IMG/VR virus record: IMGVR_UViG_3300017917_001937 | Span: 1-48,037 of that record | DNA length: 48,037 bases | DNA from: a virus | Reading direction: 5' to 3' (one strand) | Shown here: positions 1 through 48,037 of the stretch, in pieces | Layout: each line of letters begins with the position of its first letter | How positions within the stretch are numbered: the first letter of the stretch is position 1 | Notes under the pieces: generated by a model | What the model saw: only the letters and a program-made list of their open reading frames with translations | Told to the model about the DNA's origin: nothing | Databases searched by the model: none | Position numbers and translations under genes: made by a program

Positions 1-674
1 GGAAAAACTTACCAAATCTGGAACGCTTTGTATACTTTTCCACTGACGAGATCTTTGGGATTGCACCGCCAGGTGTATCGTATAAAGAGTATGATAGATA
101 TAACTCAACCAACCCCTATTCGGCGTCTAAAGCGGCAGCCGAGGAGTTTTGTGTTGCGTATGAAAACACTTATAAGATGCCTATTGTGGTCACCCATACC
201 ATGAATGTGTTTGGTGAGAGACAGCACCCGGAAAAGTTTATTCCAGCAACTATTCAAAAGGTTAGAGATGGCGAAAAAGTTATTATACATAGCGACCCAA
301 CAAGGACGGTTGCAGGAAGCCGGATGTATATCCATGCTCGTGATGTCGCTGAAGGTCTTATGTTCATACTCAGTCTCAAGGACTATACTCATAGGGGCGA
401 CTATGGCGGCGCCCACTGTCCAAAATTCAACCTGGTTGGTACTGAAGAGATTGATAACCTCACTTTGGCACAAATGATTGCAGCAGCAGTAGGTAAAGAA
501 CTAAAGTATGAAATGACTGACTTTCACTCAAGCCGTCCCGGACACGATATGCGTTATGCACTAGATGGCGGACTACTAAAGCGTTTAGGGTGGGAGCCCA
601 AGATTAAGTTGAGCGAGCGCATCAACGAAATGGTGCAGTGGACTTTAAAGAATGAAAGATGGTTGCGTAAATGA
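1..674 (+). CDS. NAD-dependent nucleotide-sugar epimerase/dehydratase, 5' truncated
   Basis: The reading frame is open from the window edge (codons from base 3) to a TGA at 672-674, so the N-terminus with the Rossmann glycine motif is missing. The visible part has STDEIFG followed by YSASK, the catalytic Ser/Thr and YxxxK signature of extended short-chain dehydrogenases, most like dTDP-glucose 4,6-dehydratases. HARDVAEG and a C-terminal GWEPK stretch also fit this family. It should oxidise and dehydrate or epimerise a nucleotide sugar in the cytosol. The next gene overlaps by 4 bases (ATGA), so it is the first visible member of a sugar operon. The exact substrate cannot be told. Confidence 0.88.
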   Translation, partial: KNLPNLERFVYFSTDEIFGIAPPGVSYKEYDRYNSTNPYSASKAAAEEFCVAYENTYKMPIVVTHTMNVFGERQHPEKFIPATIQKVRDGEKVIIHSDPTRTVAGSRMYIHARDVAEGLMFILSLKDYTHRGDYGGAHCPKFNLVGTEEIDNLTLAQMIAAAVGKELKYEMTDFHSSRPGHDMRYALDGGLLKRLGWEPKIKLSERINEMVQWTLKNERWLRK

Positions 675-1381
675 TTAAACACGGCTTTGTAGTTACAAGT
701 GCTGTTAACAGCAAGTTTGGTATATATAGCCCTGAAGAACGATTAGCGCAAACTGTTATTACTTTGCAGAATATTCGGTTCCGGGTACCTAATGCTAAAA
801 TTATTGTAATGGAATGTGCCGGCACAGCATTAACTGATGCACAAAGCGATACACTAGAACAGCATTGCGATTTGTTGTTAGATTTTAGTCGAGATCCTGA
901 TGTGTTAGCTATCTATCAAAGCGACAACTGGGATGTGGTTAAAAATAGCACAGAGATCATGTGCTTTGCTCGAGCCTTGCGCATGTGCCAAGACGATGGC
1001 GACTTTGCTGGCCTGGACAGAATACACAAAATGTCAGGGCGGTATGTGTTAAATGATGATTTTGATCTGGGTGTGTACGAAGAATATCCCGACCGTATCA
1101 TTATTGGACCCAAACAAAAAAGTCAATTTCCTTTTCAAGTAACTGGTATTGAACTGCAATACATGGCAAGATTGTGGTCTTGGCCCGCAGATCAAACTGA
1201 GCGTGTGATCCAAGTATATAACGATAGCCTAAGTTATATTGGGCAGCGAGTAAGTCAAGGCGGTTATGCAGACATTGAACATGTGTTATATAAATTTTTG
1301 CCTGTAGAGTTAGTGCAAGAATTACCAGTGCTTGGTGTAGAAGGATTTATTGCACCAAATGGTGTACCTATTAAAAATTAA
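671..1381 (+). CDS. conserved phage-type hypothetical protein in sugar block
   Basis: A 236-residue protein with no signal peptide or membrane segment. The ATG overlaps the stop of the upstream dehydratase (ATGA). It starts with an alternating beta-like stretch (GFVVTSAVNSKFG) and has NWDVVKNSTEIMCF, SGRYVLNDDF and a PNG tail. The pattern recalls phage and marine proteins found beside glycosyltransferases, and a GT-A-like fold is possible, but I see no clear DxD sugar-nucleotide motif in the expected setting. Function is unknown; a role in glycan assembly is inferred only from its neighbours. Confidence 0.72.
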   Translation: MIKHGFVVTSAVNSKFGIYSPEERLAQTVITLQNIRFRVPNAKIIVMECAGTALTDAQSDTLEQHCDLLLDFSRDPDVLAIYQSDNWDVVKNSTEIMCFARALRMCQDDGDFAGLDRIHKMSGRYVLNDDFDLGVYEEYPDRIIIGPKQKSQFPFQVTGIELQYMARLWSWPADQTERVIQVYNDSLSYIGQRVSQGGYADIEHVLYKFLPVELVQELPVLGVEGFIAPNGVPIKN

Positions 1382-1382
1382 T

Positions 1383-2594
1383 ATGGAAAACTGTCAACAA
1401 TTAACTGAGTGTTTGGCATGCGGTAGCAACAATTTGCTACCAGCAATTGACTTAGGCAACCAACCACTGGCAAATAATTTTTTAGCTGAGCCAGGTAAAA
1501 ACCAATTGTATCCGTTGGCGGTTAATCAATGTGCTGAATGTTTTCATTTGCAACTAACTCATGTAGTTGATCCTGCTGTAATTTATCGGGATTATGCTTA
1601 TGTCAGCGGCACAAGCCAAACTTACCTAGATTATATGTTTTGGTTTGCTAAATGGGCAAGAGAATACACTAAAACACAATTTGGTAGCGTGTTAGATATT
1701 GGTTGTAATGATGGTAGCCAATTAGATTGCTTTCAAAAACTTGGATTTTTAACTTACGGTGTTGATCCTGCGGAAAATATCCATCCTATCAGTACAGCAA
1801 AAGGGCATAAGGTAGTTTGTGGTTTTTGGGACGAAGAATCTATAAGGAATCTGGACAACAGGCAATTTGATATAGTAGTGGCGCAAAACAGTTTTGCTCA
1901 CAACCCTGACCCACTCACATATCTTAAACTACTAAAGCCATTATTAAAACCTAAAGGGTTATTTTTTATTCAAACCAGTCAAGCGGACATGGTTCGCAAC
2001 GGCGAGTTTGATACAATTTATCACGAGCATGTGAACTTTTATAACATCAACTCAATGAATGAGTTGTGCCGTCGTGCCGGACTAAGTTTGATTGATGTTA
2101 TCAAAACTCCTGTTCATGGTGTCAGTTATGTTTTTGTTGTTAGTGCCGACCAATCTGCGCCCGAACATATTCGAAATCTAATTGCATTAGAATCAAATTT
2201 GTTGCGCAACGAAACATATCGTGTATGGTCTACCAGAGCAAGAAAAATTGCCAGCGAGTTTAGTTCAAGAATAGCGATGTTTAGAGAACAAGGTTATGTA
2301 ATTGTTGGCTACGGTGCAGCAGCCAAAGGTATGACATTGCTTAATTATGCAAATGTCAATTTGGATTTTATCATTGACGATAATCCAATAAAGCAAGGCA
2401 AATACAGTCCTGGTCAAGATATTCCTGTTGTTGGTGTTGACATACTACAAACCTATAAAAATGACGATAAGATTTTATTTGTTCCTCTTGCATGGAATTT
2501 TTTTGACGAAATCAAAAACAAAATTTTAACTGCAAGAAAACACAGTAACGATCGTTTCTTGAAATATTTTCCGGAGGTTCAAATTGAGCTTTGA
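1383..2594 (+). CDS. class I SAM-dependent sugar C-methyltransferase-like protein
   Basis: About 403 residues. The N-terminus has a zinc-binding arrangement (CLACGS, later CAEC) like the N-terminal domain of TylC3/NovU-type sugar C-methyltransferases. A Rossmann SAM-binding motif follows (VLDIGCNDGSQL, residues about 100-111), with DPAENI as the probable acidic end of strand beta2. YHEHVNFY is the family's catalytic-loop-like motif, and a C-terminal domain contains GYGAAAKGMTLLNY. Start chosen at the ATG at 1383, because the CxxC domain begins there; an ATG at 1350 would overlap the upstream gene further. It probably methylates a keto-sugar nucleotide made by the upstream dehydratase. Confidence 0.87.
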   Translation: MENCQQLTECLACGSNNLLPAIDLGNQPLANNFLAEPGKNQLYPLAVNQCAECFHLQLTHVVDPAVIYRDYAYVSGTSQTYLDYMFWFAKWAREYTKTQFGSVLDIGCNDGSQLDCFQKLGFLTYGVDPAENIHPISTAKGHKVVCGFWDEESIRNLDNRQFDIVVAQNSFAHNPDPLTYLKLLKPLLKPKGLFFIQTSQADMVRNGEFDTIYHEHVNFYNINSMNELCRRAGLSLIDVIKTPVHGVSYVFVVSADQSAPEHIRNLIALESNLLRNETYRVWSTRARKIASEFSSRIAMFREQGYVIVGYGAAAKGMTLLNYANVNLDFIIDDNPIKQGKYSPGQDIPVVGVDILQTYKNDDKILFVPLAWNFFDEIKNKILTARKHSNDRFLKYFPEVQIEL

Positions 2595-2937
2595 ATTTCC
2601 CGTAATGGAGCTTGTTGATAGATACGCTATTGCACAAGTCAAATACGATCGTACCGGCGGCGCCAATCAAGCTGAGTTGGAGTTTTACGAACAGCAAATG
2701 AGCAAGATTGATAAAACTGTAATATGGGACGAATTACAAGCATTCAAAATTTTGCATAACAAAATTTGGAGTCTTGAGGATGATTTTAAAAAGTGTAGAA
2801 TTGACGGAACAGATCTAGCCGAAGTTGGTCGACGAGCATTAGAAATTCGAGACTATAACAATTTTCGTGTACAATTAAAAAATACTGTAGCAGAAAAGCT
2901 AAATGATTCTGTTAGAGAAATAAAAACAAATGTATGA
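2584..2937 (+). CDS. DUF6165-like small protein
   Basis: A 117-residue protein starting at TTG 2584. The start is decided by a GGAGG at 2573-2577, six bases upstream. The pattern MELVDRYAIAQVKYDR, then KIWSLEDDFKK, then ALEIRDYNNFRVQLK resembles the DUF6165 family, small proteins encoded beside glycosyltransferases. It is mostly helical and soluble by appearance. It overlaps the methyltransferase end by 11 bases and the next gene by 8, so translation is probably coupled. Biochemical role is unknown; the family name is from memory and would need a profile search. Confidence 0.7.
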   Translation: MSFEFPVMELVDRYAIAQVKYDRTGGANQAELEFYEQQMSKIDKTVIWDELQAFKILHNKIWSLEDDFKKCRIDGTDLAEVGRRALEIRDYNNFRVQLKNTVAEKLNDSVREIKTNV

Positions 2938-3976
2938 CACTGGTGAATATGATATACATTTAGATATACCTACAAATAATTATGTAGTATATAATTTATA
3001 TCCTATTCATTTAGAATACATTGTTGATTATGTAAAGCAAATTGCTGTTCAAGACAAAAACACATTAATTATTTTGCTCGGTGTGTTTCAGTGCATACAA
3101 GAAAGAGATTTTTGGGTAAAACCGTTAAGCGAGTTTTGTCAGTCTATCTCAAATCCGGTAATAGTGTTTACAGGGAAATTGACTAACGATTCTGAATATC
3201 AATTACCTGATATTAACTTTGCGTACTATCGTTTTGGTATGTTTGATTTGGTTAGTAATTTACACTGGAACAGACGGATTGAAAATCAACATAGAGACTG
3301 GACTCGCGATTGTTATAAAACTCGCCGAAACAAATTTTATTGGGCAAGCAGCAAAGATTGGTACACACGAAGATACATGCTCGCAGGGCTAATTAACAAT
3401 GAGCTGTTACAGTTTGGTTTAGTTAATTATAAATGCATGCATACTGACATTCCAGGGCCTTGGATACAGCATCGTATTGAATCAAAGTGGGCCGCACATA
3501 TTGATCAAGAATGTCAATCAATTGCTCATAGAATTCCCTTGCCGGCAATTGACGATACCGTGGAATTTACACAAACAGATGTAAATTTTTATCTTGATAG
3601 TTATATAGGAATAGTGACAGATACATTTTTTGATAATGGTGTTTTTATAAGTGAAAAAATTTACAATGCTATAAATTATCAACAGCTATTTTTTTATGTA
3701 GGATATCAAGGCACATTGCAATATTTGCGTGATCAAGGATATTGCACATTTGACGATATCATCGATACCAGTTACGATAATATTGTAGAGCCTGGCGCAA
3801 GACTGGTAGCAGCAAGAAAAAGCTTGATTGATTTTTTACAGCAGCCGTTTGATGTTATTAAGGCGGCATATGAAAAAAGCATCCCTGCAATAAAACACAA
3901 TAAACAATTAGTACAGCAACAAAGACCCGATTTACAATTTACTCAGTGTATTCGAGATTATTTAAATGAAAATTGA
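2930..3976 (+). CDS. glycosyltransferase-like protein with GT10-like C-terminus
   Basis: A 348-residue soluble protein. Its C-terminal part (about residues 225-300) has SEKIYNAINYQQLFFYVGYQ, then GTLQYLRDQGYCTFDD and SYDNI. This layout recalls the sugar-nucleotide binding end of fucosyltransferase-like (GT10) proteins (SEKIxxxIxxxxxPFxxxGxxxxLxxL). The N-terminal half is not recognisable. The context of sugar enzymes and a GT9 protein supports a glycosyltransferase role. The donor could be a sugar made by this cluster. The assignment rests on one C-terminal motif region. Confidence 0.65.
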   Translation: MYDTGEYDIHLDIPTNNYVVYNLYPIHLEYIVDYVKQIAVQDKNTLIILLGVFQCIQERDFWVKPLSEFCQSISNPVIVFTGKLTNDSEYQLPDINFAYYRFGMFDLVSNLHWNRRIENQHRDWTRDCYKTRRNKFYWASSKDWYTRRYMLAGLINNELLQFGLVNYKCMHTDIPGPWIQHRIESKWAAHIDQECQSIAHRIPLPAIDDTVEFTQTDVNFYLDSYIGIVTDTFFDNGVFISEKIYNAINYQQLFFYVGYQGTLQYLRDQGYCTFDDIIDTSYDNIVEPGARLVAARKSLIDFLQQPFDVIKAAYEKSIPAIKHNKQLVQQQRPDLQFTQCIRDYLNEN

Positions 3977-4853
3977 ACGACCACAACAGATATTAGTTAG
4001 ACGCAGAGCTGCACTTGGTGATGTAATTATGAGTACCGGTGTTGTTAGAGAGTTAAAAAAGAAATACAATTGTGAAATTGACATAGCAACAGAATTTCCT
4101 AATGTTTTTGACAACAATCCACATGTGCGAGCCATATATCACACTGATGCAATGCCCGAGGTAAAAAATTATGATCTATACATTAATTTGGATGATGCCT
4201 ACGAATATAATCCTCTCAATCATTATGTGGATAGCTATTTTTATCGCGCTTTTGGTACATCAACAGTGGATAACAAATCAGTAGAACTATTTGAAACTGA
4301 GTTTGATAAGGACATTGTTAATTCATTTTGCCAAGACAACGAACTAGATAGATATATTGTGATTCATATCAGACAATGGTTTTGGGAATTAAAAAACATG
4401 TCTTGGGAGACTTGGTTCGCTGTGTTTGAACAATTGTTTACTGAGCGCACAGATTTTAAAATTGTGTGCGTTGGTAGCGAACGCGACGGATTTGTAGATC
4501 ATCCGTTGTTTGTTGACGCTAGGGGCAAACTGTCTATCCAACAACAAAAATTGTTAATGGATCATGCCATTTGTTTTGTTGGTATTGATTCGGGTCCATT
4601 TCATGTGGCAGCAGCAAGTCGGACACACATTATTGCATTACAGACCCATTTAAAACCTGAGCGTATTTTACCCTATCGTAGAGAAATGCTCGGTTATAAT
4701 ACAACAGCAATTATGAGCGCAGTTGAGTGTGCAGGTTGCAACGACAATCAAGCGAGGCCCGTTAGACAAGTGGTATGCAAATACGGTGACTATCGCTGCA
4801 AAGACAGCTTTGACGCAGAGAGAATCGCCAATAATATTTTAGAGTTACTATGA
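3966..4853 (+). CDS. glycosyltransferase family 9 (heptosyltransferase-like)
   Basis: 295 residues. The N-terminal RRRAALGDVIMSTGVVRELKK matches the GT9 start (R-x-GALGD-hh-xTP-hhR-Lk), and CFVGIDSGPFHVAAA near residue 205 matches the family's IGxDSGpxHhAaa motif. GT9 enzymes such as WaaC/WaaF transfer heptose from ADP-heptose to LPS core. ADP-heptose genes lie 1-3 kb downstream, so a heptosyltransferase role is plausible. The C-terminus is cysteine-rich (CAGCNDNQ, CKYGDYRC), which is common in phage and marine relatives. It overlaps the preceding gene by 11 bases. Confidence 0.85.
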   Translation: MKIERPQQILVRRRAALGDVIMSTGVVRELKKKYNCEIDIATEFPNVFDNNPHVRAIYHTDAMPEVKNYDLYINLDDAYEYNPLNHYVDSYFYRAFGTSTVDNKSVELFETEFDKDIVNSFCQDNELDRYIVIHIRQWFWELKNMSWETWFAVFEQLFTERTDFKIVCVGSERDGFVDHPLFVDARGKLSIQQQKLLMDHAICFVGIDSGPFHVAAASRTHIIALQTHLKPERILPYRREMLGYNTTAIMSAVECAGCNDNQARPVRQVVCKYGDYRCKDSFDAERIANNILELL

Positions 4854-5065
4854 ATTGTGGAAAGTGTTGGCGATGTCTTGACGGGTTGAAAGATGAATCA
4901 GGATTATTAGTAACAATGGGGCGAATGATATTATGTCCCAATTGTGGCAATAAAAGATGTCCACACGCTACTGATCATAGACTAAAATGTACAGGCAGCA
5001 ACGAATCGGGGCAAGTTGGTAGTATATATTCAGATTATAATTTTAAGACAGAACATGATTTTTAA
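4850..5065 (+). CDS. small cysteine-rich zinc-ribbon protein
   Basis: 71 residues with eight cysteines: CGKCWRC at the start, CPNCGNKRCPHATDH in the middle and a CTGSNESGQ tail. The paired CxxC motifs should bind zinc. Similar small proteins ending in SNExGQxGS occur in many phages of Gram-negative hosts, without known function as far as I recall. The ATG overlaps the GT9 stop by 4 bases and the gene overlaps the next by 11, so it sits inside the operon. Confidence 0.72.
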   Translation: MNCGKCWRCLDGLKDESGLLVTMGRMILCPNCGNKRCPHATDHRLKCTGSNESGQVGSIYSDYNFKTEHDF

Positions 5066-5790
5066 ACATTCAGGAACGTTTGGCGATTTAATTTACGGCC
5101 TAAGCGTGGTCAAAAAAATGGGCGGCGGCACTTTCGCTATTCAATTGGACAATTTGGAAAAGTGTGTAGCCCAATACGGTTATAGACCTGACGAAGTTGA
5201 TCCTGCACACCAAGGTAGATTTCGAAATGCAGACTTTGATTTACTTAGACCCTTGTTGACCAGACAAAGTTACAGTATGGACTGGAGATCAAGATGTTGA
5301 TCTAGACCGTTTTCGTGGAGTACTATTCCGCGGATTTGAGGGAAACTATGTTCAAGCATATCACATGACATTTGGTTTACCTTTTGCGCCCGAAGTATTA
5401 AATGAAACTTGGTTGGAAGCAGATGCAAAAAAGATAGCGGCCGTTGTTATTAACAGAACATTTAGATATCGTTGCCCCAATGGTACAGGCACCTGGCAAG
5501 GACTGTTAGAGCAAGCCAATATCACACAAAATGGTGTCTTTGTTGGTACGCCAGATGAACACGAGGATTTTGTAAAACTTACAGGATTTAGTGTACAATA
5601 TTATGCTGTGCAAGACTTTAAAGAACTAGCTGATGTGATTGCAGGTGCAGATTTGTTTATGGGCAATCAAAGTGCTGCATACAGTATTGCAATGGGACTT
5701 GGTAAAAGTTCTGTGCTAGAAACAATTAAAATTAAACCGTTAGCAAACAATGAGTGTTATTTCCCAAGATCCAACTGCCAATACTTCTAA
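5055..5790 (+). pseudogene. GT9-like glycosyltransferase gene split by a +1 frameshift
   Basis: Two open segments in neighbouring frames form one protein of about 244 residues. The first runs from ATG 5055 (MIFKHSGTFGDLIYGLSVVK, a GT9-like GxxGDhI start) to TGA 5298-5300. The second is open from 5260 through 5790 and continues smoothly (TVWTGDQDVDLDRFRG). Its end contains IAGADLFMGNQSAAYSIAMG, the GT9-like donor-site region. The shift must lie in 5260-5297 and is equivalent to one extra base. It could be a sequencing or assembly error, a real disabling mutation, or translational frameshifting; no classic slippery heptamer was noticed. Function would be sugar transfer in the same pathway. Confidence 0.7.
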
Positions 5791-6523
5791 AGTACGAATA
5801 CTTTTGATTGGCGACAATGGTATTGATCAATACCAATACGGCACTGTGACTAGAATCAGTCCCGAAGCACCTGTACCTGTGGTCAACTATACACACACTG
5901 TGACTCGACCTGGTATGGCCGCCAACGTTAAAGATAATTTAGAAAAACTGGGTTGCGAGGTCGAGTTTGTACACGGTATCAAAACTTCAATTAAAACTCG
6001 TGTGATCGATGAGCGTACTAAACAGCATTTAGTTAGGATAGATCAAGATTCGCCTAGTCGTGCCGTAAAAGTTGACTATACAGACATAGACCACTATAAT
6101 GCAATAGTCGTCAGTGATTATAACAAAGGAAGCGTTGATTATGACACGGTTGAAAATCTTCGCTATCGTTATTCGGGTCCGATATTTGTTGATACAAAGA
6201 AAAGCGACTTGGCCCGCTTCGAGGGCTGCTTCGTCAAAATCAACCAAGTGGAATTTGAAGCGGCTAAAACATATCCTACCGATCTTATTGTTACCCTCGG
6301 TAGGGATGGTGTAAGATATAAAGAACACAAGTTTTCTACTCCACAAGTAGAGGCGTTTGATGTATGCGGGGCAGGTGATACCTTTTTATCTGCTCTCGCA
6401 TACAACTACGTTTTATCACAAGATATCGCGTCTGCAATTCAATTTGCAGCACGAGCAGCCAGCATAACTGTACAACACATTGGTGTTTATAGTCCTACAT
6501 TAGAAGAAATTGAACGAGCATGA
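5750..6523 (+). CDS. HldE kinase-domain-like PfkB sugar kinase (heptose-7-phosphate kinase)
   Basis: 257 residues. GDNGIDQYQYGTVTRISPEA (21-40) followed by PVPV is close to the RfaE/HldE domain I start. RPGMAANVKDNLEKLG matches the sugar-binding RxGGAANVAxN motif but has PGM where GGA is usual. GAGDTFLSALAY (207-218) is the PfkB catalytic signature with the base Asp at 210. It should phosphorylate heptose-7-phosphate at C1. It is clearly shorter than typical HldE kinase domains (about 320), with a compacted middle. It overlaps the frameshifted GT9 gene by 41 bases and lies beside the adenylyltransferase and epimerase genes. Confidence 0.86.
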   Translation: MSVISQDPTANTSKVRILLIGDNGIDQYQYGTVTRISPEAPVPVVNYTHTVTRPGMAANVKDNLEKLGCEVEFVHGIKTSIKTRVIDERTKQHLVRIDQDSPSRAVKVDYTDIDHYNAIVVSDYNKGSVDYDTVENLRYRYSGPIFVDTKKSDLARFEGCFVKINQVEFEAAKTYPTDLIVTLGRDGVRYKEHKFSTPQVEAFDVCGAGDTFLSALAYNYVLSQDIASAIQFAARAASITVQHIGVYSPTLEEIERA

Positions 6524-6888
6524 CTAGATTAGAGGGTTTTGTTGAAAAAGGTTGGGGTCACGAATTGATATGGGCTACCAACGATAAGTACTGCGGTAAA
6601 ATGATGGCGTTCAAAACAGGTGCCCGTTTTAGTATGCATTTTCACAAAGATAAAGATGAAACTTGGTATGTACTATCTGGTAAATTTGTTGTCAAATGGA
6701 TTGATACTACCAATGCTCAGCAAAATGAAAAAGTATTAGTAGAAGGAGACACTTGGCATAATCCGCCTTGTATGCCACATCAACTGGTATGTTTAGAACA
6801 AGGTACAGTTGTTGAAGTATCAACACCAGACTCAGTAGAGGATAATTATCGTGTACAGCCCGGGGATAGCCAGAAGAGTAATAGTTAA
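6520..6888 (+). CDS. cupin-domain protein (mannose-6-phosphate isomerase type II-like)
   Basis: 122 residues forming a single cupin. FSMHFHKDKDETWYVLSGKF (residues 39-58) holds the metal-binding H-x-H and downstream Glu of cupin motif 1. GDTWHNPPCMPHQL gives the motif 2 histidine. KGWGHELIW at the start is typical of phosphomannose isomerase-like cupins. It probably isomerises or binds a phosphosugar. It overlaps the kinase stop by 4 bases (ATGA) and the adenylyltransferase by 38 bases, so it is inserted exactly between the two halves of what is one HldE protein in many bacteria. Confidence 0.82.
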   Translation: MTRLEGFVEKGWGHELIWATNDKYCGKMMAFKTGARFSMHFHKDKDETWYVLSGKFVVKWIDTTNAQQNEKVLVEGDTWHNPPCMPHQLVCLEQGTVVEVSTPDSVEDNYRVQPGDSQKSNS

Positions 6889-7270
6889 CGGTACCTTCGA
6901 CATCTTGCATCGTGGGCATATCGAAATGCTTAATTTTGCACGTAGTCAAGGTACTTACTTGCTAGTGGCAATTGATAGTGATCGTCAAGTACGGGAATTA
7001 AAAGGCGCGAGTCGACCTATTAATCGTCAAGAAGATCGTAAGTTTCAATTGGAAAATTTAAAGTGTGTTGACGCTGTTTGGATTTTTGACACCCAACAAG
7101 AACTAGAACACATCTGCAAATTGTACAAGCCTCACTTGATGGTCAAAGGGTCGGATTATCAAGGAAAAAAGATCACTGGATCTGAGTACTGTGAAGATAT
7201 CAAGTTTTACAATCTAGTACCCAACTATTCAACGAGTAAAATAATTGAAGATATTAATAACCGGAAGTAG
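6851..7270 (+). CDS. HldE adenylyltransferase-domain-like protein (heptose-1-phosphate adenylyltransferase)
   Basis: 139 residues of the cytidylyltransferase fold: VNGTFDILHRGHIEMLNFAR contains the HxGH nucleotide-binding site at 20-23. DSDRQVRELKGASRPINRQE and VKGSDYQGKKITGSE match the RfaE2/HldE C-terminal domain. It should make ADP-heptose from heptose-1-phosphate and ATP. Start is GTG 6851, the only upstream in-frame start, with AGAGGA eight bases before it. As a free-standing protein it resembles organisms where hldE is split. It overlaps both neighbours. Confidence 0.85.
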   Translation: MYSPGIARRVIVNGTFDILHRGHIEMLNFARSQGTYLLVAIDSDRQVRELKGASRPINRQEDRKFQLENLKCVDAVWIFDTQQELEHICKLYKPHLMVKGSDYQGKKITGSEYCEDIKFYNLVPNYSTSKIIEDINNRK

Positions 7271-8030
7271 AGGATTCATTGGTAGCCATGCTGTAAGCTT
7301 TTGGCACAAAATTGGCGGCCACGAAATTTACACATACGAGTGGGACGAGCGTACCTTGCCTCGGATTGAAGGCTTGGATTGGGTATTTCACTTTGGTGCT
7401 ATTAGCAGTACTACCGAACGCGATGTCGCTAAAGTGATGCGTCAAAATGTAGACTTCTCTATCTGGCTTTACGAGGAATGTAGAAAATATGATGTCAATC
7501 TTCAATGGAGCAGCTCGGCTAGCGTGTATGGCCTTGGTCGAGACTTTAAAGAAACCGCACCAGTTGATCCTAGAAGTCCGTACGCATGGAGTAAGTATCT
7601 ATTCGAACACTATGTCGAACGCAATCCGACGCATGTTCGGTGCCAGGGATTTAGATACTTTAATGTTTATGGTGCAAATGAGACGCACAAAGGCTCGCAA
7701 GCCAGCCCATATCATCAGTTTGCTGTTCAAGCACAATCTACTGGTATTATAAAAGTATTTGAGGGTAGCGAACATTTCCACAGAGACTTTGTACCAGTTG
7801 AAGATGTGCTAAAAGTACAGTTTCAATTTATCAATCAAGATGTAGAAGAAAACGGCGTCTGGAATATTGGCACAGGGCGAACAAGATCCTTTATGGATAT
7901 TGCACAAGAAAAAGCCAATCAGTACGGTGCCTTAATAGAACGAATCCCTTTCCCGGAGCATCTGATTCCTAGCTATCAACGCTACACTTGTGCAGACTTA
8001 ACAAAATTGCAACAAACTTTGGGCGGTTGA
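7245..8030 (+). CDS. hldD: ADP-glyceromanno-heptose 6-epimerase-like protein
   Basis: 261 residues. GSRGFIGSH (7-15) is the NAD(P)-binding GxxGxxG. HFGAISSTTERD is the HldD-specific HxGAxSSTTE motif. YAWSK (113-117) is the catalytic YxxxK. RYFNVYGANETHKG and VFEGSEHFHRDFV are further HldD hallmarks. It interconverts D-glycero and L-glycero forms of ADP-heptose. It starts at TTG 7245 inside the end of the adenylyltransferase gene and is about 50 residues shorter than the bacterial enzymes. Its stop codon lies within the -35 box of the next promoter. Confidence 0.9.
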   Translation: MKILITGSRGFIGSHAVSFWHKIGGHEIYTYEWDERTLPRIEGLDWVFHFGAISSTTERDVAKVMRQNVDFSIWLYEECRKYDVNLQWSSSASVYGLGRDFKETAPVDPRSPYAWSKYLFEHYVERNPTHVRCQGFRYFNVYGANETHKGSQASPYHQFAVQAQSTGIIKVFEGSEHFHRDFVPVEDVLKVQFQFINQDVEENGVWNIGTGRTRSFMDIAQEKANQYGALIERIPFPEHLIPSYQRYTCADLTKLQQTLGG

Positions 8031-8055
8031 CAAATAAATCTATTTTCGCTACAAT
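8027..8055 (+). promoter_or_regulatory. sigma70-type promoter for the 8107 gene
   Basis: TTGACA at 8027-8032, 17-base spacer, TACAAT at 8050-8055. This is near-consensus for the host housekeeping sigma factor. It begins inside the stop region of hldD and should start a transcript near 8062, opening the early gene region. Confidence 0.88.
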
Positions 8056-8062
8056 AGAGATC

Positions 8063-8082
8063 AGTAGCTAATTCCGGCTACT
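8063..8082 (+). other. 5'-leader hairpin
   Basis: AGTAGC at 8063-8068 pairs with GCTACT at 8077-8082 around an 8-base loop, right at the predicted transcript start. It may protect the 5' end; no riboswitch was recognised. Confidence 0.45.
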
Positions 8083-8106
8083 ATTTACAATTGGAGAACT
8101 ACCATC

Positions 8107-9189
8107 ATGTCAGCCCGAGTATCGCGGCCACTGATTGATGTTGTTAACGACGCTCGTCGTGACATCAAAGCGGCCCTTAATCTTTCAGACCAGCAATTTG
8201 ATTCAATGATGCAACAAATTAGAGCTAGAATGACGGCTCAAAATTTGAACTTTGCACGAGGTATGCATTTTGAGTCCGTAGATAATGTGTGGTTGGACTA
8301 CGAAGTTCAGCGAAATGTTATTATCAAACATTTAATTGACATTATTAAGAAGTTTGATATTCGTATTATTGAACCTGCTGCTACAGCTAATTTTATTGGC
8401 CGTGCCCTTAAAAAAGAACCGTGGCGCAAAGACAAGTTGTTTGCCTATAATGGCCAACATCGTTGCATTCTGTTGTGCTTGCTAGGATACGACAAGGTGC
8501 CAGTTATTATTAACGATACAGAAGATCTTGCTTTTCCTTCTGTGGCATTTATTATTAATAATCATAGCGGCATTAAAAAAGTTGGTAAACCCGACTTGCA
8601 CCAGAATTGGTTGTATCAGCATAAGTTGGAGTTATATACACAAGAGACTGAATTGGCCCGCAATGTGCAAGATGCTTTTGATAGCGCCAATGTTCGGCTA
8701 ATTGAAGCTAGCAAAGCCAAAAACACTAGTGATTATTGGTTTAGTCATTTTGACTACGCTTATAAGTCTGCCAGCATTGATAAATCTGGCAATACCACTC
8801 GGCAAATTCTAGACGCAATTACAATTGCATGGCCGGCTGATCAAGAAATTGATCAAGGTGTTTTTATTGGACTTTACTATATGAACACTATTGTTAAAAG
8901 TCTGAATAAACGAATGCCAAAAAATTGGATGCAAGATGTAACAGAAACATGTGCTGTTAGTTTTTCATCTAGTCACGATTGTCATGCAGCCGCTAAACGC
9001 CAATGGGAATATTTTGTTGGTAGTGCATGGTCTGCTCCGCAAGGCATGTTTAAATTTATGCGCGAAGTGTACATGCTTAATGGCGGCAAAATAGCAATAC
9101 CTAGCGAAAATCTAGATATTGGTGTACTAGCTAAAACATGGTGCGAGCCCAATCTTGTCCCGCAAGCATATGTAGAATTAAGAGCATAA
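8107..9189 (+). CDS. ParB/Srx-like fold protein
   Basis: 360 residues. AYNGQHRCILLCLLGYDKVPVII (residues 113-136) matches the ParB-like nuclease/sulfiredoxin pattern (DGQHRxxAxxxLGxxxVPVxV), where this loop binds nucleotide. The rest is helical and unrecognised, with several cysteines. Proteins of this superfamily act as CTP-dependent DNA-binding proteins, nucleases or modification regulators. It is the first gene after a strong early promoter, so expression early in infection is likely. The specific role is unknown. Confidence 0.72.
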   Translation: MSARVSRPLIDVVNDARRDIKAALNLSDQQFDSMMQQIRARMTAQNLNFARGMHFESVDNVWLDYEVQRNVIIKHLIDIIKKFDIRIIEPAATANFIGRALKKEPWRKDKLFAYNGQHRCILLCLLGYDKVPVIINDTEDLAFPSVAFIINNHSGIKKVGKPDLHQNWLYQHKLELYTQETELARNVQDAFDSANVRLIEASKAKNTSDYWFSHFDYAYKSASIDKSGNTTRQILDAITIAWPADQEIDQGVFIGLYYMNTIVKSLNKRMPKNWMQDVTETCAVSFSSSHDCHAAAKRQWEYFVGSAWSAPQGMFKFMREVYMLNGGKIAIPSENLDIGVLAKTWCEPNLVPQAYVELRA

Positions 9190-9190
9190 T

Positions 9191-9757
9191 ATGAAAAAAT
9201 CTGATTTTCAAAAACTTGTTGAATCTTACGATCCGGTAGAATACAACAAAGTCAAACGAGATCAGAGAGCCTACGAACAAACCACGGCTTTTATTAGCCG
9301 TGGTTTGAAGTTAAGCCTTTGGTTTTATCGCAGATTAAATGAAGCTAATCAAACTGCTCGTTTAGTACGCGATGTAATTGACTTTTTGCTTCGCCGCGCT
9401 CATGGATATAATATTGCTGGCAACATACAGGCACATTATAGAGAGCAAGGTGTTGATAAAAATGATTGTGACTTTGAACACGTGATTCCCCAAGCTATTA
9501 TTAGAAACATGCTTATTCAAGGGAAGTTAACAATTGAGCAAGCAATGAATCCGCCTACTTGTTTGATTAGTAAAGCCAATCATATTGCTCTTAAAAAAGC
9601 AGGACTAGCCAGTAAAACTCCTGATGTTTACTATTTTTTTGATAGATACATACAAGTTTTTACAGCTACATTTGAAACTTACAACGGACAACCAATTATT
9701 GATTTACATGGATGGACGTTGGAAAAACATTATCAATATTTTGGAATTAATGTATGA
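9191..9757 (+). CDS. HNH-endonuclease-like protein
   Basis: 188 residues, basic. NDCDFEHVIPQAII (residues 91-104) looks like the first strand of an HNH nuclease (EHxxP), followed by NPPTCLISKANHIALKKAG, where the Asn and His would complete the beta-beta-alpha metal site. It starts two bases after the ParB-like stop, with no clear Shine-Dalgarno, so coupled translation is likely. A 12-bp perfect inverted repeat sits in its coding region at 9278-9307. Could be a nuclease used against host DNA or a former homing enzyme. Confidence 0.6.
   Translation: MKKSDFQKLVESYDPVEYNKVKRDQRAYEQTTAFISRGLKLSLWFYRRLNEANQTARLVRDVIDFLLRRAHGYNIAGNIQAHYREQGVDKNDCDFEHVIPQAIIRNMLIQGKLTIEQAMNPPTCLISKANHIALKKAGLASKTPDVYYFFDRYIQVFTATFETYNGQPIIDLHGWTLEKHYQYFGINV
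9278..9307 (+). repeat. 12-bp perfect inverted repeat inside coding sequence
   Basis: CAAACCACGGCT at 9278-9289 is perfectly complementary to 9296-9307, with a 6-base loop. It lies within the HNH-like gene. It may be an RNA hairpin or a protein-binding dyad. Confidence 0.85.
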
Positions 9758-10230
9758 AATATTTTGCCTACGGAATGAATACAAACCTAGACGAAATGAG
9801 TCGTCGATGCCCGAATGCAGTTAGTCTAGGCGCAGCTTGGATCAATGATTACGAATTTGTGTTTCGTACTCATGCAGATATTGCTCAATCACCTGGTGGT
9901 ATTTGTTACGGTGTGCTCTGGGATATATCCAAGAAAGACCTAACTGCTCTTGACGCGCTCGAAGGATATCCATATTACTATACTCGATTTCGTGTGCGAG
10001 TCAATACCGGCGACAGCTTTGTATATGCATTAACTTATCAAATGAATGACCAAAGTTATTTACAAGAGCCGGGCACTGGATATCTAAATATGGTCACAGA
10101 AGGTTATGTCCAAAATGGCGTACCTAGGGATCAAATTGATAGGGCTATAAATATGGTATGCTCTTCATCGATCGAGACGAAAACGGAATATCTCACTACA
10201 TGGTCACGAACGACGCAGGACTTTGTCTGA
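9754..10230 (+). CDS. gamma-glutamylcyclotransferase-like (AIG2/GGCT fold) protein
   Basis: 158 residues. It begins KYFAYGMNTN, matching the YFAYGSN substrate-binding start of GGCT-fold proteins, and later has LTALDALEGYPYYYTR, matching the LDxxEGxPxxY pattern, where the Glu is the usual catalytic residue. Enzymes of this fold release 5-oxoproline from gamma-glutamyl amines or peptides. Phage copies may trim amine-modified molecules or modified bases. The ATG overlaps the upstream stop by 4 bases. Confidence 0.8.
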   Translation: MKYFAYGMNTNLDEMSRRCPNAVSLGAAWINDYEFVFRTHADIAQSPGGICYGVLWDISKKDLTALDALEGYPYYYTRFRVRVNTGDSFVYALTYQMNDQSYLQEPGTGYLNMVTEGYVQNGVPRDQIDRAINMVCSSSIETKTEYLTTWSRTTQDFV

Positions 10231-10376
10231 TTCGCACCACTAATAGAAAAATCGCTGATTATGTAAATTACTACAGTTATGGTGCTCCATTGAGCGCACA
10301 AATTGCGGTTGGTGGAGATCATGGACATCCAGAGCTTGGTATAATTTGGCGACATCCTCGAAAAGTTAGCAAATAA
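10158..10376 (+). CDS. small hypothetical protein, overlapping start
   Basis: 72 residues, starting in another frame inside the end of the GGCT-like gene (73-base overlap). It fills the otherwise empty stretch before the next promoter. The sequence looks like a compact alpha/beta protein (MLFIDRDENGISHYMV, then YSYGAPLSAQIAVGGDHGH). No family recognised. The start is uncertain because no strong ribosome site is seen. Confidence 0.5.
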   Translation: MLFIDRDENGISHYMVTNDAGLCLIRTTNRKIADYVNYYSYGAPLSAQIAVGGDHGHPELGIIWRHPRKVSK

Positions 10377-10383
10377 ACAACAG

Positions 10384-10436
10384 TTGACCACAATAGCGCA
10401 TTTTGCTATAATATTGGTATAGTAACTAACAAGGAG
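10384..10436 (+). promoter_or_regulatory. early promoter module, copy 1
   Basis: TTGACC at 10384-10389, 17-base spacer, TATAAT at 10407-10412, then a leader with TTGGTATAGTAACTAACA ending in AAGGAG at 10431-10436. The -10 to Shine-Dalgarno block recurs at 10655, 13493 and 13895. Confidence 0.9.
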
Positions 10437-10442
10437 TCGGCG

Positions 10443-10625
10443 ATGGGTCAATTTGGAACGGGTGCAACAGTTACTAAAATCGCAACTCTTTACCGCGTAG
10501 AGTACCAAAATCAAATTGTTGCTGAATTTGCAATTAAAGATTTAGCCGTCATGTTTGCACTTGATCGTACCAAACTAGAAACCAGTTTGCAAACAAGCAA
10601 CATTTTCCTCCTTAAAGCGGCCTAA
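10443..10625 (+). CDS. small hypothetical protein
   Basis: 60 residues with its own promoter module and AAGGAG six bases upstream of the ATG. Sequence features: a beta-like first half (ATLYRVEYQNQIVAEF) and a helical second half (LAVMFALDRTKLETSL). No family recognised. Its position as a monocistronic early gene suggests a host-takeover peptide, by inference only. Confidence 0.72.
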   Translation: MGQFGTGATVTKIATLYRVEYQNQIVAEFAIKDLAVMFALDRTKLETSLQTSNIFLLKAA

Positions 10626-10631
10626 AAACGG

Positions 10632-10684
10632 TTGTCCAAAAACATCCATTTCTATATAATATTGGTATAGTAACTAATAAGGAG
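10632..10684 (+). promoter_or_regulatory. early promoter module, copy 2
   Basis: TTGTCC at 10632-10637, 17-base spacer, TATAAT at 10655-10660, then the shared leader TTGGTATAGTAACTAATAAG with GGAG at 10681-10684. Confidence 0.87.
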
Positions 10685-10692
10685 CGTACCAA

Positions 10693-11019
10693 ATGAGCAA
10701 ATTCGTCAAAGACCAGTTTTCGTATAACGGCGGCTATCTGATGTACGGCCAGTACCCAGAGCGTCCGAAGTTTGTTGCTCGTTTTAAGTATCGCGGTGGC
10801 GACAAGGCAGGCTTTATGAGCTTCCTGATCAAGAACTTCTCCCCGGAAGAATACTTTGCTCGCCTGGATGCAAAAGAAACGCCGGTGGCTATCCTGGAAT
10901 CCAAAGGCTACGTTAGCGCCACTGTTAAGAAGATTCTGAAGGAAGCAGGCTTTGCTCCGACTATCGAAGGCAAGCGTCGTTTCCTGGATCAGCGAATCGC
11001 AGAATACACTTCCGCTTAA
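10693..11019 (+). CDS. small basic hypothetical protein, probably strongly expressed
   Basis: 108 residues, rich in Lys and Arg, no membrane segment. Preceded by promoter module copy 2 and a good GGAG. Codon choice differs from most of the window: CTG, ATC, AAG, GGC and CGT dominate, as in highly expressed proteobacterial genes. Visible pattern: SYNGGYLMYGQY, VARFKYRGGDKAGF, FAPTIEGKRRFLDQR. No family recognised. Basic charge would suit nucleic-acid binding, but this is not shown. Confidence 0.75.
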   Translation: MSKFVKDQFSYNGGYLMYGQYPERPKFVARFKYRGGDKAGFMSFLIKNFSPEEYFARLDAKETPVAILESKGYVSATVKKILKEAGFAPTIEGKRRFLDQRIAEYTSA

Positions 11020-11032
11020 CAAGGAGAACACA

Positions 11033-11179
11033 ATGAACATTCAATGCAAAAGTGTAGTTGGTGGCTGGCAAACCTGTGTAGTGGAAACTGGCTACCTGTT
11101 TGGTCCGGTGTTTAATTCGATTAACGATCTGTGGGCATGGCAGCGTGGCAATCTGTATACAGTGGGGGTGGCAGCATGA
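11033..11179 (+). CDS. 48-residue hypothetical protein
   Basis: ATG 11033 follows AAGGAG at 11021-11026, so this start is preferred over an earlier in-frame ATG inside the previous gene. The short product begins MNIQCKSVVGGWQTCVVETG and is rich in Trp and Gly. The stop overlaps the next ATG (ATGA). Function unknown. Confidence 0.62.
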   Translation: MNIQCKSVVGGWQTCVVETGYLFGPVFNSINDLWAWQRGNLYTVGVAA

Positions 11180-11352
11180 ACAAACGAATTCAAGAACTTG
11201 CCGAACAGGCTGGACTATTTGATGTTGTGATTGAATCAATGGGCATTGATGAAGAAATGCAAAAGTTCGCCGAGTTAATTGTGCGTGAATGTATGAATCG
11301 ATGCTTTACTGAAGATGGTGAGCGTATTCGCAAGCATTTTGGAGTTGAATAA
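11176..11352 (+). CDS. small paralogue family member 1 (RIxELAEQAG...HFGVE)
   Basis: 58 residues in three blocks: MNKRIQELAEQAG at the start, MQKFAELIVRECM in the middle and IRKHFGVE at the end. The same blocks recur in genes at 11730, 12226 and 12699. The middle block is a predicted amphipathic helix. The family is common in phages in my recollection, but has no assigned function. The ATG overlaps the upstream stop. Confidence 0.75.
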   Translation: MNKRIQELAEQAGLFDVVIESMGIDEEMQKFAELIVRECMNRCFTEDGERIRKHFGVE

Positions 11353-11354
11353 AA

Positions 11355-11561
11355 ATGACCGACCAAGAATTAATTGACACCCTACGTAAGGCCAGTGAAA
11401 GCCAAGATAACATAGCACTCAAGATGCTATTGATTATGGCTGCAGAGCGCATTGGAAACCTTAACGAAAAAAACACACAAACAAGTTGGCAAATCAATCC
11501 CGACCGTTCAGGCGGACAGTTTACCGAAGATGAAATTAACAATCACGGAAGGTGGATATAA
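11355..11561 (+). CDS. small hypothetical protein
   Basis: 68 residues, starting two bases after the previous stop region and ending in a TAATG overlap with the next gene. N-terminal half is helical (MTDQELIDTLRKASESQDNI), with a polar C-terminus ending in GRWI. No family recognised. Part of the small-gene operon. Confidence 0.65.
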   Translation: MTDQELIDTLRKASESQDNIALKMLLIMAAERIGNLNEKNTQTSWQINPDRSGGQFTEDEINNHGRWI

Positions 11562-11737
11562 TGAAGGTTAAAGATTTACTAAAACTGCTTGAAGGTGTAG
11601 ACCCAGAATCGGTTGTGTTTATTCGTGACAACGGTTCTATTCTTCCAACTGGCAACTTCAACGAGCATAGTGACTACAATTACGAAAGCGAAAACGAATT
11701 TTACATACTTGTGTCAGAGGAGTGGGACAATGAATGA
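11561..11737 (+). CDS. small acidic hypothetical protein
   Basis: 58 residues from the ATG at 11561, which shares its A with the upstream TAA and has a GGAAGGTGG purine block upstream. It begins MKVKDLLKLLEGVDPESVVF, then has beta-like strands and an acidic tail (SEEWDNE). The layout recalls small phage proteins of the type KVKDLIxxLxxxDPdxxV, of unknown role. It overlaps the next gene by 8 bases. Confidence 0.66.
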   Translation: MKVKDLLKLLEGVDPESVVFIRDNGSILPTGNFNEHSDYNYESENEFYILVSEEWDNE

Positions 11738-11990
11738 ACGAATTCGAGAACTTGCTAAAGAGGCTGGTGTATTAGCCGATTATGGTGAAGATATTAAAGA
11801 GGGCCGATATCAAATCGGTGGCAGTCTTAAAGGTATGGAAAAGTTCGCCGAGTTGATTGTGAGAGAATGCATGTCAATTATCAAACAAGGAGAAGGGCTG
11901 GGTGAAGAAGATGATTTTGATAAAGGATTTCAAGCAGGAATAGCAATGGCATATAATCGTGTCCGGACACAAATGGGAGTTGAATCGTGA
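11730..11990 (+). CDS. small paralogue family member 2
   Basis: 86 residues. The start at ATG 11730 gives MNERIRELAKEAG, aligned with member 1. An insert follows, then MEKFAELIVRECM, a second insert (GFQAGIAMAYNRV) and a C-terminal MGVES in place of HFGVE. The DNA encoding the middle block is also close to member 1, indicating duplication. Overlaps its neighbours by 8 and 4 bases. Confidence 0.72.
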   Translation: MNERIRELAKEAGVLADYGEDIKEGRYQIGGSLKGMEKFAELIVRECMSIIKQGEGLGEEDDFDKGFQAGIAMAYNRVRTQMGVES

Positions 11991-12229
11991 CTAACACAAT
12001 CTTGTTCAAACGAAATAAAAATGGACTCACCATTGATCCATTGATGGACAAAATCCGTACAGCCGCAAGAGCAGAAGGTTGGTCAAGAATGGTGGGATTC
12101 AAAGATTGGGCAAAGGAAACATACAATGCCACGCTACGAGCCGGAATGTATGATGATTGGACCAGCATCTCATTCAAAACAGAACAGGATATGAATAGAT
12201 TCAAAGAACATTTCGGAGTCGAACAATGA
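11987..12229 (+). CDS. small hypothetical protein with HFGVE-type tail
   Basis: 80 residues from GTG 11987 (GTGA overlap). It is basic and aromatic (WSRMVGFKDWAKETYN) and ends FKEHFGVEQ, sharing only the tail with the paralogue family. This could be a fusion made by recombination at the tail, or a diverged member. Function unknown. Confidence 0.65.
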   Translation: MTNTILFKRNKNGLTIDPLMDKIRTAARAEGWSRMVGFKDWAKETYNATLRAGMYDDWTSISFKTEQDMNRFKEHFGVEQ

Positions 12230-12471
12230 ACTATATTACGCCAGAGCAAATCAAAGAGTATGTGAGCAAGAACCCAACGGGTATTGCTGGTAACAGTAAA
12301 GAACTTTCGGAGATGGTGAATCATTTCGCCAAGTTGATCGTGGAAGAATGTATCCTAAAAGCACATGGTGCAAGGATTCGTGGCGAATCAATGAATGACC
12401 TAATTGAACGAATTAGATCGGATTTTGGTGTTGATGAGCACGAGTGGTTTGACGAAGATCCGCCTTGCTAA
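12226..12471 (+). CDS. small paralogue family member 3
   Basis: 81 residues. It keeps the middle block as MVNHFAKLIVEECI and the tail as IRSDFGVDEHEW, while the N-terminus is different (MNYITPEQIKEYVSKN). Overlaps the upstream gene by 4 bases. Function unknown. Confidence 0.68.
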   Translation: MNYITPEQIKEYVSKNPTGIAGNSKELSEMVNHFAKLIVEECILKAHGARIRGESMNDLIERIRSDFGVDEHEWFDEDPPC

Positions 12472-12485
12472 CAAGGAATTGAATC

Positions 12486-12695
12486 GTGAAGATAGAAGTT
12501 GAAGAAGTTATTCCTCGTTCGACTCAACGGTATCCCTATACACATAGGGTAAGACTTTCTGGCGATGCTTTGGATAAGATTTCTAAGATTTCTGCTTGGT
12601 TAGATGAAAACAAAATCCCCCACACTCAGTGTGGTTGGGGAGTATATTACCTACGCAAAGACGCACTTGAGTGGCTAATGCTACGATGGAGTTGA
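12486..12695 (+). CDS. small hypothetical protein
   Basis: 69 residues from GTG 12486, with AAGGAA upstream (ACAAGGAATTGAATCGTG). It looks like a compact alpha/beta protein ending in YYLRKDALEWLMLRWS. No family recognised. Starting at GTG is shared with the gene at 11987. Confidence 0.6.
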   Translation: MKIEVEEVIPRSTQRYPYTHRVRLSGDALDKISKISAWLDENKIPHTQCGWGVYYLRKDALEWLMLRWS

Positions 12696-12698
12696 AGA

Positions 12699-12959
12699 AT
12701 GAATCAGAACATTCATCGCATAAATGATATTATTAAACAAGTTCCAGACCTAAGATATGATGCCAGCACTGGTTGGTTTGAGACTGATAGACGGGCATTA
12801 TACGATTTTGCCGTGTTGGTTGTGAAAGAATGTGCCAATAAATTACGCGAAACCGATTACGAATTGGTATTTGCTGAAGATGGTATGTGTGATCCTAGTA
12901 TTTCAGACGCGATGCTTGTTGCTGCAAGTGACATCGAAGAACATTTTGGAGTTGAGTAA
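12699..12959 (+). CDS. small paralogue family member 4
   Basis: 86 residues. Contains FAVLVVKECANKL, corresponding to the FAELIVRECM block, and ends IEEHFGVE. The N-terminus (MNQNIHRINDIIKQVPDLRY) is different. The bases encoding the HFGVE tail and stop are duplicated in tandem directly after this gene. Confidence 0.7.
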   Translation: MNQNIHRINDIIKQVPDLRYDASTGWFETDRRALYDFAVLVVKECANKLRETDYELVFAEDGMCDPSISDAMLVAASDIEEHFGVE

Positions 12960-12976
12960 CATTTTGGAGTTGAGTA
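12941..12976 (+). repeat. tandem 18-bp duplication of the gene tail
   Basis: ACATTTTGGAGTTGAGTA occurs at 12941-12958 and again at 12959-12976. Reading on in frame gives HFGVE-stop twice. It may be the scar of a deletion between paralogues or a slippage event. Confidence 0.93.
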
Positions 12977-12998
12977 ATATCAACAATTAATGTATAAT
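12970..12998 (+). promoter_or_regulatory. sigma70-type promoter whose -35 lies in the duplicated tail
   Basis: TTGAGT at 12970-12975, 17-base spacer, TATAAT at 12993-12998. The -35 is supplied by the second copy of the 18-bp repeat. The transcript would start near 13005, so it would serve the gene at 13158 and perhaps an internal start of the 54-residue ORF. Confidence 0.6.
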
Positions 12999-13161
12999 GA
13001 AAGTGTACCTAGCATACGAATGCTATTACGATGGGTGCAATGTGTGGCACCATGCGGTGCGAGCGTTTGATGATGAAGTTAAGGCGCTAGTTTGGAAAGA
13101 AGAATTTGCATCCGAAGATCCCAACGAGTGGCGCGAATATAAAGAAATGGAACTAGAATGA
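12997..13161 (+). CDS. 54-residue hypothetical protein
   Basis: ATG 12997 to TGA 13161; shorter than usual gene-calling cut-offs. The protein starts MKVYLAYECYYDG, contains HHAVRAFDDEVKALVW and ends in an acidic YKEMELE. It looks like a small alpha/beta protein of the type found in phage accessory regions. The stop overlaps the next ATG (ATGA), which supports translation. The ATG lies inside the -10 box of the local promoter, so it needs an upstream transcript. Confidence 0.6.
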   Translation: MKVYLAYECYYDGCNVWHHAVRAFDDEVKALVWKEEFASEDPNEWREYKEMELE

Positions 13162-13424
13162 AAAAACAAACCGTAACAATGACACCCGAAGGCGGTAATT
13201 GGTGGCGAATGCGTTTCGCGCATTGGGGTATTCTTGCCGTGTTATTCCTACCAATTTTTGTGCTACTATGCGTCCTACTCCTTAATCCGTTGTGGTTCCG
13301 CGACGATTTGCTGATTTGGTTTGAAAACAAAGTCAATGCCTTTAGCGTCTGGCGCAACCGCTTGCTGTATCGCATTTATCTGGGCATGGATCCCGAAGTG
13401 TGGCATGCACTAAAAGACAATTAA
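13158..13424 (+). CDS. small single-span membrane protein
   Basis: 88 residues. A polar N-terminus with Trp and Arg precedes one strong hydrophobic segment at about residues 24-43 (WGILAVLFLPIFVLLCVLLL). A basic, aromatic C-terminal tail follows. No lipobox. It overlaps the 54-residue ORF by 4 bases. Likely sits in the host inner membrane; role unknown. Confidence 0.68.
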   Translation: MKKQTVTMTPEGGNWWRMRFAHWGILAVLFLPIFVLLCVLLLNPLWFRDDLLIWFENKVNAFSVWRNRLLYRIYLGMDPEVWHALKDN

Positions 13425-13435
13425 CAAATTGTTAA
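13421..13435 (+). other. 15-bp dyad (possible operator) upstream of promoter
   Basis: TTAACAA, one central base, TTGTTAA: a perfect 7-bp inverted repeat covering the stop of the membrane-protein gene. A second weak hairpin (TGTTGC/GCAACA) lies at 13440-13458. Either could be an operator; no protein is implied. Confidence 0.4.
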
Positions 13436-13469
13436 CTTGTGTTGCAATTTTAGCAACAAAATCTTTTGG

Positions 13470-13523
13470 TTGCTAGTAAAGGACCATTTTGCTATAATAT
13501 TGGTATAGTGAATAACAAGGAGC
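13470..13523 (+). promoter_or_regulatory. early promoter module, copy 3
   Basis: TTGCTA at 13470-13475, 17-base spacer, TATAAT at 13493-13498, then the shared leader TTGGTATAGTGAATAACAAG and GGAG ending near 13522. Confidence 0.87.
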
Positions 13524-13528
13524 AGTAA

Positions 13529-13615
13529 ATGACAGTTCTAAGTGCTATTGCTTTTATTGTAATCCTGCTCACAATGCGGGCTTATTTCAAAGGTTGGAAC
13601 TGGGAAGAAGTTTAA
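13529..13615 (+). CDS. 28-residue membrane microprotein
   Basis: ATG 13529 follows promoter module copy 3 and AAGGAG at a good distance. The product is MTVLSAIAFIVILLTMRAYF followed by a short KGWNWEEV tail: one hydrophobic helix and a charged end. Its TAA overlaps the next gene's AAGGAG, so the two form an operon. Too short for normal ORF calls, but the promoter and ribosome site strongly support it. Role unknown; small membrane toxins, holin partners or host membrane protein modulators look like this. Confidence 0.68.
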   Translation: MTVLSAIAFIVILLTMRAYFKGWNWEEV

Positions 13616-13625
13616 GGAGCTCAAA

Positions 13626-13865
13626 ATGATACTTGCAGCTGAACTTAACAAATACACAACACTTGACCGTTACGAACTTGCTCAGGTTCTTGCCCGCAGC
13701 GGGTACACAGGAGAAAGTTTTAAATCTGTTAACTTTATAGGCCTTACCAACAGCGGAGACTTTTGCTATAGTGTTAAGTATTTTAACGAATCGGGCGAAG
13801 GTGAAGCAACCGGCAAAGTATATGTTAGCAAAAGTGCAACAGGAGACATGGTAGCAGACTATTAA
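13626..13865 (+). CDS. small hypothetical protein
   Basis: 79 residues, with AAGGAG seven bases upstream. N-terminal helix (LDRYELAQVLARSGY), then beta-like strands (FCYSVKYFNESGEGEATGKV). Acidic to neutral, no cysteine cluster. Second gene of the module-3 transcript. Function unknown. Confidence 0.7.
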   Translation: MILAAELNKYTTLDRYELAQVLARSGYTGESFKSVNFIGLTNSGDFCYSVKYFNESGEGEATGKVYVSKSATGDMVADY

Positions 13866-13871
13866 AAACGG

Positions 13872-13924
13872 TAGACCATAATTCACCATTTTGCTATAAT
13901 ATTGGTATAGTAACTAATAAGGAG
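13872..13924 (+). promoter_or_regulatory. early promoter module, copy 4
   Basis: A weak -35 (TAGACC at 13872-13877), 17-base spacer, TATAAT at 13895-13900, then the shared leader TTGGTATAGTAACTAATAAG and GGAGC. Confidence 0.82.
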
Positions 13925-13932
13925 CGCAACAA

Positions 13933-14361
13933 ATGGCCTATATGTCTCAGGAACACAAAGCGAAGCTGGCACCTACTATCAAAGCAATTTGCAAAAAATA
14001 TAATGTCAAAGCCAGCCTAGCAGTTCGCAATCACAGCACCCTGGTGCTCAATATCAAGCAGGGTGACATTGACTTTATCGAAAACTTTATCCAAGGTGAC
14101 AGCGATAAGTCATATGCCAAACGCATGTCTGACGAGCAGATTGCTTACCTTCGTAAGAATCAGAGTCTGGATGTTAATCCGTACTGGTACCACGAACACT
14201 TTACTGGTCGTGCTAAAGACTTTCTAGCTGAGGTAATCCCGGCAATGTACGGTCCGGATTACTTTGACGAGTCGGATATCCAAACTGATTACTTCCACTG
14301 CTCGCATTATATTGATGTTAACATTGGCAAATGGAACCAGCCGTATGCCCTGGTCAAGTAA
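13933..14361 (+). CDS. conserved phage hypothetical protein (MAYMSQEHK family)
   Basis: 142 residues starting MAYMSQEHKAKLAPTIKAIC, then KYNVKASLAVRNHSTLVLNI. The pattern belongs to a widespread family in phages and plasmids with a predicted alpha/beta domain, here followed by an aromatic, His-rich C-terminus (YWYHEHFTGRAKDF, FHCSHYIDVN). Its codon use is biased towards CTG, ATC and CGT. It has its own promoter module. No biochemical role known to me. Confidence 0.8.
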   Translation: MAYMSQEHKAKLAPTIKAICKKYNVKASLAVRNHSTLVLNIKQGDIDFIENFIQGDSDKSYAKRMSDEQIAYLRKNQSLDVNPYWYHEHFTGRAKDFLAEVIPAMYGPDYFDESDIQTDYFHCSHYIDVNIGKWNQPYALVK

Positions 14362-14364
14362 TCA

Positions 14365-14393
14365 TTGACCATAAATGAGCAATATTGTATAAT
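14365..14393 (+). promoter_or_regulatory. sigma70-type promoter for the AAA ATPase
   Basis: TTGACC at 14365-14370, 17-base spacer, TATAAT at 14388-14393. The leader differs from the four-copy module; it is AT-rich and about 38 bases long, ending in AATAAGGAGC. Confidence 0.87.
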
Positions 14394-14436
14394 ATTAAAA
14401 ATAACAAAAATATTTCAAACTTAATAAGGAGCTATA

Positions 14437-15474
14437 ATGTCTAATGCATTCGTTCGTGTCAAAGCAGGCGCATATCGTACCACTGATGTTTCGGGCCGTG
14501 TGTTCCAACTTGTAGAGCAATACCGCACTGGCGCCAAGGGCGGCTATGTTACAGTTAAAAACGGTGGCCAATTCCCTGGCTTCCCGGAAGATATCCGTGT
14601 GAAAGTGAACAGCGTGAGTGATTATGAATTTGTAAGCGAAAGCGATGCAGCAGCCGTTCCAGTTATCCAAAATCTGGAAGACACCGACTCCGGTAAAACC
14701 GACGAAGAACGCATGGTTGAGATCGCCGAGCGTTTTGAAATTCTACACGAAATGACCAAGGCCGCTACCAACGGTGACATCCGTGCCATGATTGTGTCGG
14801 GTCCTCCGGGTGTGGGCAAGAGCTTTGGCGTTGAACAAGAAATTGAAAAGGCCACACTGCTGGATCAGATTGCTGGCCGCCGACTTCGTGCAGAAGTTGT
14901 TAAAGGTTCAGCTACTCCAATTGGCCTGTATCAGACCTTGTACAAGTACTCAGATCCCAACTGCGTGGTTGTGTTTGATGATTGCGATAGCATCCTGCTC
15001 GACGATGTATCCTTGAACCTGCTAAAAGGTGCTCTGGACTCAGGCAAGAAGCGTAAGATTAGCTGGCTCGCTGATTCGCGTATCCTACGCTCTGAAGGCA
15101 TCCCGGACAGCTTTGAATTTAAAGGTAGTGTAATCTTTATTACTAACCTTAAGTTTGACAAGATGAAGAGCCAGAAGCTTCGTGATCACCTGGATGCTTT
15201 GCAATCACGCTGCCACTATCTGGATCTAACTCTAGACACCATGCGTGACAAGATCCTGCGTATCAAGCAAATTGCTCGTTCGGGCGAACTGTTTGCAGAT
15301 CTTGAACTCAGCGAAGTAGCACAAGATGAGATCATTGCGTTCATGGACGAAAACAAAAATCGTCTGCGTGAGATGAGCTTGCGTATGGCAATCAAGATTG
15401 GTCAGCTGTACAAGAGCTTCCCAACCAAATGGTCGGCGCTGGCGCAAAGCACTTGTATGAAGCCTGCAGTATAA
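14437..15474 (+). CDS. AAA+ ATPase
   Basis: 345 residues. Walker A is GPPGVGKS (122-129), Walker B is VVVFDDCD (177-184), and a sensor-1-like FITN follows near 225. The first 70 residues form a separate basic domain, perhaps for partner or nucleic-acid binding. The family resembles uncharacterised ATPases of T4-like and marine phages. It is transcribed alone from its own promoter and ends before a strong terminator, and codon use suggests high expression. The substrate is unknown; a clamp-loader role is not supported. Confidence 0.85.
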   Translation: MSNAFVRVKAGAYRTTDVSGRVFQLVEQYRTGAKGGYVTVKNGGQFPGFPEDIRVKVNSVSDYEFVSESDAAAVPVIQNLEDTDSGKTDEERMVEIAERFEILHEMTKAATNGDIRAMIVSGPPGVGKSFGVEQEIEKATLLDQIAGRRLRAEVVKGSATPIGLYQTLYKYSDPNCVVVFDDCDSILLDDVSLNLLKGALDSGKKRKISWLADSRILRSEGIPDSFEFKGSVIFITNLKFDKMKSQKLRDHLDALQSRCHYLDLTLDTMRDKILRIKQIARSGELFADLELSEVAQDEIIAFMDENKNRLREMSLRMAIKIGQLYKSFPTKWSALAQSTCMKPAV

Positions 15475-15482
15475 GTTTTAAC

Positions 15483-15517
15483 TGCCGGAATTTTTGTTAG
15501 CTCCTTTTATTCCGGTA
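15483..15517 (+). other. 3'-UTR hairpin with anti-Shine-Dalgarno loop
   Basis: TGCCGGAAT (15483-15491) pairs with ATTCCGGTA (15509-15517), including one G-U pair. The 17-base loop contains TAGCTCCTT (15498-15506), the exact complement of AAGGAGCTA at 14426-14434, the ribosome site of the upstream ATPase gene. Confidence 0.65.
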
Positions 15518-15523
15518 TTTTAC

Positions 15524-15548
15524 AGCCCACTTAGGTGGGCTTTTTTTT
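15524..15548 (+). terminator. Rho-independent terminator
   Basis: AGCCCAC, TTAG loop, GTGGGCT, then a run of T to 15548. Seven GC-rich pairs and a T tract make it a strong terminator. It ends the ATPase transcript; the next promoter's -35 uses its last bases. Confidence 0.93.
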
Positions 15549-15576
15549 GACTATTTTTTGTGTAACGTGTTATAAT
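15547..15576 (+). promoter_or_regulatory. sigma70-type promoter giving a leaderless mRNA
   Basis: TTGACT at 15547-15552, 18-base spacer, TATAAT at 15571-15576. Six bases separate the -10 from ATG 15583, so transcription should start at or next to the start codon. Confidence 0.82.
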
Positions 15577-15582
15577 ACGAGT

Positions 15583-16743
15583 ATGAAAAAATTCTCTTAT
15601 GTTGAAGATTATTTAGAAATTATCAACGGCGATCGTGATCCGGCCACGGGCAAGATTTACGGACTGTTTGATAGCACTCAACCAATTGTTAGTTTAGCCA
15701 GATACGATGTCCAGGTCCTGGCTAGTATGAGTGCAGCTACACAAAGCGGCCGTGCGCTTACTGACCGACAAGCAGAGTTGGCAGTTAAAATTATTTTAAA
15801 ATACCGTAAACAATTAGAAAAATTAGATATTGATGTTGCCCCAATTGAACATCCGCAATATAGGTTAGGGGTACGAACAATTGATCGTCGTCGATTATTG
15901 TATATTGATGGCGATAATATTGTTGTAAAGTTTCCTTACGAAACAAAATTAATTGACGATTTAAGAGACTTGAGCAAGATCAGTCAAGGCAGTTGGAGGT
16001 TTGATTCTGATAACAAAGCTTGGCATTTGGCAATTACAGAAACTAATGTAGTGGCTGCGTCTGGTTTTGCAGGGAATCATCAATTTGAAGTAAGTGATGA
16101 ATTTAAAAGATTGTTGCAGTCCGTAGTTGATTGCGAACAAGACCCATACGAAATCAAATTGATTGAAACAGATTTGGGACTGACAATCAAAAATGCAGCA
16201 AACAGTTTAGTTGATGCTATCAAAAACTATTGCGGATTTGATTCAAGTAATCTTGATCTATTGGTTGATAACAGTGCAATTTATGGATACACTGTTGACG
16301 AACCAATTAAAGAGAGAATTGTAGAAAAGTATTCGCCGCGAGTATGCAATTTAATGACAGCACAAGAATCTAAATTCAAACCCGACAGCGACGATTCTGT
16401 ATATAAAGATGTGGCTCAATATGCCAAGATTAATGGACGTTATCCCATCTATGTGTACGAACCAGATATGAGTGATCGCTTGTTTAAAAATTTTGTAGGA
16501 AAGTATTTTCATCCTGACGACATTTATCAGACGCAACACTTGAAACCGCAAGTGCCCACTGTACACAAAAAGGTCATTTACTTTAACAAATACTCAGCAC
16601 AATGGGATCAACCTGTTCCGCTGCTGATCAGTGGACAAGGTATGATGCACGGCGGCGAAAAAACTTTGTTATTGCAACGAGCCGAAAAGGTTGTGTACTT
16701 TGCAACAGAAGTTTATAATAATAAAAACAATAGACGAACTTGA
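15583..16743 (+). CDS. UvsW-adjacent protein with HARP-like segment
   Basis: 386 residues from ATG 15583. A longer frame reaches GTG 15535, but that start lies inside the terminator and upstream of the promoter, so it is rejected. VKFPYETKLIDDLRDLSK and GSWRFDSDNKAWHL (about residues 110-145) resemble the HARP-type substrate-recognition domain of SNF2 helicases (yxxxLIxxlrxhxxxxWxxxxkxWxl). The rest is unrecognised. Its end overlaps the UvsW-type helicase by 4 bases, so it may work as a separate substrate-recognition partner. No ribosome site is present. Confidence 0.7.
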   Translation: MKKFSYVEDYLEIINGDRDPATGKIYGLFDSTQPIVSLARYDVQVLASMSAATQSGRALTDRQAELAVKIILKYRKQLEKLDIDVAPIEHPQYRLGVRTIDRRRLLYIDGDNIVVKFPYETKLIDDLRDLSKISQGSWRFDSDNKAWHLAITETNVVAASGFAGNHQFEVSDEFKRLLQSVVDCEQDPYEIKLIETDLGLTIKNAANSLVDAIKNYCGFDSSNLDLLVDNSAIYGYTVDEPIKERIVEKYSPRVCNLMTAQESKFKPDSDDSVYKDVAQYAKINGRYPIYVYEPDMSDRLFKNFVGKYFHPDDIYQTQHLKPQVPTVHKKVIYFNKYSAQWDQPVPLLISGQGMMHGGEKTLLLQRAEKVVYFATEVYNNKNNRRT

Positions 16744-18197
16744 TGCAAGCCAAACTAATAATCCGCGACGAAGTAAATGTAAAAATTGAAGGCCTAGAAC
16801 TTGGTACAAGAACCGCCCTGGTCAAAAAATACAAATATGAAATTCCAGGCGCCAGGTATCAACCCGCTGTTCGTCTTGGTCGATGGGACGGCAAAGTTCC
16901 GTTTTTTAATTTAGGTGGCACTACCTATATCAATCTTCTTCCTGAGATACTGCCTTATTTGGACGAGCAAGGATACGATATTGAAGTAGAAGATGCTAGA
17001 GAATACCGCACTACATTTGAATTTCGGGCAGTCAACGAATTAAGTTACAGTCATATCATGTGGCCCAAAGGTCATCCCAAAGCCGGCGAGCCAATGGAAC
17101 TACGTGACTATCAGCCTGAGATTATCAATAGATTTTTTGCCAATCCGCAGTGTGTGCAAGAAGTGGCAACAGGCGCAGGCAAAACGGTTATCACCGCAGC
17201 ACTGGCCGACGGTGTTAGCGCATACGGTCGTAGCATTGTGATTGTTCCTAACAAAAGCCTAGTAACACAAACAGAAGAAGATTTTGTTAACATGCAATTG
17301 GATGTGGGGGTGTATTTTGGAGATAGAAAAGAATACAATAGAACACATACCATATGCACTTGGCAAAGCTTAAACAATTTACTCAAGAATACAAAAAACG
17401 CAGAAGCAGACATCACTATCGGCGAGTTCTTAGAGGGTGTAGTTGCAGTTATTGTTGACGAAACTCACCAAGCCAAAGCTGATGCACTCAAGACATTACT
17501 AAGTGGACCTTTTGCACAAGTACCCATACGATGGGGATTGACTGGAACTATACCCAAAGAGGATTATGCTAGACAAAGTATTTTTTGCATGATTGGTCCA
17601 GTAGTTGGACATCTAAGTGCTAGCGAACTGCAAGAAGCTGGGCACCTAGCGCAATGTCATGTAAACGTGGTACAGCTAGTGGATCACAAAGAATATACAA
17701 ACTATCAGAGCGAATTAAAGTATCTAATTGAAACAGGCGAAAGACTAGATTATATTGCTAGACTGATAAGTACTATTGTTGATTCTGGTAATACGCTAAT
17801 ACTTGTAGATAGAATTAGCGCAGGTCGAGCACTAGCTGATAGACTACCGGGTAGTGTATTTGTGTCAGGAGCAACCAAAGCCGGGGAGCGTAAAGAGCAC
17901 TATGACGAGGTGGCTGAAGCGACAGGAAAAATCATCATCGCTACTTACGGCGTTGCTGCTGTTGGTATCAATATTCCCCGCATTTTTAATCTTGTTTTAC
18001 TTGAGCCTGGCAAATCTTTTGTACGAGTTATTCAAAGTATTGGGCGCGGCATTCGTAAAGCGGCAGATAAAGACTTTGTTCAAATCTGGGACATCACTTC
18101 CACCTGTAAGTTCGCAAAACGACATTTAACAAAAAGAAAAGTTTTTTATAAGGAAGCCAACTATCCCTTTACAATTGAAAAGGTTGATTGGCAATGA
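16740..18197 (+). CDS. uvsW: UvsW-type superfamily 2 DNA helicase
   Basis: 485 residues. An N-terminal domain with GRWDGKVPFF precedes the helicase core: LRDYQPEII (Q-like motif), ATGAGKT (Walker A, 143-149), DETH (motif II, 240-243), GLTGT (motif III-like) and QSIGRGIRK (motif VI, about 432-440). Length and order match T4 UvsW, which unwinds branched DNA and R-loops and drives the switch from origin to recombination-dependent replication. The first ATG overlaps the upstream gene by 4 bases. Confidence 0.92.
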   Translation: MMQAKLIIRDEVNVKIEGLELGTRTALVKKYKYEIPGARYQPAVRLGRWDGKVPFFNLGGTTYINLLPEILPYLDEQGYDIEVEDAREYRTTFEFRAVNELSYSHIMWPKGHPKAGEPMELRDYQPEIINRFFANPQCVQEVATGAGKTVITAALADGVSAYGRSIVIVPNKSLVTQTEEDFVNMQLDVGVYFGDRKEYNRTHTICTWQSLNNLLKNTKNAEADITIGEFLEGVVAVIVDETHQAKADALKTLLSGPFAQVPIRWGLTGTIPKEDYARQSIFCMIGPVVGHLSASELQEAGHLAQCHVNVVQLVDHKEYTNYQSELKYLIETGERLDYIARLISTIVDSGNTLILVDRISAGRALADRLPGSVFVSGATKAGERKEHYDEVAEATGKIIIATYGVAAVGINIPRIFNLVLLEPGKSFVRVIQSIGRGIRKAADKDFVQIWDITSTCKFAKRHLTKRKVFYKEANYPFTIEKVDWQ

Positions 18198-18391
18198 GCT
18201 TTCAAATTGAGGACAGAGGCAATGGCGTAAAATGGGTACAAATAGATCGTACTGATATGCGCGACATTGCTCAGTGGTGTAGATCAACCGGCTGCGGCAA
18301 ACAAGTAAACTTTAAACAAATAAGTTTTAGAAACGACTCAGAACTAACTATGTTTCTTATGAGATGGGACCATGATAGTAGTATGCGGTGA
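18194..18391 (+). CDS. small hypothetical protein
   Basis: 65 residues from ATG 18194 (ATGA overlap with uvsW), preferred over a TTG at 18188. Sequence MSFQIEDRGNGVKWVQIDRT, then IAQWCRSTGCGKQVNF. A compact alpha/beta protein by appearance. It overlaps the next gene by 20 bases. Small proteins of this kind sit after uvsW in T4-like phages, but I do not recognise this one. Confidence 0.65.
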   Translation: MSFQIEDRGNGVKWVQIDRTDMRDIAQWCRSTGCGKQVNFKQISFRNDSELTMFLMRWDHDSSMR

Positions 18392-18947
18392 TAGCTTTAT
18401 GGCGCCAGATCCCAATGCGTTAGGACGGCACTTTAGCGAACACATAGGCGCATTAAGTTTGGCCAAGCCTGGTTGCGGAAACATAGATATATGTTTCCAG
18501 ATAGAAGAATCTATTAGGTTGCGGCCACAACGTGTAATAATTGGTACTACTGACAGTGCAAGAACAGAATTACGAATGACCGAGGACGTATTACACAATT
18601 TAAGTTTACAAAACTTTCGCAACGGTGACTACATAAGCGATACTATACCAACACTAATTGGTGAAGAACCAGATATTAGAGACAAGTATTATATAGATAG
18701 TGCTCGTAGACAGGCAGTAAAACAATATTTTGTAGAAATTTACGATAGCATTTTAAAAAGCACAACGGATTATTGGGCATTAGGATATTGGTACAAGCAA
18801 CTTCAGGAGCATGGAATACAATATGATGTGTTACCAAAGAACTTTTGCATCTACACCTATGCCCAAGAGCATCCCAACGAGCCATATTCGTTCCATACTG
18901 ATTTTAAGACACAGGAAAAAGCAGCAATTTTACTTTTACAACAATGA
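18372..18947 (+). CDS. SGNH/GDSL hydrolase-like protein
   Basis: 191 residues. It begins MIVVCGDSFMAPD, the block I GDSx motif, and has LAKPGCGNIDICFQIEESI, matching the block II Gly/Asn pattern of SGNH enzymes. VIIGTTDSARTEL is a strand-turn typical of phage relatives. A catalytic Asp-x-x-His near the end is not certain (HTDFKT is a candidate). It could be an esterase acting on acylated glycans; similar proteins are common in marine T4-like phages. Confidence 0.72.
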   Translation: MIVVCGDSFMAPDPNALGRHFSEHIGALSLAKPGCGNIDICFQIEESIRLRPQRVIIGTTDSARTELRMTEDVLHNLSLQNFRNGDYISDTIPTLIGEEPDIRDKYYIDSARRQAVKQYFVEIYDSILKSTTDYWALGYWYKQLQEHGIQYDVLPKNFCIYTYAQEHPNEPYSFHTDFKTQEKAAILLLQQ

Positions 18948-19447
18948 GAATACTTACATTAGAAAACATAGCCTACGAACTCAATGAAGTACCAGACGAA
19001 ATTGAGGACTTACGTTTTGCTGTACTAGACAACAGTGACCCCAGAGCACCGGACTATTTTTATATCCCTCTAATCTTTTTGGAAAGCTTTAACAGTCCTG
19101 CTCTAGTTCTGCGTATTGGGGATAATGTTATTAAAATGCCGGTTGATTGGCACGTATTGATTGGCGAACCCGACCTCGGTGACCTTGAAGTGGTTCCTCT
19201 TACCAGTATCAATGACAGAGGATTCAGTGTGTTTTGCTTTAATCCAATTACCAGCTTTAAACCGGAGTTTGCCAAAATAGAAATAATTGACATCTACCAA
19301 GATGTAAAATGGTATTTCCCTAAACTCAAGCCGGGGCAATTGTTGGCCGTTCCGTTAGAGACCGGAACAGAAAAACCCCTGTGCGCTTATTTCGTTAAGG
19401 ATATATCTAGACAGAGTGAGGTAATTGATTATGCCAAATGCTGGTAG
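18944..19447 (+). CDS. conserved T4-like phage hypothetical protein
   Basis: 167 residues, acidic. Recognisable by YFYIPLIFLESFNSPALVL, MPVDWHVLIGEPDLGDLEV, and YQDVKWYFPKLKPGQLLAVP. I recall the pattern in marine T4-like phages beside replication genes, without assigned function. Beta-rich by appearance, no catalytic motif. The ATG overlaps the upstream stop (ATGA). Confidence 0.78.
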   Translation: MRILTLENIAYELNEVPDEIEDLRFAVLDNSDPRAPDYFYIPLIFLESFNSPALVLRIGDNVIKMPVDWHVLIGEPDLGDLEVVPLTSINDRGFSVFCFNPITSFKPEFAKIEIIDIYQDVKWYFPKLKPGQLLAVPLETGTEKPLCAYFVKDISRQSEVIDYAKCW

Positions 19448-19709
19448 ATTCGAACCTGGTGCTACTTACATTTACGAGCGCGACGGTAGTAAAACCTATG
19501 CTCGTAAAATGGGAGAGACTGAGCGAATTTTAATTGGCGAAGAATATGCGTTAGACATCAATCGTCGTAGAATAGAAATAGCCGATGATTGGGTTCCTAT
19601 AGTGGAAGCGGCCGAGCACAATCCTGCTTTACAGGACGCACTAGATCGTGCTAAACTAGTATACGAATTAAGCAAACAAGACGACCCGTTGTTTCATCAT
19701 CCGGTATGA
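19431..19709 (+). CDS. small conserved phage hypothetical protein
   Basis: 92 residues. ATG 19431 is preferred over TTG 19425, because GAGG at 19418-19421 lies nine bases before the ATG and only three before the TTG. It begins MPNAGRFEPGATYIYERDGS and has YARKMGETERILIGEEY. Overlaps both neighbours (17 and 4 bases). No function known. Confidence 0.72.
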   Translation: MPNAGRFEPGATYIYERDGSKTYARKMGETERILIGEEYALDINRRRIEIADDWVPIVEAAEHNPALQDALDRAKLVYELSKQDDPLFHHPV

Positions 19710-20170
19710 GTGATAAATTAAACATTGCAAATGAAATGCGAGCATTTGATAATAAAGATCGAATGTTTTATCGCGAACTCACCGATGAGGAACGCAAAAA
19801 ATTTAGTAACTTTCTCATGATCAGATGGGGATCGAGCGTACAAGGTAGTTCAGACTTGCAGGCATATTATCTACTTGCATGTAATGAAAACTTGAACAAA
19901 CATTTTTTTGATCTTAGTAGACATCCTGAGCTACAGTGGTTATCGGCCACAACAGTTAGCCCGGGTATGGGATCGTTTAGACATGATTGGATCAAACAAA
20001 AAAAGCGAGAAAGCAGCAATAACAAAGTAATAAAATTTTTAAGACAAATGTACCCTGATTACAACGATGACGAACTAGAGTTATTGGCTGCAATTAATAC
20101 CAACGACGATATAAAAGAACTTGCTCGAAAACATGGATGGGATGACAAGCGAATCAAGTCAGAGCTATAA
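19706..20170 (+). CDS. candidate clamp-loader subunit (T4 gp62-like)
   Basis: 154 residues. The pattern FSNFLMIRWGSSVQGSSDLQ, YYLLACNENLNKHFFDL, WLSATTVSPGMGSFRHDWIK and the tail LARKHGWDDKRIKSEL recalls marine phage proteins annotated as clamp loader subunit A. T4 gp62 works with gp44 to load the gp45 sliding clamp. The similarity to T4 gp62 itself is weak. No gp44 is in this window, so the call rests on remembered family patterns. Confidence 0.5.
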   Translation: MSDKLNIANEMRAFDNKDRMFYRELTDEERKKFSNFLMIRWGSSVQGSSDLQAYYLLACNENLNKHFFDLSRHPELQWLSATTVSPGMGSFRHDWIKQKKRESSNNKVIKFLRQMYPDYNDDELELLAAINTNDDIKELARKHGWDDKRIKSEL

Positions 20171-20840
20171 GTGTAAATATTGTAGCAAAGAATTCAGAAA
20201 AGAAAGCACACTGGCAGCACATTTATGTGAACAAAAACGACGCTGGCAACAAGAAACCGAAACAGGGGTGCAATTTGGGCTTAGAGCATATTTACAATTC
20301 TATGAAACTACACAAGGTAGCGCACGGCTTAAAAGCTATGGTGATTTCGTTACAAGTCCGTATTACAATGCTTTTATTAAGTTCGGTAGATATTTGGTTG
20401 CTATTCGCTGTCTTAATAGTACTAGTTTTACAAGCTGGTTATTAAAAAATAATAAAAAGTTAGATTATTGGTGCAAAGACAGTTTCTATGAGGAATGGCT
20501 AAATGAATATCTTAAAAAGGAAGCAGTCCAAGACGCCCTCGAACGAGGACTCAAAACAATGGAAGAGTATGCCGACGGAAATCCTAGCCTTGCTAGCTTT
20601 AGCCATTACTTTAGGTACGGTAATTCTAATAGGATTTGCCATCATATTACCACTGGTCGTATTAGTCCTTGGATTGTTTATAACTGCGATAGTGGCATCA
20701 CTTTTCTCGAAAGTCTTGACGAAGCTCTTTTGGCCATTGTTCTTCCTTGGATTGATCCTGATTTTTGGAATCGTAAATTCCAAGATTACCTGGCCGATGT
20801 AGAGTGGTGCAAACATGTTCTTAAAGAAGCCGGATTATGA
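20142..20840 (+). CDS. C2H2/C2HC zinc-finger phage protein
   Basis: About 232 residues. The N-terminal finger is YKCKYCSKEFRKESTLAAHL followed by C, with Cys11, Cys14, His27 and Cys29. The body has FGLRAYLQFY, SFTSWLLKNNKKLDYW and RICHHITTGRISPWIVYNC, a pattern I associate with T4-like marine phages. Start at ATG 20142 is preferred because it directly precedes the finger; in-frame ATG 20133 and TTG 20121 are alternatives. Overlaps the upstream gene by 29 bases. Probably nucleic-acid binding; role unknown. Confidence 0.72.
   Translation: MTSESSQSYKCKYCSKEFRKESTLAAHLCEQKRRWQQETETGVQFGLRAYLQFYETTQGSARLKSYGDFVTSPYYNAFIKFGRYLVAIRCLNSTSFTSWLLKNNKKLDYWCKDSFYEEWLNEYLKKEAVQDALERGLKTMEEYADGNPSLASFSHYFRYGNSNRICHHITTGRISPWIVYNCDSGITFLESLDEALLAIVLPWIDPDFWNRKFQDYLADVEWCKHVLKEAGL
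20503..20802 (+). CDS. embedded ORF for a polytopic membrane protein (overprinted, tentative)
   Basis: A 99-residue ORF lies wholly inside the C2H2 gene in another frame. It has GAGGA at 20490-20494, eight bases before ATG 20503. The first 22 residues are polar and basic (MNILKRKQSKTPSNEDSKQW). The rest is strongly hydrophobic with three or four candidate membrane helices (LALLALAITLGTVILIGFAI, LFITAIVASLF, LFFLGLILIFGIV). It might be a real overprinted protein such as a holin-like factor, or a composition accident, since hydrophobic shadow frames occur by chance. Confidence 0.3.
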   Translation: MNILKRKQSKTPSNEDSKQWKSMPTEILALLALAITLGTVILIGFAIILPLVVLVLGLFITAIVASLFSKVLTKLFWPLFFLGLILIFGIVNSKITWPM

Positions 20841-21418
20841 AATTTAAGTCAGATATTGATATAGATGTAGCTGACAGGGAACAAGCATTGTCCTGCTTGA
20901 AACATACTGCCGCAAGTATTATTCGCGACGGTAAAATCGCCAAACACAACACAGGTGTGTACTTTACTCCTGTTCCAGTGGACCCCGTAACAGGTAGAGC
21001 AAGTGTAGACTACGAAGCAGCCGAAGACCGCGGTTATATCAAAGTAGACATTCTTAATGTTGGGTTATATCAACAAGTAAAATCAGAGCAGCACTTACAA
21101 GAATTAATGCAGCAAGAGCCTGCCTGGGATCGACTTTATGATCCAGAATTTTGTGCGCAGCTAATACATATAGGCGCACACTATGATACTCTTATTAAGA
21201 TGCCCGAAGCTGTTAACACAATCCCTAGACTGGCTATGTTCTTGGCTGTTATTAGACCTGCTAAACGACATTTAATTGGCCGGACTTGGGCAGAAGTCGC
21301 AGAAACAGTGTGGGAACGACCTACAGACGGGAGCTACGCATTTAAGCGTAGCCATTCGATTTCCTATGCACATTTAGTAGTCGTCCATATGAATTTACTT
21401 TGCCAACAAAGCATGTAA
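20837..21418 (+). CDS. DnaE-motif-containing mini protein (reduced C-family polymerase-like)
   Basis: 193 residues. Three separated patches match bacterial DNA polymerase III alpha. SDIDIDVADREQAL (5-18) resembles the palm start PDFDVDFxxxxRDxV. GYIKVDILNVGLY (67-79) resembles the strand with the third catalytic Asp (VKFDFLGLRTL). FKRSHSISYAHLVVVHMNLL (169-188) resembles the fingers region FNKSHSAAYAxxxxxxxxLK. The intervening polymerase regions and the PHP domain are absent, so it is far too small to be a full polymerase. It sits with replication genes. Likely conserved in T4-like marine phages. Confidence 0.68.
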   Translation: MKFKSDIDIDVADREQALSCLKHTAASIIRDGKIAKHNTGVYFTPVPVDPVTGRASVDYEAAEDRGYIKVDILNVGLYQQVKSEQHLQELMQQEPAWDRLYDPEFCAQLIHIGAHYDTLIKMPEAVNTIPRLAMFLAVIRPAKRHLIGRTWAEVAETVWERPTDGSYAFKRSHSISYAHLVVVHMNLLCQQSM

Positions 21419-21432
21419 TTTTTTAAAGTAGG

Positions 21433-21440
21433 CATAAATA
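21433..21440 (+). promoter_or_regulatory. T4-type late promoter-like motif
   Basis: CATAAATA, 5 bases before the ATG of the HNH gene. It matches the NATAAATA core of T4-like late promoters. Confidence 0.42.
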
Positions 21441-21445
21441 ATTAT

Positions 21446-22117
21446 ATGCCAAAAAGTAAAAATTACGACAGTTGGATTAAACAAAATTATCCTCGAAAGT
21501 GCGAACATTGTGATTATGTAAGTAATAATCCGTCAATGTATCACTATCATAAAAAAACACACGATCCTATACCCAAAGGCACCTTATGCTGGCAAGGATG
21601 CGGCCAATTAGCAAAGCATCGCGGCACTGGCGGAAAATACACTTGTTTACCAAAAGCACAACATTGTCCGGAGTACATTAAACAACATTCTGCTAGGATT
21701 GCCAAACAATGGGACGGCGATTATGAAAGAAAAGAAAAAACTAAAGAAAGATTCTTTGAATACTGCTGCGGCAATGATGCAGTAAAAGAAAAACAAAGGG
21801 AAACTCTTAAAAAGAAATGGGGTAATTTTACCCCTGAACAAATGAAGGAATATCGACACTACGCCCGACGCTTGCGATCAAGAGCACAGAAATGGGCTAA
21901 AGAACAAGGTTATACATTAGGGCAACAAACCTATCATGTTGACCACAAACTAAGCGTACTTGATGCATGGAAAGCAGGATTGTCTGAAGAAATAGTTAAT
22001 CATCCGGCTAACTTACAAATACTTGAAGCAAAAGTTAATAGTAGCAAAGGTGCTAAAAGCAGTATTACCGTTGATGAACTGATAGATTTGATTAATAAAT
22101 ATACGAATGCGTATTAA
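21446..22117 (+). CDS. HNH homing-type endonuclease with N-terminal zinc fingers
   Basis: 223 residues, very basic. A textbook C2H2 finger (Cys19, Cys22, His35, His39) is followed by a second cysteine-rich site (Cys48, Cys52, Cys67, Cys74). A Lys-rich helical linker comes next. The C-terminal HNH fold has YHVDHKLSV (His164, Asp166, His167), VNHPANLQIL (His186, Asn189) and VNSSKG. Free-standing HNH enzymes in T4-like phages commonly act as homing endonucleases. The gene sits between replication-type and late genes and overlaps the next by 11 bases. Confidence 0.83.
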   Translation: MPKSKNYDSWIKQNYPRKCEHCDYVSNNPSMYHYHKKTHDPIPKGTLCWQGCGQLAKHRGTGGKYTCLPKAQHCPEYIKQHSARIAKQWDGDYERKEKTKERFFEYCCGNDAVKEKQRETLKKKWGNFTPEQMKEYRHYARRLRSRAQKWAKEQGYTLGQQTYHVDHKLSVLDAWKAGLSEEIVNHPANLQILEAKVNSSKGAKSSITVDELIDLINKYTNAY

Positions 22118-22847
22118 TGAAATTTTATTAGAAACAGTTCAAGACGACCACATTATTAATCAAGCTGCTAGAACTATGGCCAATAGAACTACAGGCGATT
22201 ATTGGAAAGTTTTCGTTGCTCCAAATCTATTTGGTCCCACAAGTGACAAAGAATGGCCAAGTGCGTATTTGCAAACTCTAGCATTTGGTAATCCCGCCCT
22301 AGCAAACACAGACGATCCCTTGTACAAAAAGCTTGGGCAAGTTGATGTGCGTATTCAACCGGTCGAAGGCGGGCAGCAAGCAGTAATGGGTAGATTGCGC
22401 AACGGAAATCTCACTATCAATTTAAATTACGATTTTGTTGCAAAGTACAGTCGGGATTTAAATCAACTGCGCAGCTGGATGACTGATACTCTGGCACACG
22501 AAATTCGTCATGCACTAGATCGTATCAAGCGTGATGCTAGTGCTAGCCGTCGTCCACATGACTTTGGTAGGGAACGCTACTATCAACGGCAGCACATCGA
22601 AGGCGAACCCGACAGCACACAGAGCGAAATTAACGCATATTTCACTCAAATTTTACATCAAGTTGAAACAGATTTGAAGCACAATAATATTACAGATGTA
22701 AATCGTGCGTTAAAATTTGGACAGGAAAGTTTAAAAGATAGCCAGCTGGCTGAAGTGATTTTTGGCGGATGGGACAACAATAATCCTGTATTGCGTAGAT
22801 TAAGCGCACGAATGTCGCAGTTCGTACACAGTCTTTACGAACAATAA
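22107..22847 (+). CDS. HExxH zinc metallopeptidase-like virion protein
   Basis: 246 residues. TLAHEIRHALDRIK places a zinc-binding HEIRH at residues 131-135, and EINAYF downstream may give the third ligand. A basic, RY-rich segment follows. The N-terminus MRINEILLET has the pattern M-basic-h-x-E-h-h-x-E, which recurs in virion-type genes of this window and resembles T4 capsid-targeting sequences. It could be packaged with DNA or act on host or virion proteins. Its stop abuts the stop of a minus-strand gene. Confidence 0.74.
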   Translation: MRINEILLETVQDDHIINQAARTMANRTTGDYWKVFVAPNLFGPTSDKEWPSAYLQTLAFGNPALANTDDPLYKKLGQVDVRIQPVEGGQQAVMGRLRNGNLTINLNYDFVAKYSRDLNQLRSWMTDTLAHEIRHALDRIKRDASASRRPHDFGRERYYQRQHIEGEPDSTQSEINAYFTQILHQVETDLKHNNITDVNRALKFGQESLKDSQLAEVIFGGWDNNNPVLRRLSARMSQFVHSLYEQ

Positions 22848-23225
22848 TTACCCAAGCTTCCGAACAAGAGTAATACTTCTTCTTTTGCTGCGTTTGGCAG
22901 CGATTTCTTTAAGGCTCACCTGCGGGCCAAATTTGATTTCCACATCTTTGCTATTCATTGTTTTTACCACTGTTCTAAACGGTGTCCATTCTTGTTTTAA
23001 GAACACATTGATTGGTATCAAACGATTACTTTCCCACCACCAAGTTTCTGCAAGCTCTAAAAACTGTTGTTTTTGTTCTAGTGTTCTTAGCGCACCATAA
23101 TCGTAAATTGTAGTAATTACTTCATCAAGATTTTGTATTACACCTATGTACTCATTGCCGCCGTATATAAGGTAAGTCAAAAACGGATACTGCTTTAATA
23201 ATTGCTCGTAGTTGGGTTCGTCCAT
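22848..23225 (-). CDS. conserved T4-like phage hypothetical protein
   Basis: 125 residues on the minus strand, in the plus-strand block, abutting the metallopeptidase stop. Pattern: YLIYGGNEYIGVIQN, IYDYGALRT, LAETWWWESNRLIPINVF, FNSKDVEI-like NSKDVEIKFGP and a basic tail (AAKRSKRRSITLVRK). I recall this family in marine T4-like phages, usually as a lone minus-strand gene. No known function; the basic tail could bind nucleic acid. Confidence 0.77.
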   Translation of the reverse strand: MDEPNYEQLLKQYPFLTYLIYGGNEYIGVIQNLDEVITTIYDYGALRTLEQKQQFLELAETWWWESNRLIPINVFLKQEWTPFRTVVKTMNSKDVEIKFGPQVSLKEIAAKRSKRRSITLVRKLG

Positions 23226-23230
23226 TTTTC

Positions 23231-23238
23231 AATAAATA
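23231..23238 (+). promoter_or_regulatory. T4-type late promoter-like motif
   Basis: AATAAATA, 7 bases before ATG 23246, the first gene of the tail-fibre block. Confidence 0.5.
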
Positions 23239-23245
23239 CAAGATA

Positions 23246-23737
23246 ATGCAAATTCTAGCTTATTTATATCCGAATACAGTCACGGTCCAATTATGGGACA
23301 TGAGTATTTTCTCACCAAGGAACAGAGTCGTGTACAGTCGCCCCGTTAAAATTTACCAAGGCATAGACAATCCTATGCAAATTGTAGTGCTAAACCAAGA
23401 TCAAAAACCAGTAGATTTAACTGGTTACATTGTGCAAATGGATATTCAAGATCCGTTAAACGAAGGTAGCGTGGAAAGTGTAGCGGTGTCCTTTACAGAT
23501 ATTGCCAAAGGACGAGGAACCTTTACTATTGCAAAAGCAGTAGTTAACAGTTTAGATCAAAGATTTTACAAAATGACTCTTAAACTAATTGAGCAAGCTA
23601 CTAACTTGGAACGACCAATTTACATAGATGCCAACTGGACAGCACCAATTGATTTAGAAGTATTACCGGGCTGGTACGAAAGCATGCCTTTAACGCTAAA
23701 CAGCGACGAAGTGCTAGACGCAGGACAAATACAATGA
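23246..23737 (+). CDS. BppU-like baseplate/fibre-associated protein
   Basis: 163 residues, beta-rich. VKIYQGIDNPMQIVVLNQDQ, KPVDLTGYIVQMDIQDP and GRGTFTIAKAVVN follow the pattern of the BppU-type N-terminal domain, which attaches receptor-binding proteins to the baseplate. It is the first gene of the fibre block and overlaps the next gene by 4 bases. Likely a virion protein linking the fibres to the tail. Confidence 0.7.
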   Translation: MQILAYLYPNTVTVQLWDMSIFSPRNRVVYSRPVKIYQGIDNPMQIVVLNQDQKPVDLTGYIVQMDIQDPLNEGSVESVAVSFTDIAKGRGTFTIAKAVVNSLDQRFYKMTLKLIEQATNLERPIYIDANWTAPIDLEVLPGWYESMPLTLNSDEVLDAGQIQ

Positions 23738-26700
23738 CAATAAATTACAGCAAACAAGTACTATTAAAACGCGGCAACACCGCTGTTAGCTCAACTTATA
23801 CTGGCCCTGTGGGCGAAATTACCCTAGATACAGATTTATTACAGTTAAGAGTACATGACGGGACTACGCAAGGCGGTTGGGTAATACCCAGTGGACAAGA
23901 TTTTATTAACATACAATCCAATCTGGCTGTTATTGCCAATGTTGATATTAGCTTGTTGGCCAATGTATCGACCTTACTAGCTAATGCTAATTCGCAGCAA
24001 ACACAAATTAATACTTTAATTACCAATTTAGACAATTTGGTAACTATTGGAAATATTGCACCTAGCACCCCTAACGAGACATTTTGGTTCAACGACAGCG
24101 ACGGCAGATTGTATATTAAGCAAGGCGGCATTTGGACTGACGCTAGTCCTACCGTATTGCCTAGTCCAAGTTATATTTTTGGAACACTAGAAAATACCGC
24201 AGGCAATATAATTCCTGATGCAACTGATACTTACAGTCTAGGTAGCGCCGATGCACAGTGGAAAGACCTGTGGGTCAGTAATGCTACAATTTATTTGAAC
24301 AGTGTTCCTTTGGGTGTAGATGTTACAGGTAATTTGACCTACAACGGCAATCCACTAGTTAGTTATGTAGATGGTAATTTAACTGTTGGTGGCAATATTG
24401 TTAGTGGCGGTGGAGCAACAGATAGAATTACGGATGGCTATTATAGTGTAGTTACAGACAACACCGGAATTCATTTAAATGCTGGCAGCGTATCGTTGAC
24501 CTATGATGATAACGATCAAATTACCTTTACAGGTATGAATCCCACTGTGCAATTTGATAACAATTTTGTATTACACAGTCCGGGCTACAACAAAACTTGG
24601 ATATTTAATTATCCGGGGCAGACAATTATACCAGGAACTTTGACTGGGACAGATTATCTAGCAATGAGTAGTGCTACCTTTACTGACTTGCGTTGGTATC
24701 AATCAAACCCAACTGTTGCACCTGGGTTGCGTATGCACGCCAATGTTGGTACTTCATCCGACGGAGTTGAAATCCAGACTCGTTGGTTAAACAATAGTAC
24801 ACAAGACACTATAAGCCGTTGGCGATTTGATTATAATGGCACCCTAACAATGCCAGATAACGCTACTATTACACAAAGCGGCTTTTATGCAGGTTCCGGA
24901 CAAAACGCAGTGTTAGGTCAAAGCGATGGTAATACACAAGTCTATACTACTCAAACTGGTGTTGGTATACAGTCCTACAACGGAGGCACTTACTACACTT
25001 GGGGATTTGATAACACTGGTAAGCTTACTACTCCTGGTAAAGTTTTAGTTGATGATGTTACCAACAGTATCAGCACTTCAACTGGTGCGCTAGTAGTTTC
25101 TGGTGGCACCGGAATCGCTGGAGATGTGCATATTGGCGGCACACTAAACATTACAGATACCACACCAAGTACAGATTATACAACAGGTGCTCTCGTGGTT
25201 AATGGTGGTGTAGGTGTTAACGGCAACATCAACCTGACAGGTAACATCAATATCCTTAGCGGCAACATTAACATTCAAGAATTTACAGGATCAACTGGTA
25301 ACTTCTACGGTGATATTACTACCGGATTTAATGCATTTTATGCAGGTAAGACTGGATTCACTCCTTTACCATTTACTGTAGCACAGTTCTCGACTAATAG
25401 TAACAGCTACAGTCAAATCAACATGGAGAATATTAGCACTGGTAAATTGGCCAGTGTGGACTTTGTTGGAACTGGTGACATTGGTGACGATGCTGATTGG
25501 TTCTTTGATATTGGTATTGCCAACAGCGGATACGATCCTGTACTGGCGGCAGAAAACAATGCGCCAGGCACAGTAATTGGCCCATTAGATGCTTACTACT
25601 ATGTGCAAGGCAATACTAGTGTTCCTGATGTCGGCGGTAATTTAGCCATTGGCACCAGTCAGGTGGGCAAAGCAGTTAAATTATTTGCCGGTGGTGTAAA
25701 TGCAGCTAACATAATTGCAACTGTAAGCGAAACTGGTGTTGTATTGAATCGAGGCAACTTAACCTTTGGTGATGGCACCGTTCAAACAACAGCCTTTGAC
25801 CCAAATAGCGTAACACCAGTTCAGATTACAAACCTAACAGTTCAAAATACTATTCAAGGTAATATCAGTGGATTCGCTAATATTACTGCCGCTAATGTTA
25901 CCGCAGCATTAGGATATACTCCTACATTGTATAGTGATAGTAATGTTGCCGCATACTTACCATCAAGTTTAGTTATTACTGGTATTAATGCCAATGTAAC
26001 GGCTGCTAATGCTGCCATCGTAACTGCTAACACAGCAATGAAATCGTATGTTGATGCTGCTAATGCTGCGTTGACCAGCAATGCTGCCGCACAAGCAAAT
26101 CAAATTGCTGCTGCTAATGCTGCTATTGTTACAGCAAACACAGCAATGAAGAGTTATGTCGATACACAAATAGCCAGCATTCCTGGTGGTGGTTCTACAT
26201 ACAGCGATAGTAATGTTGCTGCTTACTTAGTGGCTAACCCACAACCTGGCACATACAGCAACACCAATGTAGCAGCATACTTGACAGGTAATGTTACAGT
26301 AGGCAATGTAAGAAGTACCAATGGTTATTTTTGGTCTAACGGCGTTGCATACGCAGGTACTTACGGTAACACACAAGTTGCTCAATACTTGACAGGCACT
26401 ATTGCAGTTGGTAATATCAACCTTGGCACCTCTGTTAGACTGAACGGCACTACACAGACTATTGATACTGCCAACGGTTCTGCAATTACTTTTGCTTCTA
26501 GACTTAATCTAACAGGCTCAGGTGCTGGTTATGGTCTAGTTGTGAATAACCCTGCACAATTTGCTAGTAATTTACTTGTGCAAGGTATTGGTGGTATAAG
26601 CATACCAAACCGTCCAGCATTTAGAATCTACGGTGGAACACCTGCTTGGTGGACTACAGCCAATACCAACCTCAAAGGCGGATCAATTACAGTAGATTAT

Positions 26701-27015
26701 AACCAAGGCGGATATTTCAACAGTGGTACTGGTGTATTCACAGCACCTATATATGGATTATATCAAGTCACACTAAATGCTAGAGTCGGTAGTAACAACG
26801 GAACAAATCAGATTCTGGTATTAAAGAATGGTCTAAACACAGCAGGTAATGCGATTATGATGTGGGAATCGGATACCAACACAGGCACAGCCGTACATTA
26901 TGGTGTTAGTACTGTAGTGAGACTCAACGCCGGGGACTTCTTAACTGCAAATATTACAGCAGGTAATGTTCAATTTGATCAAAACGATTCGTGGACAGTG
27001 ACATACATAGGTTAA
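23734..27015 (+). CDS. tail fibre protein with C1q-like C-terminus
   Basis: 1093 residues. The N-terminus (LLKRGNTAVSSTYTGPVGEI, then HDGTTQGGW) matches the Mtd-type N-terminal domain of phage adhesins. The middle carries repeated fibre motifs such as WRFDYNGTLTMP and TGALVVSGGTGIAGDVHIGG. An Ala/Asn-rich repeat at about residues 745-815 has AAIVTANTAMKSYVD twice and YSDSNVAAYL-type units, which look like a trimeric shaft. The last 130 residues (GGYFNSGTGVFTAPIYGLYQ onward) look like a C1q/TNF-like jelly-roll head. Late virion adhesin. Confidence 0.85.
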   Translation: MTINYSKQVLLKRGNTAVSSTYTGPVGEITLDTDLLQLRVHDGTTQGGWVIPSGQDFINIQSNLAVIANVDISLLANVSTLLANANSQQTQINTLITNLDNLVTIGNIAPSTPNETFWFNDSDGRLYIKQGGIWTDASPTVLPSPSYIFGTLENTAGNIIPDATDTYSLGSADAQWKDLWVSNATIYLNSVPLGVDVTGNLTYNGNPLVSYVDGNLTVGGNIVSGGGATDRITDGYYSVVTDNTGIHLNAGSVSLTYDDNDQITFTGMNPTVQFDNNFVLHSPGYNKTWIFNYPGQTIIPGTLTGTDYLAMSSATFTDLRWYQSNPTVAPGLRMHANVGTSSDGVEIQTRWLNNSTQDTISRWRFDYNGTLTMPDNATITQSGFYAGSGQNAVLGQSDGNTQVYTTQTGVGIQSYNGGTYYTWGFDNTGKLTTPGKVLVDDVTNSISTSTGALVVSGGTGIAGDVHIGGTLNITDTTPSTDYTTGALVVNGGVGVNGNINLTGNINILSGNINIQEFTGSTGNFYGDITTGFNAFYAGKTGFTPLPFTVAQFSTNSNSYSQINMENISTGKLASVDFVGTGDIGDDADWFFDIGIANSGYDPVLAAENNAPGTVIGPLDAYYYVQGNTSVPDVGGNLAIGTSQVGKAVKLFAGGVNAANIIATVSETGVVLNRGNLTFGDGTVQTTAFDPNSVTPVQITNLTVQNTIQGNISGFANITAANVTAALGYTPTLYSDSNVAAYLPSSLVITGINANVTAANAAIVTANTAMKSYVDAANAALTSNAAAQANQIAAANAAIVTANTAMKSYVDTQIASIPGGGSTYSDSNVAAYLVANPQPGTYSNTNVAAYLTGNVTVGNVRSTNGYFWSNGVAYAGTYGNTQVAQYLTGTIAVGNINLGTSVRLNGTTQTIDTANGSAITFASRLNLTGSGAGYGLVVNNPAQFASNLLVQGIGGISIPNRPAFRIYGGTPAWWTTANTNLKGGSITVDYNQGGYFNSGTGVFTAPIYGLYQVTLNARVGSNNGTNQILVLKNGLNTAGNAIMMWESDTNTGTAVHYGVSTVVRLNAGDFLTANITAGNVQFDQNDSWTVTYIG
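25921..26300 (+). repeat. coding repeats in fibre shaft
   Basis: Near-identical DNA segments encode AAIVTANTAMKSYVD twice (about 26010-26055 and 26115-26165) and the SDSNVAAYL or NTNVAAYL unit several times. Such repeats can recombine and change fibre length. Confidence 0.75.
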
Positions 27016-27018
27016 ACA

Positions 27019-27543
27019 ATGACAATAAGAAAAATACATTCAAATGATGTAACTAATAATAGAGCAGACATTGCTACACAATACACTGATTTGTTCTTTG
27101 ATGATGTTACAAATAGCTTACTATTACCGGATCCAACTGGATTGCTAGAAACCAAAATTGGCGCTGTTGCAGGGAATCCTAGCATGGTATCGGGATATGT
27201 GAATGCTGGCACATTTATAACATTAGACAATATTAAAGCTTCTGTAACTACCGGTGGTACAAGAGGACTTTGCATGGCCGCTGTTGCAGGCTCTTTCACT
27301 TGTACAGTAGCAGGACATTATGCTTATAGTTGGAGTTCGTCTGAAGGAACTGCAACACAATATCCAGGATGGACAATTACTACTACACCCAGCGGCAGTT
27401 TTTTTAATTGGAGTTTTGGTAATGCTGGAGATACTTCTGTCTATTGGATCAATGACTACAATAATAAAAAGTGTTACAGAGTTACACTAATCATTGGTGC
27501 TGGATATAACAATAACTTCATAAGCATAGAAAGATTAAGTTAA
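27019..27543 (+). CDS. fibre-block hypothetical protein
   Basis: 174 residues starting directly after the fibre gene. NSLLLPDPTGLLETKIGAVAG at the start is fibre-like; the remainder is Gly/Ser/Thr-rich and beta-predicted (CTVAGHYAYSWSSSEG, FNWSFGNAGDTSVYW). A single small adhesin or chaperone is possible. No ribosome site of note; coupled translation is likely. Confidence 0.65.
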   Translation: MTIRKIHSNDVTNNRADIATQYTDLFFDDVTNSLLLPDPTGLLETKIGAVAGNPSMVSGYVNAGTFITLDNIKASVTTGGTRGLCMAAVAGSFTCTVAGHYAYSWSSSEGTATQYPGWTITTTPSGSFFNWSFGNAGDTSVYWINDYNNKKCYRVTLIIGAGYNNNFISIERLS

Positions 27544-27553
27544 AAGGATCGCA

Positions 27554-27754
27554 ATGTTATACTTCCCGCCCAATCCCACACAATATCAACGATACGTAGC
27601 TACAAACGGTGTTACATACACTTGGTTAGGTGATCGTTGGAATGCAAGGCAAGCTGTAGAAGAAGGTGTTGCCGAATACTATATTGATAATAACGATGCC
27701 TTTTTTGAATACAACTCAGACTTACACGATGAACTAGATGGCGGCGCCGCATAA
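27554..27754 (+). CDS. small fibre-associated protein
   Basis: 66 residues with AAGGA upstream. It contains MLYFPPNPTQYQRYVATNGV and YTWLGDRW, a pattern also seen as a module at the start or end of phage fibre proteins (P-x-P-x-x-Y ... W-x-GDRW). Acidic C-terminus. Perhaps a linker between fibre parts. Confidence 0.62.
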   Translation: MLYFPPNPTQYQRYVATNGVTYTWLGDRWNARQAVEEGVAEYYIDNNDAFFEYNSDLHDELDGGAA

Positions 27755-27766
27755 TTAGGAAAAACA

Positions 27767-30700
27767 ATGACAACAAGAATTAAACTACGCAGAGACACAG
27801 CAGCAAATTGGAACACACGCAATCCGGTATTAGCCTTTGGTGAACCCGGTTATGATACTACTAACAATAAAATAAAAGTCGGCGACGGAGTCACTGCTTG
27901 GCAAGATTTGGATTATTTGACTGATAACACAGGCGGTGGTGGCGATGGTAGTGGAATTAACTTTGATGCCGACGGTGCTATTAATTTACAAGGCAATGGT
28001 GTCGTTCGTAATCAAGTTGATAGCCAAAATGTTAACATCGTATCCAACGGATTTGTTCAACTACAGTGGACCACTGATGCCGGTGTAGCCGAACCGGATC
28101 CTAACGGGACTGCTGAACCTGTAAACTGGGCCTATGTTGATAGTGGGGGATTTAGTGTTGAAACTAATATTAATGTAGAAGGTCAACAAAGCCACTTTTG
28201 GAGTTTTGATAACAACGGTAATTTTAATCTTCCAAATTATGCTAAAATTGGTCCTTATGGTATGGGCTGGACCGGCATCACTAACAACGGACAGCAGGCT
28301 CCGGTTACTGTAGCTGCTATATCTAACAATCCTGACTTTCTTGGCCAAGAGCTATCAAGCGTTACAGTCTTTGGTGGAGCCAACGACGATACTGCAGGAA
28401 CAGTAAACATCTCTGCTGCGGATTTAAATGGACAAACTAACCAGTGGGCATTTAACTACGATGGCAGTCTAGGATTGCCAACTCTTAATAATACTGGCTA
28501 TCAGCCATTTTATAATCTAAATGGCCCAACATTAAAATTGGGTGTTTCTAGTGATCAAGTAATTATTACAGGACCAACACCAACAACTCAAAATCCTAAT
28601 GCACAACGGATAGTTATCCAAGGACAAAAAGGCTTTGGTGGCGATAATCAAGCAGGCGAAGGCGGAGATGTTTATATCTGGGGCGGCACCGGCGGCGAAT
28701 ACACCGGTGGTTCGGTGACTGCAGGCGATGGCGGCGATATTAAGCTACGTGGCGGTGCTGGACAGTTTGGTGGTAACGGCGGTTATGTTAAAATTGAAGG
28801 CGGTGACAGTTTCTATGGTCCAGGTGGCCAAGGTGGCTATGTAGAAATTAACGCCGGTGACCATGTAGATGGCAGCGACGGCAACGGCGGGAGCATTAGC
28901 ATCCAAGCTGGTCGCGGACAAGGTTCTGGAAGCAACGGCGAAATTTTCCTACGAACAGGTCGGAATAGAGAAAATCAGTGGCAGTTCAACAACAGTGGTA
29001 TCCTAACACTTCCACACGACAACTATCTAGATGCATCAGACTCAAACTTAAAAATAGGAAGTCAGGCCACTGTTGCTATACGCACCAATGCTGCAAGCAA
29101 TATTACTACTAAAGAATGGGCTTTTGATACTAACGGTGTGCTAACATTACCGGCAGGCGGCGACATAGTAGATAGTAATGGCGATTCCGTACTAGGTGGT
29201 ACCATTCCTAACACTGTTAAAGGTTGGTATGTGTTACAAGGTCGCCGGCCTAACAATTATAGGGATGTTTGGTTCCAAAGCGTAGTAGCCGTAGGCAACT
29301 ATGTTTATACCCTAGGTAAAAATGAATATGCTGGTAGTTGGAGACAAAATGTTCCTGTCGTACAGAAAATTGATAAAACTACAGGCGAAATAGTCTGGAG
29401 CAAGCGTATCGTAGCAGGGCACGAAGCACAATTTGAAATTACTGTGACCGAAGGTGTAGCCTCTGTTAGTTCCATTATGAACCCCGGACTAGGCTACAAA
29501 GCAGGAGAGAGCTTGATATTATCAGGCGATTACTTTAACACAGGTAGTCCGCAAGGTAACATGATTGTTGCAGTTACAACTGTAGATACCAACACTGGTG
29601 CGATCACAGGAGCTATTATAGGATCACAGCCAACGAATATTCCTGTTGATGGTGTGTACAGTAATATCTCAGTACTTAATGACAACAACAATATTGAACC
29701 ATATAGCATCACTTACGATATGGATGGCGAACAACTGGTAGTGGTATGCAGGACCAACAGAGGAGCTTGGAGTCAAGAGGATAGTTTTATTGCTTATGTT
29801 GATGTTTATCTATTAGACGAACTTACTGGTGCTGTTAATAACACTTATACCTTAAAGGATGCTGCTGACATTGAAGCAACTAGTGTGGCTGTTAATAATA
29901 CTGGTTTGATCGCATTAGTTGGGCAAAAATATAATGAATACAGAAATTTTGGTCCGCTAACTATATTGGCTTCCGGTAACGGATATTTTGATATATTAAA
30001 AAGCAACTTAGACGCAGAGCACTATCCTGATAGTGGTATTCCGGGAGATGAATACTACAACTTCTTTATACAAGGCACAGGTATTGCTTACCAAAAAAGT
30101 GTAGACGGAGTTAACTACTATCAAAATGTACCAACTACAGTTCGTGAAGGCAGTGGCACAGTTACCGTTGATGTTGTTTGTGATGGCACTGGACCGTACA
30201 CATATGGCGCTGTAACCGTACAAGCAGGCGGTACAAATTATAGAGTTGGACACAAGATCAAATATCTTGGAACCCAGCTTGGCGGCGCAACACCTGCTAA
30301 TGACTTAATACTCACTGTCACTGGAGTGGATGGCAGTGGTGCTATTACCGCTGCTACAGCCTCGGGTGCTGCTCCAAGCGGCGGTATAATTACTGGATTA
30401 ACTGCTGGTACTAACTATCAAGTTGGTAGTGGTGCTGCTGTAAACATAACTGTTAGTCCAAGTACAGGTTTGATAACCAATGTAAGTACTGGAAACTTTG
30501 GCGACTATCACTACGTAATTGGTGATGTGTTAACAGTTGCAGGGACAACTTTTGCCAATGGAACCAGTCCAGCTAACGATATTACGCTAACAGTCACCGA
30601 GGTATTCTTTAATGGGCCTAATGCTTACGACACTCCAATTGGCACAGTGCCAAGCGATGCGCTAAGATTCCGTGTAGACGGCGTCAATTTTACCGGTGGC

Positions 30701-32101
30701 GGATCTTGGACCATGCGCCAGACCTTAGGTGGGGAAGCATTTGTTTGGACACCAAATTGGAACAAGGCTATTGGCGGCAGCGTTAACGATTGGTTCAACA
30801 GCGTGTCATTTAGTCCTGATGGCAACAGTATCTATGCTGTAGGTCAGGGTAGATATGAAGTTACCTACAATCAAGCACTGGTAGTCAAGTTCAACGCTAG
30901 TACCGGGGATATTGTCTGGAGCAAATATGTTAACAGTTATCTAACCCCAAATAGTGAAGGCAACGCCGAAGCTATGAGTGTAGTTACACTCACCAGCGGC
31001 AACATAGTAGTGGCCACAGGCAATCAAGATAGTCCTGAAAGCGGAAGACAAGAGCACACATTGGTTTGTTTAGATGCTAGTGGCGCACTACAGTGGGCTA
31101 AATCTTACATAGAACCAGACTATTATTTCAATAATTGGTATAAGCTAGTACGAGATGCCCAAGACAACTTGTATTTTGTTTACACCGGCGGTAACGGCGA
31201 CGGCAGCGATTCTTATACCATAGTTAAAGTTGACAGTGCTAACGGCGATAAGTTATGGGCTAGATCTCTCAGTAACGGAAACAATGGCATGTACTTTGGG
31301 TACAACTGGAGTAATAACTATGTTACTGTTAGTGGCACAGATCTCTTTATAGTAGGTTACACCTACATACCTAACGATAACTATTACAGCGGGCTATTGA
31401 TCAAGTTTCCGACCGATGGATTTAAGAACTTTACTTCAACTGGATACCAGCATGGTGAACAGTTTGGCGACTTGAGATTGTATGAACCTGTAATTGAAAG
31501 CTATAGCCAGACACAGGCACCAGCAACATTCGTTCCTGGTGTACATGCTAATGGTATACAACAAACAGTAAATGACAAGGCCTTTGCTACAGAAACGGAC
31601 AACAATCAGGCTTGGTCTTACATTATCAAGATGACCAGAGATGATTTGGGATATCTAGAGTTTGGTGACGGATCTAAGCAGAGTTTTGCTACTGACAAAA
31701 TTACACAGATTTTAGGTAGTTATAATCAGAATATTAAACTTAGCGCACAGGATTCAGGCAAGCACTTCTTCTTTGATCAAAATTGCAGCTATGCCACAAT
31801 ACATATTCCTCCATATGATGTAGAAACATTCCCGGTAGGTTTTACTGTTACTATTGTTAATATGAGCGGAAATAACATATATGTAAATATGGATACTCCT
31901 GCTAACGGTGACTATTGGTGGGGAACTATCAAAGGTTCCGGAAGAAACATTTCTACACGCCAGTGGGGAATTCCAGATTCTGGGTCAGGAAGTCTAGTTA
32001 CGCTGATGAAAGTTAAAAACGCCGAGTACACTGGTGGAGAAAACGAAAGTGGTGATATCTGGATTATCGCTGGTCCCAACGATCTTTATGACAACAATTA
32101 A
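27767..32101 (+). CDS. giant tail-fibre adhesin with Mtd-like start, Gly-rich region and beta-propeller-like repeats
   Basis: 1444 residues. The N-terminal IKLRRDTAANW, then FGEPGYDTTNNKIKVGDG and AWQDL are an Mtd-type attachment domain. About residues 285-400 are very glycine-rich (GGDVYIWGGTGGEYTGG and similar), like polyglycine adhesin folds. From about 500 there are propeller-like repeats with a TGxIVWSK signature (TTGEIVWSKRI, STGDIVWSKYV, SGALQWAKSY, NGDKLWARSL). The end (FTVTIVNMSGNNIYV, WGIPDSG) is a typical fibre tip. It should bind a host surface receptor. Confidence 0.83.
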   Translation: MTTRIKLRRDTAANWNTRNPVLAFGEPGYDTTNNKIKVGDGVTAWQDLDYLTDNTGGGGDGSGINFDADGAINLQGNGVVRNQVDSQNVNIVSNGFVQLQWTTDAGVAEPDPNGTAEPVNWAYVDSGGFSVETNINVEGQQSHFWSFDNNGNFNLPNYAKIGPYGMGWTGITNNGQQAPVTVAAISNNPDFLGQELSSVTVFGGANDDTAGTVNISAADLNGQTNQWAFNYDGSLGLPTLNNTGYQPFYNLNGPTLKLGVSSDQVIITGPTPTTQNPNAQRIVIQGQKGFGGDNQAGEGGDVYIWGGTGGEYTGGSVTAGDGGDIKLRGGAGQFGGNGGYVKIEGGDSFYGPGGQGGYVEINAGDHVDGSDGNGGSISIQAGRGQGSGSNGEIFLRTGRNRENQWQFNNSGILTLPHDNYLDASDSNLKIGSQATVAIRTNAASNITTKEWAFDTNGVLTLPAGGDIVDSNGDSVLGGTIPNTVKGWYVLQGRRPNNYRDVWFQSVVAVGNYVYTLGKNEYAGSWRQNVPVVQKIDKTTGEIVWSKRIVAGHEAQFEITVTEGVASVSSIMNPGLGYKAGESLILSGDYFNTGSPQGNMIVAVTTVDTNTGAITGAIIGSQPTNIPVDGVYSNISVLNDNNNIEPYSITYDMDGEQLVVVCRTNRGAWSQEDSFIAYVDVYLLDELTGAVNNTYTLKDAADIEATSVAVNNTGLIALVGQKYNEYRNFGPLTILASGNGYFDILKSNLDAEHYPDSGIPGDEYYNFFIQGTGIAYQKSVDGVNYYQNVPTTVREGSGTVTVDVVCDGTGPYTYGAVTVQAGGTNYRVGHKIKYLGTQLGGATPANDLILTVTGVDGSGAITAATASGAAPSGGIITGLTAGTNYQVGSGAAVNITVSPSTGLITNVSTGNFGDYHYVIGDVLTVAGTTFANGTSPANDITLTVTEVFFNGPNAYDTPIGTVPSDALRFRVDGVNFTGGGSWTMRQTLGGEAFVWTPNWNKAIGGSVNDWFNSVSFSPDGNSIYAVGQGRYEVTYNQALVVKFNASTGDIVWSKYVNSYLTPNSEGNAEAMSVVTLTSGNIVVATGNQDSPESGRQEHTLVCLDASGALQWAKSYIEPDYYFNNWYKLVRDAQDNLYFVYTGGNGDGSDSYTIVKVDSANGDKLWARSLSNGNNGMYFGYNWSNNYVTVSGTDLFIVGYTYIPNDNYYSGLLIKFPTDGFKNFTSTGYQHGEQFGDLRLYEPVIESYSQTQAPATFVPGVHANGIQQTVNDKAFATETDNNQAWSYIIKMTRDDLGYLEFGDGSKQSFATDKITQILGSYNQNIKLSAQDSGKHFFFDQNCSYATIHIPPYDVETFPVGFTVTIVNMSGNNIYVNMDTPANGDYWWGTIKGSGRNISTRQWGIPDSGSGSLVTLMKVKNAEYTGGENESGDIWIIAGPNDLYDNN

Positions 32102-32110
32102 GGAGTAGCT

Positions 32111-33490
32111 GTGAGTATAATTCAAGCTGTTCAAGCCGCAGTAGCAGGGGGAGGCGGACCTCCCCCGCCCCCACCTACATTGAATAATTATTTTTTTCAA
32201 GGAGCAAGTACTGCTTGGGGCACACAAAGTCAGTCGCCGACTCCAGCTAATCAGGACACACGATATCCTAACGGAGCTACTAATCAGGCATTATATTTTA
32301 ACGGATTAACTTGGACATTATCGCAGAGCTTAGGTTTGTGTAATGAAATAGAAGTTGATATGTGGATATATCCTGCCGCCAACAACTGCATAATAATGAC
32401 TGAACAAGATAACACTGTTGAAAATACTGGCTATACGTATGTCATGCTAGAGATTGACAGTAGCAATCAAATACGAGCACGCAGTTGGCCGCAAAATGGA
32501 GGTAGTGCTTTAATTAGCGCACCTATTACACTAAATGCATGGCATCATGTTTATTTCCGTCATAGCGGCGGAATAGCAAGATTAGAAGTTGATGGAGCAC
32601 TATCAGGCACTGATATATACGATAGAGGTGCTCCAGGAACAACATACTTAGGCATTGGAACATTCTCACAAACAGGAATTACATCCAGTAGTAGATTTCA
32701 AGGTAAAGTGGACAGTGTGCAATTTAGAAGTTATAACTTTGTGGGCAGCAGCTGGGCTGGTAGCAATTTCCAGTATCGTCCATCTTTAATGGTTGAATTA
32801 GATGCCAATAACGGCAGTGCATACAACCAAAACAATCCAACTGTATGGAACGATACTAGCGGCAACGGATACAATGCTACACTTTATAATTCTCCTACAT
32901 ACTATAGCGCCGGTCCTAATTATTTTACCTTTGATCGCAACAGTTTGCAGTATGGCTTAGTACCAAATATAGGTAACTTGCCTAGATTTACTGTAGAAGG
33001 ATTGTTTAGGATATCGGAACCATACACTAATATTAGATCTACGGCGGTAGTGGCCACAGTATTTGATTTAGCAGACGATGCTAATATTGACTATGGCTAT
33101 GTTAATTATTGCATTGGCACTAACGGCAACGCGGAGTTTAATGCTTATTGGTATGGGCAGTTTTTTGATGGTGCGCTATGGAGACAACCAAACGCAGGAT
33201 TTGTAGGATACTCAAATACTTGGTTCCATGCTGTAGTAACTTACGATGGCGAAACACTACGATTCTATAAAAATGGTACACAGATTGGTTCTAGTGTTCT
33301 TTATTCAACTCCTCAGGCCAATGGCGGACCTGTTCGTATAGCTCGTCGTTGGGATGGGTACGATAATCAGTCTGACAACTATTTCCCAGGAGATATTGGT
33401 ATAGTGCGTATCTGGGCCAACGCTATGAGTCCCGGTGATGTTCAACAGCGTTATGCTGCGGCTGTTAATTTGGGTTACCCTGGGATCTAA
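32111..33490 (+). CDS. LamG/concanavalin-like adhesin
   Basis: 459 residues from GTG 32111, with AAGGAG upstream. A short helix is followed by GGGGPPPPPP, a flexible joint. Two LamG-type domains follow. The first (about 45-215) has ITLNAWHHVYFRHSGG and VDGALSG. The second (about 230-459) has NTWFHAVVTYDGETLRFYKN and MSPGDVQQRY. Such folds bind glycans, so this is probably a host-recognition protein of the fibre. It converges on the minus-strand QueC-like gene with a 26-base overlap. Confidence 0.84.
   Translation: MSIIQAVQAAVAGGGGPPPPPPTLNNYFFQGASTAWGTQSQSPTPANQDTRYPNGATNQALYFNGLTWTLSQSLGLCNEIEVDMWIYPAANNCIIMTEQDNTVENTGYTYVMLEIDSSNQIRARSWPQNGGSALISAPITLNAWHHVYFRHSGGIARLEVDGALSGTDIYDRGAPGTTYLGIGTFSQTGITSSSRFQGKVDSVQFRSYNFVGSSWAGSNFQYRPSLMVELDANNGSAYNQNNPTVWNDTSGNGYNATLYNSPTYYSAGPNYFTFDRNSLQYGLVPNIGNLPRFTVEGLFRISEPYTNIRSTAVVATVFDLADDANIDYGYVNYCIGTNGNAEFNAYWYGQFFDGALWRQPNAGFVGYSNTWFHAVVTYDGETLRFYKNGTQIGSSVLYSTPQANGGPVRIARRWDGYDNQSDNYFPGDIGIVRIWANAMSPGDVQQRYAAAVNLGYPGI
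32147..32166 (+). other. GC-rich hairpin in early coding sequence
   Basis: GGGGGAGG at 32147-32154 pairs with CCTCCCCC at 32159-32166 around a 4-base loop, 36 bases after the GTG start. It encodes the Gly-to-Pro joint and could slow ribosomes. Confidence 0.6.
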
Positions 33491-34076
33491 TGCCCTGTGC
33501 TGTTAGTTCGCGGCAACTGTGGCAGTACCCACAGGGTTTAATTGTTGTTTCTGTATATTGCGGAGTACGACAACTCCAAAACAGATTGCGTAGCGACTCT
33601 GGTAGCATACGATAAATTTCTATTTTAGTAGCGTTCATTACTGGGTATATCTTTTCTGCAGCGGTAAATGCTGAAAAAATTTTGTTGGCACGAAATCTGC
33701 GTTCTTCTAATCTTTGATTAGCGTCGTTAGCGGTCATGCCCATAGCTACTTTTTTAATCTTGGGGTCATTGTAACAAATAAAGCCAGCAAAGAAGTTCAT
33801 AGTATCTGTGTCGTAGAGAAATCCTGTGCCTATGTGCGGCCCGCGCATTTCGCTGTCAGTGTATTCAAAATCATAGCCTAGTCTGCGTATTTCTGCTAAG
33901 GCTAGATCTACAGCAATAGCTTCGGCTCTAGCACGATTTTCTACATTATGATTATGCACGTGATGTATATGCAAATCGTAATGTTTATATAATGGATTAG
34001 TAAGTATCGTCCATACTGTGCCTAGACTGTCTAAGCCTCCTGAATACATAACTAAAATTTTGTCTCGCGATTCCAT
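33465..34076 (-). CDS. QueC-like PP-loop ATPase
   Basis: 203 residues. The PP-loop SGGLDS is at 12-17. MGMTANDANQRLEERR corresponds to the QueC GxxxxDxxxYxD region. The C-terminus has FWSCR, then PCGYCHSCRE (Cys169, 182, 185, 188), the zinc site of 7-cyano-7-deazaguanine synthases. QueC makes preQ0 from CDG for tRNA queuosine or for 7-deazaguanine DNA modification in phages. No FolE, QueD, QueE or transglycosylase is in the window. The next minus-strand gene upstream overlaps by 25 bases. Confidence 0.76.
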   Translation of the reverse strand: MESRDKILVMYSGGLDSLGTVWTILTNPLYKHYDLHIHHVHNHNVENRARAEAIAVDLALAEIRRLGYDFEYTDSEMRGPHIGTGFLYDTDTMNFFAGFICYNDPKIKKVAMGMTANDANQRLEERRFRANKIFSAFTAAEKIYPVMNATKIEIYRMLPESLRNLFWSCRTPQYTETTIKPCGYCHSCRELTAQGIRSQGNPN

Positions 34077-34501
34077 ATATAAAATGTATAAATTTCGTTA
34101 ATTGGATGTTCTAGAGGTCGGGGTGTTAGATCATTAGCTCTAGGAAAATATACAGCATAACGAGTTGTCCAATTGGGGTTTAAAAAAGCACGAGCGACAA
34201 ATCTTGAGCAATTGGGTAGCACAGTTGAAAGCAATCGTTCTGCAAATTCTTTTCCGTAGGCCAAGCCACCATCTAGTATTATGGTATCCCACGGTTCGTC
34301 TAAACTAAACCAATTTCGCTGTTTAATTTTTGGATCCGGATACCTTGGTTCTAAGTCCCATGCTTCGGTTGCTAAAGGTAACAGTTGTTTTGTACTGCCT
34401 AATAGTAGAACTCGCCCTGTGCAATAACGTGCAAATATTTGATAATCGTCATCATTGGGTGCCGCGGGCCATTTTAATGTAGTCCAAAAGTTGTTGGTCA
34501 T
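34052..34501 (-). CDS. small Rossmann/methyltransferase-like protein
   Basis: 149 residues on the minus strand. RVLLLGSTKQLLPLATEAWD resembles strand beta1 and the following loop of class I methyltransferases, and WDTIILDGGLAYG resembles the motif IV region. The usual GxGxG is replaced by GSTKQL, and the protein is short. It could be a reduced methyltransferase-fold protein without activity. Operon partner of the QueC-like gene by 25-base overlap. Confidence 0.6.
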   Translation of the reverse strand: MTNNFWTTLKWPAAPNDDDYQIFARYCTGRVLLLGSTKQLLPLATEAWDLEPRYPDPKIKQRNWFSLDEPWDTIILDGGLAYGKEFAERLLSTVLPNCSRFVARAFLNPNWTTRYAVYFPRANDLTPRPLEHPINEIYTFYIWNRETKF

Positions 34502-34517
34502 GTGGTATTTAATTAAG

Positions 34518-34546
34518 TTGTTAGTGTATAAAATTTAATATATAAT
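34518..34546 (+). promoter_or_regulatory. sigma70-type promoter giving a leaderless primase mRNA
   Basis: TTGTTA at 34518-34523, 17-base spacer, TATAAT at 34541-34546. Six bases separate the -10 from ATG 34553, the same geometry as at 15571-15583. Confidence 0.75.
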
Positions 34547-34552
34547 AATGCG

Positions 34553-35581
34553 ATGCTGACTACGATTCAAGATTCCGTAATGCAACTATTGCCCGCTCGA
34601 AAGAAAACGGGCCAAAACGGATGGATATCTTTTAACGCACCTTGTTGTGTTCATAACGGCGAAACCGCTGATACTCGTGGTCGAGGTGGTGTTAAAACAA
34701 ATAACGGATCTATAAGTTACCATTGTTTTAACTGCGGATTCAAGGCCAGTTTTGTCCCCGGCAGACATTTAACGTTTAAATTTCGTAAGTTATTGTCCTG
34801 GTTAGGTGCCGACGATTTAACTGTACGCCGCTTAGTAATTGATGCAGTCAGATTAAAAGATCTAGTTGCACCTGAAGAGTTAGAACAAGAACCCGTAGAA
34901 GAAATAAAATACGAAGCAAGAACATTACCAGAAGGTGCTGTAAGTTTTAACGAGTGGCGCACCTACCTAACAGTACAAGGAGACGATTATGTGGTTCCTG
35001 ATTATTTAGGGCATGCAGTTGCATACATAGGCAACAGAAAAATTGATATGCACAAATATCAATTCTATATTACAGATAACGAAGCATATAATCTGCATCG
35101 TAGAGTAATAATTCCATATTACTATCGCGGCGAACTAGTAGGATATACAGCTAGAGCAATGTCAGACGATATTAAACCCAAGTATTGGTCAAATCATCCT
35201 GCTGACTTTGTGTTTAACTTGGATAATCAAAAATCTGATAGTAAATTTGTAATAGTTTGTGAAGGGCCATTTGATGCCATGAGTGTGGATGGCGTTAGTG
35301 TGAGCGGCGCTGAAATATCAGACACGCAAGTTGAACAAATAGATAGATTACAACGTGAAGTAATTGTAGTACCCGACACAGACCGAGCCGGCCGAAAACT
35401 AATTGATCGCGCCGTAGAAGCAGGATGGACTGTAAGTTTTCCAGTCTGGCAGGAAACCTGCAAAGATGTCAACGAAGCTGTAGTCAAGTACGGTAAGTTA
35501 TTTGTTCTTAAAAGTATATTAGCGGCTAGAGAATCAAGTCGTTTAAAAATTGAGTTAAAAAAGAAAAAACTATATAATTAA
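34553..35581 (+). CDS. DNA primase (T4 gp61-like)
   Basis: 342 residues. Zinc-binding domain: APCCVHNGE (Cys31, Cys32, His34) and YHCFNCGF (Cys58, Cys61). TOPRIM core: VIVCEGPFDAMS (catalytic Glu) and VVPDTDRAGRKL (DxD). A DVNEAV motif follows. This domain order is that of DnaG-type phage primases, which make RNA primers for lagging-strand synthesis. No ribosome site is present, and the promoter's -10 ends 6 bases before the ATG. The helicase gene follows four bases after its stop. Confidence 0.92.
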   Translation: MLTTIQDSVMQLLPARKKTGQNGWISFNAPCCVHNGETADTRGRGGVKTNNGSISYHCFNCGFKASFVPGRHLTFKFRKLLSWLGADDLTVRRLVIDAVRLKDLVAPEELEQEPVEEIKYEARTLPEGAVSFNEWRTYLTVQGDDYVVPDYLGHAVAYIGNRKIDMHKYQFYITDNEAYNLHRRVIIPYYYRGELVGYTARAMSDDIKPKYWSNHPADFVFNLDNQKSDSKFVIVCEGPFDAMSVDGVSVSGAEISDTQVEQIDRLQREVIVVPDTDRAGRKLIDRAVEAGWTVSFPVWQETCKDVNEAVVKYGKLFVLKSILAARESSRLKIELKKKKLYN

Positions 35582-35584
35582 ACA

Positions 35585-37024
35585 ATGATTAAAGATTACA
35601 GCACTGAAATTCAAAAATTATTTCTAGAAATGATGTTGCATGATGCAACTATGTACGTGCGTGTACAAAATATTTATAATCCAGAAAACTTTGATCGCAG
35701 TCTTAGATCTGTCGCAGAGTTAATTAAAAAACACAGCGACGACTATAAGACTTTGCCTACTAGGGATCAAGTCAAAGCAATTACTGGAGTAGAACTGCGC
35801 GAAGTTCCTGATATTCGAGATGGTCATCAAGAATGGTTCATGACTGAGTTTGAAAGCTTTAGCCGTAGACAAGAACTAGAGCGGGCAATCTTAAAAGCAG
35901 CAGACATGATTGAAAAAGGTGAGTATGACCCTGTTGAAAAACTAATCAAGGATGCCGTACATATCAGTCTGACCAAAGACATGGGCACAGATTACTTTAG
36001 TGATCCTAAAGCTCGTATTGACAAATACTTTAACTCCGGAGGACAAGTAAGTACTGGGTGGCCGCAACTAGACAAACTGTTATACGGTGGATTCAGTCGT
36101 GGCGAACTAAACATCTTTGCTGGTGGATCGGGGTCGGGTAAATCTTTAGTTATGATGAATATTGCGCTAAGTTGGCTACAGCAAGGACTAAGCGGTGTTT
36201 ATATTACACTAGAACTTAGTGAAGAACTTGTCGGCTTGCGTACAGATGCAATGTTAACTAGTACCAGCACAAAAGATATTCGCAAAGATGTAGATACAAC
36301 TACAATGAAAGTTCGTTTAGTTAGTAAGAAATCTGGGCATTATCAGATTAAAGGATTGCCAGCACAGAGCAATATCAATGATATCCGGGCTTACTTGAAA
36401 GAATATCAAATTCAAACAGGACACAAAGTTGATTTTATGATGATTGACTACTTAGACTTGTTAATGCCAGTTAGTGCAAAAGTCAGTCCTAACGACTTGT
36501 TTGTTAAGGACAAGTATGTGTCTGAAGAATTGCGTAACCTAGCTAAAGAACTCAATGTGTTAATGGTTACAGCATCACAGTTGAACCGTAGTGCTGTTGA
36601 AGAAATTGAATTTGACCATAGCCATATTAGTGGTGGTATCAGTAAAATTAACACAGCAGATAATGTATTTGGTATCTTTACAAGCAGGGCAATGCGCGAA
36701 CGCGGCAAGTATCAAATTCAGTGTATGAAATCGCGTAGTAGTACAGGTGTTGGTCAAAAGGTTGATCTAGAGTATGATATTGAAACCATGCGTATCACTG
36801 ACGCCGGCGGCGACAATAACGACAGCGGATTTAGAAGCACAGGCAGTCAAATCATGGATCAAATTAAAGCAAAAAGTACTACTAGTGCAGAGGGAAGTAA
36901 TGCCGCACCATTCATCAAAGCGACTCCAAAACCCGGATTTGATATAGAAAACAAGGTTAATGCAACTGTTGACAGTACCAAACTCAAAAGCATGCTAGCA
37001 AGCCTTAAAACCAAATCAGAATAA
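35585..37024 (+). CDS. replicative DNA helicase (T4 gp41, DnaB-like)
   Basis: 479 residues. An N-terminal helical domain of about 150 residues leads into the RecA-like core: GGSGSGKS (Walker A, 180-187), YITLELSEE, MMIDYLDLL (Walker B), VTASQLNRS and a basic MKSRSSTG motif. The order fits DnaB/gp41 hexameric helicases that move 5' to 3' and recruit primase. The C-terminal 90 residues are polar and low-complexity. Directly follows primase, as expected for a primosome pair. Confidence 0.93.
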   Translation: MIKDYSTEIQKLFLEMMLHDATMYVRVQNIYNPENFDRSLRSVAELIKKHSDDYKTLPTRDQVKAITGVELREVPDIRDGHQEWFMTEFESFSRRQELERAILKAADMIEKGEYDPVEKLIKDAVHISLTKDMGTDYFSDPKARIDKYFNSGGQVSTGWPQLDKLLYGGFSRGELNIFAGGSGSGKSLVMMNIALSWLQQGLSGVYITLELSEELVGLRTDAMLTSTSTKDIRKDVDTTTMKVRLVSKKSGHYQIKGLPAQSNINDIRAYLKEYQIQTGHKVDFMMIDYLDLLMPVSAKVSPNDLFVKDKYVSEELRNLAKELNVLMVTASQLNRSAVEEIEFDHSHISGGISKINTADNVFGIFTSRAMRERGKYQIQCMKSRSSTGVGQKVDLEYDIETMRITDAGGDNNDSGFRSTGSQIMDQIKAKSTTSAEGSNAAPFIKATPKPGFDIENKVNATVDSTKLKSMLASLKTKSE

Positions 37025-37027
37025 ATA
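37020..37027 (+). promoter_or_regulatory. T4-type late promoter-like motif
   Basis: AATAAATA overlapping the helicase stop codon, 19 bases before TTG 37047; it could start the virion block. Confidence 0.48.
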
Positions 37028-37046
37028 TCTAATAACGGAGTAGATT

Positions 37047-37289
37047 TTGCAAAAGCGTACTCGTAGTATTCTTGACGAACTTGCCCACTTGCCTGTCAGT
37101 AAAGACAGGGAAAATTTAGTGGAGAGTCGTGCTAGCCATGTGATTCAAGGTGCTATAAATTTGATCAATTATATCAAAGAGAATTACGATGCAGAACAAG
37201 CTGCAGAACTAGAGCGTAGATTACTTAACAGTATTCGTGCTCAAGACCCTGCTAAATTTACTCGCGGGGTCAGGAGATTCAAAGAGTGA
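37047..37289 (+). CDS. small helical virion-block protein
   Basis: 80 residues from TTG 37047, with CGGAGTAG upstream. Almost all helix (MQKRTRSILDELAHLPVSKD, ASHVIQGAINLINYIKEN, AELERRLLNSIRAQ). The pattern is familiar from T4-like marine phages next to capsid or DNA-packaging genes. Overlaps the next gene by 4 bases. Function unknown. Confidence 0.72.
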   Translation: MQKRTRSILDELAHLPVSKDRENLVESRASHVIQGAINLINYIKENYDAEQAAELERRLLNSIRAQDPAKFTRGVRRFKE

Positions 37290-37882
37290 AAATTAAAGAT
37301 GTAATAAACGAAGCAGGATTTTTAAAAAGTTTTGGTACTGGGATGCTTCCAACAACCATGCAAACTGTTATTGGAGATATTAAAAAACCAACAAAAGGTC
37401 CCGACCCCACTGATATAGAACTAGCTCAAGCTGCATACGAAAAATTTGGTCCTGCACCCGGTAAAGAAAATCTAGGCTCAGTAGGCTGGCTCACCGATGA
37501 GCAGTTTCGCGAAAGAATAAATGCTGCCAAGGAAAAAGCATTACAAAATAAAAGAGCAGCAGAAAAATTCGCAAAGAAAACAGCACAGTCTGCAAAAGCT
37601 GCGGCACAGCAAACTGGTTCTCCTGCAGACATGCCTACTGCTACACCCACTAATATTCCGCAAGGACACAGAATTGTAGTACAAAACCCCCAAAGAAACG
37701 CCACTTTTTACAAATACCCAGATGGTCGTTGGACTGATGAATATGGTACTGTTATGCCTGCTGCTGCGCATGGCGCATTAGAACAAATCGCAGATACTGC
37801 CGGAAGGATGGAGCAAGTTCCTGGTTTAAAACCGGCCGCGGGTGTACGTGGCTTTAAACGAGGAGCTCGTCGTGCCAGGTAA
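37286..37882 (+). CDS. virion-type protein with capsid-targeting-like N-terminus
   Basis: 198 residues from GTG 37286. The N-terminus MKIKDVINEAG fits the basic-hydrophobic-Glu-Ala pattern of T4 capsid-targeting peptides. An Ala/Lys-rich helical middle follows (AAEKFAKKTAQSAKAAAQQT), then a small module with FYKYPDGRWTDEYGTV, and a strongly basic tail (RGFKRGARRAR). It could be an internal DNA-binding head protein, by inference. Overlaps both neighbours. Confidence 0.68.
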   Translation: MKIKDVINEAGFLKSFGTGMLPTTMQTVIGDIKKPTKGPDPTDIELAQAAYEKFGPAPGKENLGSVGWLTDEQFRERINAAKEKALQNKRAAEKFAKKTAQSAKAAAQQTGSPADMPTATPTNIPQGHRIVVQNPQRNATFYKYPDGRWTDEYGTVMPAAAHGALEQIADTAGRMEQVPGLKPAAGVRGFKRGARRAR

Positions 37883-38621
37883 ATTACTTGAAGGTGGTAA
37901 CATATTTAAAACTCCAGCTGGAGAGTCTCTTACACAACGAATACAACGAGAAAATGTTCCTGCAACTATCAAATGGATAGAATCAGTTACAGGAATATCT
38001 TTCCCTATAGAAACATGGTTAGGAACTACTGGAAGAAAATCCTCATCGGGCGACTTGGATTTAGCAGTAGACGAAACTAAAACAACTAAAGAAGATTTAA
38101 TTAACACTTTGTTGTCTCGCGGTGTAGATGCAAAAGATATAAAAAAATCCGGTGATAGTGTTCATATCAAAGCTCCAATAGCCGGAGACCCTAGTAACGG
38201 CTTTGTGCAAGCAGACTTGATGTTTGGTGATCCCGGTTGGCAAGCATTTAGCATGTCTGGTGCGCCCGAAGGGAGTAAACTTACCGGAATGAGCAGACAC
38301 GTGATTCTAGCCAGTATTGTATCATCATTGCATCCTGGACTAAAATGGAGTTACAAACACGGGCTAGTTGACCGGGTTACAAATCACACAGTGGATGGCG
38401 GCAAAACAGCTAAAAAATTAAGCGATATTACAGGAATTCCTGTTGAAAAACTGAATACAGCCGATGATATTCTAGACGCCATAAGTAAACGCCCTAATTA
38501 TGAACAGCTGATTGCAGCAGCGAGAGAAACGTTAGCTAAAAGTAATATTCAACTGCCCGAAGCGGCTCCAGCACCCGGATCTGCTGCTTGGTTCAGAACA
38601 TACTCGGACAAGTTTGTATAA
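37872..38621 (+). CDS. nucleotidyltransferase-fold (pol-beta-like) protein
   Basis: 249 residues from GTG 37872, chosen because AGGAG at 37861-37865 lies six bases upstream. LGTTGRKSSSGDLDLAVD (50-67) matches the GSxxxGxxxxSDhDhxh start of pol-beta-type nucleotidyltransferases, with Asp61 and Asp63. FVQADLMFGD (111-120) offers the third acid. The helical C-terminal half fits an added domain. It should transfer a nucleotide to a protein, RNA or small molecule. The following gene is a ligase-like protein overlapping by one base. Confidence 0.72.
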   Translation: MPGKLLEGGNIFKTPAGESLTQRIQRENVPATIKWIESVTGISFPIETWLGTTGRKSSSGDLDLAVDETKTTKEDLINTLLSRGVDAKDIKKSGDSVHIKAPIAGDPSNGFVQADLMFGDPGWQAFSMSGAPEGSKLTGMSRHVILASIVSSLHPGLKWSYKHGLVDRVTNHTVDGGKTAKKLSDITGIPVEKLNTADDILDAISKRPNYEQLIAAARETLAKSNIQLPEAAPAPGSAAWFRTYSDKFV

Positions 38622-39715
38622 TGCTATTAGAATTCATAACTACCCTAACCGAAGGCATACGAACTCCGCATCCGGAAGATTTTATTCTTAATGGCAGTGC
38701 TGCCGCCAATGATGCGATTGCAGGCATGTTATCGGCAGTATCTAACCCTAATATCGTTAGTATCAAGTGGGACGGTAGCCCTGCAATTATATTTGGTCGT
38801 CGTACAGCCGATGGGCAGTTTACTATGAATTACAAAGAGTATATTGGAGTGCCTGGCGGTCAAGTGACGTCGGCACAAGAACTTTTAAATTTTTTCGCTC
38901 AACATGGTAAAAACATGGATGTGGCCCAAAAATTAGCCAGCATGTTTAATGCGGTAGCCAGCATTGTTCCTTCGAGCTTTCGAGGATTCATACAAGGCGA
39001 TGTTATGTGGACTAGTCCAGTTAAAGAACAGCAAGGATATTACGTTTTTCAAGCCAATCCACATGGTGTAACTTATCGAGTAAAATCCAACAGCCCAATT
39101 GGCCAAGATATTAAAGGTCGCCCGTTTGGATTAGCAGTTCACACATATGGCACAGACGTAGTAAAAACAACCAAGGGCACCGAACTGCAAGATAAAACAT
39201 CTTTAGACGGCCTAGGTGGATTAACCGGAACTAACCAAAACATAACAATTTTCACTGGTACTATGAACACAAAATTTCGTTTAAAAGAACCAGTACAAAA
39301 AACAAAAGCAGCCAAATCCGCTGTACAAAAATTTATATCTCTAAACGGTGACGATTTTTTGTCCAATCTTACACAAACCACAGTGGCAAAATTGCAGACC
39401 TATTATAATAGAAAATACACAGGACAGTCTGTTGATGCAACTTGGTTACAAAAAAATTTAACAGCACCGCAATTTCAACTAGTAGCCACCGAGCAGAATC
39501 GCCCCGTAATGGAAGCAATGGATGCAGCGTATCGAGCAATTTACGAATTAAAACTAGCTATTTTAGCCCAACTTGAACCACAAGTAGCGGGGGTTGAACA
39601 ATACGTAGGCAATGTTCCCAAAGGTGAAGGATTTGTAATTAACACACCCAGCGGATTTATTAAACTAGTAAATCGCGGTGTATTTTCTACTGCAAATGTA
39701 CAGGGAAGATTGTAA
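38621..39715 (+). CDS. nucleic-acid ligase-like adenylyltransferase (DUF6267-like)
   Basis: 364 residues from ATG 38621 (TAATG overlap), preferred over an earlier ATG at 38588. SIKWDGSPAIIFGR (47-60) contains KxDG, the ligase motif I with Lys49 as the candidate AMP-bound residue. GFIQGDVMW (122-130) could be motif III, and EGFVINT with FIKLV near 339-352 resemble motifs IV and V. The pattern fits the DUF6267 family as I remember it. It may seal RNA or DNA, or modify ends. The N-terminus MLLEFITTLTEG has the acidic leader pattern of virion proteins. Confidence 0.72.
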   Translation: MLLEFITTLTEGIRTPHPEDFILNGSAAANDAIAGMLSAVSNPNIVSIKWDGSPAIIFGRRTADGQFTMNYKEYIGVPGGQVTSAQELLNFFAQHGKNMDVAQKLASMFNAVASIVPSSFRGFIQGDVMWTSPVKEQQGYYVFQANPHGVTYRVKSNSPIGQDIKGRPFGLAVHTYGTDVVKTTKGTELQDKTSLDGLGGLTGTNQNITIFTGTMNTKFRLKEPVQKTKAAKSAVQKFISLNGDDFLSNLTQTTVAKLQTYYNRKYTGQSVDATWLQKNLTAPQFQLVATEQNRPVMEAMDAAYRAIYELKLAILAQLEPQVAGVEQYVGNVPKGEGFVINTPSGFIKLVNRGVFSTANVQGRL

Positions 39716-39729
39716 TTTTTTCCAATCGA

Positions 39730-39788
39730 GCATAAATATTTGCATGCGTTAAACGCAAACAATTTAGGAGAAAAAAATGGCAATCGGA
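39730..39788 (+). repeat. duplicated late leader, copy A
   Basis: A 59-base block from the late motif to the fifth codon, matching 40259-40317 with about 4 mismatches. It contains CATAAATA, ACGCAAACAATTTAGGAG and ATGGCAATCGGA. Confidence 0.9.
39731..39738 (+). promoter_or_regulatory. T4-type late promoter
   Basis: CATAAATA followed by a 38-base leader with AGGAG. The duplication of this unit before the next monocistronic gene supports promoter function. Confidence 0.7.
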
Positions 39789-40208
39789 GTCCAAAGAGTA
39801 CACGGTGATTCACAAACAGTTAATAACGTTGGTGATGTTCTAACTAGAAACGCCAACGCTGTAATCATCAATACAGGTATCAACAGCCCAATCGAGGCTT
39901 TAAAGATCACTACACTAGGTGCTACTGCTAACCTAGCAGCGGAATTAAAAGGCCCAAGTGGCGCAGGTGTAGATGGAGCGGTTCATACACTATTAAAAGT
40001 GATCAGCGCAAATGCTACAATTTTAGCATACCAAGTTGATGCCAATGGTTCAACCGCACAACTAAGTGTTATCACTGAGCGCAGTTCGTGGGCAGACGCT
40101 GATCTACAAGTAGCTATTCGTTCGCTAGGTGGCAACATTGGTGCATACGGTAACGTATTCCCAGCACTAGCAACTGTATCGTCAACAGGCGGTATCAAAC
40201 TAGCTTAA
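39777..40208 (+). CDS. abundant-type virion protein A
   Basis: 143 residues, Ala/Gly/Thr-rich, no charged clusters. It begins MAIGVQRVHGDSQTVNNVGD and has ALKITTLGATANLAAELKGP. It is monocistronic, with its own late motif, an AGGAG-A7-ATG leader and a strong terminator: the arrangement of a heavily expressed structural protein such as a head decoration or tail protein. It shares the leader and first four residues, but little else, with the next gene. Confidence 0.72.
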   Translation: MAIGVQRVHGDSQTVNNVGDVLTRNANAVIINTGINSPIEALKITTLGATANLAAELKGPSGAGVDGAVHTLLKVISANATILAYQVDANGSTAQLSVITERSSWADADLQVAIRSLGGNIGAYGNVFPALATVSSTGGIKLA

Positions 40209-40224
40209 TTAAGTTAGGCAAAAT

Positions 40225-40251
40225 AAAAAAGCAGCTTCGGCTGCTTTTTTT
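40225..40251 (+). terminator. Rho-independent terminator with TTCG loop
   Basis: AGCAGC, TTCG, GCTGCT, then a T run, preceded by an A run. Its symmetry suggests function on both strands. Ends the transcript of the gene at 39777. Confidence 0.94.
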
Positions 40252-40258
40252 ATGACCA

Positions 40259-40317
40259 GCATAAATATTAACATGCGGTAGACGCAAACAATTTAGGAGA
40301 AAAAAATGGCAATCGGA
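40259..40317 (+). repeat. duplicated late leader, copy B
   Basis: The second copy of the 59-base late motif plus leader plus first codons described at 39730. Confidence 0.9.
40260..40267 (+). promoter_or_regulatory. T4-type late promoter
   Basis: CATAAATA in copy B, eight bases after the terminator T run ends. Confidence 0.7.
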
Positions 40318-40671
40318 ATTGATCGTAGCGCAGGCTACAACTATGCAGGTTCGACAGGTGTTCTAAACGGTATCGTATATACACAAGTTGGCCAAAGTGT
40401 AAAATTTTATGTTGTAAATGCTGGTGTTAACTTGTCAGCCGAAGACGATGCAGCGAACGAAGCATTTGAAGCAATCATTCAAGCTTTTCCACCTGTATTA
40501 GCATATTATGCACACCCAACCTCGGGTGTTGTTAGCCTAGTATGTGATGGTGTTAATGCTGAAGATGCTAGCGTACTTCAGACCAAACTACAAGCTATTG
40601 GTACTCGTAAAGGTGCAGTTAATCTATCAAGTGCAACTGTTACCAATGGTACCAGCTTTGTAGTTAGCTAA
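40306..40671 (+). CDS. abundant-type virion protein B
   Basis: 121 residues, starting MAIGIDRSAGYNYAGSTGVL, rich in Ala, Val, Asn. Later SVKFYVVNAGVNLSAEDDAA and LQTKLQAIGTRKGAVNLSSA. Like its neighbour at 39777, it is a single-gene late unit with its own terminator. The shared leader shows a duplication of the control region, with fast divergence or replacement of the protein body. Probably structural. Confidence 0.72.
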   Translation: MAIGIDRSAGYNYAGSTGVLNGIVYTQVGQSVKFYVVNAGVNLSAEDDAANEAFEAIIQAFPPVLAYYAHPTSGVVSLVCDGVNAEDASVLQTKLQAIGTRKGAVNLSSATVTNGTSFVVS

Positions 40672-40693
40672 TTTAATTTAAATTAGTACAAAC

Positions 40694-40720
40694 AAAGGCA
40701 GACTAGTTCTGCCTTTTTTA
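40694..40720 (+). terminator. Rho-independent terminator
   Basis: AGGCAGA (40696-40702), 5-base loop, TCTGCCT (40708-40714), then a T run. Ends the transcript of the gene at 40306. Confidence 0.9.
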
Positions 40721-40723
40721 TTC

Positions 40724-40731
40724 GCTAAATA
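40724..40731 (+). promoter_or_regulatory. late promoter-like motif (GCTAAATA)
   Basis: GCTAAATA, 5 bases before ATG 40737, right after a terminator. A variant of the T4-type late core. Confidence 0.45.
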
Positions 40732-40736
40732 TCTGT

Positions 40737-41171
40737 ATGTATTTCTACACAGGAGTTACGTTAGTTGATATAACTGCCACCGGGGTGGTACGACATACAA
40801 CAACCAACGAGCTAGAAAGAAATCAACAACGAAACTGGGAAACTGTTTTACAGTGTATTGGTATTAAGGCCCAGCCACAATTGATCGATGGGCCCTATCA
40901 CAAAACATTTCTAATTGACGAAACCACCAATTTTCCAGAAATTTATTTTGGAGAACAACGATGCTGGATTTTTAGTTTTGGTGTAGAACATGAGGATGTT
41001 TTTCAGATCGACAACGATCCTGTAGCTGGCTTAGATCAAGCATTTGCTAAAGTTCCAATTATTTGTGGATTGGAAGAAACAGCTAGATTCATGCTACCAA
41101 TTTTTTACCCATATGGCTCTATCAAAAACATATATTTTATGAAAGGCAGAATAAACTTAAATACAATCTGA
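40737..41171 (+). CDS. conserved T4-like phage hypothetical protein
   Basis: 144 residues. Pattern: VTLVDITATGVVRH, NQQRNWETVLQCIGIKAQPQ, CWIFSFGVEHEDVF and FMKGRINLNTI. I recall this family in marine T4-like phages near structural genes, where it is of unknown role. No membrane segment. No clear ribosome site; the start fits the gene edge after the late motif. Confidence 0.75.
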   Translation: MYFYTGVTLVDITATGVVRHTTTNELERNQQRNWETVLQCIGIKAQPQLIDGPYHKTFLIDETTNFPEIYFGEQRCWIFSFGVEHEDVFQIDNDPVAGLDQAFAKVPIICGLEETARFMLPIFYPYGSIKNIYFMKGRINLNTI

Positions 41172-41255
41172 ATCACGGGCATTTTTAGGCATTCTTTTTA
41201 TGGCACACAATCTAGGCAATTATTCAGAACCCTCTAATTTTTATGAAAGAGTAAT

Positions 41256-41522
41256 ATGGCAGCAAGCGAAAGAAACAGCCTTGAGGCGCACGTGGATTTA
41301 TGCGCTGAAAGATACAAGGCATTGGAAGAAAAACTAGATAAACTTGAACAGCGCATGACTACGATGGAAGAAAACATCATAGTTATACGCACGAAACTAT
41401 CGGAATCAAGTGCCGAAGCAGCATCAAAAACTTCTGGGCAACTGATTTCCATTGGCACCGCATTTGGGGTAGCACTATTGTCAGGGCTGATAATGGTTAT
41501 TGTGCAATTGGTTTTAAAATAA
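41256..41522 (+). CDS. holin-like small membrane protein
   Basis: 88 residues. The first 55 are a Glu/Lys-rich coiled coil (ERYKALEEKLDKLEQRMTTM), followed by one hydrophobic helix (ISIGTAFGVALLSGLIMVIV) and a short QLVLK end. This topology, cytoplasmic coiled coil plus C-terminal membrane anchor, is seen in XhlA-like holin partners. Role in lysis is inferred. No endolysin is in the window. The 84 bases before it hold only an unlikely overlapping 45-residue ORF. Confidence 0.65.
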   Translation: MAASERNSLEAHVDLCAERYKALEEKLDKLEQRMTTMEENIIVIRTKLSESSAEAASKTSGQLISIGTAFGVALLSGLIMVIVQLVLK

Positions 41523-41524
41523 TA

Positions 41525-41731
41525 ATGAAAATAGTAGAACTCTTAAATAAAATTAGAATACCAGTTACTAACGAAGAAGCAGACGTATTGGGGCAGTTCG
41601 ACGAAAGCAAGCAAATTGCTAAAGAAGACATGTCAGATAGGCAAGCATTGATAGCAAATCAGTTGGTAAACAAGGATGTTTTATTTAGAAAAAATGAAAA
41701 TGGAAAAATCTATTATAGGAAAAAAATCTGA
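41525..41731 (+). CDS. small virion-block protein with MKIVELL start
   Basis: 68 residues starting two bases after the holin-like stop. MKIVELLNKIRIPVTNEEAD fits the capsid-targeting-like N-terminal pattern. Charged, helical middle and a basic end (KIYYRKKI). Likely a virion or head-associated protein, by inference. Overlaps the next gene. Confidence 0.62.
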   Translation: MKIVELLNKIRIPVTNEEADVLGQFDESKQIAKEDMSDRQALIANQLVNKDVLFRKNENGKIYYRKKI

Positions 41732-42215
41732 TTTCGTCAAGGCGCAGCAAGCATTTGTAGATTTTAGTACAAAATATATTAAAAATTGGACTAGACAAGA
41801 ACTTAAAAAATATGTAAATGAGCCCGTAGTTATACCTGTTGGTAACTACGGGTTTTTTGTTGGACCGTATACCATTACAGGAAAAGATAAAAATTGTTGG
41901 TCAGTTGTGCAACTTGACGGTAGACATGTACATGATTTTGTGTCTAAAACAAACGCCATTGTCTACTGTTTAAAATCCATGCGTAACAAAACCGACTCCA
42001 AGGACATTTTAGAGTTGGATCGACGATTGGGTAAACTTGACAATGATATTGCGTTTTACAAATATACTATTCAAACCACCAAAAACAAGTTTAAAAACAC
42101 AATTGTGTTAAATAGATATATGGACGCTACTTTACAGCGCCGGAACGTTCTTAACATTTTGAAGAAAACTTTAATTTCGGCTAAATACTTAAACTTTGGG
42201 AAATTACCACTATGA
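41694..42215 (+). CDS. conserved T4-like phage hypothetical protein
   Basis: About 173 residues. Pattern: FVKAQQAFVDFSTKYIKNW, PVVIPVGNYGFFVGPYTITG, WSVVQLDGRHVHDFVSKTNA and LNRYMDATLQRRNVLNILKK. I recall this family in marine T4-like virion blocks. The C-terminal half is helical. Start is uncertain among ATG 41676, 41694 and 41700; none has a good ribosome site, and coupling to the upstream gene is likely. Confidence 0.72.
   Translation: MKMEKSIIGKKSDFVKAQQAFVDFSTKYIKNWTRQELKKYVNEPVVIPVGNYGFFVGPYTITGKDKNCWSVVQLDGRHVHDFVSKTNAIVYCLKSMRNKTDSKDILELDRRLGKLDNDIAFYKYTIQTTKNKFKNTIVLNRYMDATLQRRNVLNILKKTLISAKYLNFGKLPL
42180..42187 (+). promoter_or_regulatory. late promoter-like motif (GCTAAATA)
   Basis: GCTAAATA inside the end of the preceding gene, 24 bases before ATG 42212. 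Could be chance, as it is coding. Confidence 0.3.
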
Positions 42216-42892
42216 GATTAACTGAAATGGGCGTTAAGCCAACTAGTAAAAAAATTAATAAAGTCATGGAAAGTCAATTTGGGGTCAAGATTGATTACGC
42301 CAATTTGAATTTTCCGAAAGCTTATGTTTTAGCACAAGGGCTAACAGAAAGCCTCGAAAAAATCAAAAATAGTCATGGCGTTCATGTAGCAGAGAAGAAC
42401 CCTAAGTATATGGAGCTTCTAATGGTACGTGAAGGCTTGCATCGTTGGATGGTAGAAAACAAGCAACAGCTTATTACCGAAAGCGAAATGGGCAAGAGTC
42501 AGGCTATTTTAGCTGCCAAGGACATGGTTGACAGTATTCAGGACATGCTAGAAGAAGTAAGCAAGATGCAAAACGAACAAATGCCTGCTCTATTAGACAC
42601 CATTCGTGATCAAATTGGTATGGAACAAGCTGATGCATTTAAAGCAGCCGTTGAGCCATTACTAGGTAACATGGTACAGCAATTAAGTTCAGCTCGCGGT
42701 ACAGCCGACGACGCAGCTCGTGCATTGGCAGGAGAGCAAGTGGCACAGCCGATGGATATGGGAATGGGCGCCGCAGCACCAATGCCTGGAGAAATGCCAG
42801 CAGCCGATACAACCAGTGATATTGACACCGATGAGTTTGCAGCAACTGACGCTGCTGCAGGTCCAACTATTGTAGGTAGAGAAAAACGCTAA
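42212..42892 (+). CDS. prohead-core/scaffold-like virion protein
   Basis: 226 residues, strongly helical. N-terminus MRLTEMGVKPTSKKINKVME; middle SQAILAAKDMVDSIQDMLEE and MPALLDTIRDQIGMEQADAF; tail Met/Ala/Pro-rich and acidic (MGMGAAAPMPGEMPA, SDIDTDEFAATD). This layout fits internal scaffold or core proteins of T4-like proheads. It overlaps its upstream gene by 4 bases and the next by 1. No catalytic motif. Confidence 0.68.
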   Translation: MRLTEMGVKPTSKKINKVMESQFGVKIDYANLNFPKAYVLAQGLTESLEKIKNSHGVHVAEKNPKYMELLMVREGLHRWMVENKQQLITESEMGKSQAILAAKDMVDSIQDMLEEVSKMQNEQMPALLDTIRDQIGMEQADAFKAAVEPLLGNMVQQLSSARGTADDAARALAGEQVAQPMDMGMGAAAPMPGEMPAADTTSDIDTDEFAATDAAAGPTIVGREKR

Positions 42893-43314
42893 TGCGAATT
42901 CGCGAAGTTATATTAGAGAATTTTGATCAATATATTGACGAAGTTCTCGAAGATGAAGCAGACGGTCGTGGTGATGCAAATTTGCTCACCACGTTGGAAT
43001 TCTTACGCAACAGGGCACACGATACACATATTCAACCTAGAATTAGAGTTGACAGCTTGATCAATTTGGTTCAGGGAACTGGTGAACAACAATTTAACCT
43101 TGAAAACTTATTGGACGCCTATAAAAATAATCAAGATGTTAAAAATCTAATCAAAAACATCAAAGATGATTCCAATGGGGTCAAGTATATCTATCTAGAA
43201 CCTTTTGCTGATGACGAAGATCTAGATGACGTCAACGGAACCTCTGCACCAAAATCAGCACCAGAAAAAACTGTAGATTCAATGGCCAAATCGGCTCTTG
43301 CTAAACGTAGTTAA
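42892..43314 (+). CDS. virion-block protein with MRIREVILE start
   Basis: 140 residues, acidic. N-terminus MRIREVILENFDQYIDEVLE matches the capsid-targeting-like pattern. A helical domain follows (LLTTLEFLRNRAHD, FNLENLLDAYKNNQDVKNLI), then YIYLEPFADDEDLDD and a Lys/Ser/Ala tail. Likely packaged in or around the prohead. TAATG overlap with the scaffold-like gene. Confidence 0.68.
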   Translation: MRIREVILENFDQYIDEVLEDEADGRGDANLLTTLEFLRNRAHDTHIQPRIRVDSLINLVQGTGEQQFNLENLLDAYKNNQDVKNLIKNIKDDSNGVKYIYLEPFADDEDLDDVNGTSAPKSAPEKTVDSMAKSALAKRS

Positions 43315-43343
43315 AACAGTTACAATAATCCAAGGAGATAGAA

Positions 43344-43730
43344 ATGGCATATTCTGGTCAGGTCTTGGATCATTACGAAAATCCAAGAAACGTTGGTAAA
43401 TTAGACAAAAATGATCCACAAGTAGGAACCGGTCTTGTTGGTGCACCTGCTTGTGGAGATGTCCTGCAACTTCAAATCAAAGTAGAAAATGAAATTATCA
43501 CCGATGCGAAATTTAAGACATATGGTTGCGGTTCAGCGATCGCATCGTCGTCGCTTGTCACTACGTGGCTTAAAGGGAAGAGTCTTAATGAAGCGGCAGC
43601 AATTAAGAACACAGAAATTGCGGAAGAACTCGCGTTACCTCCAGTTAAAATACACTGTTCCATATTAGCGGAAGATGCAATTAAAGCAGCGTTATTAGAT
43701 TATAAAAACAAAAATGATACAACTAACTGA
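43344..43730 (+). CDS. iscU: IscU-type Fe-S cluster scaffold protein
   Basis: 128 residues, the full length of IscU. It begins SGQVLDHYENPRNVGKLDKN, close to bacterial IscU. All three cluster cysteines are present: GAPACGDV (Cys37, with Asp39), YGCGSAIASSS (Cys62) and KIHCSILAEDAI (Cys105). The bacterial LPPVK signature for HscA is present as ALPPVKIH. It assembles 2Fe-2S clusters on a scaffold for transfer. AAGGAG precedes the ATG. Overlaps IscA by 17 bases. An unusual host-type gene in a virion block. Confidence 0.92.
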   Translation: MAYSGQVLDHYENPRNVGKLDKNDPQVGTGLVGAPACGDVLQLQIKVENEIITDAKFKTYGCGSAIASSSLVTTWLKGKSLNEAAAIKNTEIAEELALPPVKIHCSILAEDAIKAALLDYKNKNDTTN

Positions 43731-44040
43731 ATTGGCAGCTAAAAAAGTAAAGCAGCAGTTGTCTAAGCGCGGTAAAGGACACGGTATCATGATTGGCGTT
43801 CGTACTACAGGGTGCTCTGGACTAGCCTATAAACTGGAATATGTTGATGCTCCTCCGGTTACACGTGATTGGTTTACGTATGAAAGCCACGGAGTAAAAG
43901 TCTGGGTAAACGGTAAAGATCATCCGTATGTTAATGGCCTTACCATGGATTACCGACGCCAAGGACTAAATGAAGGTTTTGAATTTATCAACCCTAACGA
44001 GCGTGACCGCTGTGGTTGCGGCGAAAGTTTTCGAGTTTAA
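43714..44040 (+). CDS. iscA: IscA/ErpA-type Fe-S carrier protein
   Basis: 108 residues, the usual A-type carrier length. TTGCSGLAYKLEYVD contains Cys34 and RCGCGESF gives Cys100 and Cys102, the three conserved ligands. LTMDYRRQGLNEGFEFINPN matches the family core. It receives Fe-S clusters or iron and passes them to client enzymes. Starts within iscU, so they are co-translated. Confidence 0.92.
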   Translation: MIQLTELAAKKVKQQLSKRGKGHGIMIGVRTTGCSGLAYKLEYVDAPPVTRDWFTYESHGVKVWVNGKDHPYVNGLTMDYRRQGLNEGFEFINPNERDRCGCGESFRV

Positions 44041-44739
44041 ATGATTATTACAAAATACGATTATACCCCTCTAGCTAGAGAAAGCGTAGAGGGCAAGCGT
44101 CATTACGCATTACCCGACGGTAGTCGAGTGCCTAGTGTAACGACCATCTTGGAAGCAACTAAACCTGCAGAGAAAAAGCAAGCACTACAAGAGTGGCGCA
44201 ACAAGGTTGGGCACGAAAGAGCGCAGCAAATTACCACTGAAGCAGCAAATCGTGGTACCAGGATGCACACCTATCTTGAGCGTTATGTTAAAAACGACGA
44301 TATAGGGGAATTTCCCACAAACCCGTTTGCACAGCCTAGCTGGTTTATGGCAGCAAAGGTTATATTAGAAGGATTATGTCATGTTGATGAATATTGGGGT
44401 AGTGAGGTGCCTTTATATTATTCTGGGCTGTATGCTGGTACTACTGACTGTGTCGGGGTGTGGAAGGGACAGCCTGCAATCATGGATTTTAAACAAACGA
44501 ATAAGCCTAAAAAACGCGAATGGATCGACGATTATTTTCTACAGCTCGCAGCATATGCAGCGGCTCACAATGACACATATAATACCAATATCAATACAGG
44601 TGTTATCCTCATGTGTGCAAAGCCTGCTGACGACAACTCGGATCCAGTATACCAGGAATTTATGCTAGAGCCCAAAGATTTTCAATACTGGAGCGATCAG
44701 TGGATGCGCAGGGTAGAGATGTACTACCTAACAAGCTAA
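44041..44739 (+). CDS. PD-(D/E)XK-type exonuclease
   Basis: 232 residues starting immediately after the iscA stop. YAGTTDCVGVWKGQPAIMDF and KQTNKPKKREWIDDYFLQLA give the Asp, the (D/E)xK and the QxxxY motif of RecB/Cas4-like nucleases. SVTTILEATKP is a typical phage start. The cysteine pattern for an AddB/Cas4 Fe-S cluster is not present. In T4-like marine phages this gene is often next to structural genes. It should degrade or process DNA ends. Confidence 0.82.
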   Translation: MIITKYDYTPLARESVEGKRHYALPDGSRVPSVTTILEATKPAEKKQALQEWRNKVGHERAQQITTEAANRGTRMHTYLERYVKNDDIGEFPTNPFAQPSWFMAAKVILEGLCHVDEYWGSEVPLYYSGLYAGTTDCVGVWKGQPAIMDFKQTNKPKKREWIDDYFLQLAAYAAAHNDTYNTNINTGVILMCAKPADDNSDPVYQEFMLEPKDFQYWSDQWMRRVEMYYLTS

Positions 44740-44742
44740 ATA
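44735..44742 (+). promoter_or_regulatory. late promoter-like motif (GCTAAATA)
   Basis: GCTAAATA overlapping the exonuclease stop, 21 bases before ATG 44764, followed by a TATAATAA stretch and GAGG. Confidence 0.5.
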
Positions 44743-44763
44743 TATAATAATTGAGGATTTAGC

Positions 44764-46131
44764 ATGGCCGTTACACAGATTAGTAGAATTCAACATCGTC
44801 GTGGACTAGAACAAGATCTACCGCAATTAGCTTCAGCTGAACTAGGTTGGAGCATTGATACTAGACAGTTATACATCGGAAACGGCACCCTTGACGAAGG
44901 GGCTCCTGTAGTTGGTATCACTAGAATTCTCACAGAACATGACATTGCCGCAATAACCAACGACGTTAACCTAACAAATTATACTTTCTACGGAAATGCT
45001 GCCGGGTATACTGTGCAATCTGGACCAAGCAGCCTAAGTCCAGTTGTAAGAACAATACAAAATAAGTTTGATGATGTAGTTAATATTAGAGATTTTGGTG
45101 CTACTGGTGATGGCGTTACTGATGATACCTCTGCAATCAACAGAGCACTCCAGCAGATTTATAAATCAACCGTCAGTCCCACAACACCTCTAGCTCGTAG
45201 AACAATTTATTTTTCAGGCGGTACTTACCTTGTAAGTACACCTATATTAGTTCCCCCTTATGCAACTTTAATAGGGGATGGCGTCAGTAGTGTAATTATA
45301 CAACAAATTAACGGCAATCAATCAGTAGTTAACTTGTGCGATAGTTCTTTCCAGACTGGTGCGAGTATTGGTTCAGGCTCGGCAATTAAGCCAGGCGATG
45401 TACAAATTAGTGGAATTAGATTTCTAAATTCAAATAGCTCAGTTACAGCTCCATTGGTGGTCATCAACAGCGCCAGTAATGTTAGCATAGAAAATTCCGG
45501 ATTTGTTTCTAATATAACAGCACCTAATTATCCCAATTTAGTTTCAATTTTGTCAACTGTATCCACAACAAAAAATGTAGTGTTTGATAAATGTCAATTT
45601 TTAGGTGCTGGTAATGCAATTAGTGCGGTTGGTAATCCGCAGTCACTAAAAGTATACTCAAGCATGTTTGACAATATTACCTATTCTGGGGTAAATTTAC
45701 ATAATACAGTAGGATTTACTAGTATTGGTAATTATTATAATGTTGGACAAGATTTCGTATTAAACGGTAATAATGTTAGTTTCGCTTACGGCGACACCTA
45801 CTCAGCAAACAATGACTTACTGAGCGGACTACTAATAGGTAATTTAAAATATACCACAAGTCAAAAACACACACTAACAACAACCCCTATTGTGTTTTCT
45901 ATTGCTAGTAACGTTTCTGTTTCTTTTGATTACGAAGTTAGATTAAATAGCAATTCAAGATTTGGTACCTTTACTATTACTCGCGACAGTAGTTCTTTGC
46001 AATATAGCGATGATTATATAGAAACTCCAGTCGGAGTTGGTGCTAACTTGTATGCTAACACCGATTCTGTTTTAGTTAGCGTAACCAGCGGCACAGCTAC
46101 ATATCAATTTAATTCTAAACGCTTTTTATAA
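44764..46131 (+). CDS. tailspike/fibre protein with pectate-lyase-type beta-helix
   Basis: 455 residues. N-terminal IQHRRGLEQDLPQLASAELG, then WSIDTRQLYIGNG is an Mtd-like attachment domain. VVNIRDFGATGDGVTDDTSA, then INRALQ is the classical start of Pectate_lyase_3 beta-helices in phage tailspikes. Beta-helix repeats (VSIENSGFVSNI, VVFDKCQFLG) follow, then a C-terminal beta domain. It could bind or cleave a surface polysaccharide; catalytic acids cannot be located by eye. GAGG precedes the ATG. Confidence 0.83.
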   Translation: MAVTQISRIQHRRGLEQDLPQLASAELGWSIDTRQLYIGNGTLDEGAPVVGITRILTEHDIAAITNDVNLTNYTFYGNAAGYTVQSGPSSLSPVVRTIQNKFDDVVNIRDFGATGDGVTDDTSAINRALQQIYKSTVSPTTPLARRTIYFSGGTYLVSTPILVPPYATLIGDGVSSVIIQQINGNQSVVNLCDSSFQTGASIGSGSAIKPGDVQISGIRFLNSNSSVTAPLVVINSASNVSIENSGFVSNITAPNYPNLVSILSTVSTTKNVVFDKCQFLGAGNAISAVGNPQSLKVYSSMFDNITYSGVNLHNTVGFTSIGNYYNVGQDFVLNGNNVSFAYGDTYSANNDLLSGLLIGNLKYTTSQKHTLTTTPIVFSIASNVSVSFDYEVRLNSNSRFGTFTITRDSSSLQYSDDYIETPVGVGANLYANTDSVLVSVTSGTATYQFNSKRFL

Positions 46132-46134
46132 TTA

Positions 46135-46584
46135 ATGTTCAAATTAAATCCAAACGAGAGGATTAATCTCTGGCGGAATTTTCGTAGAGATTTGGATTCA
46201 ATGACGTTAGTGGAATCCATTGAAGCAACTCAAAACTTTTGGCAAAAATGCCCTTTTGCTCCATTCTATTTAGATGCATCCGATCCAGCCTCTTGGCCAA
46301 ATCCTTGGGATCTTATCATTGAAAATTACTACTGTGATATTGCAAAAGTATTGGGTATAGTGTATACTTTACATCTTACTGTGCATGGAAAAGCACTGAA
46401 CCCAGAAATAAGAATATATAACGATCAAAAAACTAAACATACCTACCATATAGCTTACTTGTGTGATGGGAAATATGTTCTTAATTTGATCGAGGGCGCT
46501 ATTGTAAATAAAGAACACATCAATCAAGAATTAAAATTAAAATACTGCTACACAGCGGTAGACTTAAAATTAGAACAATACTAG
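46135..46584 (+). CDS. conserved phage hypothetical protein upstream of nrdA
   Basis: 149 residues. Pattern: FKLNPNERINLWRNFRRDLD, FWQKCPFAPFYLDASDPASW, PNPWDLIIENYYCDIAKVLG and YHIAYLCDGKYVLN. The WPxPWDLI motif is familiar from phage proteins of unknown role. Soluble, helical first half. It starts 3 bases after the tailspike stop and ends 8 bases before nrdA. Confidence 0.74.
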   Translation: MFKLNPNERINLWRNFRRDLDSMTLVESIEATQNFWQKCPFAPFYLDASDPASWPNPWDLIIENYYCDIAKVLGIVYTLHLTVHGKALNPEIRIYNDQKTKHTYHIAYLCDGKYVLNLIEGAIVNKEHINQELKLKYCYTAVDLKLEQY

Positions 46585-46592
46585 AGGCGTTA

Positions 46593-48037
46593 ATGACACA
46601 AATTCAAGTTACTAAAAGAGACGGACGTAAAGAATTACTAGATTTAGAAAAATTACATCGAGTGGTATTTTGGGCAACCGAAGGAATTACAGGTGTAAGT
46701 GCAAGTGAAGTAGAAATTAAAAGTCACATACAGTTTTATAACGGAATCAAAACAGCAGATATTCAAGAGACTTTGATTAAATCAGCAGCTGACCTAATTT
46801 CCGAAGAAACCCCCAACTATCAGTATGTAGCCGGCAGATTGATCAATTATCATTTGCGGAAACAAGTTTACGGTGATTATAAACCGTGGCCATTAATTGA
46901 TTTAGTTCGTAAAAATGTTGAATCTGGATTCTACGATCAAGGGCTACTTGACGCTTATTCGATTGACGAATGGAATCGATTGAATTCCTTTATTCATCAT
47001 GACAGAGATGAACATTTTACTTACGTGGCCATGGAACAATGGCGAGGCAAGTATCTTGTACAAAATCGTGTCACGAACGAAATTTACGAAACTCCACAAG
47101 TAGCTTATCTGTTGATTGCAGCAACACTATTTCAAAATTATTCTAAAGAAACTCGCTTGCAGTGGGTGAAAGATTATTATGACGCCATTAGCTTACACGA
47201 TATTAGTTTGCCTACTCCTGTCATGGCTGGTGTACGCACTCCGCAAAAGCAATTCTCGAGTTGCGTACTTATTGAAGCTGATGATAGTCTGGATAGCATT
47301 AATGCTACCACTAGCAGTATTGTTAAGTACGTCAGCCAAAAAGCCGGTATCGGAATCGGCGCTGGTAGAATACGAGCACTTGGCTCCCCAATACGAAACG
47401 GAGATGCTTACCACACCGGGGTTATACCTTTTTACAAGCTGTTCCAAAGCGCAACACGGAGTTGTTCGCAAGGGGGTGTACGTAATGGCGCCGCTACGTT
47501 GTATTACCCAATCTGGCACCTCGAGATTGAGGATCTAATCGTACTAAAGAACAATAAAGGAACTGAAGACAATCGTGTACGTCAAATGGATTATGGCGTA
47601 CAGTTTAACAAGTTGATGTATGAAAGACTAATTACAGGTGGTGATATCACCTGCTTTAGTCCCAATGATGTACCCGAGCTGTACTCTGCTTTTTTCAATG
47701 ATCAGGACCGATTCAAAGAGCTATACGAGCGAGCAGAGCGTAATACGAAGTTGAGAAAGAAGACCTACAAGGCAGCAGATTTGTTTAGTAGGTTTATGCA
47801 GGAACGCAAAGATACTGGACGCATCTATTTACAAAACGTCGATCATGCAAACACGCATTCGCCGTTTGATGAAAAAGTTGCACCAATCAAGATGAGTAAT
47901 CTTTGCGCGGAAATTGATTTGCCAACTGTGCCGTTACGAGATGTCAACGACGAGGATGGTAGGATCGCCCTGTGTACTTTATCAGCGATCAATTGGGGCA
48001 ATGTAAAAAGCCCACATGACTTCGAGAAGATGTGTAA
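46593..48037 (+). CDS. nrdA: class I ribonucleotide reductase large subunit, 3' truncated
   Basis: Open to the window end (481 codons). TAGAGG precedes ATG 46593. An ATP-cone (QIQVTKRDGRKELLDLEKLH) is followed by the catalytic domain: TPQKQFSSCVLIE holds the first active-site Cys, GAGRIRALGSPIRNG and CSQGGVRNGAATLY are core signatures, and MSNLCAEIDLPT holds the radical-site Cys and catalytic Glu. It reduces ribonucleotides with an NrdB partner, likely just downstream. The C-terminal Cys pair is outside the window. Confidence 0.95.
   Translation, partial: MTQIQVTKRDGRKELLDLEKLHRVVFWATEGITGVSASEVEIKSHIQFYNGIKTADIQETLIKSAADLISEETPNYQYVAGRLINYHLRKQVYGDYKPWPLIDLVRKNVESGFYDQGLLDAYSIDEWNRLNSFIHHDRDEHFTYVAMEQWRGKYLVQNRVTNEIYETPQVAYLLIAATLFQNYSKETRLQWVKDYYDAISLHDISLPTPVMAGVRTPQKQFSSCVLIEADDSLDSINATTSSIVKYVSQKAGIGIGAGRIRALGSPIRNGDAYHTGVIPFYKLFQSATRSCSQGGVRNGAATLYYPIWHLEIEDLIVLKNNKGTEDNRVRQMDYGVQFNKLMYERLITGGDITCFSPNDVPELYSAFFNDQDRFKELYERAERNTKLRKKTYKAADLFSRFMQERKDTGRIYLQNVDHANTHSPFDEKVAPIKMSNLCAEIDLPTVPLRDVNDEDGRIALCTLSAINWGNVKSPHDFEKMC

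Follow-up and report, generated by a model that had tools for sequence, protein, structure and literature searches.

The occurrence of homologs of three enzymes of ADP-heptose biosynthesis on a viral genome raises the question of how the first step of this pathway, the isomerization of sedoheptulose-7-phosphate by GmhA, might be accomplished, and which role is played by the small cupin gene located among the heptose genes. The DNA examined here, referred to as the window, is a linear viral fragment of 48 kb (48,037 nucleotides), and the remainder of the phage genome could still encode GmhB. The overlapping order of a kinase, a cupin, an adenylyltransferase and an epimerase gene that had been proposed from the sequence was confirmed by the open reading frames and by profile matches, with all four genes being located on the plus strand (Table 1).

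Table 1. Positions in the window and supporting evidence for the cassette genes and the upstream genes
Feature	Position	Strand	Evidence
GT9-like gene	3966-4853	+	PF01075, TIGR02201
Frame-broken gene without family match	5055-5790	+	ORF list; intact in relative L253
HldE-like heptose kinase	5750-6523	+	TIGR02198, phrog_8133 and PfkB profiles; HldA 4e84
Cupin, monocupin of 122 aa, proposed sedoheptulose-7-phosphate isomerase	6520-6888	+	Cupin_2, MannoseP_isomer, phrog_7851; structure model; gmhA slot swap
HldE domain-II-like (HldC) heptose-1-phosphate adenylyltransferase, 139 aa, GTG start	6851-7270	+	TIGR02199; PDB 5x9q
HldD-like ADP-heptose 6-epimerase, 261 aa, TTG start	7245-8030	+	TIGR02197; 1eq2

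The assignment of these genes to an ADP-heptose cassette held up in profile searches, which yielded matches to the heptose kinase, to HldE domain II and to the heptose epimerase. The top model for the kinase was TIGR02198 (HldE domain I; 8.5e-45), accompanied by phrog_8133 (2.9e-83) and PfkB (4.3e-18), and HldA (4e84; 2.1e-28 in a profile search) was its only strong relative in the PDB. The kinase keeps the catalytic GAGD (GAGDTF at residue 207) and contains the motif SPEAPVPV at 37, with the GG hinge being changed to GM (GMAANV at 55 instead of GGAANV). The adenylyltransferase matched best to TIGR02199 (HldE domain II; 5.5e-36) and to PDB entry 5x9q (5.3e-19), and its HxGH motif is present (NGTFDILHRGH at 13). 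The epimerase matched TIGR02197 (1.7e-61) and, as best PDB relative, E. coli HldD (1eq2; 3e-41), and its active-site pattern is kept, comprising the Rossmann glycine motif GSRGFIG, YxxxK (YAWSK 113), SSSASVYG and HKGSQAS with the HKGS lysine of E. coli HldD. Unrelated PfkB and dTDP-sugar families and a loss of catalytic residues had been named in the earlier note as observations that would speak against this assignment; the profiles kept the kinase and the epimerase with the heptose enzymes, and the catalytic motifs are retained in the cassette proteins.

None of the three heptose enzymes reached the curated NCBIfam cut-offs (153 bits versus the equivalog cut-off of 345 for the kinase, 123.6 versus 181.5 for the adenylyltransferase and 208 versus 274.6 for the epimerase), and they are therefore regarded as divergent members of these families. 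Judged by its sequence, the kinase is to be classified as heptose kinase-like rather than as a proven equivalog of HldE domain I or HldA. The reported shortening of two proteins was evident from the alignments: the kinase comprises 257 amino acids versus 315 model positions and has lost the stretch that separates the RPGMAANV motif from the KTR..D segment, and the epimerase, compared with the 310 residues of E. coli HldD, lacks residues behind the Rossmann glycine loop and at its C-terminal end. Since about 25 residues and the GG hinge of PfkB proteins have been lost from the phage kinases, with the hinge and one segment being altered throughout the phage family, the substrate specificity of these enzymes may have moved.

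The canonical ADP-L,D-heptose pathway consists of GmhA, HldE or HldA and HldC, GmhB and HldD. The kinase, the adenylyltransferase and the epimerase of the window are homologous to the respective enzymes, whereas a cupin takes the place of the SIS-fold GmhA and GmhB is missing from the fragment. That both GmhA and GmhB are missing had already been observed, and this was substantiated by searches with PF13580, phrog_1238 and a GmhB alignment (A7). The SIS-type GmhA (PF13580, SIS_2) gave no match in the window or in eight complete cyanophage genomes, and PF13580 yielded nothing over the cut-off in 80 viral contigs, some of which are larger than 300 kb. GmhB, defined as a HAD-IIIA protein with a DxDG motif, was detected neither in the window nor in its relatives of 70.7 kb and 54.5 kb. 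A true GmhB is located beside the cassette in many phages, and of the 80 related viral loci, about 25 have a GmhB gene adjoining the cupin gene. The cyanophage family T4-GC 306, annotated as phosphoheptose isomerase, was ruled out as GmhA; the protein is a mini-HAD with DxDGT and TARG motifs that matches a capsule-biosynthesis phosphatase profile and PDB entry 9iqw (3.7e-18).

The cassette is no phage oddity, as the same families have long been annotated in cyanomyoviruses and were found in hundreds of viral contigs. The LPS cluster T4-GC 304/305/306/307/308 of the cyanomyoviruses P-SSM2, S-SSM7, S-SM2 and S-CAM1 encodes an adenylyltransferase, a mini-kinase, the mini-HAD, a cupin and an HldD-like epimerase, and the families 304, 305, 307 and 308 are shared with the window. 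The window differs from this cluster in its order kinase-cupin-adenylyltransferase-epimerase and in the lack of the mini-HAD; moreover, the identity between its cupin and the cyanophage cupins amounts to only 33-39%, and its phage belongs to another group with many relatives in IMG/VR. In the cyanomyovirus records, not only the mini-HAD carries a misnomer but also the cupin, which is named cysteine dioxygenase or nucleotidyltransferase.

Separate genes for kinase and adenylyltransferase, i.e. a split HldE, represent the usual form among the related loci, and the cupin, previously described as inserted into a split HldE, turned out to be the most consistent partner of the cassette. A cupin gene was present in all 31 annotated phage records with a mini-kinase, four divergent kinase matches being excluded from this set. 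Likewise, the linkage was near-universal among the viral loci that had been selected by the kinase and were flanked by 4 kb or more on each side, as 46 of 48 contained the cupin and none a SIS-type GmhA, which rules out an unrelated insert. Starting from the cupin, 80 viral loci were selected, of which 69 contained the kinase and/or the adenylyltransferase gene and 54 the epimerase gene. The full set of kinase, adenylyltransferase, epimerase, GmhB and cupin was found in 15 kinase-selected viral loci that encode no SIS protein. The cassette genes have repeatedly been kept together across divergent phages, with varying gene order.

The cupin matched the profiles Cupin_2 (2.8e-10), MannoseP_isomer (4.7e-6) and phrog_7851 (5.5e-42). 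Its metal motif of three histidines and one glutamate (H40, H42, E47 and H87), which is spread over two cupin motifs, is intact and invariant in 74 sequences, as is a cupin-specific set of residues (K10 W12 G13 E15 Y24 G26 K27 ... S101 T102 D108 R111). The structure model built with the 74 sequences (pLDDT 93.8) suggests a fold that resembles monocupins, including the D-lyxose isomerase 7nzp and the archaeal phosphomannose isomerase 7zvy. With D-lyxose isomerase and the small archaeal (type II-like) phosphomannose isomerases the cupin has the fold and the 3-His 1-Glu motif in common, and the T. kodakarensis enzyme 7zvy (about 110 aa; TMt 0.81) is also similar in size; it differs from these sugar isomerases by an identity of 16-20%, by its own invariant residues and by its heptose gene context. 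Since oxalate decarboxylase, quercetinase and KdgF were likewise among the fold and profile matches, isomerases are not singled out by the fold. The best NCBIfam match of the archaeal cupin was the GMP_PMI model. Cysteine dioxygenase, the PHROG name, received no support from Pfam and NCBIfam, and 4qm9 stands beside many other cupins among the fold matches. The cupin tree contained few resolved branches, with phage and cellular sequences being mixed; the conclusions drawn from it are limited to the separate grouping of phage and DPANN-type cupins and to the divergence of L206 and L238. Genomic context and fold together point to a putative metal-dependent sugar isomerase, which may work like GmhA without belonging to the SIS-fold GmhA family.

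Another phage-encoded isomerase of phosphorylated sugars is the mannose-6-phosphate isomerase of cyanophage S-SCSM1, which was reported as a type II MPI (PMC9602691). It was dismissed as a prior discovery of the cupin, since the cupin of the window matched 35 phage records and S-SCSM1 was not one of them. A search of a limited body of literature for a cupin acting as GmhA in heptose biosynthesis returned nothing relevant; phage-borne ADP-heptose genes are already known, and the role of the cupin appears to be new.

A comparison with cellular genomes linked the cupin to the GmhA step. Woesearchaeota, Nanoarchaeota and one Nomurabacteria genome contain operons of the order cupin-HldD-kinase-GmhB-adenylyltransferase, and in Woesearchaeota and Patescibacteria the HldD, heptose kinase, GmhB and adenylyltransferase proteins encoded beside the cupin have their full length. 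In the representative L124, where the Woesearchaeota cupin is located at 7983-8336, the kinase and the adenylyltransferase scored above the curated cut-offs. In relatives, the slot of the cupin is occupied by a SIS gene above the gmhA cut-off of TIGR00441, and the same swap was detected in a Patescibacteria operon (L344 versus L340-L343). Among 53 operon-like loci selected by the kinase only, 30 contained gmhA, seven the cupin, none both genes and 16 neither of them (Fisher p=0.0016; p=0.012 with two divergent cupins dropped). In many archaeal loci the kinase gene has neither isomerase gene in its vicinity, MAGs being incomplete. Three archaeal genomes with a cupin operon encode a GmhA-like SIS protein elsewhere that scores below the gmhA cut-off, and a few cellular cupins are without heptose genes in their neighborhood.

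The GmhA step corresponds to the phosphomannose isomerase reaction on a sugar that is one carbon longer. We consider it likely that the cassette at 5750-8030 makes ADP-heptose from sedoheptulose-7-phosphate for a surface or virion glycan, with the cupin performing the GmhA step. As a non-orthologous GmhA, the cupin would convert sedoheptulose-7-phosphate into D,D-heptose-7-phosphate, to which the kinase would add a phosphate at C1. The GmhB phosphatase step would be provided by the remainder of the phage genome or by the host in the case of the window's phage, and by a true GmhB or the mini-HAD encoded beside the cupin in its relatives. The adenylyltransferase would then form ADP-D,D-heptose and the epimerase ADP-L,D-heptose. 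Transfer of the heptose to a glycan of the host surface or the virion would follow in the course of infection, with the GT9-like protein as a possible transferase. A change of the host LPS, decoration of virions and modification of DNA had been suggested as possible uses in the earlier note.

Data on host genomes and host LPS lend support to this proposal. In the picocyanobacterial family, a gmhA-like gene was present in only 29 and an HldE-like kinase gene in 22 of 151 genomes. The LPS of Synechococcus WH8102 is without heptose (PMC4515613), and phages of this strain carry the heptose cassette. Such phages could not rely on a GmhA supplied by the host. It is also rather probable that the cupin represents an unrecognised second family of sedoheptulose-7-phosphate isomerases, unrelated to GmhA and distributed among T4-like and jumbo phages, DPANN archaea and Patescibacteria, that gives phages a self-sufficient ADP-heptose pathway in hosts making no heptose, such as marine Synechococcus, and that the cyanophage 'phosphoheptose isomerase' is the misannotated phosphatase of this pathway.

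Sugar modification is the role of many cupins, and in C. jejuni nucleotide-activated heptoses are substrates of cupin C3/C5 epimerases (PMC7949155). The cupin could thus function later, as epimerase or ketoisomerase on the activated heptose, like the RmlC-type cupins of Campylobacter capsule heptoses, with the host performing the GmhA step; the fold matches indeed include the capsule enzyme CapF, which contains a cupin domain. This reading is unlikely, as the Pfam RmlC family did not match the cupin, gmhA is missing from most of the sampled picocyanobacterial genomes, and in two phyla the cupin takes over the operon slot of gmhA, the two genes never occurring together there. Somewhat less probable still is a drift of the cassette to another activated sugar, in which the short kinase with the GM hinge and the trimmed HldD-like enzyme would use a different sugar phosphate made by the cupin. 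The scores below the curated HldE and HldD cut-offs and the family-wide changes in the kinase would fit such a drift, but the HldD active-site pattern including HKGS and YxxxK is kept, the cupin family is accompanied by full-length HldE, HldD and GmhB in archaea, and the GmhB neighboring the cassette in many phages argues in the same direction.

Whether the LPS genes of cyanophages are functional or stuffer DNA was left open by Sullivan et al. 2010 (PMC3037559), and one gene next to the cassette is frame-broken in the window. It is nevertheless very improbable that the cassette is cargo or in decay and plays no part in infection, as all four reading frames are open, highly divergent phages have conserved the catalytic motifs and the gene set persists despite its varying order. 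If synthesis of ADP-heptose with the cupin as isomerase is correct, an enzyme can be named for the pathway step that seemed missing, the annotations in dozens of cyanophage records can be corrected, and a new isomerase family is added to a pathway whose first enzyme is under investigation as a target for antibacterials. It would also become possible to test whether the 'LPS genes' of marine phages are functional and whether phages install a sugar that the host normally lacks.

Two GT9 genes had been reported upstream of the cassette, of which only the more distant one was supported by PF01075 (1e-9 over the C-terminal part) and TIGR02201 (1.2e-12). The other gene contains a frame change near 5300 in the assembly of the window; its counterpart in the closest relative L253 is intact (6292-7038) and gave no match to a Pfam family. 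A GT9 heptosyltransferase was ruled out as a constant partner of the cassette, since of the 81 viral loci selected by the kinase only 6 contained a GT9-like gene, all of them from close relatives of the window's phage. The product of the GT9-like gene is a possible user of the ADP-heptose.

The linear viral record of 48,037 bases carries T4-like replication genes for a primase, a ribonucleotide reductase and two helicases, one UvsW-like and the other DnaB-like, and, at positions 5750-8030, the four cassette genes, which are all located on the plus strand with overlapping frames. The profile search proposed in the earlier note assigned the deduced proteins to HldE domain I, the cupins, HldE domain II and HldD, and in PDB comparisons the kinase profile matched HldA, the adenylyltransferase a putative cytidylyltransferase (5x9q) and the epimerase the HldD of E. 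coli. The kinase and the epimerase are indeed shortened, as had been claimed, with the catalytic motifs nonetheless kept in both.

Sugar-related and additional features of the window
Feature	Position	Strand	Profile or domain match
dTDP-glucose 4,6-dehydratase-like gene, cut off	177-674
Sugar C-methyltransferase type protein	1350-2594		Methyltransf_13, Methyltransf_23, Methyltransf_14
GT9	3966-4853
Second upstream gene, frame-broken	5055-5790		no Pfam family match
Kinase	5750-6523	+	HldE domain I, 8.5e-45
Cupin	6520-6888	+	cupin
Adenylyltransferase	6851-7270	+	HldE domain II, 5.5e-36
Epimerase	7245-8030	+	HldD, 1.7e-61
QueC-like protein	33465-34076	-	PF06508, 9.5e-7
Neighbouring NifU/IscU-like and IscA/HesB-like iron-sulfur assembly genes	43344-44040		phrog_8429, 8.8e-40; phrog_17776

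The cassette is not unique, as its families are already annotated in cyanomyoviruses (T4-GC 304, 305, 306, 307 and 308). Co-occurrence of T4-GC 304, 305, 307 and 308 in three distant phages suggested a functional link, with the question of a working system left undecided (Sullivan et al. 2010, PMC3037559). A heptose kinase, a 'phosphoheptose isomerase' and an epimerase were reported for SynMITS9220M01 (PMC7378029), and rfaE is present in pelagimyophages (PMC7029224). The cyanophage 'phosphoheptose isomerase' (T4-GC 306, phrog_1238; about 110 aa, e.g. 8746-9090 of locus L003) contains HAD motifs and no SIS domain, the fold of true GmhA; its profile matched the PDB entries 9iqw, a capsule biosynthesis protein (3.7e-18), and 1xpj (2.4e-12), and its NCBIfam match is a capsule biosynthesis phosphatase model. 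Judged by sequence, this protein is a mini-HAD phosphatase and its annotation is wrong; the HAD motifs and phosphatase-type matches therefore make it a candidate for the GmhB step. GmhB was found neither in the window fragment nor in its closest relatives of up to 70 kb. The GmhA domain PF13580 gave no match at E<=1 in the window and eight complete cyanophage genomes, and none over the cut-off in 80 further viral contigs. With the mini-HAD protein as GmhB candidate, four of the five ADP-heptose steps thus have known enzyme types and GmhA is absent; the one additional conserved protein in such phages is the cupin.

The cupin is the constant partner of the phage kinase. A search with the window kinase yielded 31 cyanophage or marine phage records, leaving out four further divergent or non-phage hits, and the cupin was present in all 31 when compared by accession. 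Among kinase-selected viral loci, 73 of 81 contained a same-strand cupin at a negative median distance, i.e. with overlapping frames; where at least 4 kb was available on both sides, 46 of 48 loci contained the cupin and none a SIS protein. Kinase, adenylyltransferase, epimerase, GmhB and cupin occurred together in 15 kinase-selected loci, and GmhB lay near the cupin in about 25 of 80 cupin-selected viral loci, one of these GmhB proteins (L082) being confirmed by NCBIfam. Some phages (loci L055-L097, e.g. L082 6725-7876) carry a long kinase-type ORF of about 380-430 aa with no separate adenylyltransferase called, which may represent a kinase-adenylyltransferase fusion.

An AlphaFold model from 74 sequences predicted a confident monocupin (pLDDT 93.8) with an invariant metal set (H40, H42, E47, H87) and further invariant residues rich in charge (K10, E15, K27, K45, E99, D108, R111). 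Foldseek matched many cupins, including a D-lyxose isomerase bound to fructose and an archaeal phosphomannose isomerase of ~110 aa. The cupin would catalyse the GmhA-type isomerisation.

The cupin alignment, run against 84,980 prokaryote genomes, identified 34 loci. Woesearchaeota, Nanoarchaeota and one Nomurabacteria genome contain a tight operon in the order cupin-HldD-kinase-GmhB-adenylyltransferase; in locus L124 the kinase and adenylyltransferase passed curated NCBIfam cut-offs, with HldD and GmhB just short, and an unambiguous GT9 gene lies upstream in two loci of this kind. In the phylum of the archaeal operons, where the kinase served as the only selection criterion and occurred in 67 of 279 genomes, 60 neighbourhoods scored with purpose-built profiles contained a SIS protein within 4 kb of the kinase in 27 cases, the cupin in six and both in none. 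The slot directly upstream of HldD-kinase was occupied by SIS in nine loci and by the cupin in three (twelve including cupin-selected loci). All three slot SIS proteins tested (L194, L199, L201) passed the TIGR00441 gmhA model, which SIS proteins elsewhere in cupin genomes failed. Patescibacteria displayed the same pattern, with eight SIS-kinase operons versus one cupin-kinase-GmhB-adenylyltransferase operon. Combined operon-like loci comprised 30 with SIS, seven with cupin, none with both and 16 with neither (Fisher p=0.0016; p=0.012 without two divergent cupins), values to be read as indicative because related genomes were counted as independent; the same-slot replacement of gmhA by the cupin is the stronger point. 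A conserved divergent gene (KPKIAISL.K.LLDLVDSKVDG) adjoins the archaeal operons upstream of the cupin in L109, L124, L127 and L131, and the cellular cupins of L102 (Marinoscillum pacificum), L105, L111 and L122 have no heptose genes nearby.

With respect to the hosts, only 29 of 151 sampled genomes of the picocyanobacterial family contained a gmhA-like gene and 22 an HldE-like kinase. The LPS of marine Synechococcus WH8102 and CC9311 contains neither heptose nor KDO (PMC4515613), yet the cassette is present in the WH8102 phages Sf-CH8 and Sf-FS3; delivery of heptose to hosts of this kind requires the phage to supply the whole pathway.

Two GT9 genes had been proposed upstream of the cassette. 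The gene at 3966-4853 was upheld, and the assignment of the second was not; its frame changes near 5300 in the window assembly, reflecting a fault of the assembly or a genuine lesion, and it is intact in the relative L253 (6292-7038), the kinase of which is 89% identical to that of the window. GT9 genes adjoin the cassette only in close relatives of the window phage, and the heptose acceptor therefore probably differs among phages. The dehydratase-like and methyltransferase genes adjoin each other and constitute a wider sugar-modification island. The QueC-like gene possibly indicates 7-deazaguanine chemistry in the window phage.
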